The notes under the pieces are model-generated. The model did no database searches, was not told the DNA's origin, and saw only the letters and a list, made by a program, of their open reading frames with translations. A DNA stretch of 44,634 nucleotides from a virus: IMG/VR virus record IMGVR_UViG_3300012685_000004, positions 1 through 44,634 of that record. One strand, 5' to 3'. The stretch's first letter is position 1, and each line of letters starts with the position of its first letter. The translations under genes and the position numbers were made by a program. Positions 1-44,634 of the stretch are shown here, in pieces.

Positions 1-220
1 GATCAAAAAGCGCGAACTGCCGGAAGCCACGCTATCGATCCGCGCCAGTCAGCAAAAGCTGATCGGCGATCCCGATCCCGACACCTTGCCGGACGATCTC
101 TGCAAGATCACGCGCGAGGCGGATCGCGCCAAAATCCGCGCGCATCTGTTGACCGGCGGCGAAGTGGAAGGTTTTGCGCTGTCCAACGCCGAACCAAGCT
201 TGGCGGTGTACGTGCGATGA
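1..220 (+). CDS. Gp157-family protein, 3' part (cut by window edge)
   Basis: C-terminal part of a protein whose start lies at 44228. Joining both ends of the circular genome gives one open frame of 167 residues, with its stop TGA at 218-220. It resembles siphovirus Gp157 family proteins (Pfam PF05565): short, charged, coiled-coil-rich proteins encoded beside phage recombination genes. The family has been linked to resistance against superinfecting phages, but its biochemistry is unclear. The stop overlaps the start of the Rad52-like gene (ATGA), so the two are probably translationally coupled. Confidence 0.8.
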   Translation, partial: IKKRELPEATLSIRASQQKLIGDPDPDTLPDDLCKITREADRAKIRAHLLTGGEVEGFALSNAEPSLAVYVR

Positions 221-909
221 CTTGGGACAATGTGCAAGACCTGTTCGATGCGTTGTCGGCACCGTTCCCGGTGGAGGAAGTTTCGTGGCGCGTCGGACCA
301 ACCAACGAAAAAAGCCGCGAGCAAAATCAGCCGTTGCGCGGCCAGCCGCTTTGCTACATCGACACCCGCAGTGTGATGGACCGGCTCGATAGCGTCTGTG
401 GCCCGGAGAATTGGCAAGACACCTATACGCCGGGCATGGGCACCTCGATTGTCTGCAACATCGGTATCAAGCTCGGCGCGGGAAATCTGAGCGAATGGCT
501 GTGGAAGGCGGACGGCGCGGGCGCGACCGATATGGAAGCCGAAAAGGGCGCGCTATCGGACGCGTTCAAGCGCGCGGCGGTGCGTTGGGGTGTCGGGCGC
601 TACCTCTATGAAATCAAAGCGCCGTGGATCGAACTGCAACAGCGCGGCAAGAGCGCGATCATTCCCGACGACAAGCAAGAGCGGTTGAATACGCTCTATC
701 AGGAATACACCCGCAAAATCCAACCGGTCATCGGCGTTCATGCCTATCGTCAAGCTTACCGGCTATTGCTCGGCACCATCAACACCATCACGCCGGAACA
801 ACTGGTGCTGTACGTGCCAGCCAATCAACACTTGATTGACGAGCTACCCGCCGCGATGCGCGATCACATCATGGCAACCATTCACAAACGACGACAGGCG
901 ACAGTATGA
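217..909 (+). CDS. Rad52/Rad22-type single-strand annealing protein
   Basis: A 230-residue protein of the Rad52 family found in phages, which binds single-stranded DNA and anneals complementary strands in phage recombination. The supporting features are the N-terminal block ending in a tyrosine-isoleucine-aspartate stretch near residue 47, the segment VMDRLDSV near 54, and the family hallmark SDAFKRAAVRWGVGRYLY around residues 114-131. It overlaps the preceding Gp157-like gene and the next gene by ATGA junctions. Gp157 plus an annealing protein is a common phage recombination module. There is no exonuclease partner next door, unless the HNH or hypothetical genes downstream supply one. Confidence 0.85.
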   Translation: MTWDNVQDLFDALSAPFPVEEVSWRVGPTNEKSREQNQPLRGQPLCYIDTRSVMDRLDSVCGPENWQDTYTPGMGTSIVCNIGIKLGAGNLSEWLWKADGAGATDMEAEKGALSDAFKRAAVRWGVGRYLYEIKAPWIELQQRGKSAIIPDDKQERLNTLYQEYTRKIQPVIGVHAYRQAYRLLLGTINTITPEQLVLYVPANQHLIDELPAAMRDHIMATIHKRRQATV

Positions 910-1115
910 CCAAACCAGAAATGCACGGCGCGTTGTTTTTCTCGAAAGAGCAGCCGGAAATCTCGGGCTATCTCGTCATCAATGGCGAGCACTATGAAAT
1001 CGCGGGTTGGCGGCCATCGCCGATCCGCGCCGACATCACAGCAAGGCGGATTAAACCGGAAGGCGACGATGACGACGGAAGCGGATCAGGCGCGCGCGAA
1101 TGCGATCCCGCTTGA
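906..1115 (+). CDS. hypothetical protein, 69 aa
   Basis: Small protein not recognised. The N-terminal half has alternating hydrophobic residues that suggest a small beta fold (ALFFSKEQPEISGYLVINGE). The tail is acidic, with a run of aspartates. Its start overlaps the Rad52-like stop (ATGA), and its 3' end overlaps the next gene in another frame, which supports a real operon member. Confidence 0.6.
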   Translation: MTKPEMHGALFFSKEQPEISGYLVINGEHYEIAGWRPSPIRADITARRIKPEGDDDDGSGSGARECDPA

Positions 1116-1542
1116 AGTCAAAAAAGACGGATTGCGGCAACGGCAAAGCGGTGATTGGGTTTTAAGCCTCGTCATCGCGGCGGCGGATATGGACGAACGT
1201 ATCACCGCCGCGCCGATGGGCACGCGGTTTCAATGCGCGCTGGTCGAAATCAACGATGACGAAAGCCCGACCCATGATCGCGCCCGCCAGCACTGGCGCG
1301 GCATGAGCCCAACCAAGCAAGCCGGGATGCGCTGCAAAGACCCGGTGTTCTGGGCCTATCTCTCGGAAGAAATGCACTTTACGGAAATCGACAATGAGGA
1401 ACGCGCCGCGCAGGCGGTGCGCGAAGTCTGCACGATTTCGTCCCGCGCCGATCTGGACAAGCCGCTGCGCAATGACGCGCGCCGCATCTGGCACGATCTG
1501 GACAGCCATTTCCAAGGATGGAGGGCGGCCGAACATGGCTGA
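1069..1542 (+). CDS. hypothetical protein, 157 aa
   Basis: Not recognised. The ATG at 1069 is preferred over an upstream in-frame ATG (982) because it keeps the overlap with the previous gene short, as is normal in this operon. The central part reads as a single-domain fold (VLSLVIAAADMDERITAAPMG), followed by a Trp/Met-containing helix and a conserved-looking C-terminus ending near the HNH gene start. Position between the annealing protein and the HNH nuclease suggests a role in DNA recombination or repair, but this is inference only. Confidence 0.65.
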   Translation: MTTEADQARANAIPLEVKKDGLRQRQSGDWVLSLVIAAADMDERITAAPMGTRFQCALVEINDDESPTHDRARQHWRGMSPTKQAGMRCKDPVFWAYLSEEMHFTEIDNEERAAQAVREVCTISSRADLDKPLRNDARRIWHDLDSHFQGWRAAEHG

Positions 1543-1837
1543 TCTTCGCCAGCGCCAGCCGCGCGAACATGATGAAGCCTATCTTGAATTCATCAGAGGC
1601 CAGCCATGCTGCCTTTGCGGCGACAACACCAGCGTTGAAGCGGCGCATCTTCGCGTTGGTTCGATCAATGACGACAAGCGCGACACCGGGGGCGGCGAAC
1701 GCAGTTCCGACAAATGGGCGTTGCCGCTCTGTGGCAAGCATCATCGCGAGCAGCACTCGATGGACGAAAGGGTTTTCTGGTCGCGCTATGGCCGCGATCC
1801 CTTTGCGCTGGCGATGCACTACCGGTTGAAGCCGTGA
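1535..1837 (+). CDS. HNH-type nuclease, DUF968/Ref-like
   Basis: A 100-residue protein with a compact zinc-binding HNH pattern. A CxxC pair near residues 25-28 (CCLCGD) is followed by an A-H-L motif near 36-39 and then LCGKHHREQH near residues 69-78. This matches the DUF968 / Ref-like HNH nucleases of phage recombination regions, which cut DNA using one metal ion. The start at 1535 overlaps the previous stop by 8 bases. The longer in-frame reading from 1394 would overlap the upstream gene heavily and is rejected. The role in recombination is inferred from neighbours. Confidence 0.75.
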   Translation: MADLRQRQPREHDEAYLEFIRGQPCCLCGDNTSVEAAHLRVGSINDDKRDTGGGERSSDKWALPLCGKHHREQHSMDERVFWSRYGRDPFALAMHYRLKP

Positions 1838-1841
1838 AACA

Positions 1842-1949
1842 ATGAAGGCGCTCATCCTATTCTGGATTTCCCTCGTGCTTGTCTTTGGCTTGAATGACAT
1901 TCGAGTATCGATTGATCGCGTCTCTGTTTCTTGCGGGGCGGGACGATGA
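1842..1949 (+). CDS. single-pass membrane peptide, 35 aa
   Basis: Short gene in the gap between the HNH nuclease and the next gene. The protein starts MKALILFWISLVLVFGL, one hydrophobic helix of about 15 residues after a lysine, followed by a short polar tail. Its stop overlaps the next start (ATGA at 1946-1949), as at most junctions of this operon. Function unknown; it could be a membrane-targeting or superinfection-related peptide, but nothing proves that. Confidence 0.5.
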   Translation: MKALILFWISLVLVFGLNDIRVSIDRVSVSCGAGR

Positions 1950-2131
1950 AACGCTTTTCGATTTGGGTCCGCGAGTATGGCAGCGATCACGATGTTGAGC
2001 TTTGCCAAGTCGAAAGCAATCCGCAACCGACCGTGCAAGCGCTCTACCAAAAAATCCTGAAAATCGGCGGCGGCAAAAAGGTTTCAAAATATACGTTCGT
2101 GCGCGTGGTGGATAATCATGCCCAGCGATGA
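1946..2131 (+). CDS. hypothetical protein, 61 aa
   Basis: Small basic protein starting MKRFSIWVREYGSDHDVELC. It has the look of a short alpha/beta fold and no recognisable motif. The ATG at 1946 overlaps the upstream peptide gene (ATGA), and its 3' end overlaps the next gene by 14 bases. An alternative start 15 bases upstream (1931) is less likely, because it lies inside the upstream peptide gene and gains nothing. Confidence 0.6.
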   Translation: MKRFSIWVREYGSDHDVELCQVESNPQPTVQALYQKILKIGGGKKVSKYTFVRVVDNHAQR

Positions 2132-2543
2132 TCAAAAAATTACATTCGCTAGCGGCAGCAAAAAATTTGATTTGCAGTTGGCACAAGCGCTGATCGATGA
2201 GCGGCGGCTAGCTGACATCTTTGAATTTTGCAAGATCGAGAAAATCGAACTGAAAAGCGAAAGTTGGCTTTGGGAGCGCAGCGGCAACATCTGCATTGAG
2301 TATGAATGCAACGGCGAGCCGTCCGGCATTGCTGCGACCGAAGCGGATTATTGGGTTCACGAATTGAAGCGCGATAACGCAACGCTGGTTTACCTGATGT
2401 TTCCAACGAAACGGCTGAAAGAGTTGGCGCGCGCCGCGATCCGCCACGGGCGCGGCCGGATCGGCGGTGATGGCAAGCGAATGAAGGTCGCGCTGATCCC
2501 GCTATCGGACATCCTGAGAGATTGCGGCAACGATGTTCATTAG
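2118..2543 (+). CDS. putative PD-(D/E)xK-like nuclease, 141 aa
   Basis: The pattern ICIEYECNGEPSGIAATEAD near residues 56-75, with YLMFPTKRLKEL near residue 95, resembles small phage proteins of the restriction-endonuclease-like fold, in which an acidic residue and an E-x-Y/K strand form the metal site. A conserved lysine/glutamate pair precedes it (KIELKSES). The assignment is tentative and rests on motif shape only. Its place in the recombination operon would suit a resolvase-like or repair nuclease. Confidence 0.5.
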   Translation: MPSDDQKITFASGSKKFDLQLAQALIDERRLADIFEFCKIEKIELKSESWLWERSGNICIEYECNGEPSGIAATEADYWVHELKRDNATLVYLMFPTKRLKELARAAIRHGRGRIGGDGKRMKVALIPLSDILRDCGNDVH

Positions 2544-2554
2544 CAGGGGGAAGC

Positions 2555-2905
2555 GTGGCCAATTTTGCGATGCCATGGGTGGACGCGGATTTTCGCCGCA
2601 AGACCACGCGCCTGACCAAATTGCAGCGCAACGCCTATCGGGATTTGCTGCAAGCCTGCTTCGACGGCAATGGGATTTTGCAGGACAACAACAGGCGGAT
2701 GGCCCAGATTTGTGACATCGATCTTAGAACATGGCGCAAACATCGCCCGGTGCTGCTGGCGTTCTTTTACCAAACGGCGGACGGCTGGCGGCATAAGCGG
2801 GTTGACCACGATCTGGCACGGATCGCCAAGATTAGGGAACAGCGATCCCTCGCCGGACAGAAGGGCGCGCTGCAAACCGCGATGCGCTGGTATCGCAAAC
2901 ATTAA
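2555..2905 (+). CDS. DUF1376-family protein (YdaU-like), 116 aa
   Basis: Starts at GTG 2555 behind a strong AGGGGGAA ribosome site. An in-frame ATG at 2570 is the alternative. The layout PWVDADFRRKT, LQRNAYRDLLQACF, a short DDN/NNRRMAQI stretch, then LAFFYQTADGWRHKRVDHDL is the typical order of DUF1376. These proteins are common in phage replication regions and resemble replication-initiator or primosome helper domains. It ends after about 116 residues, shorter than many family members, which often carry a variable tail. Confidence 0.8.
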   Translation: MANFAMPWVDADFRRKTTRLTKLQRNAYRDLLQACFDGNGILQDNNRRMAQICDIDLRTWRKHRPVLLAFFYQTADGWRHKRVDHDLARIAKIREQRSLAGQKGALQTAMRWYRKH

Positions 2906-3121
2906 TTGAAAAGGAAAACATCAATGTATACATTGGTGCAGCATCAATGTTGCACGGTTGTTGCAAAATAAAAAATCATCCCGTTGATTTTATTCGACAA
3001 CTAAAAAATTTTGCCGTGGCAAATGCCGCAGCAAATGCCCTGACTATATAGAATAGATATACTCTTACTTCTTTCTTTGTATGCTGCGCGCGCGCGAGGG
3101 GCTTCCCAAAGGAGGTTCATC
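2906..3121. promoter_or_regulatory. AT-rich intergenic region with two inverted repeats
   Basis: This AT-rich gap breaks an otherwise tightly overlapping operon. One inverted repeat (ACATTG ... CAATGT) lies near 2928-2950. A second (AAAATCA ... TGATTTT) lies near 2972-2991 and is followed by AT-rich sequence. A repeat of GCAAATGCC occurs twice around 3020-3040, and a TATACT-like box near 3058-3063 could serve a promoter for the next gene. A 15-codon open frame with a fair ribosome site starts at 2924. No function is proven. Confidence 0.35.
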
Positions 3122-3628
3122 ATGCCGCACCCGCAGGCCGGTCCAACACCGGAACGCTTGCGACGCTCACAGGGATTTTTCGAGATCGGCGGCGACCGCA
3201 GGACCGGACACCGCTTTAGGATGGCCGACACGCCATTGGCGCGGGCGCTGATGCGCCAAAAACTTTCTGGCGATGAATATAGCGGCCTCAAGCAATACGC
3301 GCTGCACTGGTTCGCTGGCGGCCTACAGGGCCACCTCAACAGTATCGACCTCAACCGCATTCTGGCTTTCGATCCCGGCAGCATGACCGGGCTGGCCAAA
3401 TCGGAAGCGCAAGCCGACCATCGTCAAGCTTATTATGATGCGCGCGAACATCTTGGCTATCGCCCGGCCTTCGTCGCCGATTGCGTGGCATGCTGGGAAC
3501 TCAACTTGGAACGGGTTGGCCACATGATGGGGTTTCGATCCAACTACCGGGCGAGGGAAGCGGCGTTATACATCCTGCGCGATGCAGGGTATCGGCTCGG
3601 CAGGTTTTGGAGCGAGCGGTCGCCATAA
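3122..3628 (+). CDS. DUF6456-like hypothetical protein, 168 aa
   Basis: The ATG at 3122 follows an excellent ribosome site (AAAGGAGG, 7-base spacing), so the 15 extra codons upstream are rejected. The C-terminal half (ADCVACWELNLERVGHMMG, then a helix ending DAGYRLGRFW) resembles the DUF6456 domain seen in alphaproteobacterial and phage proteins with helix-turn-helix character. As the last gene of the early operon, after its own AT-rich leader, it could be a late-gene regulator. That is inference from position. Confidence 0.65.
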   Translation: MPHPQAGPTPERLRRSQGFFEIGGDRRTGHRFRMADTPLARALMRQKLSGDEYSGLKQYALHWFAGGLQGHLNSIDLNRILAFDPGSMTGLAKSEAQADHRQAYYDAREHLGYRPAFVADCVACWELNLERVGHMMGFRSNYRAREAALYILRDAGYRLGRFWSERSP

Positions 3629-3792
3629 ATTTTGGCATTGACAAAAGGGCGTTTTGGCATCCTGATCCGGTATCCTCTGACGCGCGCGCCAATGAACCGG
3701 TTTTACTGCGGTAAGCCCCCCTTGCGTCGCAGTGGCAAGGCGTTGACGGCGAACATGGGGACGGTTTGGACCTCCCATAGCGTACCAAATCG
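3629..3792 (+). ncRNA. possible short RNA before terminator
   Basis: No convincing gene. A TTGACA box (3638-3643) lies just after the early operon, with no good -10 at 17 bases. Downstream are two small stems (CTTGC ... GCAAG near 3719-3737; GGG ... CCC near 3756-3777), followed by the terminator at 3793. A block GGGGACGGTTTGGA here resembles GGGACCGATTTGGA in the other inter-terminator space near 33445. Either a small RNA or simply the 3' untranslated end of the early transcript. Confidence 0.2.
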
Positions 3793-3834
3793 AAGGCCGG
3801 TTGATCCTCGCGGACGCAACCGGCCTTTTTTATT
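3793..3834 (+). terminator. rho-independent terminator of early operon
   Basis: Perfect 11-bp stem AAGGCCGGTTG / CAACCGGCCTT around a 13-base loop, followed by TTTTTTATTT. It ends the rightward early operon and touches the stop codon of the convergent leftward gene. Confidence 0.9.
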
Positions 3835-4079
3835 TAGCGGATTGCCAGCGAAAGCAATGGCAGCATCAGCACCAAAATTCCGTAAAAAATGATGGCGTAA
3901 AAAAATTCAAACCGAGACCTGAATATAGGGGCGCGTTGGGTACGGCGAGCGCGGGCATCACGAATTGCTCGGCGGGCATCACCAATAGCCAGCAACGCAA
4001 ATCGAGCGACGTGGAAGATGATATAGACGACAAAGACTATTCTAGCGGCATCCCAAAGATTTTGTAAATCAGCAATCAT
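3834..4079 (-). CDS. two-helix membrane protein, 81 aa
   Basis: Reading starts at ATG 4079, overlapping the recombinase stop (ATGA), behind GGAGG eleven bases upstream. The protein has two hydrophobic segments, [19 protein letters not shown] near residue 14 and a second of about 20 residues at the C-terminus ([18 protein letters not shown]). A basic linker rich in Arg and Ala joins them. It is the last gene of the HTH-recombinase operon. Function unknown; a holin-like or superinfection role is possible but not shown. Confidence 0.65.
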
Positions 4080-4717
4080 GGCCGGGCCTCCTTCAATCGT
4101 TCCACCAAACGCAACACGGTGACGGACTGCCACGCCTTGCCGCGCAGCGGCTTGACGCCTTGCGCATTCAGGAACGCGGCGATGCGCCGCGACGATAGAT
4201 TGATGACCGGCGCGACGACCTCGCGCAAGCTTTCGGCGAAGGCGTCGGCCTCGGTGCGATTGGTGGCCGCTTGCTTGGCGTTGCCCAAGGTCACGCCGCG
4301 CGCCTTGGCCGCGCGCAACGCGTCTTTGGTCCGCTGCGAAATCATCCGCCGCTCTTTTTCGGCGAGCGCGGCATAGATGTGCAGCATGAACGGGTCGCAA
4401 TCCGCGCCAAGCTCGGCAACGATGAATGGCACGCGCTGCGCCATCAATCCGGCGATGAAAGCGACATCGCGCGAAAGCCGGTCCAGCTTGGCGACGATGA
4501 CCGGACATTTAAGTTTTTTGGCTTGGGCTAGTGCTGCGGCAAGTTGCGGACGCGTGGCAAGTGCATCCGATCCCTTGCCGGTTTCGATTTCGATAAACTC
4601 ACCCGCAATCGCCATGCCTTCCGTTTCCGCAAACCGCGTGATCGCCGCGCGCTGCGCTTCCAAACCTAGACCTGAGCGGCCTTGGCGTTGTGTCGAGACC
4701 CGATAGTAGACAATCAT
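4076..4717 (-). CDS. small serine recombinase (resolvase/invertase family), 213 aa
   Basis: Catalytic domain with the nucleophile serine at residue 8 (YYRVSTQRQ) and the arginine pair in AKLDRLSRD (residues 80 and 83). A long helix ([11 protein letters not shown]) follows, then a C-terminal helix-turn-helix-like region ([17 protein letters not shown]). The size is that of resolvases and invertases, not of phage integrases. It overlaps the upstream HTH gene by ATGA. Possible jobs are dimer resolution of a circular genome, inversion of a segment, or mobilising the island. No crossover site with flanking inverted repeats was found by eye. Confidence 0.85.
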
Positions 4718-4941
4718 CGCACAAACCCCAAATCTTGCGGTGTGATCCCGCGCGCGATCATCAGGTTAAGCAGCAATTCCACCGCATAGGGGATGGTGCC
4801 GCCCGCAACATAGCGGCGCGAGGTGCGATCGCCGATCTTGAGAAACCGCGCCGCGCCAACTTGGGTTAGGCCGAGTTCATTAATCGCGGCTTGGTATTGC
4901 GTGGCAGTCATGCGCCGCGCCGTCTTTTTAGTAGTCGCCAT
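4714..4941 (-). CDS. small HTH regulator, Aca-like candidate, 75 aa
   Basis: A 75-residue protein with a helix-turn-helix at about residues 25-45 ([20 protein letters not shown]) and a basic N-terminal arm. It is of the type common in alphaproteobacterial mobile elements. Its promoter carries two abutting type A dyads, so it may repress itself, and by extension the other island promoters that carry the same dyad. The size, the first-gene position in its unit and the nearby anti-restriction-like gene recall Aca regulators. That link is an inference from architecture, not from sequence similarity. The ribosome site is GAGAGGGG upstream. Confidence 0.75.
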
Positions 4942-4974
4942 TAAAACCCCTCTCTATCGGTCTAGCAACGGTCA

Positions 4975-5012
4975 GCATTAGGCCATTTTGACCGCTAGGG
5001 CAATATGGCCGG
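4975..5012 (-). promoter_or_regulatory. leftward promoter of HTH operon with two type A operators
   Basis: On the minus strand: -35 TTGCCC (4998-5003), 17-base spacer, -10 TAATGC (4975-4980). Two directly abutting 17-bp sites cover it: TAGGCCATTTTGACCGC at 4979-4995 and TAGGGCAATATGGCCGG at 4996-5012. The first lies mainly in the spacer and the second over the -35, as expected for a repressor site. Confidence 0.65.
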
Positions 5013-5016
5013 ACAA

Positions 5017-5045
5017 GAAAAAAGCCCGCCGGAAGGGCGGGCTTT
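5017..5045 (-). terminator. leftward terminator
   Basis: Ten-bp stem AAAGCCCGCC / GGCGGGCTTT (5021-5045). On the minus strand it is followed by TTTTTTCTTGTCC. It ends the unit of the zinc-motif gene and abuts the next promoter. Confidence 0.85.
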
Positions 5046-5065
5046 GTGTGGCAGGGCCGGGCCGG

Positions 5066-5278
5066 TTAGTGGCTGGCAATCGCCGCGATCTTGTGCCGGT
5101 TATAGGTCCGGTTGCGGTAAATCTGCGTTGTGGATTGCTTGCCGGTGCCACGGCAGGAAAAGCAGGTGCCGGACTTTGAGGCTTTGCCGTTCACAATCGC
5201 GCCCCATGAATAGGAACCGGTGCCGCGACACTTGCCGCAGGTTCCGGGTTTGGCGTTTTCGTGGGCTAGATCATACAT
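5066..5278 (-). CDS. double CxxCxGxG zinc-motif protein, 70 aa
   Basis: Two DnaJ-type zinc knuckles: CGKCRGTGSY near residue 14 and CFSCRGTGKQ near residue 39. Together they could bind one zinc ion; the rest is short and basic (RNRTYNRHK). Similar lone zinc ribbons occur in phage accessory regions. The start at 5278 follows GAGCAAGGGGAAC. It is a one-gene transcription unit with its own promoter and terminator. Confidence 0.75.
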   Translation of the reverse strand: MYDLAHENAKPGTCGKCRGTGSYSWGAIVNGKASKSGTCFSCRGTGKQSTTQIYRNRTYNRHKIAAIASH

Positions 5279-5310
5279 TTTCAGTTCCCCTTGCTCGGTT
5301 TCGATGGCTG

Positions 5311-5364
5311 GTGATAGCCAATAAATTTGGATGCTGTCAATATGGCCTAGACCAAAATGGCAAA
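5311..5364 (-). promoter_or_regulatory. leftward promoter with type B spacer site and type A sites
   Basis: Minus strand: -35 TTGACA (5335-5340), 18-base spacer, -10 TATCAC (5311-5316). The spacer holds a type B dyad (plus strand CCAATAAATTTGG, 5318-5330). Type A-like sites overlap and precede the -35: 5333-5349 (GCTGTCAATATGGCCTA) and 5348-5364 (TAGACCAAAATGGCAAA). Confidence 0.65.
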
Positions 5365-5376
5365 ATATTTTCAAAT

Positions 5377-5402
5377 AAAAAACCCGGCCTAAGCCGGGCT
5401 TT
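5377..5402 (-). terminator. leftward terminator
   Basis: Stem CCCGGC / GCCGGG with A/T extension (5382-5402), followed on the minus strand by TTTTTTATTTG. It ends the one-gene unit of 5424-5795. Confidence 0.85.
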
Positions 5403-5423
5403 TCGTGGCGATGGGTGCGGCGG

Positions 5424-5795
5424 TTAGCGGAATTCAAACACCCGACAAGGGATGTCAAAATAAACGCCGTTATTGGCGCGGTGCTCGTTATGGTGGAAAA
5501 ACCATGCCGAACCCGGTAGCGTTTCGCCGGTATCGTGCAGCCGCGCGCGTGGTATGGCGGGATCAAGCCCGCCGCTGTAGTCCATATAACCCTTGCCGAA
5601 ATAAAAACTGCCAAAGCCATAGTTAGGCGAGTTGGTTTGAAGGTCATCGCCCCAATTATGGGTAAAGCGGCGCATGCTGGTATCTGGCATGCGGCACCAA
5701 TCGCCGACCCGCGCGCCTTCCACACGATCCCAAATAGCTTGGCGGATCGCCAAAATTTCGCGGTCGCGTTCATCAAGCTCCGATGTATTTGTCAT
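5424..5795 (-). CDS. hypothetical protein, 123 aa
   Basis: Not recognised. The N-terminus is helical and charged (SELDERDREILAIRQAIWDR). The middle and end are rich in aromatic residues, glycine, histidine and asparagine (PNYGFGSFYFGKGYMDYSGG; SAWFFHHNEHRANNG), suggesting a compact beta-rich fold. The start 5795 follows CAGCAAGGGGAAATT. It is a stand-alone unit in the island with its own promoter, type A operator and terminator, so it is a candidate for independent, early, strong expression. Confidence 0.7.
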   Translation of the reverse strand: MTNTSELDERDREILAIRQAIWDRVEGARVGDWCRMPDTSMRRFTHNWGDDLQTNSPNYGFGSFYFGKGYMDYSGGLDPAIPRARLHDTGETLPGSAWFFHHNEHRANNGVYFDIPCRVFEFR

Positions 5796-5831
5796 AATTT
5801 CCCCTTGCTGGCGCGTGATTGCGCTGGCTCG

Positions 5832-5873
5832 GGCATAGGCCATTTTGGCCGTTAGGTCAACCAAGGAATTTGG
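5832..5873 (-). promoter_or_regulatory. leftward promoter with type A operator in spacer
   Basis: Minus strand: -35 TTGACC (5855-5860), 17-base spacer containing GGCCAAAATGGCC, -10 TATGCC (5832-5837). The type A site spans 5836-5852 (TAGGCCATTTTGGCCGT). A weak type B site (CCAAGGAATTTGG, 5861-5873) lies just upstream of the -35. This is the clearest example of the island promoter layout. Confidence 0.7.
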
Positions 5874-5877
5874 ACAA

Positions 5878-5904
5878 AAGAAAAACCCGCCTAATGGCGG
5901 GTTT
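5878..5904 (-). terminator. leftward terminator of ArdC unit
   Basis: Stem AAACCCGCC / GGCGGGTTT (5883-5904) with loop TAAT, then TTTTTCTTTTG on the minus strand. The hairpin contains the stop codon of the 37-residue gene. Confidence 0.85.
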
Positions 5905-6004
5905 CCTTTTGTGCTTCGCTCATGATCTTGAGCATTTCTTTTAGGAGGCTGATTAGCTTTTCGAGATCCGCAATCCGTTTTCTGATTTGCGCTTGCGTCC
6001 TCAT
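5891..6004 (-). CDS. short coiled-coil protein, 37 aa
   Basis: Starts at ATG 6004, overlapping the stop of the ArdC-like gene (ATGA), and ends at TAG 5891-5893 inside the terminator hairpin. The sequence is a single amphipathic helix (RIADLEKLISLLKEMLKIMS) with leucine/isoleucine spacing of a coiled coil. Coupled translation with the ArdC-like protein suggests a partner or accessory subunit; this is inference. Confidence 0.6.
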   Translation of the reverse strand: MRTQAQIRKRIADLEKLISLLKEMLKIMSEAQKETRH

Positions 6005-6888
6005 GCCGCCTCGCGGATCGGTTCGGCAAGCACGGCGCTGCGCAGGAAATCAGCGGCTTTCTGTGCGGCGCTGGCGGCGGTGAAGAACGCCTTGGCGTCA
6101 TCCTTGAGCAGCGCAATCCAGTTGCCGACATATTCGGCATGCTGCAACGCGCCGTCGATGTTGAATTCGGCGCACAAAAAGGCCGATGTCAACTCCGCCA
6201 CCAATTCTTCCGCCGCATAGGCGCGGTCGCCAAACCGTTTGCCGAATTGCCGGTCAAGGCGCGTGCCGTGGCCGGTCCAGTGTCCCAACTCATGAAACGC
6301 GGTTGAATAGTACAGCGCGGCCGATTTGAACGAGGCAAATTCGGGCATCGCCACGAAATCGTCAAAGCCACCACGGTAGAAAGCGCGGTCACCGCCGGTT
6401 TCGGAATAGTTCGCGCCCGTCGCGGCGATGAATTCGTCGATGGTCGCATCGCGGTCGTCGGTATGATTGAGCTTGATTTCCGGCGTTTCGAACGCGGAGG
6501 CGGGCAGGCCGTCGCACTGATCCACATTGAACACGGTAAAAAATTTCATCGTGCTAAAGGCGCGGCCTTCCTGATCTGTCGCGCCTTCCTTTGGCTTGGA
6601 AACGAGTTGCAAGACCTTGCAAATCTGGAAACCGTGTTCGCCTTTGCGGACATGCCCGCCAAGGTCCATTGCCTGCTTATAGGTGACATAATGCGGCGTC
6701 TTGAAGCGGCCGACATTGCCCCACAGCAGCACGGCGTTAACGCCTTGATAGGCCTTGCCGCTGATGACGTTGAGCGGGACGTTGCGGCCAGCGGTCGCGG
6801 ACCATGGCTTGACCCATGGCGCAACGCCGGCTTCAAGCGATTGCAGGATGCGGGCGGTGACTTCGGCGTGCAGATTAACGGTTGCCAT
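6001..6888 (-). CDS. ArdC-like anti-restriction metalloprotein, 295 aa
   Basis: The N-terminal ArdC/DUF1738-type domain (about residues 5-125, with APWVKPWS near 23 and KAYQGVNAVLLW near 45) is followed by a zincin-like domain with HELGH at residues 199-203 and a helix carrying glutamates near 228, which would complete a zinc site. ArdC proteins, known from plasmids and some phages, bind single-stranded DNA and can protect incoming DNA from restriction. The start 6888 follows CAGCAAGGGGAAAACC; the 10 extra upstream codons are rejected. It is the longest gene of the island, and its upstream region is unusually long (6889-7435). Confidence 0.85.
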   Translation of the reverse strand: MATVNLHAEVTARILQSLEAGVAPWVKPWSATAGRNVPLNVISGKAYQGVNAVLLWGNVGRFKTPHYVTYKQAMDLGGHVRKGEHGFQICKVLQLVSKPKEGATDQEGRAFSTMKFFTVFNVDQCDGLPASAFETPEIKLNHTDDRDATIDEFIAATGANYSETGGDRAFYRGGFDDFVAMPEFASFKSAALYYSTAFHELGHWTGHGTRLDRQFGKRFGDRAYAAEELVAELTSAFLCAEFNIDGALQHAEYVGNWIALLKDDAKAFFTAASAAQKAADFLRSAVLAEPIREAA

Positions 6889-6923
6889 TTGGTTTTCCCC
6901 TTGCTGGCGTTTCAACAATTCTT

Positions 6924-6985
6924 GAGTTAGGCCAAAGCGGCCTATGGGTCAAGATGGCCTAAGCAGGGATCGCCAAAACATTTGG
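6924..6985 (-). promoter_or_regulatory. proximal leftward promoter of ArdC unit
   Basis: Minus strand: -35 TTGACC (6947-6952), 17-base spacer, -10 TAACTC (6924-6929). Two abutting type A sites occur: 6928-6944 (TAGGCCAAAGCGGCCTA, perfect 6-bp arms) and 6945-6961 (TGGGTCAAGATGGCCTA). A type B site (CCAAAACATTTGG, 6973-6985) lies upstream. Confidence 0.65.
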
Positions 6986-7040
6986 TCACAAAATGTTACA
7001 GCCGCAAATCAGGTGAAATCGGCTGCACTGAAATCGCCAA

Positions 7041-7386
7041 CGCCAAAATATTTGGTGACAGGGCTTGACACGATAGCAGGCTCGCCAGCGCGTCCAAATT
7101 TCCGCCATACCTGACATCGGTTTTGCAAAAATAACGCACCGGTGACGCTGTAATCGAGCCGAACTATTCGCCAACAATGTCCAAACTTTTTGGAATAATA
7201 TTTCAAATCAGGCCAAAATGGCGCTAGGCCAAATCGGCAGCAAGGTCAAGCGCCAGCGCCAAAATAATTGGTGACAACTGCAAAAAGAGTTTCGGAAATG
7301 ATCTTGACACGATAGCAGGCTCGCCCGTGCGTCCAAATTATTTGGGTACTATGGGTCAAAACCAAAAAAATAACGCATCGGTGGCG
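7041..7386. repeat. imperfect direct repeat with promoter cores
   Basis: Block 1 (7041-7147) and block 2 (7257-7386) share three conserved pieces in the same order. The first is a type B dyad with TGACA (7041-7060, 7257-7276). The second is an exact 23-bp repeat (7064-7086, 7303-7325). The third is AAAATAACGCAYCGGTGRCG (near 7128-7147 and 7367-7386). The exact repeat holds the -10 TATCGT of a leftward promoter, and the -35 TTGGAC follows in both copies (7092-7097, 7331-7336). In block 2 the -35 overlaps a type B site (7333-7345). Confidence 0.75.
7221..7249 (-). promoter_or_regulatory. distal leftward promoter with type A sites
   Basis: Minus strand: -35 TTGACC (7244-7249), 17-base spacer, -10 TAGCGC (7221-7226). 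Type A sites at 7209-7225 (CAGGCCAAAATGGCGCT) and 7225-7241 (TAGGCCAAATCGGCAGC). One of at least four leftward promoters in the region before the ArdC-like gene. Confidence 0.55.
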
Positions 7387-7430
7387 TTCCTATTGCGTGG
7401 TATTTGAATGTAGGTTTTACGGCGTTTTCC

Positions 7431-7463
7431 CAAGAAGAAACCCGGCCCAAAGGGCCGGGTTTC
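7431..7463 (-). terminator. leftward terminator
   Basis: Twelve-bp perfect stem GAAACCCGGCCC / GGGCCGGGTTTC (7437-7463) with a 3-base loop and a TTTCTTCTT tail on the minus strand. It ends the six-gene unit that starts at 8701. Confidence 0.85.
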
Positions 7464-7467
7464 GTTT

Positions 7468-7662
7468 TCAAGGTTTGCGCCAGATCGGTCTGGCCTTGCG
7501 CAGTGTCGCTAATTCACGTTGCAGGCTTTTCCGCTCGCGGTGCGCGTTGGCGTGTGACTTGCTGCCAAGGCGCACCATAGCCCGAATGCGGCGCAACTCG
7601 TGCAAGCCCCAACTGCGCCAACAACGGTATTGGCGCAATTCGTGTCCAATCGGATCGGGCAT
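7468..7662 (-). CDS. basic hypothetical protein, 64 aa
   Basis: Not recognised. It is strongly basic and helical (LRRIRAMVRLGSKSHANAHR) and could bind nucleic acid. Its ATG (7662-7660) directly follows the stop of the 22-residue membrane peptide (TGAATG), which supports coupled translation. Last gene of the unit. Confidence 0.55.
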   Translation of the reverse strand: MPDPIGHELRQYRCWRSWGLHELRRIRAMVRLGSKSHANAHRERKSLQRELATLRKARPIWRKP

Positions 7663-7731
7663 TCAGATCAGACACGCGACGATAAGCGTGCCGCAAGCGG
7701 CAATGATGACGAAGAAAACAAAATCGGTCAT
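7663..7731 (-). CDS. membrane peptide, 22 aa
   Basis: Very short frame between two genes. ATG at 7731 overlaps the upstream stop (ATGA), with TGGAG as ribosome site, and the stop abuts the next ATG. The product is one hydrophobic helix starting MTDFVFFVIIAACGTLIV. The junctions on both sides match those of real genes in this phage. Function unknown. Confidence 0.45.
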   Translation of the reverse strand: MTDFVFFVIIAACGTLIVACLI

Positions 7732-7901
7732 AGCTCCATTTCCGTTTGAGTGTGCGCGTCGCCAAACAATCCGAGATCACATGGCGCTTGCGCGGTTTTG
7801 GGTTTGAGTGGCTGATCAGCCTTGCGCTGCAAGGCGAGGTCTTGCCGGGCTTCACAGCCCGGCAAGCCGGTTTGGCTAAAACGGGATGGTTGCGAGCGCA
7901 T
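7728..7901 (-). CDS. hypothetical protein, 57 aa
   Basis: Not recognised. The C-terminal half looks disordered and ends with an acidic/amphipathic motif (CDLGLFGDAHTQTEMEL) of the kind used to bind protein partners. The start is uncertain: ATG 7901 overlaps the upstream gene by 26 bases, while the frame stays open to 7976. The stop overlaps the next start (ATGA). Confidence 0.5.
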   Translation of the reverse strand: MRSQPSRFSQTGLPGCEARQDLALQRKADQPLKPKTAQAPCDLGLFGDAHTQTEMEL

Positions 7902-8169
7902 AGCGCGTTGCTTCCCGTTGTTCTTCCTTGGCGAGATCGAACGCCACGGGCGCGAACGCGAAATCGGATTTTGCATTGACGCAAGCCGATTTGAATTGCG
8001 CGCTAGCGCGGTAAACCGCTTGCTGCCAAGCGGTCATGTGCTGATAGCCGCGCGCCTTGTCATAGGCGGATGACGTGGCATAGACCTTATGCGTTCCGCC
8101 GCATCCCGCGCGCTGGTAGCGGTCGCGCGCGACATGCTGCAATTCGTGCATGGCGTTAGCGTCAAACAT
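7876..8169 (-). CDS. hypothetical protein, 97 aa
   Basis: Not recognised. The first third reads MFDANAMHELQHVARDRYQR and carries a histidine/glutamate pair, followed by a glycine/cysteine turn and a long amphipathic part (WQQAVYRASAQFKSACVNAK). The start overlaps the previous stop by 8 bases, typical of this unit. HELQH is HExxH-like, but the rest gives no sign of a metallopeptidase domain, so no activity is claimed. Confidence 0.6.
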   Translation of the reverse strand: MFDANAMHELQHVARDRYQRAGCGGTHKVYATSSAYDKARGYQHMTAWQQAVYRASAQFKSACVNAKSDFAFAPVAFDLAKEEQREATRYALATIPF

Positions 8170-8359
8170 AGATCAAGTTTCCGTCGATGAATTGGAAGCG
8201 CTCCGTGACCGTGATAATCCAAAGCTTGCCGGTCTGGCGAATGCGCGGGCGCTCGCCCTCGCAAACGTCGCCAGCGGCGAACATATTGAAGAGCGCGTTT
8301 TCAGCGCGCTCCGCGCTGGTGTACCAAGCGATTTCATTTTCCTGTTCGATGTAGGCCAT
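8162..8359 (-). CDS. hypothetical protein, 65 aa
   Basis: Small acidic/aromatic protein (MAYIEQENEIAWYTSAERAE) ending in a beta-strand-like segment (LWIITVTERFQFIDGNLIYV). It could be a small SH3- or OB-like fold. The start 8359 follows GAGCAAGGGGAAATTGC, and a structured hairpin precedes that leader (8407-8437). Function unknown. Confidence 0.65.
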   Translation of the reverse strand: MAYIEQENEIAWYTSAERAENALFNMFAAGDVCEGERPRIRQTGKLWIITVTERFQFIDGNLIYV

Positions 8360-8406
8360 TGCAATTTCCCCTTGCTCGGAGCGGCATGATTGCCCTCCTA
8401 ATGCCT

Positions 8407-8437
8407 TAGGCCCGGTACGCTTGCGCGGCCGGGCATA
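8407..8437 (-). promoter_or_regulatory. structured intergenic hairpin, copy 3 (GNRA loop)
   Basis: On the minus strand: a 9-bp outer stem with one mismatch, a one-base bulge (C) opposite UA, a 3-bp inner stem CGC/GCG and loop GCAA. Followed by AGGCATTAG and then the GCAAGGGGAA leader of the next gene. It has no U-tract, so it is not a terminator. Same length and plan as copies at 9167-9197 and 9416-9446. Confidence 0.65.
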
Positions 8438-8455
8438 AGAGCAATTTGCGTTAGG

Positions 8456-8701
8456 TCAGACTGAAAACGGATTTGGCAGCGCGATGGCGCGGAGTGTCTG
8501 GGCAATCTGCGCATTGACGGTTTCCAACTGCTTGGAAATGTCGCGGAGCGTCGCGCCGCGAAGTGTCCGGCCGGAATGACCGGGAATGCTGCCAGCGATG
8601 GCCAGCCAACCCTTGCCATCGCGGCGAATACGCCAAGTGCCGGTTGCGTGCCCGACATATTCGCCTTTGCGGAACGCGCTCTTTTCGATGTTCTGATACA
8701 T
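8456..8701 (-). CDS. hypothetical protein, 81 aa
   Basis: Not recognised. The N-terminal part looks beta-rich (GEYVGHATGTWRIRRDGKGW, then LAIAGSIPG) and the C-terminal part helical (LRDISKQLETVNAQIAQTLR). First gene of a six-gene leftward unit. The start 8701 follows CGCCAGCAAGGGGAAATCC. An overlapping frame (8451-8750) is a shadow. Confidence 0.65.
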   Translation of the reverse strand: MYQNIEKSAFRKGEYVGHATGTWRIRRDGKGWLAIAGSIPGHSGRTLRGATLRDISKQLETVNAQIAQTLRAIALPNPFSV

Positions 8702-8740
8702 TCGGATTTCCCCTTGCTGGCGCGGGATTGCGCCTTGGCT

Positions 8741-8778
8741 GGTGTTCCAAATTATTTGGCGTAGGTCAAGATGGCCTA
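8741..8778 (-). promoter_or_regulatory. leftward promoter with type B spacer site and type A site
   Basis: Minus strand: -35 TTGACC (8764-8769), then a 17-base spacer filled by a perfect type B dyad (CCAAATTATTTGG, 8747-8759), then a poor -10 AACACC (8741-8746). A type A site (TAGGTCAAGATGGCCTA, 8762-8778) overlaps the -35. Confidence 0.55.
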
Positions 8779-8807
8779 GTGCCGATTTGTGAAATTATTT
8801 TTGGACA

Positions 8808-8834
8808 AGAAAAAACCCGCTTCGCAGCGGGTTT
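8808..8834 (-). terminator. leftward terminator
   Basis: Stem AAACCCGCT / AGCGGGTTT (8813-8834), tight loop TCGC, and TTTTTTCTTGTCC on the minus strand. It ends the three-gene unit from 9661. Confidence 0.85.
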
Positions 8835-8859
8835 GATCTAGAGGCGATTTAGATCGGGA

Positions 8860-9117
8860 TCAGAGGAAAGCAATTCGGCTGTCATCAGGGAAAGTGTGCG
8901 ATCCGTCGGGTTCGGTGGTTCGGATCAGGCCAATCGACTTTCCCGGTGCAACGTCGTTTGCCTCAAGATATCGAAAGCCCTTGTAGGCGTTGGCTTTCAT
9001 CAGCAAATCGCCAACGAAATATTGCACCGCTGCACGCTGCGCTGCCATTTCATCGGCGCTGCCACGGAACAAGGCGTTAGCGCTGGCTTTGATGGTTTCG
9101 ATCTTGATCGTTTTCAT
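8860..9117 (-). CDS. hypothetical protein, 85 aa
   Basis: Not recognised. An amphipathic helical N-terminus (MKTIKIETIKASANALFRGS) and a middle helix (EMAAQRAAVQYFVGDLLMKA) are followed by a loop-rich end (TTEPDGSHTFPDDSRIAFL). The start 9117 follows GCAAGGGGAACCAAA. Third gene of the unit; a GNRA hairpin (9167-9197) precedes it. Confidence 0.65.
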   Translation of the reverse strand: MKTIKIETIKASANALFRGSADEMAAQRAAVQYFVGDLLMKANAYKGFRYLEANDVAPGKSIGLIRTTEPDGSHTFPDDSRIAFL

Positions 9118-9166
9118 TTTGGTTCCCCTTGCGAGCGACGCGACATCGCGGCGCTTCTAATGCCTT

Positions 9167-9197
9167 ATGCCCGGTAAGCGTTTCCGCTGCCGGGCAT
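9167..9197 (-). promoter_or_regulatory. structured intergenic hairpin, copy 2 (GNRA loop)
   Basis: Minus strand: 8-bp outer stem ATGCCCGG/CCGGGCAT, bulged C opposite UA, 4-bp inner stem AGCG/CGCT, loop GAAA. Flanks CATCGCTTTC upstream and AGGCATTAGAAGCGC downstream are shared with copy 1. It lies between the 52-residue gene's stop and the leader of the 85-residue gene. Confidence 0.7.
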
Positions 9198-9217
9198 GAA
9201 AGCGATGTTGATGGGGC

Positions 9218-9376
9218 CTAGCCTTTGTTCGCCTGATGGATTGCATCAGCGAGCAAGTCATAATCTTCGCGCTCGAACATGCAGCGCGCCATTGGATGCG
9301 CGCGGTCATAGGCCCTAAGCTTTTGAGCGTTCTTGAGTGTCGGAGCGGTGCGGTAGGCGTGCATCAGCTTGTTCAT
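9218..9376 (-). CDS. hypothetical protein, 52 aa
   Basis: Short helical protein (MNKLMHAYRTAPTLKNAQKL; then REDYDLLADAIHQANKG). The start 9376 follows GCAAGGGGAACCAAA, the same leader as its neighbours. It is flanked by GNRA hairpins on both sides. Function unknown. Confidence 0.65.
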   Translation of the reverse strand: MNKLMHAYRTAPTLKNAQKLRAYDRAHPMARCMFEREDYDLLADAIHQANKG

Positions 9377-9415
9377 TTTGGTTCCCCTTGCGAAGCGGAG
9401 CGCTTCTAATGCCTC

Positions 9416-9446
9416 AAGCCGGGTAAAGCTTGCGCTTGCCCGGCTT
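9416..9446 (-). promoter_or_regulatory. structured intergenic hairpin, copy 1 (GNRA loop)
   Basis: Minus strand: 8-bp outer stem AAGCCGGG/CCCGGCTT, bulged C opposite UA, 4-bp inner stem AAGC/GCTT, loop GCAA. Compared with copies 2 and 3, most base pairs differ in sequence but keep pairing. Confidence 0.7.
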
Positions 9447-9466
9447 GAAAGCGATGTAGCTGCGGG

Positions 9467-9661
9467 TTAGTCCGGATATTTCACTTCGGACCAATCATCA
9501 GCGCGAATTCGGTCGCCATAGTAGGCATCCAGTTCGATGGCTTCGGGATATTGCGCGGTGAACCAATCGCGGTTGGTGGCGTTGGCGATGCCTGCGCATT
9601 TGAGGACCATGCCGCTATAGAAGGCTATCGGCAGGTAGAAGTAGCGGTTTGCGGTGTTCAT
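9467..9661 (-). CDS. hypothetical protein, 64 aa
   Basis: Starts MNTANRYFYLPIAFYSGMVL, a hydrophobic, aromatic N-terminus; the C-terminus is acidic and rich in Tyr and Asp (ELDAYYGDRIRADDWSEVKY). Negatively charged DNA-mimic-like small proteins are common among anti-defence proteins, but nothing here proves that role. First gene of a three-gene unit; leader CGCAAGGGGAATTCGAA. Confidence 0.65.
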   Translation of the reverse strand: MNTANRYFYLPIAFYSGMVLKCAGIANATNRDWFTAQYPEAIELDAYYGDRIRADDWSEVKYPD

Positions 9662-9707
9662 TTCGAATTCCCCTTGCGTTGCGGTGCGGATTTGCGCCGT
9701 TCAAAAT

Positions 9708-9737
9708 CCCATAGGCCAATTTGGCCTAGTCTGTCAA
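9708..9737 (-). promoter_or_regulatory. leftward promoter with near-perfect type A operator
   Basis: Minus strand: -35 TTGACA (9732-9737), 18-base spacer, -10 TATGGG (9708-9713). TAGGCCAATTTGGCCTA (9712-9728) is symmetrical except at its centre and fills the spacer. The divergent gene at 9748 starts only 10 bases beyond, so a repressor here could affect both directions. Confidence 0.7.
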
Positions 9738-9747
9738 GAGGGCACGA

Positions 9748-9933
9748 ATGAAGAAAAATCGAGTGGTCGAATTCACGCGGAACTTGCGCAATGGCGACGT
9801 TGTGCAGGCCAGCGAACGGGACAGGGAACTAGACCGGAAGGCGCTGCGCCGCGCGGTCAAGCACAAGGCCAAGGTGACGCTGATCCGCCGCGTTGCCAAG
9901 CCCGCCCACGCGTCGCCACGGCGTGCAGGCTGA
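9748..9933 (+). CDS. small basic protein, 61 aa
   Basis: Highly basic, helical protein (KALRRAVKHKAKVTLIRRVA), likely nucleic-acid binding. First rightward gene after the island, divergent from the 9661 unit and directly before the small terminase gene. A role in packaging or late control is possible but not shown. The ribosome site is weak (AGAGGGCACGA). Confidence 0.6.
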   Translation: MKKNRVVEFTRNLRNGDVVQASERDRELDRKALRRAVKHKAKVTLIRRVAKPAHASPRRAG

Positions 9934-9940
9934 TCAGGCC

Positions 9941-10447
9941 ATGACCGGACAAACCGCGCCAGTGCGCCGCTATGGTTCGCCGCGACCGTTTCGAGCGAAG
10001 CCAAGGCCAGCGGACTACGTGACAGGAAGGCCGACGCTGTACGAGCCAGAATATTGCCAGACCGTGGTCGAGTTCATGGGCGAGGGATATAGCCTGACCG
10101 CATTTGCGGGAGAAATCAGGGTTTCGAAAGACGCGGTTTATGAGTGGATTGATCGCTGGCCAGAGTTTCGCCATGCGGTAAAAATAGCGCGTGCGGCGCG
10201 ATTGCGCGCGCTGGAACGCAAGCTTTTGACAACCAAAATTGGTGTTGGCGTCACTGCTGCAATCTTCGCGTTAAAGAACGCTGATCCCGATGAATGGAAA
10301 GACCTCTATCAGAACGAAACCAACATCAACGTGAACATTCAACAGCTTAGCGATGACCAGTTGATGGCCATTGCTGCGGCAGGCAAGCCAGCGCTGACGA
10401 TAGAGCACGATCCAACGCCAGAAGCGCAACACACTGACGAACGTTAG
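9941..10447 (+). CDS. terminase small subunit, 168 aa
   Basis: Recognises the packaging site and recruits the large terminase. An N-terminal basic stretch precedes a helix-turn-helix of the terminase small subunit type (YSLTAFAGEIRVSKDAVYEW, about residues 48-67). A helical middle (AVKIARAARLRALERKLL) follows, then the motif AIFALKNADPDEWKD near residue 107, which is typical of these subunits. The ATG at 9941 is chosen; the longer frame from 9893 overlaps the preceding gene. The large subunit lies 2.8 kb downstream, separated by small genes. Confidence 0.8.
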   Translation: MTGQTAPVRRYGSPRPFRAKPRPADYVTGRPTLYEPEYCQTVVEFMGEGYSLTAFAGEIRVSKDAVYEWIDRWPEFRHAVKIARAARLRALERKLLTTKIGVGVTAAIFALKNADPDEWKDLYQNETNINVNIQQLSDDQLMAIAAAGKPALTIEHDPTPEAQHTDER

Positions 10448-10714
10448 CATGTTGCAGAATGCAAGTTATGCCTGATATCATTGGGTTTCTTGCGCTATGG
10501 GCAGGGGGCGAGGCGCGCGGCCAGCGACCCACGGGAGGGGGAAAATTTCGCGGGCCAAGCATGCTTATCTCGACACCACCCCCCACCAATCCGCCCAACA
10601 TAAAAAGCCGTCCCGTCATTCTCGATGACCACCCACCGTTAGTCTAACGGTTAGTCTAACCCCCACCGCAAAGCCAATCCCCCTTTCGCGGGATTACCAC
10701 CCACGGAACCCGTC
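10448..10714 (+). other. intergenic region after small terminase
   Basis: No supported gene. An open frame at 10459-10647 has no ribosome site and proline-rich, non-protein-like content. The region contains two GTTAGTCTAAC dyads at its 3' end (10638-10648, 10650-10660) just before the next gene. Confidence 0.4.
10638..10660. repeat. two GTTAGTCTAAC dyads, 12-bp period
   Basis: Two exact copies of the 11-bp palindrome GTTAG-T-CTAAC at 10638-10648 and 10650-10660. They are the upstream members of the seven-copy family that flanks the gene at 10715-11059. Confidence 0.9.
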
Positions 10715-11059
10715 ATGCGCAAATTTTTCGCAACGCTCGCGTTGATGTTTTCGTCGAAGGCGCAGCCGCAGCGGGTCTGGATTTCCGAGTTCTCTACCGC
10801 CCGCGCGGAGGCGGCGGCTCCGTTCGCGCAACTGCCGAGTTTTCTCAATCAGCCGACGCTTGATCTGACCGGCGGGGCCCAACGCTCGGCGGTTTTCAAT
10901 GCCGCAACCAGCTACATCCGCATCGTCGGCGAGGTGCAGTGTGCGATCACCACCAAGGCAGGCGACGCCACCGCCTCGGACATTTTGTTGCCGGCGCTGC
11001 GCCCGGAATATTTCGGCGTCGGCGGCGGCAGCAGCATCAGCATCATCGCCGTGCCATGA
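10715..11059 (+). CDS. putative virion-associated protein, 114 aa
   Basis: The N-terminus is weakly hydrophobic (MRKFFATLALMF), then a beta-rich domain ending in LLPALRPEYFGVGGGSSISI. That ending resembles small phage proteins thought to be head-decoration or virion-surface domains. It is bracketed on both sides by arrays of the GTTAGTCTAAC dyad, which is unusual. The assignment to virion structure is tentative. Confidence 0.55.
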   Translation: MRKFFATLALMFSSKAQPQRVWISEFSTARAEAAAPFAQLPSFLNQPTLDLTGGAQRSAVFNAATSYIRIVGEVQCAITTKAGDATASDILLPALRPEYFGVGGGSSISIIAVP

Positions 11060-11084
11060 ATAATTCCGCCCAAAATCCTTGGCT

Positions 11085-11153
11085 GTTAGTCTAACATCTG
11101 TTAGTCTAACAAGCACCGGTTAGTCTAACTGTTAGTCTAACCGTTAGACTAAC
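11085..11153. repeat. five GTTAGNCTAAC dyads
   Basis: Copies at 11085-11095, 11100-11110, 11119-11129, 11131-11141 and 11143-11153. The last has the central base inverted (GTTAGACTAAC). The last three have a 12-bp period. Together with 10638 and 10650 this makes seven copies within 516 bp. Confidence 0.9.
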
Positions 11154-11162
11154 GGGGCTCAC

Positions 11163-11438
11163 ATGCACAGCAAGGATGTCCTCGCCGCCGAGTTGCGCAA
11201 GGCCGGGTTGCCCGAGATGGCCGACCGCGCCGCCTCCGGCTGGTACCATGATTTCTTGTCGCCGCTGGATACCCCGACGCTGGCGCTGCTCGCCGATCTG
11301 GCGACCGCCGGGACCACGCCAGCGAAGGCGCTGCGCCAGCGCGTGATCGATGGCGAATTCGACGCCACCCAGCAAGAGAGTGATGAATGGGCCGACAGTC
11401 CGGAAGGACGGGAAACCTTCAAGCGGCTATTGCGATGA
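11163..11438 (+). CDS. hypothetical protein, 91 aa
   Basis: Not recognised. All-helical composition: KDVLAAELRKAGLPEMADRA, then a WYHDFLSPLDTPTLALLADL segment and an acidic C-terminal helix. Starts 9 bases after the last GTTAG dyad, so that array may control it. Its stop overlaps the next start (ATGA). Confidence 0.65.
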   Translation: MHSKDVLAAELRKAGLPEMADRAASGWYHDFLSPLDTPTLALLADLATAGTTPAKALRQRVIDGEFDATQQESDEWADSPEGRETFKRLLR

Positions 11439-11725
11439 CCGACGAACCGTTCAAGGCCTTGGAGCCAATCGCTTCAACCCCGGTTTCCCCGGCCACCGGG
11501 ATCGCCGCGCTGGCGCTGAATTTGGCGCTCAAATATCACGACATCAACACCGTGCAGGACGGTGTGCTCTACCAGCAATACAAACTGGAGGGCAAAAATC
11601 TCCCGCCACTTCACCTCGATCATGTGTTCGAAACCGCCATCCGGATGGAAACATTTTTGCTCGGCGCGTCGGAGCGGATCGCGACCATCGTGGTCGAAGC
11701 CATCACCTCGGATGATCCTGAATGA
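11435..11725 (+). CDS. hypothetical protein, 96 aa
   Basis: Not recognised. Mostly helical after a proline-rich start; the central part (ALALNLALKYHDINTVQDGV) and end (RMETFLLGASERIATIVVEA) form long helices. Overlaps both neighbours by 4 bases, a clear operon sign. Confidence 0.65.
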   Translation: MTDEPFKALEPIASTPVSPATGIAALALNLALKYHDINTVQDGVLYQQYKLEGKNLPPLHLDHVFETAIRMETFLLGASERIATIVVEAITSDDPE

Positions 11726-12075
11726 TGGAGCTTCCGAAATGCAGGACATGCGGCGAGCGGCACCCGATGGGACCGTGCCCGCAAACGAGTTCTCGCGGCG
11801 GCGTGGAAAGCAGACACGCAGACGAGAAGCCGCGCTATAGAGCCGACCGCCCCGGTGGCGCTTCCCAAGTGTCGGACAAAACTGATGATGGAGCGCGCGA
11901 TCCTGCATCGGTAGCCGGGATAGCGTCCGGCCCGCGAGAAACCAACAGACCCGGTGATGCTGACGCGGCATCGGGAAAGTCGGGCGGCGACGCCAGCAGC
12001 AAGCCCCCGTCGCCGGTTCGATTTGACCGCACCACCTATCAGCGCGAGTTGATGCGCAAGCGCAGGCAGAAATAA
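11722..12075 (+). CDS. disordered protein with N-terminal zinc motif, 117 aa
   Basis: Begins with KCRTCGERHPMGPC, a CxxC-x9-C pattern that could bind zinc, then about 80 residues of low-complexity Ser, Gly, Asp and Pro, and a basic end (TTYQRELMRKRRQK). Likely an adaptor with a flexible linker. Function unknown. Confidence 0.6.
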   Translation: MMELPKCRTCGERHPMGPCPQTSSRGGVESRHADEKPRYRADRPGGASQVSDKTDDGARDPASVAGIASGPRETNRPGDADAASGKSGGDASSKPPSPVRFDRTTYQRELMRKRRQK

Positions 12076-12197
12076 TGCTGATGATCGGGCTGGCTTGTCG
12101 CGTTTACGTGTGGGTGAGGCATCGCCATTATCGATTGATTACGATGCTGTTTCTACAACATCGAAATGCGCGACTAATGGCGAGGTTTGCGGCATGA
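12075..12197 (+). CDS. basic membrane-like peptide, 40 aa
   Basis: Its ATG overlaps the previous stop (TAATG) and its stop overlaps the next ATG (ATGA), so it fits exactly between two genes. The product starts MLMIGLACRVYVWVRHRHYR and is hydrophobic then very basic. The two precise junctions are the main support. Function unknown. Confidence 0.5.
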   Translation: MLMIGLACRVYVWVRHRHYRLITMLFLQHRNARLMARFAA

Positions 12198-12553
12198 CAA
12201 AACTCAGTGACGACGCCATGCTCGACCTCGGCAAGCTGACGGCCCAGCGCTGTAGCAAGGCGTTCGGCGATGTCGCCCAACTGATCGACGACGAGCATCA
12301 GGTCTACGCGCTGGCGGTGGCGTGCGCGGCGGAATTCAGCATGATGGCGGCTTCGATTTTGCAGGACGGTATGCACGATCAGAACGGCGTCAAGCCATCA
12401 AAGGCGTACACGCTTCATTATGTGCTCCGACAAATCGCCGATGTCTGGGGAGAGAAATCAAACGATGCGAACCCCGATCATCGACGCGATCCGCAAGGAA
12501 TTGAAACGGCAGGGCAAGCAAAATCCGAAGCTGACGGTGATCAACGCCGATAA
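12194..12553 (+). CDS. hypothetical protein, 119 aa
   Basis: Not recognised. Helical N-terminal domain (DDAMLDLGKLTAQRCSKAFG; AVACAAEFSMMAASILQDGM) and a polar tail. The ATG at 12194 follows GAGG and overlaps the preceding short gene. The frame stays open to 12095, but that region is occupied by the 40-residue gene. Confidence 0.6.
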   Translation: MTKLSDDAMLDLGKLTAQRCSKAFGDVAQLIDDEHQVYALAVACAAEFSMMAASILQDGMHDQNGVKPSKAYTLHYVLRQIADVWGEKSNDANPDHRRDPQGIETAGQAKSEADGDQRR

Positions 12554-12623
12554 GCCCGACAACATCCACGTCATCGGCGAGGTCGATTTGCATGAACTGG
12601 CGAAGGTGATTGAGGAGCGATGA
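12465..12623 (+). CDS. hypothetical protein, 52 aa
   Basis: Small basic N-terminal helix (TPIIDAIRKELKRQGKQNPK) followed by a short beta part (LTVINADKPDNIHVIGEVDL). It overlaps the previous gene by 89 bases in another frame, which lowers confidence, but the stop overlaps the next start (ATGA) and the ribosome site is fair (GGGGAGAG). ATG 12441 is an alternative start. Confidence 0.5.
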   Translation: MRTPIIDAIRKELKRQGKQNPKLTVINADKPDNIHVIGEVDLHELAKVIEER

Positions 12624-12853
12624 TCTGCAAGATCGTCTCGTTCGTCGTACCGATTGGGCCGCCGTATTATGCCAACGGCGGCGCGAGGGCTGTGAGCCGG
12701 TGCGAAACCCACAACATGCAAATGCCGGACATGACCACCACGGCTGAGGCGCTGTGCCCAATCGGAAAGATTGAAGACGCCACCACCAAAGCACTCGCCG
12801 CCATCAACGCCGCGACCGACGACGCAATAGCTTCAATTCTTGAACCGCGATGA
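12620..12853 (+). CDS. hypothetical protein, 77 aa
   Basis: Starts MICKIVSFVVPIGPPYYANG, contains a Cys/His pair (CETHNMQMP) and a later cysteine (LCPIGKIEDA), so a metal site is possible. The last 50 bases overlap, tail to tail, the opposite-strand gene ending at 12804. Function unknown. Confidence 0.6.
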   Translation: MICKIVSFVVPIGPPYYANGGARAVSRCETHNMQMPDMTTTAEALCPIGKIEDATTKALAAINAATDDAIASILEPR

Positions 12854-13019
12854 TCGAGGCTTTCCAACCGTTTTCGGCGACATAGGCCCGGACCCGCGCA
12901 TCACTCCAACCGACCATATAGCGCAGGATCGGCGCGGCCCGCCGCACCGTGCCATCGGTTTCGAACCCGGCGACAAAATGCGGCGCGACCACGCGCACCA
13001 AGGTCAATGCGTCTTGCAT
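12804..13019 (-). CDS. hypothetical protein on opposite strand, 71 aa
   Basis: Contains VAPHFVAGFETDGTVRRAAP and a segment RYMVGWSDARVRAYVAENGW. The motif arrangement is that of a small phage protein seen in many proteobacterial phages, function unknown. It overlaps the upstream opposite-strand gene by 16 bases and reads against the late operon. Its C-terminal basic end overlaps the convergent gene. Confidence 0.6.
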   Translation of the reverse strand: MQDALTLVRVVAPHFVAGFETDGTVRRAAPILRYMVGWSDARVRAYVAENGWKASIIAVQELKLLRRRSRR

Positions 13020-13258
13020 GGCAATTTGACCGAACGCGGATCGTCACGCCGCCCGGCGGTGGTGATGGCGGCGTTGGCGCCGCAGCTTTCGCAATTGACC
13101 AGTAGCACGCCGCAGCATTCCGCCGGATAGGGCAATTCGGCCCGGCAAAACGGCTTGCCCTTGCTCAAATCCACATCGATGCCATCGGGGAAGCGCGGAT
13201 CGGGCGCGACGCGGGCGGGTCTATCGTAGCTCAAAAACGCAACGCTAATCATTCTCAT
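13004..13258 (-). CDS. zinc-ribbon-like phage protein on opposite strand, 84 aa
   Basis: Cysteines in pairs (FCRAEL, ECCGVLL, NCESCGAN, LPCKTH) around the motif ITTAGRRDDPRSVKLPCK suggest a zinc-binding fold. This motif is typical of a recurring small phage protein of unknown role. Starts 16 bases from the divergent large terminase gene. With its downstream partner it forms a two-gene antisense cassette inside the late region. Confidence 0.65.
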   Translation of the reverse strand: MRMISVAFLSYDRPARVAPDPRFPDGIDVDLSKGKPFCRAELPYPAECCGVLLVNCESCGANAAITTAGRRDDPRSVKLPCKTH

Positions 13259-13274
13259 CCACCAAGGTTATTGG

Positions 13275-14726
13275 ATGCCGCACTTTACGCCGGATCAAGC
13301 CGCACAGGAAGTGTTGCGGCGACGGCGGCTGCGCGCTTCCTTGAGTTTTTGGGCGCAGGAAAACGGCTTTCAACCGGCCCGGCACCATCGCTTGCTGATC
13401 GCGAAACTGGAAGCGGTGGCGCGCGGAGAAATCGACCGGCTGGCGATCTTCATGCCGCCGGGCTCGGCGAAATCCACCTACGCCTCGGTGCTGTTCGCGT
13501 CGTGGCTGTTCGCCAACGATCCGAAGGCGATGATCTTGGCGGCGTCGCACACCACGGAGTTGGCCGAACGCTGGGGCCGCCGGGTCCGCAATCTGGTGGC
13601 GGACAATTCAGCGGCGCTCAACATCCATCTGACCACGGATAATCAGGCCGCCGGACGCTGGGGCTTGCAGGAAGGCGGCGAATATCTCGCGGCCGGTGCG
13701 CTGACCGGCATCGCCGGTTTTCGCGGATTGTTCGGCTTGATCGATGATCCCATTCGGTCGCGGCAGGACGCCGATAGCGCGTTGATCCGCGATCGGTTGT
13801 GGGACTGGTATCTGTACGATTTCCGCCCGCGCTTGATCCCGCGCGCCCGCCAAGTCCTGATCCAAACCCGGTGGCACGAAGATGATCTCGCCGGGCGCTG
13901 CCTCAACCATTCGCATTGGGACGTGCTGTCACTGTCGGCCGAAGCCAAGGCGGATGACCCGCTTGGCCGTGAGGTCGGGGAATTCCTGTGGGAAGACGAC
14001 GATTATGGCTATGGCGCGCAACTTATGGGCGTCAAGGAAAGCACCCCGGCAAGGTTGTGGAGCGCTTTATATCAGCAAGAGCCGACCCCGGACGAAGGCG
14101 ACTATTTCAAGGATGAATGGCTGCATCCGGTCGAAGCGCTTCCGGCGTTGAACACGCTACGCTGTTACGGCGGCTCCGACTACGCGGTGACCAAGGACGG
14201 CGGCGACTACACCGTGCATGCGGTGGTCGGCATCGATCCCGATGAGCGGATGTATCTACTCGACGTGTGGCGGCGACAAAACACGTCCGATGTCTGGATC
14301 GATGCGTTCTGCCATCTGGTCAAGAAATATAAGCCGATGGCGTGGGCGGAAGAACAGGGCCAGATCCGCGCCGGCATCGGGCCGTTTCTGGATCGGCGGC
14401 AACGCGAGTTGCGGGCGTGGGTGACCCGCGAAATGTTTCCGACCCGTGGCGACAAGGCGGTGCGCGCCCGCTCCATTCAGGGCCGCATGAGCCTGAGCGG
14501 GCTGTACGTGCCGGCGCACGCGCCATGGTTGCCGGATTTTCGTTCCGAACTGCTGACATTCCCGGCCGGGGTTCACGATGACCAGGTGGACGCCATCGGG
14601 CTGATCGGTCAATTGCTCGATCACATGGTGAAGGGGAAAGTGCCAAAACCCAAAGCGCCAAAACTCCCGAAACGCGACTACAAGGCGATTGACCGCGCCG
14701 ACACGGTTGATGCGATGGTGCTGTAA
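13275..14726 (+). CDS. terminase large subunit, 483 aa
   Basis: ATP-driven DNA packaging motor and nuclease. The Walker A motif is PPGSAKST (residues 61-68), preceded by LAIFM. A Walker B-like segment (LFGLIDDPI) lies near residue 152. The C-terminal RNase H-like nuclease begins near GGSDYAVTKDGGDYT (about residue 297) and includes HDDQVDAIGL near residue 435. The length fits the family. The gene directly precedes the portal gene, whose ATG follows the stop without a gap. Confidence 0.92.
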   Translation: MPHFTPDQAAQEVLRRRRLRASLSFWAQENGFQPARHHRLLIAKLEAVARGEIDRLAIFMPPGSAKSTYASVLFASWLFANDPKAMILAASHTTELAERWGRRVRNLVADNSAALNIHLTTDNQAAGRWGLQEGGEYLAAGALTGIAGFRGLFGLIDDPIRSRQDADSALIRDRLWDWYLYDFRPRLIPRARQVLIQTRWHEDDLAGRCLNHSHWDVLSLSAEAKADDPLGREVGEFLWEDDDYGYGAQLMGVKESTPARLWSALYQQEPTPDEGDYFKDEWLHPVEALPALNTLRCYGGSDYAVTKDGGDYTVHAVVGIDPDERMYLLDVWRRQNTSDVWIDAFCHLVKKYKPMAWAEEQGQIRAGIGPFLDRRQRELRAWVTREMFPTRGDKAVRARSIQGRMSLSGLYVPAHAPWLPDFRSELLTFPAGVHDDQVDAIGLIGQLLDHMVKGKVPKPKAPKLPKRDYKAIDRADTVDAMVL

Positions 14727-16733
14727 ATGGCGCGGGCGCTGCGATTGGTCGATGACGATTACAATCGAAAGCGCGAACCGGATGACGATGGCGACGATGA
14801 CGCCAATTTGCGCGACCGCCGCAAGGAATTCGAGGACTATGCATCCGTCAAGGCCCGCGAGATTGACGAAGCCCGCCTGAGTTGGCGCTATTACCACGCC
14901 GACCAATGGACCCCGGATCAACTCAAAACTTTGAAGAAACGCGGCCAGCCCGCCATCACCTTTGATCGCACCGGCCGCAAGATCGACAGTCTGGTCGGCA
15001 CCGTGCGCAAGCTGCGCACCGATTGCAAATGCTACCCCAACACCCCGAAAGGCGAAGCCGGCGCGGAAGTCGCGACCCAAGTGGTGCGGACCATTTGTGA
15101 CGCCTCGCTGTTTGAGGATCTGGAAACCGAATGCTGCCGCGACGGCTCGGTGCAGGGCATCGCGGTCGATGAATTGATGCTGATTTCAGGCGATCAGGGC
15201 GATCCGGATTTGCGCTTCGAGTACCGCGACCCCAAGACATGGTTTTACGATCCGCGCAGTTTGAAATTCGATTTTACCGACACAAGGTTTCACGGGATTT
15301 ACAAGTGGGCCGATATCGACGAACTCGACACGCTGGTTGACGGCGCGTCCGACATGGTGCGCGGCAGTCTCGACACCGATAACGGCTATTGGACCGCGTT
15401 CGATACCGACCGCGAACTGTTGTGGACCGACAACCGCAATCGGGTTCGCTTGGTCGATCACTGGCATCTGGAAGGCACGATCTGGAAATGGTGTCTGCAC
15501 GCCGGAATGGTGTCGCTGATGCAGGGTGATAGCCCGTTCTATAACGAGCGCAATCTATCGATTTCCAAGTTTTTTGCGTTCGCCAACCAGATCGATATCG
15601 ACGGCGATCATTACGGCTTTATCCGGCGCTTGCGCGGCCCGCAGGACGCGATGAACCAGCATCGGAGTAAGTCCATCCACATCATGAACACCCGTCAGTT
15701 GAAAATCAAGGACGGCGCGGTCGATGATGTTGAGGTGGCGCGGCGCGAAGCGTCACGGCCGGATGGGACACTGGTCTACCATGGCGACGACAAGGATTTG
15801 CAGATCATCCAGCCCGAACAGGAATTTCTGCAACAGACCCAGTACTACCAAGACGCCAAGGCCGAGATTGATAATTTCGGCCCCAACCAGCAATTGATGA
15901 TGATGGGGCAGAACACGAGCGGCCGCGCCTATAATATGTCGCAGCAAGCCGGTCTCGCCGAACTCGGGCCGTTTTTGAAGAATTTCCGGATGTGGAAACT
16001 GGCGCAGTACCGCGCGGCGTGGTGCGCGGCGCAGCGCTATTGGACCGCGCAACGCTTCCTGCGCATCACCAGCGATGAGGGTGTGGCGCAATTCATGCAG
16101 ATCAACGGCGTCGAACTCGATCCATTCGGCCAGCCGCAACTGGTCAACGCGCTTGGACAGATCGATGTCGATATTCATATCGACGAAGGCCCCGACACCG
16201 AAACCGTGATGGGCGACGTGTTCGATACCCTGATGGCGCTGGCGCAAAACAATGTCCCGGTGCCGCCGCAAGCCATCATCGAAGCGAGCTATCTGCCGGC
16301 GCAGGAGAAAAAGAAACTCAACGCCATGATCAGCCAGCCCGATCCGATGAAGGTGCAGGCCACCCAACTGATGATGCAGGACAAGCAAGCCGACATTCAG
16401 AAGAAGGCCGCCGAAGTCGGCAAGACCCAATCGCAAACCATGCTCAACGTCGCCAAGGCGCGCAACGAAGGCGCGCCGGATGCGCCGCCCGCGCCGCAAA
16501 GCCCGCTCGATATCGCCGAACGCGTCGCCAACATCCGCGAGACCGAAGCCACTGCGCTGCATAAGACCGCGAGCGCAAGGAAGCTCGATCATCAGGCGTT
16601 GATGGCTCCGATTGAACTGATGGCCGAACACGCCCAGCGCGCGGCGGATCGCCGCCATGACGACAAGCACAAGACCGCTGACCGCGAAGCCAAGAAAAAG
16701 GAAGTGCTGCGGAGTTTTCGGCCACCGCTCTAA
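14727..16733 (+). CDS. portal protein, P22-like, 668 aa
   Basis: Twelve-fold portal ring through which DNA enters and leaves. The sequence pattern is that of P22-type portals: an acidic N-terminus, then SWRYYHADQWTPDQLKTLKK and GRKIDSLVGTVRKLRTD in the first 100 residues, a YRDPKTWFYDPRS segment near residue 167, and a long glutamine- and charge-rich helical C-terminus that could form the barrel. Length (668) is close to that of P22 gp1. Start abuts the terminase stop. Confidence 0.9.
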   Translation: MARALRLVDDDYNRKREPDDDGDDDANLRDRRKEFEDYASVKAREIDEARLSWRYYHADQWTPDQLKTLKKRGQPAITFDRTGRKIDSLVGTVRKLRTDCKCYPNTPKGEAGAEVATQVVRTICDASLFEDLETECCRDGSVQGIAVDELMLISGDQGDPDLRFEYRDPKTWFYDPRSLKFDFTDTRFHGIYKWADIDELDTLVDGASDMVRGSLDTDNGYWTAFDTDRELLWTDNRNRVRLVDHWHLEGTIWKWCLHAGMVSLMQGDSPFYNERNLSISKFFAFANQIDIDGDHYGFIRRLRGPQDAMNQHRSKSIHIMNTRQLKIKDGAVDDVEVARREASRPDGTLVYHGDDKDLQIIQPEQEFLQQTQYYQDAKAEIDNFGPNQQLMMMGQNTSGRAYNMSQQAGLAELGPFLKNFRMWKLAQYRAAWCAAQRYWTAQRFLRITSDEGVAQFMQINGVELDPFGQPQLVNALGQIDVDIHIDEGPDTETVMGDVFDTLMALAQNNVPVPPQAIIEASYLPAQEKKKLNAMISQPDPMKVQATQLMMQDKQADIQKKAAEVGKTQSQTMLNVAKARNEGAPDAPPAPQSPLDIAERVANIRETEATALHKTASARKLDHQALMAPIELMAEHAQRAADRRHDDKHKTADREAKKKEVLRSFRPPL

Positions 16734-16742
16734 GGAGATGTC

Positions 16743-16931
16743 ATGACCTTCAAGGTTGGCAACACGCTGTTTATTGCAGAGCAAGCACCCGCGACATGCG
16801 AAGCGTGCGGCAAGCTCGATGAACTGCGCCCCTATGGCAAGAACGGCGCCAACGTCTGCTTTGACTGCGCCATGCAAGACCCGGCCACGGCCGCTCGAAT
16901 GTTCGACAAGCGGCTGCGCGGCGACAGTTAA
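16743..16931 (+). CDS. small four-cysteine protein, 62 aa
   Basis: A compact zinc-binding pattern CEACGKLDEL ... CFDCAM (CxxC-x16-20-CxxC) in a 62-residue protein, with a strong ribosome site (TAAGGAGA) 9 bases after the portal stop. Perhaps a head-assembly accessory, judging from place only. Confidence 0.7.
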   Translation: MTFKVGNTLFIAEQAPATCEACGKLDELRPYGKNGANVCFDCAMQDPATAARMFDKRLRGDS

Positions 16932-17072
16932 CAGTTCGTCCTCGACAGAACAACGGTTCGTCGGCGATCAACGAGATGATCGCAACGGCGCTATCACCGG
17001 TTTTGATAGCCACGCCGCCGCGCGCGATAGCGCGGCCACGCAGGCGGGAGCGATATCCCCGATAGGTGAACC

Positions 17073-17882
17073 ATGGCAGACCTTGACGAAACCGTGCCCT
17101 TGGGCGCGGATGATGATGCATTGTTTCAACAGGGGGTGACGACGCCGCCGAAAGACGACGAAATCACACCCGCCGATCAAGCCCCACCGCCAGCCACGCC
17201 GCAACCCGCACCCGAACCCGCCGTCCCGGCGGGGCGATTACGCGAGGAAGCCGAAGCGCGGCGCGCGGCGGAACGTGATCGCGATGAGTTTCGGCGGCAG
17301 TTGGATGCGCTGTTACTGCGCCAACCGCCCGCGTCGAAACCGGAAGCTCCCAAGCGCAGCGATTTGTTTGAAGCGCCTTCGGCCTTTGTGCAGGAGGAAA
17401 TCAAGCCGCTGCTCGATCCGCTTGAAAAGCGGAACGCCGCTAGAGACGAGCACTATTCCCTGAAAGATGCCGTGCGTGAGCACGGCAAGGAAAAGGTGTT
17501 CGCGGCCCGCAATGCGCTGCAAAGCGCCATGGGTGCCCGCGATAGCGAAGCTTGGGGTGTCTACAATCGCGCGATGGCATCGATTGATCCTTACGAGGAA
17601 ATCATGCGCTGGCACATCGGCAAAGAGGTGATGACGACGGTGGGCTCCGATCTCGGAGCCTATCGTCAGAAAGTCCTCGATGAAGCGCTCAAAGACCCTG
17701 AGTTTCATAAAAAGGTTTTTGAGGCGGCGCGCGGCACAGCCGCGAGCAATGGCAACAACGTTAATCGTCCCATGGTCCCGAAACTTCCATCCATCGGAAA
17801 AGTCGGAGCCGCTGCGATCCCCGACGGGGAAGACAATCAAAGCGATGAAGAACTTTTCCACGCGGCCACTCGGCGTCGCTAA
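17073..17882 (+). CDS. scaffolding protein, 269 aa
   Basis: Typical scaffold composition: acidic, proline-rich N-terminus, a long coiled-coil (EEAEARRAAERDRDEFRRQL, residues about 62-81), mixed helices, and a C-terminal region with basic end (HAATRRR) that could contact the coat. It sits between portal and capsid, the standard scaffold position, and would guide procapsid assembly and then leave. The 141-bp space before it (16932-17072) has small hairpins only. Confidence 0.75.
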   Translation: MADLDETVPLGADDDALFQQGVTTPPKDDEITPADQAPPPATPQPAPEPAVPAGRLREEAEARRAAERDRDEFRRQLDALLLRQPPASKPEAPKRSDLFEAPSAFVQEEIKPLLDPLEKRNAARDEHYSLKDAVREHGKEKVFAARNALQSAMGARDSEAWGVYNRAMASIDPYEEIMRWHIGKEVMTTVGSDLGAYRQKVLDEALKDPEFHKKVFEAARGTAASNGNNVNRPMVPKLPSIGKVGAAAIPDGEDNQSDEELFHAATRRR

Positions 17883-17919
17883 AAATTGAGGCGACGCCTA
17901 CCCGTCAGGGGAAAAGGCG

Positions 17920-19113
17920 ATGCTGACCAGTAACCACCCTAGCAATGAACTCATTAAATTCCGCCGCAACGTCATCTCGGACTTCCTGCGGCGCTCGCGG
18001 TTCGATCCGTTCATGGGCGACACCGCGACCTCAATCATCATCCGCATGGCTGATCTTGCGGCCGATGGCAAAGAAATCCGCGTGCCCTTAGTCAACCAGT
18101 TGTCCGGTGATGGTGTCGGTGCTGGCACGTTGCGCGGCTCAGAAGAACAGCTTGACAGCTATGGCATGCCGGTATGGGCCGATTGGGGCCGCAATGCCGT
18201 GGCCAACAACCGCGCCGTCAACAAGGAAAGCTCGTTTAACGTCCGCTCTACCGCGCGCGATCTGTTGCGCGGCTGGGGACGCCGCATCATTCGGGACGAT
18301 CTTGTTGACACGCTGTTGTCGGTCCCGACCGCTTCGATGCAAGCCAACCGTTTCCAAATCCCCGGTAACCGCGTCAACGGCATCAGGTGGTCGCTGGCAA
18401 CGGCGGCGCAGCGCAATAGCTGGAACACCGGCAATTATGATCGCGTGGTGTACGGCTCGAAGATGTCGAACTATGCAAGTGTGGTGGCAACCGCACTCAC
18501 CAACATCGTGGTCGCCACCGACAAGATGTCCACCGTGGTCGGCAATCTCTGTAAGGATCAAGCCAAACAGACCGGCGTTGATCCTTCCAACCCCGGCATC
18601 TACAACGGACGGCCCAAGATCACGCCGTGGGAAATCCCCGAACTGGACGAAGAGGTCTATGTTTGCTTCACCGGTTCACGCGGTTTCCGTGATCTGCAAG
18701 CCGACCCGCCGATGTATCAGGCCAACCGTGATGCACAGGCCCGCGAAAATGGTTCGGCCAAGAACAACCCGATCTTCACGGGTGGCGCGCTGAAATACAA
18801 CGGCGTGCTCTACAAGGAAATCCCGGAAATCACCCAGCGGCTTCTGTTGAAGGGGCAGGGTGGCGCAGCCGTCGATGTCGAACCGGTGTTTTTGTGCGGT
18901 CAGGCCGCGATGGCTTACGCAATGGGACAGTTGCCGCGTCCAACCCAATTGGAAGATGGCGATTATGATTTCGTCACCGGCCTTGGCATTGAGACGCAAT
19001 ACGGCGTTGCCAAGATCGCCAAGGCTCCGCTGCTGGTGGCCGGTGCCACCGTGGGCGATCTGGTCGATTGGGGCATGGTGACGGGCTTCGTTGCCGCGCC
19101 GCCGAACGCGTGA
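17920..19113 (+). CDS. major capsid protein, Phage_capsid_3 / N4-gp56 type, 397 aa
   Basis: HK97-fold coat protein. The N-terminus reads FRRNVISDFLRRSRFDPFMG, and EIRVPLVNQLSGDGVGAG then GSEEQLDSYGMPVWADWGRN are characteristic of the DUF4043 / N4-gp56-related capsid family. The C-terminus has LGIETQYGVAKIAKAPLLVA, also typical. Length fits. It is followed by a strong terminator, which could lower transcription of downstream genes relative to the coat. Confidence 0.85.
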   Translation: MLTSNHPSNELIKFRRNVISDFLRRSRFDPFMGDTATSIIIRMADLAADGKEIRVPLVNQLSGDGVGAGTLRGSEEQLDSYGMPVWADWGRNAVANNRAVNKESSFNVRSTARDLLRGWGRRIIRDDLVDTLLSVPTASMQANRFQIPGNRVNGIRWSLATAAQRNSWNTGNYDRVVYGSKMSNYASVVATALTNIVVATDKMSTVVGNLCKDQAKQTGVDPSNPGIYNGRPKITPWEIPELDEEVYVCFTGSRGFRDLQADPPMYQANRDAQARENGSAKNNPIFTGGALKYNGVLYKEIPEITQRLLLKGQGGAAVDVEPVFLCGQAAMAYAMGQLPRPTQLEDGDYDFVTGLGIETQYGVAKIAKAPLLVAGATVGDLVDWGMVTGFVAAPPNA

Positions 19114-19173
19114 TCGGGCCAAGGAAATTTGGGCTTCGTTCCTGTGTCTACAAGTTTCCTCCCGTGGACTAAG

Positions 19174-19205
19174 CGGCGCGGAATTCTCCGCGCCGTTCTT
19201 TTTTT
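19174..19205 (+). terminator. terminator after capsid gene
   Basis: Perfect 9-bp stem CGGCGCGGA / TCCGCGCCG, loop ATTC, then TTCTTTTTTTC. It lies 60 bases after the capsid stop and before the next late gene. Confidence 0.9.
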
Positions 19206-19228
19206 CTCAAATCTTGGAGGTCATGATC

Positions 19229-19648
19229 ATGGCTCCACGACAAGCCTATCGACAGCCGCAAACCGGTGGACAGGGTTTTGCGCGCACCAAAAAAGTATTC
19301 GGCGGCCCGACGCTGACGCTGGTTGCCGCTGACGTTGTGCTGAACGCACAGGTGGCCGTCCTGCGCGTCCCCAGAGGCTTTGTATTGCAAAGCATGAGCG
19401 GCACGGTCGGCGATCTCGATACCGGCGCGACGCTGATGCTGGCGCTCGGCGATCTGGGAAATAACGCGCGCTTCTTCGCGGCGAATGCGGTGGGGCAGGC
19501 GGGCGGCGCGCTGCCGGCGCTGGCGGCGAGCGGGTTGCTCTATGAGTTTCCCGACGACACCGACATTCTGTTGACCGCGACGGTGGCATCGGTGGCGCTC
19601 GGCCCGACCCCAACCTACTTTATGCTGATGGAAGGCTATATGCGGTAA
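19229..19648 (+). CDS. putative head decoration/structural protein, 139 aa
   Basis: Two ATGs lie close together. The second (19229) is 8 bases from GGAGG and is chosen; the first (19223) would leave only 2 bases. The protein is beta-rich (TLTLVAADVVLNAQVAVLRV; LMLALGDLGNNARFF), with repeated short strands and no charged domain, and sits right after the coat gene, as head-decoration proteins do. A tentative call. Confidence 0.65.
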   Translation: MAPRQAYRQPQTGGQGFARTKKVFGGPTLTLVAADVVLNAQVAVLRVPRGFVLQSMSGTVGDLDTGATLMLALGDLGNNARFFAANAVGQAGGALPALAASGLLYEFPDDTDILLTATVASVALGPTPTYFMLMEGYMR

Positions 19649-19655
19649 ATCATTG

Positions 19656-19684
19656 AACCGGCGGGGATTTTCCCGCCGGTTTTC
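19656..19684 (+). terminator. terminator-like hairpin
   Basis: Ten-bp stem AACCGGCGGG / CCCGCCGGTT with short TTTTC tail, directly after the decoration-like gene. The short U-tract suggests partial termination. Confidence 0.7.
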
Positions 19685-19714
19685 ATGTGAAACCAAGTCC
19701 TTTGGAGAAACCCG

Positions 19715-19999
19715 ATGTCTGACAAGGTACAGGTGAAGTACACGGCCCCGCCCGATGACAGCAAGGTGTGCGAGATGGGCGGCAAGACCTTCTTTGATGG
19801 TCAAACCACCGAACTCGACAGTGAGGAAGACGCCGTGCTGATTGAGACCATCCGTCATAACAAGTATTTTGAAAATTTGTCGGACCCCGGAGGTTCCGGC
19901 AGCGCCGGCAAAAGCGAGGACCCGAAAGCCGTCGCCAGCGGCGCGGGCCGCGCCAGTGGCGGCAACTACGGCGAAAAAGACCTTAGCCCGAAAAGCTAA
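19715..19999 (+). CDS. hypothetical structural-region protein, 94 aa
   Basis: Short beta-like N-terminal domain (VQVKYTAPPDDSKVCEMGGK; FFDGQTTELDSEEDAVLIET) and a flexible Gly/Ser-rich tail. The layout resembles small head-completion or neck accessory proteins, but no family is recognised. Good ribosome site (TTTGGAGAAA). Confidence 0.65.
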   Translation: MSDKVQVKYTAPPDDSKVCEMGGKTFFDGQTTELDSEEDAVLIETIRHNKYFENLSDPGGSGSAGKSEDPKAVASGAGRASGGNYGEKDLSPKS

Positions 20000-20007
20000 A
20001 AAGAAAC

Positions 20008-20036
20008 GGAGATAGGGGCCATCGGCCCCTGTTCTC
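20008..20036 (+). promoter_or_regulatory. ribosome site separated from start by a hairpin
   Basis: GGAG (20008-20011) is 25 bases from the ATG at 20037. A 7-bp hairpin AGGGGCC/GGCCCCT (20014-20030) sits between. If the hairpin folds out, the effective spacing is about 8 bases. No U-tract follows, so it is not a good terminator. It may control the start of the next gene. Confidence 0.55.
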
Positions 20037-20378
20037 ATGGCGCTGTCCCACACAGCCGAACAGTTGATCAACCGGGCCGCCGCGCTGCTCGGCAAGTATG
20101 TGCCGGGCGAGGCGCTGGGCGCGGTCGAACACGACACCATTGATCGCTGCATTGATGACGTATTGACTGAAATCGCCAAGATCGTGGTCATCCCCGACCG
20201 CGACGACATCCCGAATTTATATTTCGAGACCGTGGCGCGCATCCTGAGCATCTATGCGGCGGCGGATTTTTCCAATGCACCGCTCGACCTCGCGGCGGTG
20301 GCGCAGCACGAAGCACGCTTGCGTTATCTGATTGCCAACGTCCCGACCTACGAAATCCTCAAGTCGAATTATTTCTAG
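20037..20378 (+). CDS. P22 gp4-like head completion / tail accessory protein, 113 aa
   Basis: A helical protein with TAEQLINRAAALLGKYVPGE at the start and YFETVARILSIYAAADFSNA in the middle. This pattern and the location directly before the gp10-like gene match head-to-tail connector proteins of P22-like phages, which extend the portal. It is shorter than P22 gp4 (166 residues) and lacks any visible lysozyme motif. The stop (TAG) abuts the next ATG. Confidence 0.55.
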   Translation: MALSHTAEQLINRAAALLGKYVPGEALGAVEHDTIDRCIDDVLTEIAKIVVIPDRDDIPNLYFETVARILSIYAAADFSNAPLDLAAVAQHEARLRYLIANVPTYEILKSNYF

Positions 20379-21794
20379 ATGGCCGATGTCCCGTTTCCGC
20401 TGCTCAACGCGCCGGGCCGACAGCCGCAGGCCGCAGGCGGACGGCTGATCAACTGCTATCCGGAAAAGCTACCGGCCACCGCTGGCAAGCCCTATGCCTA
20501 CTGGCGAACCCCCGGCTTGAAGCCATGGGGCACCACGGCTGGCAGCAACTTTCGCGGCGCGATCTTGGTCGGCAACCTGATCTATGCGGTGATCAACAAC
20601 ACCGTGTACACCTTCCCGGTGATTGGTGGCGCGGGCACCGCGTTATCGGGTTCGCTGCTCGGCACCGCGCCAGTGACGCTGGCGCGCAACAACAAGCCGT
20701 TGCCCGATGTGGTGGCGGTGTCGCCGGGCGATGGCGCGTCGCTGATCACGACAACCTCGGTGCTGTCCTATCCGGATATCGACGTTGGCCAGCCTAACGC
20801 GGTGGTGTTTCACAAGTCGTTTTTTATCTTCACCTATGGCGACGGCACCACGCGATCCTCCGATCCGAATTCGACCAACATCAACACGCTCAACAACGCC
20901 ACCGCTGAAAGCAAGCCCGACACGCTGTATCGCCCGATCCCGCTCGGCAACGGTCAATTGCTGCTGGCCGGTTCGAACTCGATGGAAGTATGGGGCGGCC
21001 AGAACGATACCGGTTATCCGTTCTCTTATGTCGCCACCATCGGGCGCGGCATCGTCGGGCCGAATGCGATTGCCGGCCACGATGACGGCTTTGGCAAGGG
21101 CATCTTTTTGGTCGGCGACGATTTCAAGGTCTCGACCCTGAGCGGCTACACCCCGACCCCGATCTCGACGCCTGATCTGGATTTGCAGATTGAAGCGGAG
21201 CCCGACAAGAGCCTGATCACGGTTGCGGTCTATGTCAGTCAGGGGCATGGCGTAGTGGTGGTGCAAGGCCCGCAATGGTGCTGGGAATACGACACCACGT
21301 TGCAGACATGGCATGAACGCAAGTCGCATCTGGTGGATTACTGGCGCGGCAAATTTCCGATTGCGGCGTTCGGGCAATGGATATCGGGCGACAAAAAGAG
21401 CGGCAACCTCGGCGTCATCGACGGCCTGACCAATACCGAATTCGGCGACCCGCTCTTGATCCGCATCGAGACCGGGCCGCTCGGCGCGTTCCCGAACATG
21501 CTGCGCATCAACGGCATTGAATTGTACCTGACCCATGGTGTCGGCCGCGCCACCGGGGCTGATCCGTTGGAAACCGATCCGGATATTTCCATCCGGATTT
21601 CACGCGACGGCGGCCAGAATTGGAGCAATCCGCGCGTGGTCAAGATCGGCCGCCAATCGCTCACCGATGGCCGGGTGCGCGCGGCGGTGTGGGGACAGGC
21701 GCAAAATCAGGGTGTGCGCTGGCGCTTGCAGGAAAGCGCGCCGCTCAATTTCGCCTTCATCGGTGCCGACATGCAGTCGGACACGCTGCGATGA
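20379..21794 (+). CDS. P22 gp10-like packaged DNA stabilisation protein, 471 aa
   Basis: The N-terminus ([20 protein letters not shown] then CYPEKLP) and the repeated beta-strand pattern with [15 protein letters not shown] and [20 protein letters not shown] are those of the gp10-type tail hub proteins, which form a propeller-like ring below the portal and keep DNA inside. Length matches P22 gp10 (472). Ends with an ATGA overlap with the fibre gene. Confidence 0.75.
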
Positions 21795-23881
21795 CGGCGA
21801 AAATCGTTTTGCCTGCGCAAGATGTCCGAATGGATATTGCACAGGGTATCGATCCGATCTGGTACGAAAAATTAGCGGCGCTCACCGCAGCCGTGAACAG
21901 CGGAGGTGGCGGCTCAATCCCGGTGCCGCTCCCGGTGACCGGCGGTGGCACCGGGCTGACGAGCTACGTGATTGGTGATCTGCTCACCGCGTCGGGGACC
22001 ACGGCGCTGTCGCGCCTCGCCGATGTGGCGACTGGCAATGCACTCATTTCCGGTGGTGTAACCGCCGCTCCATTTTGGGGCAAGATTGGGCTCGCCACAC
22101 ACGTTACTGGAAACCTGCCGGTCGCTAACCTTAATGGCGGCACGGGTGCGTCATCGGCCACGTTTTGGCGCGGTGATGGGACATGGGTCGCTCCGGCAGG
22201 AAGCGGTGATGTATCGGGGCCAGCGAGTGCAGTCAACGCACGAATTGCCGTCTTTAATGGAGCGACCGGGAAGCTCATTGCTGATGGCGGACAGACGATT
22301 GCAGGATTGCAACCGTTGTTGACCCCGGCAGCACTCACAAAAGTTGACGATATTAATATCACTTTGACGTTGGGCGGAACACCTGCGACGGCGCTTCTTC
22401 AGGCGGCATCTTTGACATTGGGTTGGACCGGATCACTCAGCCCATCGCGCGGCGGGACGGGACTTACCAGCTACGCGGTGGGCGACCTGTTATATGCGAG
22501 TGGGACGACAGCGTTATCGAAACTCGCCGATGTGGCGACGGGGAATGCGCTCATTTCGGGTGGCGTGGGCGTTGCGCCGAGTTGGAGTAAAATTGGGCTT
22601 GCGACGCATGTTAGCGGCAACCTGCCGGTCACTAACTTGAATGGAGGTACGAGTGCGTCGTCCACGACGTTTTGGCGCGGTGATGGGATATGGGCCACAC
22701 CAGCGGGAGGCGGCGGCGGGATGGCGATCGGCGGCGCGATCACGGGTGGCACGGCGGGGAGCGTTCTGTTCGTGGATGGTGGCGCTAATCTCGCGCAGGA
22801 CAACACCAATTTCTTCTGGGACGGGGCCAACAAGGCGCTGGTGATCGGCACTGACCACACCTACAACATTGCCACTTTTCGGGCGCTCTACCGGGTAGCG
22901 AACGCCAGCGGCGATAATTGGTTCGAAGGTGACGCCGGAAATTTTTCTGTTACGGGCCACGAGAATTTCGGCACCGGGCAGCAATGTATGCTGGGCCTGA
23001 CGACCGGCTATGGCAACACCGGGGTCGGCAGCGGGTGCATGACGTTCCTGACGACCGGGTTCAATAATTTTGCGTTCGGGACCAACACACTCAGGAGCGG
23101 CGGCCCTTCATCGTATAATGTCGCGATAGGTCCGGCCGCACTTCAGACCGGGACGAACTTGACGGGCAACGTTGCCATCGGCCAAAACGCCATGCCGGGG
23201 CTTGGCGCATCGGGTACGGCGTGTACCTACAATGTCAGTCTCGGGACCAACGCGCTCGGAAGTCTTAGCACCGGGGATAATAATGTTGGCCTCGGCTACA
23301 ATGCCGGTCAAAATATGTCGAATGCCAACGACACCGTGTGCATCGGCGGATTTGCCCTTGGGTTTGCCGCAGGTGCGGGTAATGACTACACTACAGCTAT
23401 CGGCGCTCGCGCCGGGTTTTTGCTGGCCCACGCGGTGCGAAGCACGATCATCGGAAGATGGAGCGCCACCAATATTTCGGTTTCCGATATTATCGCCATC
23501 AATCAGGGCGACTACAACACGGCGGCGGTCCCGGCGCTGGACTATAATTTCACCAACAATCATATCTGGTCGTTTCATCAGCTTAGTAATGCGCAGGGCC
23601 TTCACGTCTACAACACGTTCGATGACGCGACGCCAACGGTTAACTATGAGCGCGCCATTTTTGATTGGAACGTTGCCAGCAACGTCCTGACGATCGGCAC
23701 GCAGGCAGGTGGCACCGGCGTTCAGCGCAATATTGCAATCGGCGGTTTCCCGAAAGCGGGCGCGCCTGCTGCCAGCGACTTGCCGACTGGCACCTTTTCG
23801 TTGATTGACGACACATCAGGCGGCGCGACGTGGTTGGTGTTCAACAAAGCCGGGACAATCCGAAAGGTTCAACTGACATGA
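21791..23881 (+). CDS. tail fibre/spike-like protein with repeated modules, 696 aa
   Basis: The ATG at 21791 overlaps the gp10-like stop. A short helical anchor ([16 protein letters not shown]) is followed by two long repeats of about 84 residues (near residues 51-134 and 219-302), each with [22 protein letters not shown] and [15 protein letters not shown]-like motifs. Then comes a run of beta-roll repeats ([24 protein letters not shown]) like YadA-type adhesin heads, up to about residue 540. The C-terminus could be a trimerisation or host-binding domain. A receptor-binding fibre is likely. Confidence 0.75.
21950..22697 (+). repeat. internal duplicated module in fibre gene
   Basis: Bases about 21950-22190 and 22451-22697 are diverged copies of one module, about 240 bp each, with many silent differences but the same protein pattern. 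This indicates an old duplication within the gene, typical of evolving tail fibres. Confidence 0.8.
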
Positions 23882-24165
23882 GTAATCCGGTCAGCTTCAT
23901 CAATACCTACACGCAGAATATTGTGCAGTTTTGCCAGTTGATGCAAACGCTGCGCGGCAATAATGATCAGTTGGAACAGGACCCGACGCTGATCGAGCGC
24001 TACTTTGCGACGACCAATCCGGGCAATCCGAATATCTCAGTCGTGCGAACCGACATCACAGCGGCGGATGTCACGAATGCGCAAGGAGCCATTCAGCAGA
24101 TGTTGTTCGCCTATGACAGTGGATCGCCAACGCAGAAGTCCATGCTGTTCAAGATGCTCCCATAA
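23878..24165 (+). CDS. hypothetical protein, 95 aa
   Basis: Helical small protein ([20 protein letters not shown]) with a C-terminal segment [20 protein letters not shown]. Overlaps the fibre gene by ATGA. Position between fibre and ejection genes suggests a virion or assembly part; family not recognised. Confidence 0.65.
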
Positions 24166-24175
24166 GGAAATCGTC

Positions 24176-24382
24176 ATGATTAGTTTCGAATTGGACGACG
24201 ACGAGGCGGTGGCGTTGATGCAGTGCGCGTCGGCGGGCGCGGCGGCGGCGCAGACGTTGCTTGGCGTCAATGCGCGACCGATGGGGCCGATCTTCGAGAA
24301 GATACAGAAACAATTCAGCGAACAGAGGCCGCCGCCACAGGCGGCGCGGACGGCAAACGGTGCTGGTGTGGCGGCCTCGTAG
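24176..24382 (+). CDS. hypothetical protein, 68 aa
   Basis: Begins MISFELDDDEAVALMQCASA, an acidic strand and an alanine-rich helix, and ends in a proline/alanine tail. Good ribosome site (TAAGGAAA). Function unknown. Confidence 0.6.
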   Translation: MISFELDDDEAVALMQCASAGAAAAQTLLGVNARPMGPIFEKIQKQFSEQRPPPQAARTANGAGVAAS

Positions 24383-24392
24383 GAGGTAATCG

Positions 24393-25190
24393 ATGGCAGG
24401 GTTTTTTGACACGGTATTCGGCGGCGGGGCCGAGAAGGAAGCGGCCGACAAAAATCGCGCGCTCTATAATCAGTATCAAACCCAAGGGCAGGGCTATCTA
24501 CAAACCGGCTACGATACCGGCGTCACCGATCTGAACAAGGCGCTCGGCGCGTGGTCGCCGTTGAAGGATCTCGCCACCAAATACGGCAAGGGCACCGATC
24601 TTTATTTGGGCGCGCTGGGCGCGGGCGGCCCGGAAGGCACGGCAGCGGCGAAGGCCGCGTTCCAAACCTCGCCGGGCTATGATCTGTCATTGAATGCGGG
24701 CTTGGATGCGATCAACCGGCGGCGCGGCGTCGGCGGCATGTTCAACAGCGGCAACGCCGATCAGGACGCGATCAACTTCGCCACCAACAATATTTATGGG
24801 ACGCAATATCAGCCGTGGCTGCAAGGTCTCTCGGGGATCAACCAGAACACCTTGCAGGCGACAACCGGCGCAGCGACCGGAGAAGCCGCGACCTTCGGCA
24901 GTCTCGCCGATCTCGCCAAGGGTTTTGCATCCGATCAAACCAATCTGCTCGGCAGCACCACGGGGGGACTGACCAGCGCCAACAATCTGCAAGCATCGGG
25001 CGAAGCGTCCGGCGCGAAAAATCTGCTTGGCGCGGGCATGTCACTGGCGAGCCTCGCGCTCGGCGGCGCGGGCGGATTAGGCGGCATCGGCAGCATGCTG
25101 TCATCTGGCGTTGGCGGTGCCATGGGGCAGAACTGGCAAGCCAGCAATCCCGGCGCGTTCGGTAGTTCCTACTACGGCCCGAAATACTAG
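24393..25190 (+). CDS. DNA ejection/internal virion protein, gp7-like, 265 aa
   Basis: Low-complexity, glycine- and alanine-rich protein with an initial GGGAEKEAADKNRALYNQYQ and a hydrophobic, glycine-zipper-like C-terminus (SLASLALGGAGGLGGIGSML). It is the first of three consecutive genes in the position of P22 genes 7, 20 and 16, whose products are ejected with the DNA and form a channel. Sequence identity to gp7 was not tested. Confidence 0.65.
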   Translation: MAGFFDTVFGGGAEKEAADKNRALYNQYQTQGQGYLQTGYDTGVTDLNKALGAWSPLKDLATKYGKGTDLYLGALGAGGPEGTAAAKAAFQTSPGYDLSLNAGLDAINRRRGVGGMFNSGNADQDAINFATNNIYGTQYQPWLQGLSGINQNTLQATTGAATGEAATFGSLADLAKGFASDQTNLLGSTTGGLTSANNLQASGEASGAKNLLGAGMSLASLALGGAGGLGGIGSMLSSGVGGAMGQNWQASNPGAFGSSYYGPKY

Positions 25191-25201
25191 GGGCGCGAGC
25201 C

Positions 25202-27064
25202 ATGCCAATTACCCCGCTGCAAATCCCGCAAGCCAACATCAATTCACAGGCGGATTTTTCGCCGCTGGAGCGGATCGGTCAGCTATTGGCGAAGCAACGC
25301 GAGGAAGCCGAAGCCGGAAATCTGATCGCGAATGCGTTCGGTGGCCCGCAACAACAGCCGCAACAGAGCGGCGGCTTTTTGAGCGACCTTGGCCGCCGCC
25401 TCGGCTTTTCACCACCCGCCGCGCCGCAGGCTGCACCGCAAACCTATCAACCGGCCGGGCCGCCGCGCTTTTCCAACAGCGATGATCTGATGGCGAATTA
25501 TGGTGGCGCGATTTCCAAGGCCGAAAGCGGCGGCAAATACGATGTGTTGGGGCCGACGACAAGGACCGGGGATCGCGCCTACGGCAAGTATCAGGTGATG
25601 GGGGCGAACATTCCGGACTGGACCAAGGCCGCCACCGGCACTTCGCTAACGCCGCAGGAATTTTTGGCCGACCCGGCGGCGCAGGATGCGGTGTTCAAGC
25701 ATCGGTTCGGTATGTACGCACAGAAGTATGGTCCGGAAAACGCCGCCAAGGCATGGTTCGCGGGCGAGCGCGGCATGAACAATCCGAACGCGCGCGATCA
25801 ACTCGGCACCAGTGTTGCGAGCTATGCCGATCAATTTCGGCGCAACGCCAATCTGCCGGCGGAAGTCATGGGCGGCCGGTCGATGGCTCAGCCGTCGCCG
25901 CTCGATACCGCCGAATGGCCAGCGGGACCACGGGGCGCGCCCGTCCAAGAGGTCGGGCCGGGCGGGCCGTCGCCGCTTGACACAGCGGACTATCCGGCGG
26001 GACCGGTTGGCGCACCATCCACCGACATTTCGGCACAGTCGCGTGGCGCAGCGCCCGGCAGCGTCGTCGGGCGCGCTGTCAATAATCTGGCGTCGCCCGC
26101 GCCGACCGCCACCGCAGGCATTGGCCGCGACCAGTTGGCGGCGCTGTATCGCAACCCGCTAACCCGGCCGCTGGCGACCGCGTTTCTGCAAAAGCAACTT
26201 GATCCCGGCACCTACACTTTCCAGCAAGTCGGCGACAAGCTGGTCCGCACCAACAGCCGCACCGGCAACACCGATGTCGTGATGAGTGACACCAAGCCGT
26301 TCATCGTCGGCGAGCATGCGCTGGTCGCGGACCCGAATGCGCCGAGTGGCTATCGGGATATTGCGCCACCCAGCCAGAAGCCGATTGGGGTGAAGGAAGG
26401 CGAGCAAATGATCGTCGCCGATCCGAATTCACCGACCGGCTATCGCGACATCACGCCGGGCGGCGGCACGCAGGGCAAGATCACGCGCGAAATCAAGCAG
26501 CGCACCGATGAAGCCTTGGCGAAGGGCTATGACCAAAGCACGGCGGATTACTACGGGTTGAATGGCAAGTTGCCGAAAGAGGATTTGTCGGCCACCGAAA
26601 TGAAGGCGGTGACTGATGCGCAAAAACAGGCTCTCTCGGGTCAAGACGTTCTCGACAATCTGGCGCGGATGAAGGAGTTGTCACCCAAAGCATGGTCCGG
26701 TTGGGGCGCGTCGAAGCGCGCCAGCATCGCCAACGCCTTGTTGCCGAATGAAATGATCCCGCAGGGTGCCGTCGATGCCAAGGAATTGAGTAACCTCGCG
26801 CTGCAAAATGTCGCCGGTCAAGCCAAGGCGGTGTTCGGTGCGCGGCTGGCGGTCGCCGAAGTCAAGTTGCTGAATGAAATCGAGACCACGCCGGAAATGT
26901 CCGACCGCGAACGGCAAGCGATTTACGTGCGGATCGAACGACTGATCAAGCGCCACGTCGATGCGGCATCGTCGGAAGCGGAGGGTATTCGCAACAAGAC
27001 TTACTTCAAGCCGGGTAGCGCGAAAGCTGGCGAAGCCGCGCCTGATCCATTGGGCATTCGCTGA
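25202..27064 (+). CDS. ejection protein with transglycosylase-like domain, 620 aa
   Basis: After a disordered Gln/Pro-rich start, residues about 95-220 form a lysozyme-like domain: ISKAESGGKYDVLG with candidate catalytic glutamate 108, AYGKYQVM near 127, then helices ending in ARDQLGTSVASYADQFRRN. This fits a lytic transglycosylase that opens peptidoglycan during DNA entry. A proline-rich linker and a long helical C-terminus follow. The third ejection gene starts within its stop codon (TGATG). Confidence 0.75.
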   Translation: MPITPLQIPQANINSQADFSPLERIGQLLAKQREEAEAGNLIANAFGGPQQQPQQSGGFLSDLGRRLGFSPPAAPQAAPQTYQPAGPPRFSNSDDLMANYGGAISKAESGGKYDVLGPTTRTGDRAYGKYQVMGANIPDWTKAATGTSLTPQEFLADPAAQDAVFKHRFGMYAQKYGPENAAKAWFAGERGMNNPNARDQLGTSVASYADQFRRNANLPAEVMGGRSMAQPSPLDTAEWPAGPRGAPVQEVGPGGPSPLDTADYPAGPVGAPSTDISAQSRGAAPGSVVGRAVNNLASPAPTATAGIGRDQLAALYRNPLTRPLATAFLQKQLDPGTYTFQQVGDKLVRTNSRTGNTDVVMSDTKPFIVGEHALVADPNAPSGYRDIAPPSQKPIGVKEGEQMIVADPNSPTGYRDITPGGGTQGKITREIKQRTDEALAKGYDQSTADYYGLNGKLPKEDLSATEMKAVTDAQKQALSGQDVLDNLARMKELSPKAWSGWGASKRASIANALLPNEMIPQGAVDAKELSNLALQNVAGQAKAVFGARLAVAEVKLLNEIETTPEMSDRERQAIYVRIERLIKRHVDAASSEAEGIRNKTYFKPGSAKAGEAAPDPLGIR

Positions 27065-29817
27065 TGCCGACTATCGCGGAGGTTCGGCAGAAATATCCGC
27101 AATACAGCGATTTGTCGGATACCGATCTGGCGGGCGCGCTGCATAAAAAGTTCTACTCCGACATGCCGGTAGAGCAATTCAACCAAAAGATTGGATTGAC
27201 GGCCCCGCCAGCCCAACAACAGCCGCAGCAAGGCGGCTTTTGGTCGGAGATGGGGAAAGCCGTCAACCCGCTGGAAATCGCCAAGGAGATTGGCAGGACC
27301 GGCAGCGAGGGCATTGAAAAGATCGAAGCCCTGAAAGATCGCGGCAAGCAGGGACCAATTGAGGGCTTGATGACGACCGGCGGTGCGGTGCTCGGCGCAA
27401 CCGAAGTGCCGCTTTCGCCCTTGATCGGCACGGCGCGCAACATCGTCGGCCACGGCATGACGGCGCTGGAACATCTGGCCGGGACCGCCATCAACCCGGA
27501 ACTCGCCGCCAAAGACGAATTGCAAAAAATGTACGAAACGTCTCGCGGTGACGTGGACCTCGCGTCGATGGCGCTGCGTCCGGCTGGCCTCCCGATCCGG
27601 GGGCCGCCGCTATTGCCCGGCGCGCCGCGCGGCCCCTATGAAATCGCCGCGTCCAAGCCCGCCTATGCGTGGGAAGCGCCACCCGAACCAACGCCAGCGC
27701 CACCAGTCAGGCCGGTAGGCACGGCGGTAGAGGAAGCGGCGAGGCGGCAAGGCGTGAACATGCCGCGCGCGCTGACCAGCGAAAACCGGATTGTGCAACA
27801 GACCGGGCAGATATTGTCGAAGCAGCCGCTGGCCGGGGGCGGCCAAATCGCCCGCGCCGTGGAAGATGTCCCGGTCCAGCTTGCCGAAGCGCGCAACCGG
27901 GTGGCCGATGAATTCGGCGGCTTTCGGACGCCGGGCAACGTGGCGAGCGATATCGGCCGCAGCGTCGGCGGCGCGGCGGAAGCCGAAACGCAGGCGGCGC
28001 AGGCCGCCGCCCGTCAAGCCGACGAAGCGGCGCGGGCGAATTGGGAGCGCACCACCCAAGCGCGCGAGCAAGCCATCGGCGGTTATGAGGCGCAGAGCGC
28101 GCGCGAGACCGGCGGGCAGGTGGGCGAACTGCCACCGACCGATATGGGCCAGACCGTCGTGGACACCGTGCGCGCCAGTGAGCAAGTGGCGCGCGGCAGG
28201 AAGGATGCCGCCTATCGCGATGCCGGGAGTATCGATGCCACGGTGCTGGATGATGCCGTTGGCGATGTTCATCAGAGTGTCCGCGCCGATCTGGCGTCCG
28301 ACCGGGGCGGTCAGGGCCGGGTGGCGGTTGACAGGGAAGCAACCCCGGTGGCGCGGCGGATGCTGCGCAGGCTGCGGGCGTTTTCCAACGACGCGCGGCA
28401 GCGCGCAGCGGCAGCGGTGAATGATGCGATTGCAGAAGGCGGCACCGCCGAAGACGCCGCGCAAACCGGACAGAGCATGCGCAACATCGAGGGCATGCGG
28501 CAAGACCTCAATTTTCTCTCACAAGGGGCCAAGAACGACGCCGACCATCGCGCGGCCCGCCGGATTATCAACGCCTTCGATGACTGGCACCATGGCGCGG
28601 TGGAAAATTCCTTGATGGAAGGCAGCGATCCGGGAGCCCTCCCGGCGATGCAGCGGGCGCGCGCCGCCAACCGCGATTGGCGGCAACGCTTTGGTTACAA
28701 CGACCGCAACGATGCCGATAAGGTCATCAACAAGATGGTGCGCGGCGAAGCCGGGCAGCATATCGGCCCCAATGACGTTTCGAATATCCTGACCGCGACG
28801 CGCGGCGACAAAACGGAGCGATTGCTAGACCGGATTTATGAGGCGACCGGCGATCATCCCAACCATGCCAACGTGGTGCAGGCGGTGCGTGGCGGGTTCT
28901 GGAATAAGCTCGCAGGCACCGCCGAAGGCACCACGGCGCGTTCGCCGGAAAAAATTTCGAGCGATATCTATCAATTTTTGCACGGCTCGGGCCGCAACAT
29001 GGCGGGCCGAATTTATTCGGCGGAAGATCAGGCGTTGATGCGCCGACACGCCGATGTCTTGCGCGCTGGCGTGCGGGCGCGCGAGGACACTGCTGCGTTG
29101 GCGAGGGCTGGCGAACCGCAGCCGACCGAAGTCACCAAGGGACCGATGCAGGAATTGGCAGATCGCGTCATCGGTCGCGGGCAAAAAAGCGATGAAGCGC
29201 TTTACAACACGATTGAAGGCTATGCGAAATCCAAAAGTCGCGCCGACGTTAAAACGCTGGCGAATTTGCTGGGCCGTCTCCCGCAAGAGTTGAAGGCAAA
29301 TTTTGTCAACACCTTCATTCGTCGGCTCGGTACCGGGCAGAAAGACGTGTTCTCGCCAGCCATCTTTGAGAAAGAGTGGAGCAATATTTCGCCGCAAACC
29401 AAGTCGGTGCTGTTTGGTGGTTCCGGACCACACGTCGCCGCGCTTGACGACATCGCCGCGATATCGAAGCATTATGATCTGGTGCATCGTCGATTTGGCA
29501 ATCCATCCGGATCGGGTCAGGCCATCAATTTCGTCAAGGGCTTGGGCGGGGTGGCCACGGCGGCCTTAAGCGGATCATTGCTTGGCCCGTTATACACCGC
29601 TGGGCTTTGGCTTGGCGGCATCGGCGTATCGAAATTTTTGGCAACACCCGCCGGGGCTGCAAGTCTGGCGCGGTTTTCCAAACAAATGCAGCGCTTGCAG
29701 GCGGCACCTACGTTGCCGAACGCGGCGGCGGCTCGCTTGGCGACGCGCAACATGCGTAATACCGCAATAACACTCGGCATCGATACCGCGCATTTTCCAA
29801 GCGAACAGCGACCTTAA
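27064..29817 (+). CDS. large internal virion/ejection protein, gp16-like, 917 aa
   Basis: The N-terminal motif IAEVRQKYPQYSDLSD followed by ALHKKFYSDMP is a recurring start of podovirus internal virion proteins. The rest is long, helical and alanine/arginine-rich (for example AARQADEAARANWERTTQAR), with a short hydrophobic stretch ([20 protein letters not shown]) near residue 835 that could insert into membranes. It is probably injected with the DNA. Largest gene in the window. Confidence 0.75.
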   Translation: MPTIAEVRQKYPQYSDLSDTDLAGALHKKFYSDMPVEQFNQKIGLTAPPAQQQPQQGGFWSEMGKAVNPLEIAKEIGRTGSEGIEKIEALKDRGKQGPIEGLMTTGGAVLGATEVPLSPLIGTARNIVGHGMTALEHLAGTAINPELAAKDELQKMYETSRGDVDLASMALRPAGLPIRGPPLLPGAPRGPYEIAASKPAYAWEAPPEPTPAPPVRPVGTAVEEAARRQGVNMPRALTSENRIVQQTGQILSKQPLAGGGQIARAVEDVPVQLAEARNRVADEFGGFRTPGNVASDIGRSVGGAAEAETQAAQAAARQADEAARANWERTTQAREQAIGGYEAQSARETGGQVGELPPTDMGQTVVDTVRASEQVARGRKDAAYRDAGSIDATVLDDAVGDVHQSVRADLASDRGGQGRVAVDREATPVARRMLRRLRAFSNDARQRAAAAVNDAIAEGGTAEDAAQTGQSMRNIEGMRQDLNFLSQGAKNDADHRAARRIINAFDDWHHGAVENSLMEGSDPGALPAMQRARAANRDWRQRFGYNDRNDADKVINKMVRGEAGQHIGPNDVSNILTATRGDKTERLLDRIYEATGDHPNHANVVQAVRGGFWNKLAGTAEGTTARSPEKISSDIYQFLHGSGRNMAGRIYSAEDQALMRRHADVLRAGVRAREDTAALARAGEPQPTEVTKGPMQELADRVIGRGQKSDEALYNTIEGYAKSKSRADVKTLANLLGRLPQELKANFVNTFIRRLGTGQKDVFSPAIFEKEWSNISPQTKSVLFGGSGPHVAALDDIAAISKHYDLVHRRFGNPSGSGQAINFVKGLGGVATAALSGSLLGPLYTAGLWLGGIGVSKFLATPAGAASLARFSKQMQRLQAAPTLPNAAAARLATRNMRNTAITLGIDTAHFPSEQRP

Positions 29818-29840
29818 AGCTTTCGAAAAATCCCGACACC

Positions 29841-29868
29841 AAGCCCGCTTCATGCGGGCTTTTTTATT
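29841..29868 (+). terminator. terminator after ejection genes
   Basis: Stem AAGCCCGC / GCGGGCTT, loop TTCAT, followed by TTTTATT. It lies between the ejection gene and the first collar-like fibre gene. Confidence 0.9.
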
Positions 29869-29877
29869 GGGGCAAGC

Positions 29878-30855
29878 ATGTCTGGCACCATTCCGCTCAG
29901 TCTAACGCAGCAATTCGACACATTCGGCCAACCGCTGAAGGGCGGCCAATTGTTTCTCATTGTCGCCGGTACGGTGTCAACACCGCAGGACGGCTTTCAA
30001 GACCCTTCACTGACCATCAAAATGCCCTATCCAATTACTCTGGACGCGGCCGGGCGCATTCCGCAATTTTTCCTCGCCGATGGTTTTATCAAGGTTCGCT
30101 TGCAGGACGTGCGCGGCGTGGTGCAACTCGCCTCCGATGGCATCCAAGTCATCGGACCATCGGGTGGCGGCGGCGGTGGTGGTGGTGCGGTCGATCCCAA
30201 CGCGCTGATCCAGATGGGCAACATCATTGCGCGCTATGGTATCGGCGGGCTGACCGGCTATGTCCGGCTTAATGGGCTCACCATCGGATCGGCGACCTCG
30301 GGCGCGACCGAACGCGTCAACGCCGATTGCCAAGCTCTGTTCAACTATCTGTGGATCACTGATCCAAATTTAATTCTGACGCCGCCTCGCGGCGCGAACG
30401 CGGCGGCGGACTGGACCGCCAACAAGCAAATCGCGCTGCCGGACTGGCGCGGCTATGCGATGGGCGCGCTCGATGACATGGGCAACGCGGCGGCGGGCCG
30501 ATTGACGGCAGCGTACTTTGGCACATCGCCGATTGTGTTGGGCGCGGCGGGCGGTGCGCAGTCCAAAGCTTTATTGGCCGCCAATGTGCCGTCGCACACC
30601 CACAACGGGGGCGGCACGACCGGCAATGATAGCCCGGACCATTCGCATGGGTTTACGACGCCGACGCAAGTCGGTCAGGGAACCTCCGGAGGCGGCTTAG
30701 CTTTCAGTAGTTCGGGGGCCGCGAATACCGGCGGTGCGAGTACGCGACACACTCACTCCTTTGCGTTCACCACGGACGGCGGCGCGGGATTAAGCGGCTT
30801 GGACTTCTCGGTCATATCCCCGCGCAAGCTCTGCACCTTCTATATGAAGCTTTGA
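29878..30855 (+). CDS. tail fibre protein with collar-like C-terminus, 325 aa
   Basis: N-terminal anchor-like domain (IPLSLTQQFDTFGQPLKGGQ), a glycine hinge near residue 100, then a region from about residue 120 with GYVRLNGLTIG, ALPDWRGYAMGALDDMG and histidine-rich turns (SHTHNGGG, DHSHGF, TRHTHSF). This is characteristic of phage tail-collar domains, which can bind metal ions along the fibre axis. Likely host-binding or fibre-stem protein. Confidence 0.75.
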   Translation: MSGTIPLSLTQQFDTFGQPLKGGQLFLIVAGTVSTPQDGFQDPSLTIKMPYPITLDAAGRIPQFFLADGFIKVRLQDVRGVVQLASDGIQVIGPSGGGGGGGGAVDPNALIQMGNIIARYGIGGLTGYVRLNGLTIGSATSGATERVNADCQALFNYLWITDPNLILTPPRGANAAADWTANKQIALPDWRGYAMGALDDMGNAAAGRLTAAYFGTSPIVLGAAGGAQSKALLAANVPSHTHNGGGTTGNDSPDHSHGFTTPTQVGQGTSGGGLAFSSSGAANTGGASTRHTHSFAFTTDGGAGLSGLDFSVISPRKLCTFYMKL

Positions 30856-30865
30856 GGGTTGCCTG

Positions 30866-31207
30866 ATGTACCATGTGACGTTCCCGCCGCAATCCAACCG
30901 CGCCAGTTGGGTGTTCATCGGACAGATCACCGATCTTGACGATGATCCGATTGATCTGGCCGGCTTGCCGATGGTGTTTCAAATCCGAGACAAGAACGGC
31001 GCGCCGGTCCTGATGGCTTCGACCGACAACGGCAAAATTACCGTGGTTGATCTCGGCATCTTCCGCTGGTTCTTTACCGTGCAGGAAATGTCAACGCTGT
31101 GCGCGGCCACCTATCAAACCGGCCTGACCCTGACCAACGGCGACGGCACCCAAACCGTGCAATTCAGTGTCGGGCCGCTGCCGATCACGGACGGTGTAGT
31201 GCCATGA
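30866..31207 (+). CDS. fibre-associated beta protein, 113 aa
   Basis: Beta-sandwich-like composition (VTFPPQSNRASWVFIGQITD, MVFQIRDKNGAPVLMA). Such small proteins lie between tail fibre genes in many proteobacterial phages. Stop overlaps the next start (ATGA). No enzyme motif. Confidence 0.6.
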   Translation: MYHVTFPPQSNRASWVFIGQITDLDDDPIDLAGLPMVFQIRDKNGAPVLMASTDNGKITVVDLGIFRWFFTVQEMSTLCAATYQTGLTLTNGDGTQTVQFSVGPLPITDGVVP

Positions 31208-31452
31208 CTGATTTCCCCGATCTCAAAATCAAGGCGCTGGTTAATTTTCCGGCTGAGGCGGTTGGTCGAACTGGGATCAATATCGTCAAACAGGATGGCC
31301 GCTTTTATCTCGATCTCAACTATCAGGATTTTGCTCGCGTTTCATCGTTGCCGCCAGCCGATCTGCCCAACCTCTATTCGTTGTTTTGGAATGTCGCCAA
31401 ACAGCAATTTGTGCTGGTGCCGATTGCGTTGGTTGGGACCGGCGGGGTTTAG
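31204..31452 (+). CDS. short fibre-anchor paralogue, 82 aa
   Basis: Its sequence parallels the first 85 residues of the next gene: NFPAEAVGRTGINIVKQDGR here versus IFPANVYGRTGIDVAKQNGN there, and FYLDLNYQDFA versus FYLDLDYEEFA. It is a tandem copy of the N-terminal domain without a fibre shaft. It may cap or anchor fibres, or may be what is left of a second fibre gene. Confidence 0.65.
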   Translation: MTDFPDLKIKALVNFPAEAVGRTGINIVKQDGRFYLDLNYQDFARVSSLPPADLPNLYSLFWNVAKQQFVLVPIALVGTGGV

Positions 31453-31455
31453 CCA

Positions 31456-32928
31456 ATGGCGTTGTTGCCCAAGGTCAAATTCAAATCACAGGTCATTTTT
31501 CCCGCGAATGTTTACGGCCGAACCGGGATCGATGTTGCCAAACAAAACGGCAATTTCTATCTCGATCTGGATTACGAGGAATTCGCAACCATATCGGCTT
31601 TCCCCGATGCGCTTGAACCCACCACCTTTCTAACTGCGTGGGAAGCTTCCACCAACACCTTCGAAAAGATCAGCGTTACGAATATCAAGGCGGACATAAC
31701 CGCAGGCTTCGGCAGCGTCTATCAGCCGCTCGACGTTGAATTGACGGCGCTGGCTGGCACCACGAGCGCGGCTGACAAGCTGCCGTATTTTACAGGTCCG
31801 GGTGCGGCGGCGGTGGCGGATTTCACGCCGTTTGCGCGGACATTGGTTGACGATACCACGCAAGCGGCGATGCGAACCACGTTGGCGCTAACGCCCGGTA
31901 CGGATATTCAGGCACTCGACGCTGATCTGACGGCGCTGGCGGCCTTGAACGGCACTGGCATTGCGCGGCGCACCGCTGCGAATACGTGGTCAGTTGGAAC
32001 GGCGGTTACCAGCGCCGAACTCGCCACCATGCCCGCCTACACCTTCAAGGGTAACAACAGCGGCGGCGCGGCCACCCCGATCGATGTTGATATTGCGGGT
32101 CTCACCACCAAGGCCAGTCCGGCGGGCACTGATTATGTGATGCTGTCGGATCAGGCGGCAGGCGGCGCGTGGAAAAAGGCTGCGGTTTCTTCCATCGGGG
32201 CGGCCGGTGCGGTGGCATCCTACGAAGGCCGCAGTGGCGCTGTCCTAGCCCTACCCGCTGACCGGATCAATCTCGGCGCGGTCGGCGTCATCAGGGTTCA
32301 AAAGTTCACGGCCTCCGGCACCTACACGCCAAACGCCAACATGCTCTATTGCATCATTGAATGCGCTGGCGCTGGCGGTGGCGGCGGTGGGACGAATGGA
32401 ACTGCTGGGACAATTAATTGGTCTTCTGGCGGCGGCGGCGGCAACACTTCAAGACGGACTGTTGCCGCAGCAACCATCGGCGCGTCCCAAACTGTTACCA
32501 TAGGCGCGGGCGGCGCAGGCGGTGCTGTAGCAAACGGAACGGGAGGCTCTGGAGGCGATAGCAGCGTCGGTGCGCTGTGCATCGGTAAGGGCGCTTCTGG
32601 AGGGCAGGGTGGCAGCAACGCCACGGCGGGAGGCGCTGGTGGCGTCACTGGCACAGGTGACATCTCGCCACCGGGACAACCCGGCGGCGGCGGTGGCATC
32701 TACACCTCGACCAACTTCAACATACCAAGCGGCAGTGGCGGAAACGCCAGTTTAGGCTTCGGCTCTGGTGCAGCAGGCGTGGCAGGATTTGGAGCCATCA
32801 CCGGAAACGCAGGCGGGTTGTATGGCGGCGGCGGTTCCGGAGGCTTGACTTCCAACACGGCTACGGGTGCCGCTGGTGGCCCCGGCGCCAACGGTATCGT
32901 CATCATCACCGAATTCTGCTCTCAATAA
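31456..32928 (+). CDS. glycine-rich tail fibre protein, 490 aa
   Basis: N-terminal anchor domain (residues 1-85, paralogous to the preceding gene). A shaft follows with repeated segments (ALDADLTALAAL; TLVDDTTQAAMRTTLAL). From residue about 290 there is a long glycine-rich C-terminal domain of the type seen in variable phage receptor-binding fibres, where glycine-rich loops set host range. The end is hydrophobic (NGIVIITEF). Confidence 0.8.
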   Translation: MALLPKVKFKSQVIFPANVYGRTGIDVAKQNGNFYLDLDYEEFATISAFPDALEPTTFLTAWEASTNTFEKISVTNIKADITAGFGSVYQPLDVELTALAGTTSAADKLPYFTGPGAAAVADFTPFARTLVDDTTQAAMRTTLALTPGTDIQALDADLTALAALNGTGIARRTAANTWSVGTAVTSAELATMPAYTFKGNNSGGAATPIDVDIAGLTTKASPAGTDYVMLSDQAAGGAWKKAAVSSIGAAGAVASYEGRSGAVLALPADRINLGAVGVIRVQKFTASGTYTPNANMLYCIIECAGAGGGGGGTNGTAGTINWSSGGGGGNTSRRTVAAATIGASQTVTIGAGGAGGAVANGTGGSGGDSSVGALCIGKGASGGQGGSNATAGGAGGVTGTGDISPPGQPGGGGGIYTSTNFNIPSGSGGNASLGFGSGAAGVAGFGAITGNAGGLYGGGGSGGLTSNTATGAAGGPGANGIVIITEFCSQ

Positions 32929-32938
32929 GGATGGCAAC

Positions 32939-33184
32939 GTGGCGAACTATCCAACCGTGGTTGAAGTGGCCGCCGTCTTGGTGTTGCTGCACGGTCCCAA
33001 CGGGCACGAAATCCTGATCAACCCCGCCGCCGTGGCGAGCATGCACAGCGCCATCGAAGGCAAATCAAATGAACTCGTTACCGATGACGCTCGCTGCATC
33101 ATCAACACCAATGACGGCAAGTTTGTCTCTGTCGTTGAGACCTGCAAAACGGTTCGCGAATTATTTCGTCAAAAGGAGGAATGA
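32939..33184 (+). CDS. hypothetical protein, 81 aa
   Basis: Starts at GTG 32939 behind AAGGA. The sequence EVAAVLVLLHGPNGHEILIN then DARCIINTNDGKFVSVVETC reads as a small beta domain of the flagellar FlbD-like type, where a residue is recognised in the pattern I-x-x-x-x-G-x-x-x-V-x-E. That resemblance is loose. It could assist the fibre. An ATG at 32931 opens another frame without sense. Confidence 0.55.
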   Translation: MANYPTVVEVAAVLVLLHGPNGHEILINPAAVASMHSAIEGKSNELVTDDARCIINTNDGKFVSVVETCKTVRELFRQKEE

Positions 33185-33187
33185 GCC

Positions 33188-33364
33188 ATGACGTTGGGTC
33201 TCGCATATTGGGTGCTGATGATGATCTGGCTGGTGTTCGGCCTGCTGGCGCATTTCGGCATGGTCGCGGTCGCCATCGGCACGGTCGCAAACGTGGTGCT
33301 GCTGTTCGTGTTGTTCCTGTTGCTGGGATGGCAGGTGTTCGGCGCGCCGCTGCACAAGGGTTGA
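33188..33364 (+). CDS. two-helix membrane protein, holin candidate, 58 aa
   Basis: Starts 3 bases after the previous stop. Two hydrophobic segments (LAYWVLMMIWLVFGLLAHFG and VANVVLLFVLFLLLGW) with a very short turn and a basic end (HKG). Last rightward gene before a terminator, where many phages keep lysis genes, so a holin is a reasonable guess. No endolysin was found beside it. Confidence 0.6.
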   Translation: MTLGLAYWVLMMIWLVFGLLAHFGMVAVAIGTVANVVLLFVLFLLLGWQVFGAPLHKG

Positions 33365-33374
33365 TCAATAAAAG

Positions 33375-33402
33375 AAAGGGCCGGTTGCCCGGCCCTTTCA
33401 AT
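33375..33402. terminator. terminator of late region, probably bidirectional
   Basis: Ten-bp stem AAAGGGCCGG / CCGGCCCTTT (33375-33398) with a 4-base loop. T-rich sequence follows on the rightward side only weakly, with A-rich sequence upstream giving a U-tract leftward. Confidence 0.8.
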
Positions 33403-33466
33403 GGCGATCCATCGAACACCGCAAGGGGAACTCGCAAGCCTCCGTGGGACCGATTTGGAAACTAGC
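33403..33466 (+). other. inter-terminator segment
   Basis: Short stretch between two terminators. It contains GCAAGGGGAA (33421-33430), which elsewhere is a translation leader, and GGGACCGATTTGGAAAC, which resembles a block near 3756. No open frame of use follows. Possibly a small RNA ended by the next hairpin. Confidence 0.25.
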
Positions 33467-33508
33467 ATGCCCCGCGTTCCGGTGAAAGCCGGGCGCGGGG
33501 CATTTTTA
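33467..33508 (+). terminator. rightward terminator
   Basis: Stem ATGCCCCGCG / CGCGGGGCAT with an inner CCGG/CCGG stem, then TTTTTATG. It lies just before the tail end of the leftward gene and is oriented rightward. Confidence 0.8.
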
Positions 33509-33512
33509 TGTT

Positions 33513-33941
33513 TCAGCCGTTGCGGATCGCATCGAGCGCAGCCTTGCCGGACAGCGGCATGCGTTTGAGGTCACCGCGCCGTTTCGCCTTCATCTTGTCG
33601 ATCCGCCCGCGAGCCTTGACGCGCTTGGTCGCTTCCTGTTGGCTGGCGATCTCAGCCGCCACCGGGTCAAGTTTCTTGCGTTGCAGGAATGTCGGGATCG
33701 CGAGATTGTCGTCGGGCTTTGGTGTTTCAACCTTCGGCGCTTCCGCCTTCGGCTGCTCTATGATCTCGCGCATGACGGGTTCGGCGAACGTCACCGGCTT
33801 GGGCGGTTTAATCGCCGCCGCTTCCAGCCGCTTGCGCTGGCGCTCCAACTTATCGAGCGCCGACATCGCCCGCTTCAATCTGGAACGCCAGCGCTTGATC
33901 GCGGCAGCGTTGTGATCGAGTTTGTTAACCCCTTGCTTCAT
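33513..33941 (-). CDS. basic hypothetical protein, 142 aa
   Basis: Coiled-coil-like, basic protein (IKRWRSRLKRAMSALDKLER) with a proline/glutamate linker and a basic C-terminal half (ATKRVKARGRIDKMKAKRRG). Likely nucleic-acid binding. It probably has its own promoter in the AT-rich space 33942-34093, because a terminator-like hairpin precedes it. Confidence 0.55.
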   Translation of the reverse strand: MKQGVNKLDHNAAAIKRWRSRLKRAMSALDKLERQRKRLEAAAIKPPKPVTFAEPVMREIIEQPKAEAPKVETPKPDDNLAIPTFLQRKKLDPVAAEIASQQEATKRVKARGRIDKMKAKRRGDLKRMPLSGKAALDAIRNG

Positions 33942-34197
33942 CGTTCCACCTATTCAACCGCGCGAACGGGATGTCCGCGCGTGGTGTCAGTTTAGCAAAT
34001 CGGCTTTCGTGAAATTTGCGAAACGTGCTGTTTTGGTGTGTGATGTACCTGCGCCGCAGGCGTTTCTTGCATTTTTGGAAATCACTTGACGCGAAAAAAG
34101 CAGCGCGACCGCGCGCGATTTCGCAACATCACTTGCGGGTTGATCCGATTTTATCGGAGAAACAATTCGTGATGTGGTATCTCCGCGTCATAGGTCA
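33942..34197 (-). other. intergenic space with weak terminator
   Basis: No supported gene over about 250 bp. On the minus strand a 15-codon frame (MTYDAEIPHHELFLR) starts at 34198, coupled to the previous stop (TGATG), and is followed by a hairpin TCCGAT/ATCGGA. Further on are the terminator-like hairpin at 34094-34117 and an inverted repeat TTTCG ... CGAAA near 34006-34024. No type A or type B site seen. Confidence 0.35.
34094..34117 (-). terminator. weak leftward terminator
   Basis: Stem GCGCG / CGCGC on the minus strand, then TGCTTTTTTCG. It may end the leftward operon that starts at 37700. Confidence 0.5.
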
Positions 34198-34467
34198 TCA
34201 TGCGCGACCTCCCAGCCATGACATCGTTGGCTGTTCCTTGATCCGCGTCTTGGCCTGATCCAGCATTTCGGTAATCCGGTCGTTTAATCGGTCATTGGAA
34301 ATCACGCGGCGAAGCTGATCGCCGCCGGTCGGCCACATCAGCAACGCGAACCGCACAGCGGGGCGATCCGGATCACCGTTCAACAGGCAGTGCAGCATGT
34401 TGGCCAGACTGACCACATGCTCGTGATTATCGGGATCGAATGCTTCGTCATCTTCTTCTGCTGGCAT
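34198..34467 (-). CDS. hypothetical protein, 89 aa
   Basis: Acidic N-terminus (MPAEEDDEAFDPDNHEHVVS), a helical central part (LANMLHCLLNGDPDRPAVRF) and a C-terminal helix. Not recognised. Close spacing (3 bases) to the upstream gene. Confidence 0.6.
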   Translation of the reverse strand: MPAEEDDEAFDPDNHEHVVSLANMLHCLLNGDPDRPAVRFALLMWPTGGDQLRRVISNDRLNDRITEMLDQAKTRIKEQPTMSWLGGRA

Positions 34468-34470
34468 GGC

Positions 34471-34755
34471 CTATCTCCTGCATCGCCAATGCTTATGATG
34501 GCCTCGGTAGTGGTAGCGTCGCTGGCAATGGTGCGTCACATGACGGTGTTTGCGTTCTCTCATCCGTGGCAGTTCTTTTGGCGGCGACACTGCCGCCGCT
34601 TGCGGCGCGGCTTGGCGCGGCTCCATCCACCGGTCATTGAAGGCGTCCGCTGTGACCTGTGGCGAAGCTTGTTCTGGCACATCGTCACGGTGCGTCGCCG
34701 CCACGACCATCAGCGACCATAGCGCGGCAGCGCCATACAGGGCCTTGAACATCAT
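34471..34755 (-). CDS. signal-anchor, histidine-rich protein, 94 aa
   Basis: Start ATG 34755 overlaps the preceding stop (ATGA); ATG 34761 is an alternative. The N-terminus is a short hydrophobic helix (MMFKALYGAAALWSLMVVAA), a possible signal or membrane anchor with an alanine-rich cleavage area. The C-terminus is rich in His and Arg (RKHRHVTHHCQRRYHYRGHH), which may bind metal or nucleic acid. A secreted or periplasmic location is possible. Confidence 0.55.
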   Translation of the reverse strand: MMFKALYGAAALWSLMVVAATHRDDVPEQASPQVTADAFNDRWMEPRQAAPQAAAVSPPKELPRMRERKHRHVTHHCQRRYHYRGHHKHWRCRR

Positions 34756-34973
34756 AGCCATGTTTCCACAATCACCGGATCGTCACCTTCGTTGCGATCC
34801 AGCGGCGTCAGGTGCATTTCGAACGCGAGGACATCGCGCAGCGTTTCGAGCGTCTCGCTAATGATGATGCTTTCGGTTGGCCGTGGGCCGCGCGCGTCAA
34901 CTTCGAAACGCCGCGCGACATAATCGTTCGGATAGTCTTTTGGGTGTTTGTAAACCGTCCACATTGCCAGCAT
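34752..34973 (-). CDS. hypothetical protein, 73 aa
   Basis: ATG 34973 overlaps the upstream stop (TGATG); ATG 34964 is an alternative. The frame is open further upstream but would overlap the neighbour fully. Sequence: MWTVYKHPKDYPNDYVARRF, then a beta-strand and ETLETLRDVLAFEMHLTPLD, like small phage proteins that bind a ligand or nucleic acid. Not recognised. Confidence 0.6.
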   Translation of the reverse strand: MLAMWTVYKHPKDYPNDYVARRFEVDARGPRPTESIIISETLETLRDVLAFEMHLTPLDRNEGDDPVIVETWL

Positions 34974-35296
34974 CAGTCGGCTACCTGTTCCACGGTCACG
35001 CTGTAAGCCGTCATCGGCCGGTTGGGCTTGCCGTCGTCGCGGAATGGCCGCTTGGTGCTTTGCGCCTTCCAGCACTCCATGGCGGCCTCAAACGAGGGGA
35101 AACGCTGCGCCTTGGCAAGATCATCGGTCCATCGATCATCACCAAACCCTTTGCGTGCGTTAGGGTCGGACCATTCGAGATAATCACCACGTTCGATTTC
35201 GTCGGCGACGGCGGCGACGGTCAACGCCATTATGTTGGCTTCATCGGCCAATGCCGATTTGCCCTTCGGGTGAATTTGTCGGAGAACGTAGCTCAT
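34973..35296 (-). CDS. hypothetical protein, 107 aa
   Basis: Not recognised. Starts MSYVLRQIHPKGKSALADEA, then a helix (NIMALTVAAVADEIERGDYL) and an acidic/aromatic end of repeated pattern. The stop overlaps the next start, and the start overlaps the upstream stop by 4 bases. Confidence 0.65.
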   Translation of the reverse strand: MSYVLRQIHPKGKSALADEANIMALTVAAVADEIERGDYLEWSDPNARKGFGDDRWTDDLAKAQRFPSFEAAMECWKAQSTKRPFRDDGKPNRPMTAYSVTVEQVAD

Positions 35297-35931
35297 GCGG
35301 GCACCAACTCCATTGCCTTGCGGATAGCGAGTTCCAATTCCGCGACCGCTTCGCGGCCCTCGCTGGCGGCCATGTCTTGCAGGATTGGCAAGCCCTTGTT
35401 GATGGCCGCCATGATTTCATCGTGCGTCGCGGTGCGGCCTTCGGCGTAGAACGCGACCTCAATCGGATGCCCGATACTAAACAGGGTGCCGCCCCGGCCG
35501 TCGCTGATCGGCTTATAGCCGTGCGTGATCCATACCAAGGTCACGCCGGGATTGTGCGGGATGGCGATGCCCGGCGTTGGGCCTTGCCCGTCCTTTTCAT
35601 TGCGGCGCATTCTCGGCTTGGCCAAGAACGGGCATGCCTTGGCGGCGTATTCGGCGCATTCGCGGTGTGATGGCGGCTCAGCCGATACCCGGTTGACGGC
35701 GCACATCGGGCCGATAGCAAAGGCCAGAAAACGGCCCAGCGGTTCGCCGCAAATCCAGCACAGGTGGCGGTTGTGCGCGCGCGCAATCTTTTCGCCCGTG
35801 ATGTGGATGAAATCGGGTTCGCCGTTGACCCACGTCGCAAACCACGGCACCGGAAAACCGCGATCCGAAACCGGCAAGCGCGCGATGCGCTCGGGCATTT
35901 TGATATTACGGATACTCTGATTTAACTCCAT
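35293..35931 (-). CDS. zinc-motif hypothetical protein, 212 aa
   Basis: Contains HLCWICGEPLGRFLAFAIGP (CxxC near residues 56-59) followed by cysteines in MCAVNRV and ECAEYAAKACPF, so one or two zinc sites are likely in the first 110 residues. The remainder has a mixed alpha/beta pattern. Such proteins are common in alphaproteobacterial phages without known role. Leader contains GCAAGGGGGA upstream. Confidence 0.65.
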   Translation of the reverse strand: MELNQSIRNIKMPERIARLPVSDRGFPVPWFATWVNGEPDFIHITGEKIARAHNRHLCWICGEPLGRFLAFAIGPMCAVNRVSAEPPSHRECAEYAAKACPFLAKPRMRRNEKDGQGPTPGIAIPHNPGVTLVWITHGYKPISDGRGGTLFSIGHPIEVAFYAEGRTATHDEIMAAINKGLPILQDMAASEGREAVAELELAIRKAMELVPA

Positions 35932-35965
35932 ACCTCACGTTGCTTTCTCCCCCTTGCAATCGTGA

Positions 35966-36199
35966 TCACTGCATTCGCTTGAAAGTCATTGCTAAATCGC
36001 TGCGGATTAGCCCGGCCACCTCTTCCAGTAGATCAGCCAGCGTCAGCGTCGTTTCCAGATCGGCTTGACAGGAAAAGCCGTTGCCGCGATGACCGCCGAT
36101 CACGATCACCATGACGCCGCCGCCGACCTTATCGGTGACCCCGGCTTGGTCACGCACGTAAGAGCATAGATCGTCATACTTGCCGGGGCCTATCGCCAT
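35966..36199 (-). CDS. hypothetical protein, 77 aa
   Basis: Small protein with a central glycine-rich strand (VGGGVMVIVIGGHRGNGFSC) and a C-terminal helix (LTLADLLEEVAGLIRSDLAM). Good ribosome site (AAGGAGGAAACC). Not recognised. Confidence 0.6.
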   Translation of the reverse strand: MAIGPGKYDDLCSYVRDQAGVTDKVGGGVMVIVIGGHRGNGFSCQADLETTLTLADLLEEVAGLIRSDLAMTFKRMQ

Positions 36200-36210
36200 C
36201 GGTTTCCTCC

Positions 36211-36423
36211 TTATCGATCAGGATATTCCAAATCGAGTTCGATCAGATCGCGCGACGGCGCTTCCACCATGATTTCCTCGAACTTGAAGCGGTTGGCATC
36301 CTTGATGATGTCAACGGCATCATCAAAAGTAAATTGACCAGCCTTGTCGGTGCGGGTGGTGTAGCCGTGCCGGTTCGGTTTCCACCAGCCCCGATGTTCG
36401 TTCGACCAAATCAGATATTTCAT
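36211..36423 (-). CDS. hypothetical protein, 70 aa
   Basis: Starts MKYLIWSNEHRGWWKPNRHG with many tryptophans, then FTFDDAVDIIKDANRFKFEE. This type of small Trp-rich protein recurs in phages (often with a Y/W-rich nucleic-acid or carbohydrate contact). Starts inside the stop of the upstream repressor-like gene (ATGA). Confidence 0.6.
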   Translation of the reverse strand: MKYLIWSNEHRGWWKPNRHGYTTRTDKAGQFTFDDAVDIIKDANRFKFEEIMVEAPSRDLIELDLEYPDR

Positions 36424-36833
36424 CCAGCCCCCGCATGGCCATTTCTGATGATGGTGTTAATCAGATTTCGGAAGGCTGGCTTTAGATCATCATCCAACGA
36501 TGCGAGGGCTTGCGCCATTTTGAAGGTTTCAGCGTTGACGGGTTTGGGCGGGTCTTTGGCGGCGATCTTGCTGTTCTTGAGGGTATCGCCAAGAAAATCC
36601 TGAGCCGATACGTCGAAGATGTCGCATAATTCCACGAACCGCGCGAGCGAAACTCGGTTGGTGCCTTTTTCGTATTTCTGGACCTGCTGAAAACTGACGT
36701 TGAGCAATGTCGCGAGGTCTTCCTGCGACATCTCGCGATCCATTCGGTACCCGCGCAATCGGATGCCAAACTTTAAATCGAAATTTCCCACGCTGCGCTG
36801 GTTGTGACTAGGTTTGTCTGGTTTCTTGGCCAT
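36420..36833 (-). CDS. XRE-family transcriptional regulator, 137 aa
   Basis: Cro/CI-type HTH at residues about 36-58 (MSQEDLATLLNVSFQQVQKY), followed by EKGTNRVSLARFVELCDIFD, typical for this family. The C-terminal half is a linker plus helices, without a LexA-type peptidase. It could control the lysogeny genes. The operators it binds are unknown; the type B sites are one candidate. Confidence 0.85.
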   Translation of the reverse strand: MAKKPDKPSHNQRSVGNFDLKFGIRLRGYRMDREMSQEDLATLLNVSFQQVQKYEKGTNRVSLARFVELCDIFDVSAQDFLGDTLKNSKIAAKDPPKPVNAETFKMAQALASLDDDLKPAFRNLINTIIRNGHAGAG

Positions 36834-36836
36834 GCG

Positions 36837-37175
36837 CTACCTCCCGACCTTTTCCTGCGCGGCCTCAATCTCGCGCCGCGCCTTGGCGATCTCTCTTTCG
36901 TAATTGATCTCTTTGGCCTTCACAAAATCCGTTTTGTAGCCCAAGGCGGAAGTGACGGCGGCGATGGTGGCGTATTGCGGGCGCTTGGTCTCGCCCTCGA
37001 ACCAGTTGGTCAATGTCTGCGCTTTGACGCTCGAAAGCCGTTCGATATCTTTGTACTTCAAGCCTTCGTCTTGAACGATGGTGCGGATGCGATCAATCAC
37101 GGGGTCTTTGTCCCGGAAATTGTATGAGCGGTAGAGCCGCAAACCTTTTTTGTCGTGTCCATTGCCTTTGGCCAT
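36837..37175 (-). CDS. HTH regulator, 112 aa
   Basis: HTH in residues about 36-57 (LKYKDIERLSSVKAQTLTNW) with the partner helix FEGETKRPQYATIAAVTSAL, a pattern of phage XRE-like proteins. The long basic helical tail (REIAKARREIEAAQEKVGR) may dimerise. Adjacent to another HTH gene; 3-base gap. Confidence 0.75.
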   Translation of the reverse strand: MAKGNGHDKKGLRLYRSYNFRDKDPVIDRIRTIVQDEGLKYKDIERLSSVKAQTLTNWFEGETKRPQYATIAAVTSALGYKTDFVKAKEINYEREIAKARREIEAAQEKVGR

Positions 37176-37178
37176 GGT

Positions 37179-37700
37179 CTATTCCCCCGGCGTTGTTGCT
37201 GGCTGCGGTTGATCTTCCTGAGCCTTCGCGGCGGCGATCTTTTGCGCCACTCTGATGCCATGTGGAGTGATCCGATATTTGCCGTTACCGAGGCGTTTGA
37301 TTTCGCGCGCCTTGAGCATGACCGATAGTTGCGGCGATACTGACTTGGCCGCGAGCCCGGCGGCTACGAACGCCGTAGCAAAATCGCTGGGACGGAGCGG
37401 GTTGTCCTTGTATTCAAGAAACAGCGCACGGGCGATGTCCTTCCCTGAGCGCCAGCGCACATGAGAGGTATTGTCGGTTCGAAGCTTGCGTTGCTTCGCT
37501 TGCTTCGCTTGCTTCGGTTGTTTTGGGTGGTGCTCAAGCAACCCAGCCACGGCATTGCCATTGCGTAGCGCCTTCGGCACCCGTGCCGGTTTGTCATCCC
37601 CAAAGACATCGATTTTCATGCCGCCGTTGCCAGCGGCCAGCATCGACAAAAAAACCGGAATGGACAGATCGAAACTAACTGTGAGTTTTTTGAGCGCCAT
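37179..37700 (-). CDS. putative DNA-binding protein, 173 aa
   Basis: ATG 37700 follows GAGGGGA; the 28 upstream codons are rejected. A basic, lysine/glutamine-rich low-complexity linker (HPKQPKQAKQAKQRKLR) near residues 60-78 separates an N-terminal part from a winged-helix-like C-terminal domain (RPSDFATAFVAAGLAAKSVS; ITPHGIRVAQKIAAAKAQE). First gene of the leftward operon. Confidence 0.6.
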   Translation of the reverse strand: MALKKLTVSFDLSIPVFLSMLAAGNGGMKIDVFGDDKPARVPKALRNGNAVAGLLEHHPKQPKQAKQAKQRKLRTDNTSHVRWRSGKDIARALFLEYKDNPLRPSDFATAFVAAGLAAKSVSPQLSVMLKAREIKRLGNGKYRITPHGIRVAQKIAAAKAQEDQPQPATTPGE

Positions 37701-38004
37701 GAGCGTCCCCTCGCTAGAGAAAGAGCGGGAGCGCGACGCGGATAAACAACGCAAGATTGGAACGCCATTGTCCCGTACACGCACCCGAATACTTTTTAGT
37801 GCCGCGCAACTTGGGCCTTGGAATAGGTCTAAAGCAAGAGCAAAGTTGCAAAATGAACTTGATTAACCAAAAAAATTGAACGGCCAAAAAAGTTGGCAGG
37901 CGAGTAAATCGCCGCAATCAATGCATGGTCGCGCCGCTAAGTTTCAACCTTTGCTGTCGGCGACACCGGCCGCCGTGTTTTCTTCCACCTTTATTTGTGC
38001 ATCT
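37701..38004. other. intergenic region with leftward control elements
   Basis: No supported gene. It contains the promoter and type B sites listed at 37860-37896. Two minus-strand frames overlap its right edge; only the longer one, beginning at 38217, is kept. Confidence 0.4.
37860..37896 (-). promoter_or_regulatory. leftward promoter with two type B operators
   Basis: Minus strand: -35 TTGGCC (37882-37887), 16-base spacer, -10 TAATCA (37860-37865). Type B sites: 37867-37879 (CCAAAAAAATTGA, one mismatch) and 37884-37896 (CCAAAAAAGTTGG). The layout is that of a repressed early leftward promoter for the 37700-34198 operon. Confidence 0.55.
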
Positions 38005-38217
38005 TTATGAACACCTGTTCTTTGGTACAATTGACGCGAGGAAATCGATCCCGGCTTGCGAACTGGTTGGGAGCCATCGCGCGCCGTTCCAAATGTGTTC
38101 GTTGGTGTGCCAATGTTTTTGTTGCCCCCGGCAGTAGCAGGGCAGTTTTTCGGGGAAGGCGGCCAGCGCGCCGACCGCGTAGTTCTCACCTCCGAAAAGG
38201 TCTGCCTGTCCTTTCAT
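38005..38217 (-). CDS. possible small protein, 70 aa
   Basis: The sequence MKGQADLFGGENYAVGALAA then CYCRGQQKHWHTNEHIWNGA looks like a small metal-binding protein with Cys/His/Trp residues, but it lacks a clear ribosome site and a second frame overlaps. Confidence is low; the region may be non-coding. Confidence 0.35.
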   Translation of the reverse strand: MKGQADLFGGENYAVGALAAFPEKLPCYCRGQQKHWHTNEHIWNGARWLPTSSQAGIDFLASIVPKNRCS

Positions 38218-38233
38218 GTTGCGTCGCATAGAA

Positions 38234-38261
38234 TTGCAAAGCTACTCATAGTCTGTAGACC
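38234..38261 (+). promoter_or_regulatory. candidate promoter for 38294 HTH gene
   Basis: -35 TTGCAA (38234-38239), 16-base spacer, -10 TAGACC (38256-38261). No type A or type B site lies in it, so it may be active in the lysogen. Confidence 0.4.
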
Positions 38262-38293
38262 TATCATCATCAAGGCGGAACCTTGTCTGTCTG

Positions 38294-38521
38294 ATGAAGA
38301 AACCCTCGCGATCCCTGCGCAAATCATTTGCCTTTAACCTCAGGCGTGAACGGGAAGCGCGCGGTCTCTCTCAGGAAGCCTTGGCGGACCTCGCGGGACT
38401 GCACCGAACTTACGTCGGGTCCGTTGAACGCGGCGAACGCAACGTCAGCATTGAAAACATCGACCGGCTGGCGCAAGCGCTGCAAGTTGACCCAGCCGTT
38501 ATGTTGCGGAAGCGGACCTAG
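38294..38521 (+). CDS. XRE-family HTH regulator, 75 aa
   Basis: Compact Cro/CI-type protein: [20 protein letters not shown] (residues about 25-44) is the canonical helix-turn-helix, followed by [20 protein letters not shown] and an end on PAVMLRKRT. It resembles controller-type or immunity regulators. The stop TAG and the integrase stop lie in one CTAG (38518-38521), so the two genes converge and share 4 bases. Confidence 0.8.
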
Positions 38522-40221
38522 GCCGCCAATCGCTCTGTGAAGTGGCCAAAACAAACGACATTTTCCTTTTGCTCGGCTGACAAGAAGGCGCACCCGTGCT
38601 TGTCAGCCGCAGAATTGAAAACTCCTTGTTCTTCAAGGATTTGCTTGGCGCTACGTATTGGCGGGTAAAGATCGAAGCCCATCGCGATCCCGACCCGCCA
38701 ATAGGTACTGAATTTATATTTATCATTCCTTCCAACGGGGTGAACGACAACCGTATCATAGAGGGTTCGAAAGGCCGCCAGTGCGCGCGGGCCAAGGGTG
38801 TCTTCCTCCGTCAGGGCTTTGTACAGCCGCTCTAGATTGTTGGCGGCGTTTGGATGTAGCTCCACTTTGCCCTCGGCCTCGATCAACCGTAGCCGTTCTT
38901 GAAGGCCGACCCGTTCGGCCTCAAGCGGGGTAATTCGATCCAGCAGCAACTTGACGGCCTCGCTACCGTTCTCGATGGCGTCCGCTAGTCGATTAAGCCG
39001 AACTTCGATTACGTTTAGCTTCTTTTTCACCTCCACTTTTTCGCCCAGATTTTTGCGGTTCTTCGCCTTGAGTTCTTCCCGGCGAGCTTGAAAGCCTCGC
39101 TTTATTTCCCCCAAGGCTTCCTTGGTCAGCAACTCGGGCCGCATCGTATCGATGACGGCCTTTTGCAGCCGTTCAAGGTCATAGGTCCGAGTGTGCTTGC
39201 ATGTCGCACGCTGGATCGCGGCGGCGCATCCGATGCGGGTATTTCCATTTTTAGACGCACCGGAAATCTGCATATGGTGGTTACAAGCGCCACATCTCAG
39301 CATCCCCGCCAGAAGATAGTCAGTGCGGGCAACGCTCGGGCGGCGCACGATCTTGCCGGTAGGTCCGAATTTCATGGTAGCGCGCCCGCGCAACGTAGCT
39401 TGAACCGCGTTCCATAATTCTTGAGGAACAATCCGCAAATGTGGTGCATCGGCCGATGAACGGTCTTCTGCCGTGGCCTTGCGCTTGATATATTTTCCAG
39501 TGTCGGGATTTAGCATGGTGCGGCATCGGCCCCAAATGATTTGTCCGATATACATCGGGTTGGTCAGGATGCCGTGTAGGGACTGACGGTTCCAAGTCGT
39601 GCCCCCGCGCGATGTGGCAATGCCGTCTTTGGTTAAGCCAGCGGCAATGTATCGCGGTGCTTGCCCATTAGAATATTCGATGAAGATACGCAGAACAATT
39701 TTCGACGTTTGCTCATTAATCTCTCGCTCGCCGGGCTTGCCGGGAATTGCTCGATAGCCATAGACAAGCGAGCCGGGAGAAAGTCCGTCGCGCACAGTTC
39801 CTTTCTGTCTACGGCGCATCCTGTCGGCAAGATCGGTCAGATACAAAGAGCCAACCAAGCCGCGCAAACCAACTTGAACCCCTGTCGTGACGCCTTCGTG
39901 CAAGGTTTGGATTTTGACACCAAAAAAAGTCAGTCGCTTGTAGATGCCCGCCAAGTCCTCTTGATCGCGCGAAAGCCTGTCCAAACCTTCAACCACGACC
40001 GTATCGAACGCCTTTTCTTTGGCGGCCCGCATCAACTCAATGACGCCATCGCGGTCAAACATTGATGCGCCGGATTTGGCGCGATCCGTGAAGGTAGCAA
40101 TCACCTTAAGGTTTTCTCTCGCCGCGTATTTTTTGCACTCTGCTAACTGATCGTCGATTGAGCGGTCTTTTTGGAGGTCGCTCGAAAATCTTGCGTATAG
40201 TGCCGCCGTCTGCTTTGTCAT
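38518..40221 (-). CDS. large serine integrase, 567 aa
   Basis: Site-specific integrase. Resolvase domain (residues 1-150): nucleophile serine 13 in [10 protein letters not shown] and arginines in [17 protein letters not shown]. Recombinase domain (about 160-270) with a basic linker and [19 protein letters not shown]. Zinc ribbon (about 305-345: [11 protein letters not shown] ... CKHTRTYD), then a long coiled-coil (about 375-440) that regulates synapsis. This is the standard build. The attP is expected near either end; its core was not found by eye. The leader has GCAAGGGG. Confidence 0.93.
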
Positions 40222-40333
40222 TCGTCACTGCCCCTTGCGTTCGCGCAAATTCCTGATCCGCCAAATCCCGCCCGATGGCTTGGGCTAATTCAAGAAACAG
40301 TTCCTTGGCCGATTTGGTCGGTTGTGAAGCCAT
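40106..40333 (-). CDS. small protein before integrase, 75 aa
   Basis: Starts at ATG 40333 with AGGG upstream; a GTG at 40336 is also possible. Helical N-terminus (SAKELFLELAQAIGRDLADQ), polar end. It overlaps the integrase gene by 116 bases in another frame, which is unusual. A small protein in front of a serine integrase is common in such phages. The 3' half may not be real coding sequence. Confidence 0.45.
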   Translation of the reverse strand: MASQPTKSAKELFLELAQAIGRDLADQEFARTQGAVTNDKADGGTIRKIFERPPKRPLNRRSVSRVQKIRGERKP

Positions 40334-40360
40334 CACTCTACCCTGATTTGGTTAAACTTT

Positions 40361-40373
40361 CCAAACTATTTGG
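40361..40373. promoter_or_regulatory. type B operator before integrase genes
   Basis: CCAAACTATTTGG, 27 bases upstream of the 40333 start, in the 48-bp space before the integrase pair. Suggests that integrase expression is under the same repressor as other type B promoters. Confidence 0.6.
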
Positions 40374-40381
40374 ACGGACGA

Positions 40382-40687
40382 TTATACCGGCAACCAACCT
40401 TCCGGCTTGCTGATTTGCCCGGCATTGTGGATGAATAGGCGGCGGTTCTTGTCTTCGACGACATAGCGCAGCGCGCCACTCGATTTGATTGCCAGCCCGC
40501 GAATGTGGCCGCGATAGCTATAGTCGCCACCGTTGACGTTGACGGCCAGCGCCTTGCGGCCCAACGGGATCAACCAATAGCCGAAATCCCGGCCGCGCGC
40601 GGTGAGCTTGCCGATATCGTACCCGCGCAGCGGCTCGCGATACTTCCTTGGCTTAGGCGTGACGATTTTCTTTTTTGGTTTCTTCAT
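40382..40687 (-). CDS. hypothetical protein, 101 aa
   Basis: Basic N-terminus (MKKPKKKIVTPKPRKYREPL), then a beta-rich domain with FGYWLIPLGRKALAVNVNGG and GALRYVVEDKNRRLFIHNAG. Not recognised. Last gene of the leftward operon starting at 42295. Confidence 0.6.
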   Translation of the reverse strand: MKKPKKKIVTPKPRKYREPLRGYDIGKLTARGRDFGYWLIPLGRKALAVNVNGGDYSYRGHIRGLAIKSSGALRYVVEDKNRRLFIHNAGQISKPEGWLPV

Positions 40688-40923
40688 GGTAGCGGCCTCG
40701 ATGGTGTAATAATCGGCGCAACCGTATTTGTTTCAAAGGCTATTTTTCCGCCTTCTGCTAGCACCGCCACCACTGAAATGGCTTGCGCGGCAGCAATGTT
40801 GCCTGCATCGATTTGGACTTGTCTGGCTGTCTTGAGAGCCAGAACGTAGTCTTCGAATGTTCCCCCATGGGGAAGCGAAATGGCGAAGCTGACGAGATTG
40901 ATCGGGGATACCGCAGACTTCAT
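40684..40923 (-). CDS. hypothetical protein, 79 aa
   Basis: ATG 40923 follows GGAGG at 11 bases; the longer frame to 41001 is inside the upstream gene. Mostly helical (TFEDYVLALKTARQVQIDAG; AAAQAISVVAVLAEGGKIAF). Overlaps both neighbours by ATGA. Not recognised. Confidence 0.6.
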   Translation of the reverse strand: MKSAVSPINLVSFAISLPHGGTFEDYVLALKTARQVQIDAGNIAAAQAISVVAVLAEGGKIAFETNTVAPIITPSRPLP

Positions 40924-41432
40924 AGCAGGGGCCTCCAATGGGTCGGCTTGAAAAACCAAAGCCCGGCACCGTCGCTGGTATAACGTCCGCGTTCCTCGCA
41001 TTCGATAAACTGCGGTTTGGTCTGGACTGGTTGCCAGCGCTCATTGATGGCGTCCGCTGCCGGGTCATCAAACCGCAGCCATTCGGCCTTCACATCGGCC
41101 GGTAGACCATCGCGCGCGTGCAGCGCCACGAACAGCGTGGAATATTCGCATCCCTTGTGAATGATGGTCGCGGGCGGAAGCATCACGTCGCAGGGCAACG
41201 ATTTGATGCGATCCGGCCGGGGGCCGAACATGCTTTGATGCGCCCAATCCTGCCGATAGTCGCAGTGCGCGCAAATCCAGCCTTGCCGGGTCGCGAACAA
41301 GATCCGTGATCCTTCATGCTCGTTGCCGCAGGTGAATTCGTGGACATAGCCCAAGGCCTGCCAATGGTTCAGCGCATCGACCTGTTGCGGTGACCACGGG
41401 GCTTTGATGACCGGGAAATCATAATCAGCCAT
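40920..41432 (-). CDS. zinc-binding hypothetical protein, 170 aa
   Basis: Contains HEFTCGNEHEGSRILFATRQ and GWICAHCDYRQDWAHQSM near residues 31-65, a Cys-x-x-Cys ribbon of a recurrent phage protein family of unknown role. The C-terminal part has aromatic residues (ERWQPVQTKPQFIECEERGR). The start overlaps the upstream stop by 8 bases. Confidence 0.7.
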   Translation of the reverse strand: MADYDFPVIKAPWSPQQVDALNHWQALGYVHEFTCGNEHEGSRILFATRQGWICAHCDYRQDWAHQSMFGPRPDRIKSLPCDVMLPPATIIHKGCEYSTLFVALHARDGLPADVKAEWLRFDDPAADAINERWQPVQTKPQFIECEERGRYTSDGAGLWFFKPTHWRPLL

Positions 41433-41685
41433 CGGGCTTTGCTTTCGGTTCGAGCGCTTGCCTTTGTGCCTGCGCCAGAAAGTGTGATGTGGCTTCCGCG
41501 AATACGCGGCTCATGTTCATGCAGCGGCGCGCGTAGCCGATCGGGTTTTCAAGATCGTCGCAGTAGCCGCCCTGCATATGGATCATGATGTTGACGATGC
41601 AGGTGTAGATTGGCTCCATCCCGCTAAAGGCGCGCTCGATGTCGGCTTGATGCAGTTGCTTAAGTTTCGCTGTCCCGCTCATCAT
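41425..41685 (-). CDS. hypothetical protein, 86 aa
   Basis: ATG 41685 has GGGAG 7 bases before it; the 6 extra upstream codons are rejected. Helical protein (AKLKQLHQADIERAFSGMEP; CIVNIMIHMQGGYC), with a few cysteines. Not recognised. Confidence 0.6.
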   Translation of the reverse strand: MMSGTAKLKQLHQADIERAFSGMEPIYTCIVNIMIHMQGGYCDDLENPIGYARRCMNMSRVFAEATSHFLAQAQRQALEPKAKPDG

Positions 41686-41941
41686 CACGTAACTCCCGCG
41701 CATGATCCCGTTTCCAGTCGATCAAATCTTGTCCGGTTAGTTTCAGTTCAGGTTCTTCGGCACGGATCAACGCGGTGTAGTCGGCGGCGATATCTTCCAT
41801 CACGTAGATTTCGCGGTCGGCCTGTAGTTGCGTCATCCGGCCCTCGTTAACGCGCCTTGGATAAGTGTGATTGCGATATTTCAATTCGCGTTCAACACAG
41901 CGCAGTTTTTCGCGGGCGGTATAGCTGCGGCGCTGCGACAT
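41660..41941 (-). CDS. hypothetical protein, 93 aa
   Basis: Coiled, charged protein (SYTAREKLRCVERELKYRNH; MTQLQADREIYVMEDIAADY). The segment around REIYVMEDIAADY recurs in phage small proteins. It overlaps the next gene's start by 26 bases. Not recognised. Confidence 0.65.
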   Translation of the reverse strand: MSQRRSYTAREKLRCVERELKYRNHTYPRRVNEGRMTQLQADREIYVMEDIAADYTALIRAEEPELKLTGQDLIDWKRDHARELRDDERDSET

Positions 41942-41944
41942 GGG

Positions 41945-42295
41945 TCACCCCTGCGGTAGTTCGGCGTCGATGCTGTTGACCTTGTTTTTAATGTGCTCGA
42001 TTTCTTCCTTGAGCCTAACGCAAATCACCACGGTATCGTTGAGCGAACCTTTCGCGCCCGCGACGCTTTGCAAAACCTTCTGTTCGATCCGATCCAGCAC
42101 AGTGCGGATTTCGTTGACCCGACCGCAAAGATCGGCGGCGATGCCTTCGATCACGCTACCGATGGCATCGCGTTGCGGCGCGCCATAGTCGGGCGGGGCC
42201 AATTCATTGGCGGACAGCGTGGTGGGTTGCTGGTTCATGGTGTCCTCGTCTAGCTGATCGGCAAGCGCGGCGAGGGGATCGCGTGGCTTCGACAT
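41945..42295 (-). CDS. hypothetical protein, 116 aa
   Basis: ATG 42295 is chosen over the longer frame, whose extra 38 codons run into the promoter. A disordered start, then a helical second half that looks like a coiled coil (NEIRTVLDRIEQKVLQSVAG; RLKEEIEHIKNKVNSIDAEL). First gene of the leftward operon 42295-40382. Confidence 0.6.
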   Translation of the reverse strand: MSKPRDPLAALADQLDEDTMNQQPTTLSANELAPPDYGAPQRDAIGSVIEGIAADLCGRVNEIRTVLDRIEQKVLQSVAGAKGSLNDTVVICVRLKEEIEHIKNKVNSIDAELPQG

Positions 42296-42500
42296 GAGGT
42301 GAACCCCGTCTGCGCACGAAAACGGCGGCGAACCTAATCCAAAAAAATTGGCTGTGCAAGCCGCCTCCAAAAAAATAAATTTTCGGTGCAAAAGCACTTC
42401 GGCGGTCAAAAAAGTTGGCGATGGGGCGGGGCGGGGATAGGCTTAACGGCAACGGGGCTGGAAAATTGGAGGCGCTAGAGTAGCCGGGAAGGATAAGCCC
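42296..42500. other. intergenic region between divergent genes
   Basis: Contains the leftward promoter at 42331-42359, a type B-like site (TCAAAAAAGTTGG, 42406-42418) and an A-tract (42369-42375). It separates the leftward gene 42295 from the rightward gene 42501. Confidence 0.4.
42331..42359 (-). promoter_or_regulatory. leftward promoter with type B operator in spacer
   Basis: Minus strand: -35 TTGCAC (42354-42359), 17-base spacer, -10 TAGGTT (42331-42336). The spacer is filled by CCAAAAAAATTGG (42339-42351). The same design (TTGCA-17-TAG) occurs in the rightward switch promoter. Confidence 0.65.
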
Positions 42501-42686
42501 ATGGATGATGTGCTACGGCGGAAAGCGGCCATGAAGTGCGTGATGCGGCTTCATCAATACCTACAAAACGAAACCAACTTTGCGCCCACAAAAGACGATA
42601 TGTTGGAGGTGCTTGAAGAAACCGATGGGTTGGTGGCGCGCTATGTCTTTGACGGCTTGTTGTTTGAGCGGCGCGAAAATAATTGA
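42501..42686 (+). CDS. hypothetical protein, 61 aa
   Basis: Small helical protein (VLRRKAAMKCVMRLHQYLQN; DDMLEVLEETDGLVARYVFD). Rightward; its 3' end overlaps, tail to tail, the repressor-like gene by 46 bases. Ribosome site AAGGATAAG. Function unknown. Confidence 0.55.
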   Translation: MDDVLRRKAAMKCVMRLHQYLQNETNFAPTKDDMLEVLEETDGLVARYVFDGLLFERRENN

Positions 42687-42973
42687 AGCTCCCGGTCCCG
42701 AAGCTGGTTGGCCAAAGAGACGGTCAGATTTCCGGTCTTGCCGTAGACAAGATAATCGATGGACAAGCCCGGAACCTTGCTGACCATCAGCCGCGCCATC
42801 CGCATGGTGAGCGGAAAACCGCATTCGAAATTATTCCAGCGGCTCCGGTTGATGCCCAGCAAGCGCGCAAATTCGGCTTGGTTGTCATCCACCACAAGGC
42901 TTCGCACCACCATCAGTCGCCGCACAATCGCTTTGTCTTCCGCGATATTGTCCATTGAAATTGGATGATCCAT
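42641..42973 (-). CDS. repressor-like HTH protein of the immunity switch, 110 aa
   Basis: A helix-turn-helix lies in residues about 33-55 (EFARLLGINRSRWNNFECGF), typical for Cro/CI-type repressors, followed by MRMARLMVSKVPGLSIDYLV. Divergently placed against the Cro-like gene at 43128 with three type B sites between. It is the best candidate for the type B binder. No LexA-like peptidase domain, so prophage induction might use another mechanism. No clear ribosome site; an internal start (42955) is possible. Confidence 0.75.
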   Translation of the reverse strand: MDHPISMDNIAEDKAIVRRLMVVRSLVVDDNQAEFARLLGINRSRWNNFECGFPLTMRMARLMVSKVPGLSIDYLVYGKTGNLTVSLANQLRDRELQLFSRRSNNKPSKT

Positions 42974-43018
42974 TTTAAGGAGGCCGTCTACGTTCTACAA
43001 CCTTAAGATAAGCTGACC

Positions 43019-43095
43019 CTAATAAATTTGGAAGTCAAACTTTTGTCGTCGCCAATCCATTCGGTCTTGCATCGCCAAATTTCTTGGCTTAGCGT
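43019..43095. promoter_or_regulatory. immunity switch: three type B operators and rightward promoter
   Basis: Type B sites: 43019-43031 (CTAATAAATTTGG, one mismatch), 43052-43064 (CCAATCCATTCGG, one mismatch), 43075-43087 (CCAAATTTCTTGG, perfect arms). The rightward promoter reads TTGCAT (43067-43072), 17-base spacer containing the third site, TAGCGT (43090-43095). The arrangement is like a three-operator OR region. A leftward -35-like TTGACT (plus strand AGTCAA, 43033-43038) abuts the first site. Confidence 0.7.
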
Positions 43096-43127
43096 TCCCG
43101 GCCAAGCGTGCGTTGGGGATCGATCCA

Positions 43128-43361
43128 ATGAAGCGGCTAACCACGGCAGCAGAAGTCATTGACGCGCTGGGCGGTGACCCCAGCGTGGCCAAACTGACAA
43201 AGGCCAGTTCTAGCACGATTTGGAACTGGCGTGCCTACTTCGAAGCGTTTCCACCCAATACCTACGTTGTGATGCAGGAAGCGCTGGCGCGGCGCGATCT
43301 GAGCGCGCCGCCTCATCTTTGGAAAATGCGGGGCGTCGCTAAAGCAAAACGCGCGGCTTAA
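43128..43361 (+). CDS. Cro-like HTH regulator, 77 aa
   Basis: A helix-turn-helix-like region in residues about 1-35 (LTTAAEVIDALGGDPSVAKL then SSSTIWNWRAYF), a pattern of Cro-type and DNA-binding phage proteins. First gene of the early operon, behind the rightward switch promoter. The start 43128 follows GGGGAT. The C-terminus is basic (MRGVAKAKRAA). Confidence 0.7.
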   Translation: MKRLTTAAEVIDALGGDPSVAKLTKASSSTIWNWRAYFEAFPPNTYVVMQEALARRDLSAPPHLWKMRGVAKAKRAA

Positions 43362-43386
43362 TCCGCCCGCGCGCAAGGGGAACGTC

Positions 43387-43827
43387 ATGTCTCTGGGCGA
43401 TGACGCACGGCCGGAAGAAATGCGGGCAATGATTATGTCGATGCAGGCGACGCTAGATCGACACGATGAACTGTTGGAACGCCTGACCGGCTTTCTGTCA
43501 GAGAACCGCCCGATGCTGCAAGAAATCATCGAGGCGGTTTGCGAGTTTTACGATATCAGCGCGGGCGATCTGATCGCGCATTCGAACTTTAAGATTTACG
43601 CGCATCCGCGCCTTGTCGTCTACTATCTCGGCCGCAAACTGACCCGGCTATCGCTTTCCAATATTGCGTACCGCTTGGGTGAGCGCGACCATTCAACCAT
43701 TCACGCCGGCTTTCGGCGAACCTGCCAACGCGTCCACAATGATGAAATCTTGCGCGACGATATCGACGTGCTGCGGTCGCGGATTGCCGAAAAGGTGTTG
43801 GGCCGCAACGGCGGGGTGCCGTCATGA
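43387..43827 (+). CDS. DnaA domain IV-like protein, 146 aa
   Basis: Residues about 70-111 read as the C-terminal DNA-binding domain of the replication initiator DnaA: HPRLVVYYLGRKLTRLSLSN, then the signature RLGERDHSTIHAGFRR. The N-terminal 45 residues are a coiled helix, with no ATPase domain. It may bind DnaA-box-like sites on the phage and recruit host replication proteins, or block the host origin. The leader has GCAAGGGGAAC. It overlaps the next gene by ATGA. Confidence 0.8.
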   Translation: MSLGDDARPEEMRAMIMSMQATLDRHDELLERLTGFLSENRPMLQEIIEAVCEFYDISAGDLIAHSNFKIYAHPRLVVYYLGRKLTRLSLSNIAYRLGERDHSTIHAGFRRTCQRVHNDEILRDDIDVLRSRIAEKVLGRNGGVPS

Positions 43828-44054
43828 AAAGCATGACGCTGGGGGAGTATGACGAAAAGGTTGGACGGCATCTGCAAATGATCGAAGCCGGGGCCGATAC
43901 GTGCCTGCGCCACGCGCACCAGATGGCGTTCCGCCCCGACTTCGAAACGCTGGCCTTCGATGATTTGACGCGCGCCGAAACCATCCTGACGGCGGCGCTG
44001 GAAAAAATCCAGAAAGCCATAGCCACCTATCAGGAGCGCGACGCCATTGCCTGA
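43824..44054 (+). CDS. hypothetical protein, 76 aa
   Basis: Helical protein (MTLGEYDEKVGRHLQMIEAG; FDDLTRAETILTAALEKIQK). Overlaps the DnaA-like gene by 4 bases. Not recognised. Confidence 0.65.
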   Translation: MKSMTLGEYDEKVGRHLQMIEAGADTCLRHAHQMAFRPDFETLAFDDLTRAETILTAALEKIQKAIATYQERDAIA

Positions 44055-44247
44055 GCTTATCCATAGCGAGCCTGATGAAGCGATCCAGCGTCGCATGACG
44101 CGGCTGATGATCGACGTTCGGATACTGGGCGAGCAATTGACGCGGGCGCAAACCAAAACCTTGTACGGCGAAATTGAAGCGGCGCGCGATGGGTTGTCCC
44201 GAATTCTCGATAGGGTGGATGGCAAGCATGCTCCGACAAGATATTGA
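44047..44247 (+). CDS. hypothetical protein, 66 aa
   Basis: TTG start at 44047, overlapping the previous stop; ATG 44095 is an alternative. Helical (QRRMTRLMIDVRILGEQLTR). It overlaps the Gp157-like gene by 20 bases. Not recognised. Confidence 0.5.
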   Translation: MPELIHSEPDEAIQRRMTRLMIDVRILGEQLTRAQTKTLYGEIEAARDGLSRILDRVDGKHAPTRY

Positions 44248-44634
44248 ACGGCTACATCAGCAAATAGCCAATCTCTATTTGCAGTTTCCGGAACTGGTAG
44301 AGGATGACGAAGTGCTGCGCGTCGATACCTTGGAAGGCGCGACCAACATGGATGAATTGTTGACCGCGATTGTGCGCGGCATCGAGGACGCCAAGGCGCT
44401 GCACGCTGGCACCGAGCAACGGTTGGATGAGTTGGAGGCGCGGCAAAAGCGCTTTAAGATGCGGATTGAATTTCTGCGGGCGATGATCCTGAAAATCATG
44501 GATCACGCCAAGATCAAAAAGCGCGAACTGCCGGAAGCCACGCTATCGATCCGCGCCAGTCAGCAAAAGCTGATCGGCGATCCCGATCCCGACACCTTGC
44601 CGGACGATCTCTGCAAGATCACGCGCGAGGCGGA
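44228..44634 (+). CDS. Gp157-family protein, 5' part (cut by window edge)
   Basis: N-terminal 135 residues of a 167-residue protein that continues at 1-220. The sequence is a long coiled-coil (LRQDIERLHQQIANLYLQFP; EQRLDELEARQKRFKMRIEF) followed by KIKKRELPEATLSIRASQQK, as in Gp157-family proteins. The gene begins 20 bases inside the previous gene. Confidence 0.8.
   Translation, partial: MLRQDIERLHQQIANLYLQFPELVEDDEVLRVDTLEGATNMDELLTAIVRGIEDAKALHAGTEQRLDELEARQKRFKMRIEFLRAMILKIMDHAKIKKRELPEATLSIRASQQKLIGDPDPDTLPDDLCKITREA
44512..44634. repeat. terminal direct repeat, circular closure
   Basis: These 123 bases are identical to bases 1-123. The repeat has no flanking structure and cuts a gene in half, so it most likely reflects circular assembly overlap, giving a genome of 44511 bp. 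A true terminal redundancy of that size is unlikely because the cut is inside a gene. Confidence 0.9.

Follow-up and report, generated by a model that had tools for sequence, protein, structure and literature searches.

Why does the same short RNA hairpin stand at three junctions between small genes on one strand of a single virus? The stretch analyzed here (the window) is the IMG/VR virus record IMGVR_UViG_3300012685_000004, 44,634 bases in length. It encodes a Terminase_6C-type large terminase, a P22-like portal, an ArdC anti-restriction protein and a large serine recombinase, and by this gene content its source appears to be a tailed temperate phage. The three hairpin junctions lie on the minus strand, among small ORFs that precede the terminase region and are oriented divergently to it, and comprise the following features, where P1 and P2 are the first and second hairpin of a junction.

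9467..9661, minus strand: 64-aa ORF ending just upstream of copy 1, without PHROGs match
9404..9456, minus strand: element copy 1 (covariance model R1, 73.4 bits, E 2.9e-20; copy included in the model), with flank CATCGC, lower stem, GCCGGG/CCCGGC, C/UA internal loop, AAGC-GCAA-GCTT and linker CATTA(G)
9392..9406, minus strand: P2 hairpin of copy 1 by folding, GAAGCG-CTC-CGCTTC, directly 5' of the Shine-Dalgarno sequence
9382..9391, minus strand: GCAAGGGGAA leader (Shine-Dalgarno) of the gene 3' of copy 1
9218..9376, minus strand: 52-aa ORF between copies 1 and 2, without PHROGs match
9155..9207, minus strand: element copy 2, GCCCGG/CCGGGC and AGCG-GAAA-CGCT (model R1, 71.0 bits, E 1.6e-19; copy included in the model)
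9123..9132, minus strand: GCAAGGGGAA leader of the gene 3' of copy 2
8860..9117, minus strand: 85-aa ORF downstream of copy 2
8813..8834, minus strand: terminator-like hairpin with a T-run at the end of the first unit (copies 1 and 2)
8456..8701, minus strand: 81-aa ORF ending just upstream of copy 3, without PHROGs match
8396..8446, minus strand: element copy 3, GCCCGG/CCGGGC and CGC-GCAA-GCG (model R1, 56.5 bits, E 4.7e-15; unlike copies 1 and 2, not part of the training set)
8366..8375, minus strand: GCAAGGGGAA leader of the gene 3' of copy 3
8162..8359, minus strand: 65-aa ORF downstream of copy 3, overlapping the next start codon, with no element at its end

A sequence-only reading had placed three hairpins at 9416-9446, 9167-9197 and 8407-8437 on the minus strand, and all were found there, each with the C facing UA that it described, with inner stems AAGC/GCTT, AGCG/CGCT and CGC/GCG closed by loops GCAA, GAAA and GCAA, and without a U-tract. 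Its outer stem of 8-9 continuous base pairs does not describe copy 3, where a U.C mismatch separates a stem of 6 bp from a lower stem. Of the flanks that it called conserved, downstream AGGCATTAG is present in all three copies, whereas upstream CATCGCTTTC is found in only two, copy 3 having AATTGCTCTTAT in its place. The hairpins do stand just before the GCAAGGGGAA leader in all three cases, but the same leader also precedes five minus-strand genes that have no hairpin; overall it is common to eight genes (window 5285-9677, minus strand). The proposed 31-nt unit proved too short: conservation extends to the lower stem and flanks, so the functional unit must be longer, and the full motif spans about 53 nt. 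A second short hairpin, between TAG and the Shine-Dalgarno sequence, had been overlooked. A strict scan of the window for the hairpin shape returned three matches on the minus strand, none on the plus strand and none in 40 shuffled windows, while regions of 101-108 nt gave folding z-scores of -3.7, -3.2 and -2.2 against dinucleotide shuffles.

Homologous loci were collected by pattern-seeded scans, and copy totals from them are therefore lower bounds. A 3'-flank pattern retrieved at least 26 stretches in viral contigs, about half of them real. Two flank-blind hairpin patterns, with matches filtered for inner-stem pairing, recovered mostly hairpins with the same flanks, although flanks were required neither by these patterns nor by any other hairpin scan. 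A covariance model built from 27 copies gave at least 140 matches, at least 127 of them distinct once duplicates and one reverse-strand match were removed, in at least 80 loci (about 75 separate contigs). Of the deduplicated matches, 35 fit none of the three initial scan patterns; in some the sole departure is a changed base in the loop or internal loop, and the weakest matches are doubtful, while others show whole-pair changes (GGCTGG/CCAGCC, GCCCCG/CGGGGC, ACCCGG/CCGGGT, GTCCGG/CCGGAC, GCGCCG/CGGCGC).

Carriers are many soil phages, some of them integrated in Bradyrhizobium. They belong to at least three unrelated terminase lineages (phrog_38, phrog_9 and phrog_2-like), thus the element is common to unrelated phages. 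The matches listed from a pattern scan of bacterial genomes were one Hyphomicrobiales MAG, two Bradyrhizobium and one chance match; the model matched 10 of 196 genomes of the genus Bradyrhizobium, in some cases weakly. One locus (L324) is identified as a prophage by a terminase and a ParB-methyltransferase adjoining its four copies. Order- and phylum-wide matches outside this genus (L318-L323) look like terminators or chance hairpins and were set aside. BLAST of 7800-9900 against annotated phages found no match, and consensus queries against the same phages gave short weak matches only, the best of which, in Roseobacter phage CRP-345, falls within a coding gene. The 85-aa ORF has homologues in loci L030 (71%) and L031 (55%), each also downstream of an element.

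The consensus begins with [A/C]ACAUYG and continues through a 5-bp lower stem, a Y·Y mismatch and a 6-bp GCCSGG/CCSGGC stem to an internal loop with C opposite YA, sometimes UU. Above it is an apical stem of 3-6 bp with a GNRA loop, rarely UNCG (UUCG or UACG), and on the 3' side the linker CRNUA is followed by the G of P2. Unpaired positions are strongly conserved: the C in 98% of copies, the 3' side of the internal loop as U/C in 97% and then A in 88%, and, in the single-stranded linker between P1 and P2, U in 91% and A in 90%. The P2 stem has at least 4 bp at 75 of 93 junctions and is missing from some copies (e.g. L061, L292). In a Bradyrhizobium genome, a copy with its apical stem deleted and its flanks and lower stem intact (L271, 6117-6150) adjoins two full copies. 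Specific docking of the GNRA loop was considered and rejected, as some copies carry UUCG or UACG.

Across the full alignment, 95.5% of cells are paired and both sides have changed in 14 of 15 pairs, with a covariation score of 0.491 compared to 0.184 for shuffled and at most 0.121 for slid controls. Pairing in the upper stem is partly imposed by the inner-stem filter; the lower stem was not filtered, and its pairs covary too. Part of the covariation also comes from copies outside the hairpin search patterns. Loci L118 and L206, otherwise near-identical, have 8 differences over 150 nt, four of which are two compensatory pair changes inside the element. G·U outnumbers A·C among element pairs by 114 to 27 (counts that ignore relatedness), and the sense-strand RNA is therefore the selected molecule. 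The view that a selected RNA structure occupies these gene junctions is thus strongly supported; the covariance-model search that the sequence-only reading had proposed, staking itself on homologues in related phages, found them covarying in many phages.

Position relative to genes is equally regular. Among 121 copies with enough flank, a same-strand ORF ends upstream of 118 and starts downstream of 114, and 111 have both co-directional neighbors, compared to 27% of random positions. The stop codon lies 20-22 nt upstream of the GCC stem in 88 of 113 cases (median 21), which puts the base of P1 about 15 nt 3' of it. Stop codons themselves vary (TAA 51, TGA 31, TAG 31) and the C-rich, G-poor spacer that follows is not conserved in sequence; spacing rather than copied sequence thus seems to be held. 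The next start is only loosely placed, about 20-42 nt after the element. Readthrough or bypass was discarded: each inner-stem pair moves the conserved UAG a further 2 nt from the stop, so no frame is kept.

Such strict post-stop placement could also mean that the hairpin insulates translation: it would stop 30S subunits, or ribosomes at termination, from sliding on to the next start, and each gene would initiate at its own Shine-Dalgarno sequence. The held spacing, the C-rich, G-poor spacer and the overlapping gene pair 8162/8169, which lacks an element, agree with this; it leaves the conserved unpaired bases unexplained, and we regard it as doubtful. The variant in which the spacer sequesters the Shine-Dalgarno sequence is unsupported, since their pairing energy equals that of permuted partners.

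Given those unpaired bases, a specific binding protein is conceivable. Such a protein, encoded by phage or host, might read the internal loop and flanks of the RNA as a translational operator and control the next gene at several junctions, as the near-invariant unpaired bases and the several copies per phage would suggest. On the other hand, it is the distance to the upstream stop that is tight and that to the start that is loose, the loop can be UNCG, and downstream genes offer no common RNA-binding protein candidate; an operator is therefore somewhat unlikely, if still a serious contender. Downstream proteins are mostly unrelated ORFans, the few with names being ArdA, ArdC, resolvases and DUFs.

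How far does similarity between junctions extend? In 293 in-register alignments of junctions, 229 are confined to the element and leader, 33 reach into the upstream gene, 25 into the downstream gene and four into both. Because homology between junctions almost always ends at the edges of the element, it marks sites where neighbors change, and judged by these alignments it is a mosaic boundary. The same figures (229 confined, 58 one-sided, four on both sides) speak for a site of recombination at the DNA level, or for the end of a mobile cassette (integron attC-like or PeSL-like), whose RNA folding is incidental. We consider this very unlikely: the G.U versus A.C asymmetry indicates one-strand selection as RNA, stem sequences differ among copies, which disfavors homologous exchange, and flank pairing is 22-34% at all registers, unlike the complementary R''/R' boxes at the base of attC hairpins.

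The element matches no family that we could find. Rfam 15 has no match to the window at gathering thresholds, a relaxed E-value brought up no credible family at the three sites, and a literature search returned no earlier description; it is thus a well-supported RNA family absent from Rfam. Nor is it an intrinsic terminator: the sequence after P1 is YURAGGCRNUAG, and a terminator scan lists none of the three sites. At lambda-type nut sites, an N-like protein brings about readthrough of downstream terminators. A comparable boxA with a boxB-like GNRA hairpin, loading an antitermination complex, is hinted at by TGCTCTTA directly 5' of the hairpin in copy 3, by CGCTCTTA in L017 and by a boxA form within one mismatch in 26 of 127 copies (versus 1 in shuffles). 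With no boxA-like octamer in the other 101 copies, and hence no conserved boxA, with UNCG loops, and with single sites at each junction and a terminator that is intact downstream of copies 1-2, the fit is poor, and this is the least probable of the accounts given here.

In mechanism, the nearest systems are two. The intercistronic hairpins of the Rhodobacter puf operon, reportedly described by Klug et al. in 1987, are said to stabilize the upstream segment. Likened by description only, they too are alphaproteobacterial hairpins after a stop codon between operon genes, at a single chromosomal locus rather than in a repeated mosaic phage family. The RNase III sites R1-R5 of phage T7 early mRNA are irregular internal-loop hairpins between early genes, before ribosome-binding sites. 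Our element is likewise an irregular intercistronic hairpin, but has a shorter stem, strongly conserved unpaired bases and a putative cleavage only.

Among described phage systems, the nearest are ESAS/SAS and PeSLs. In Cluster K mycobacteriophages, ESAS (of the ESAS/SAS pair) is an inverted repeat of 17 bp with a variable spacer, tied to the start codon; many small genes from unrelated families have it directly 5' of a sequence resembling a Shine-Dalgarno, and its function is unknown (PMC3203893, PMC12699233). The scattered gene families that it accompanies suggest that ESAS, too, marks places with changing neighbors. Both are repeated inverted repeats upstream of the start codons of diverse genes (here, 114 of 121 copies). 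In contrast to ESAS, the present element carries an internal loop, is capped by a stable tetraloop, keeps its spacing to the preceding stop, lacks SAS and occurs in Bradyrhizobium-linked phages. The SAS consensus GGGATAGGAGCCC has one 2-mismatch match in the window, at 17642, which is chance level, and no exact match in 326 loci. PeSLs of T4-type phages combine an early promoter with a terminator stem-loop (Arbiol 2010, Comeau 2014; cited in PMC4503421). Like our element, they are small regulatory cassettes placed at gene junctions, where they are reported to mark the shuffling of modules; unlike them, our element shows no promoter or U-tract. A simple scan of 4500-9900 gave no promoter-like match, although alphaproteobacterial promoters may escape such a scan.

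Other features of the window were recorded alongside. Palindromes resembling CCAAATNATTTGG occur 16 times (at most 2 mismatches; 2.5 expected), nine of them within 5318-8759, and two (5318-5340, 8747-8769) lie directly 3' of TTGAC, upstream of GCAAGGGGAA genes; they are likely an operator inside promoters of the minus-strand early units. The long gene-poor stretch at 6960-7400, which contains several palindromes and a pair of similar blocks (GCGAGCCTGCTATCGTGTCAAG), is a candidate control region or replication origin, and L030 has a comparable stretch at 6000-6450. Repeated palindromic GTTAGACTAAC units are found on the minus strand at 11085-11155 and 10635-10665. A 59-aa protein (5102-5278, minus strand) has CXXCXGXG zinc motifs of DnaJ-like type by a weak match to Pfam, is similar to an ORF in L030 (8133 onward) and might bind nucleic acid.

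Our preferred reading, to which we give a rough probability of 0.45, is that of a cis-acting intercistronic mRNA element that would provide each gene with a leader of its own and a stable 3' end, probably by way of a cut in the linker. An element that equips each gene of an early transcript with separate mRNA ends best fits the anatomy, which runs from the stop through P1, linker and P2 to the Shine-Dalgarno sequence. P1 would be placed at the shortest distance from the stop codon at which the terminating ribosome does not melt it, and would act as a barrier to 3' exonucleases. The cut in or near the linker would then be made by an endonuclease, be it RNase E, RNase III or an enzyme of the phage; we infer the cut, the enzyme and the effect on half-life alike. 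The upstream message would keep a stable 3' hairpin, and the downstream message would begin with P2 and carry a ribosome-binding site of its own. Expression and decay would then be independent for each gene of an early transcript, which would allow unrelated genes to be inserted or exchanged at junctions.

In the window, a T-run terminator closes the unit of copies 1 and 2, which suggests that P1 takes the 3'-end role at internal junctions. A plain 3' block would not need the conserved unpaired ACAUYG, C/UA and CRNUAG. RNase E prefers single-stranded RN/WUU (PMC6238624); with A/U required at +1 and U at +2, the linker CAUUAG fits and CAGUAG-type linkers do not. The sequence-only reading had itself offered an mRNA processing or stabilizing element or a protein site, and either may hold: the former fits the place right after stop codons and the two-hairpin layout, the latter the conserved unpaired bases. 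Tentatively, and as a possibility below even odds, the cassette could be recognized by a specific RNA-binding or RNA-cleaving factor and be a common joint for early operons of exchangeable single-gene modules in unrelated Bradyrhizobium-type phages; each such module would then have an independently processed message. The element is a testable case of how phages keep mosaic operons working as neighboring genes change, and its fixed distance from the stop codon suggests that the fate of the mRNA is linked to the termination of translation.
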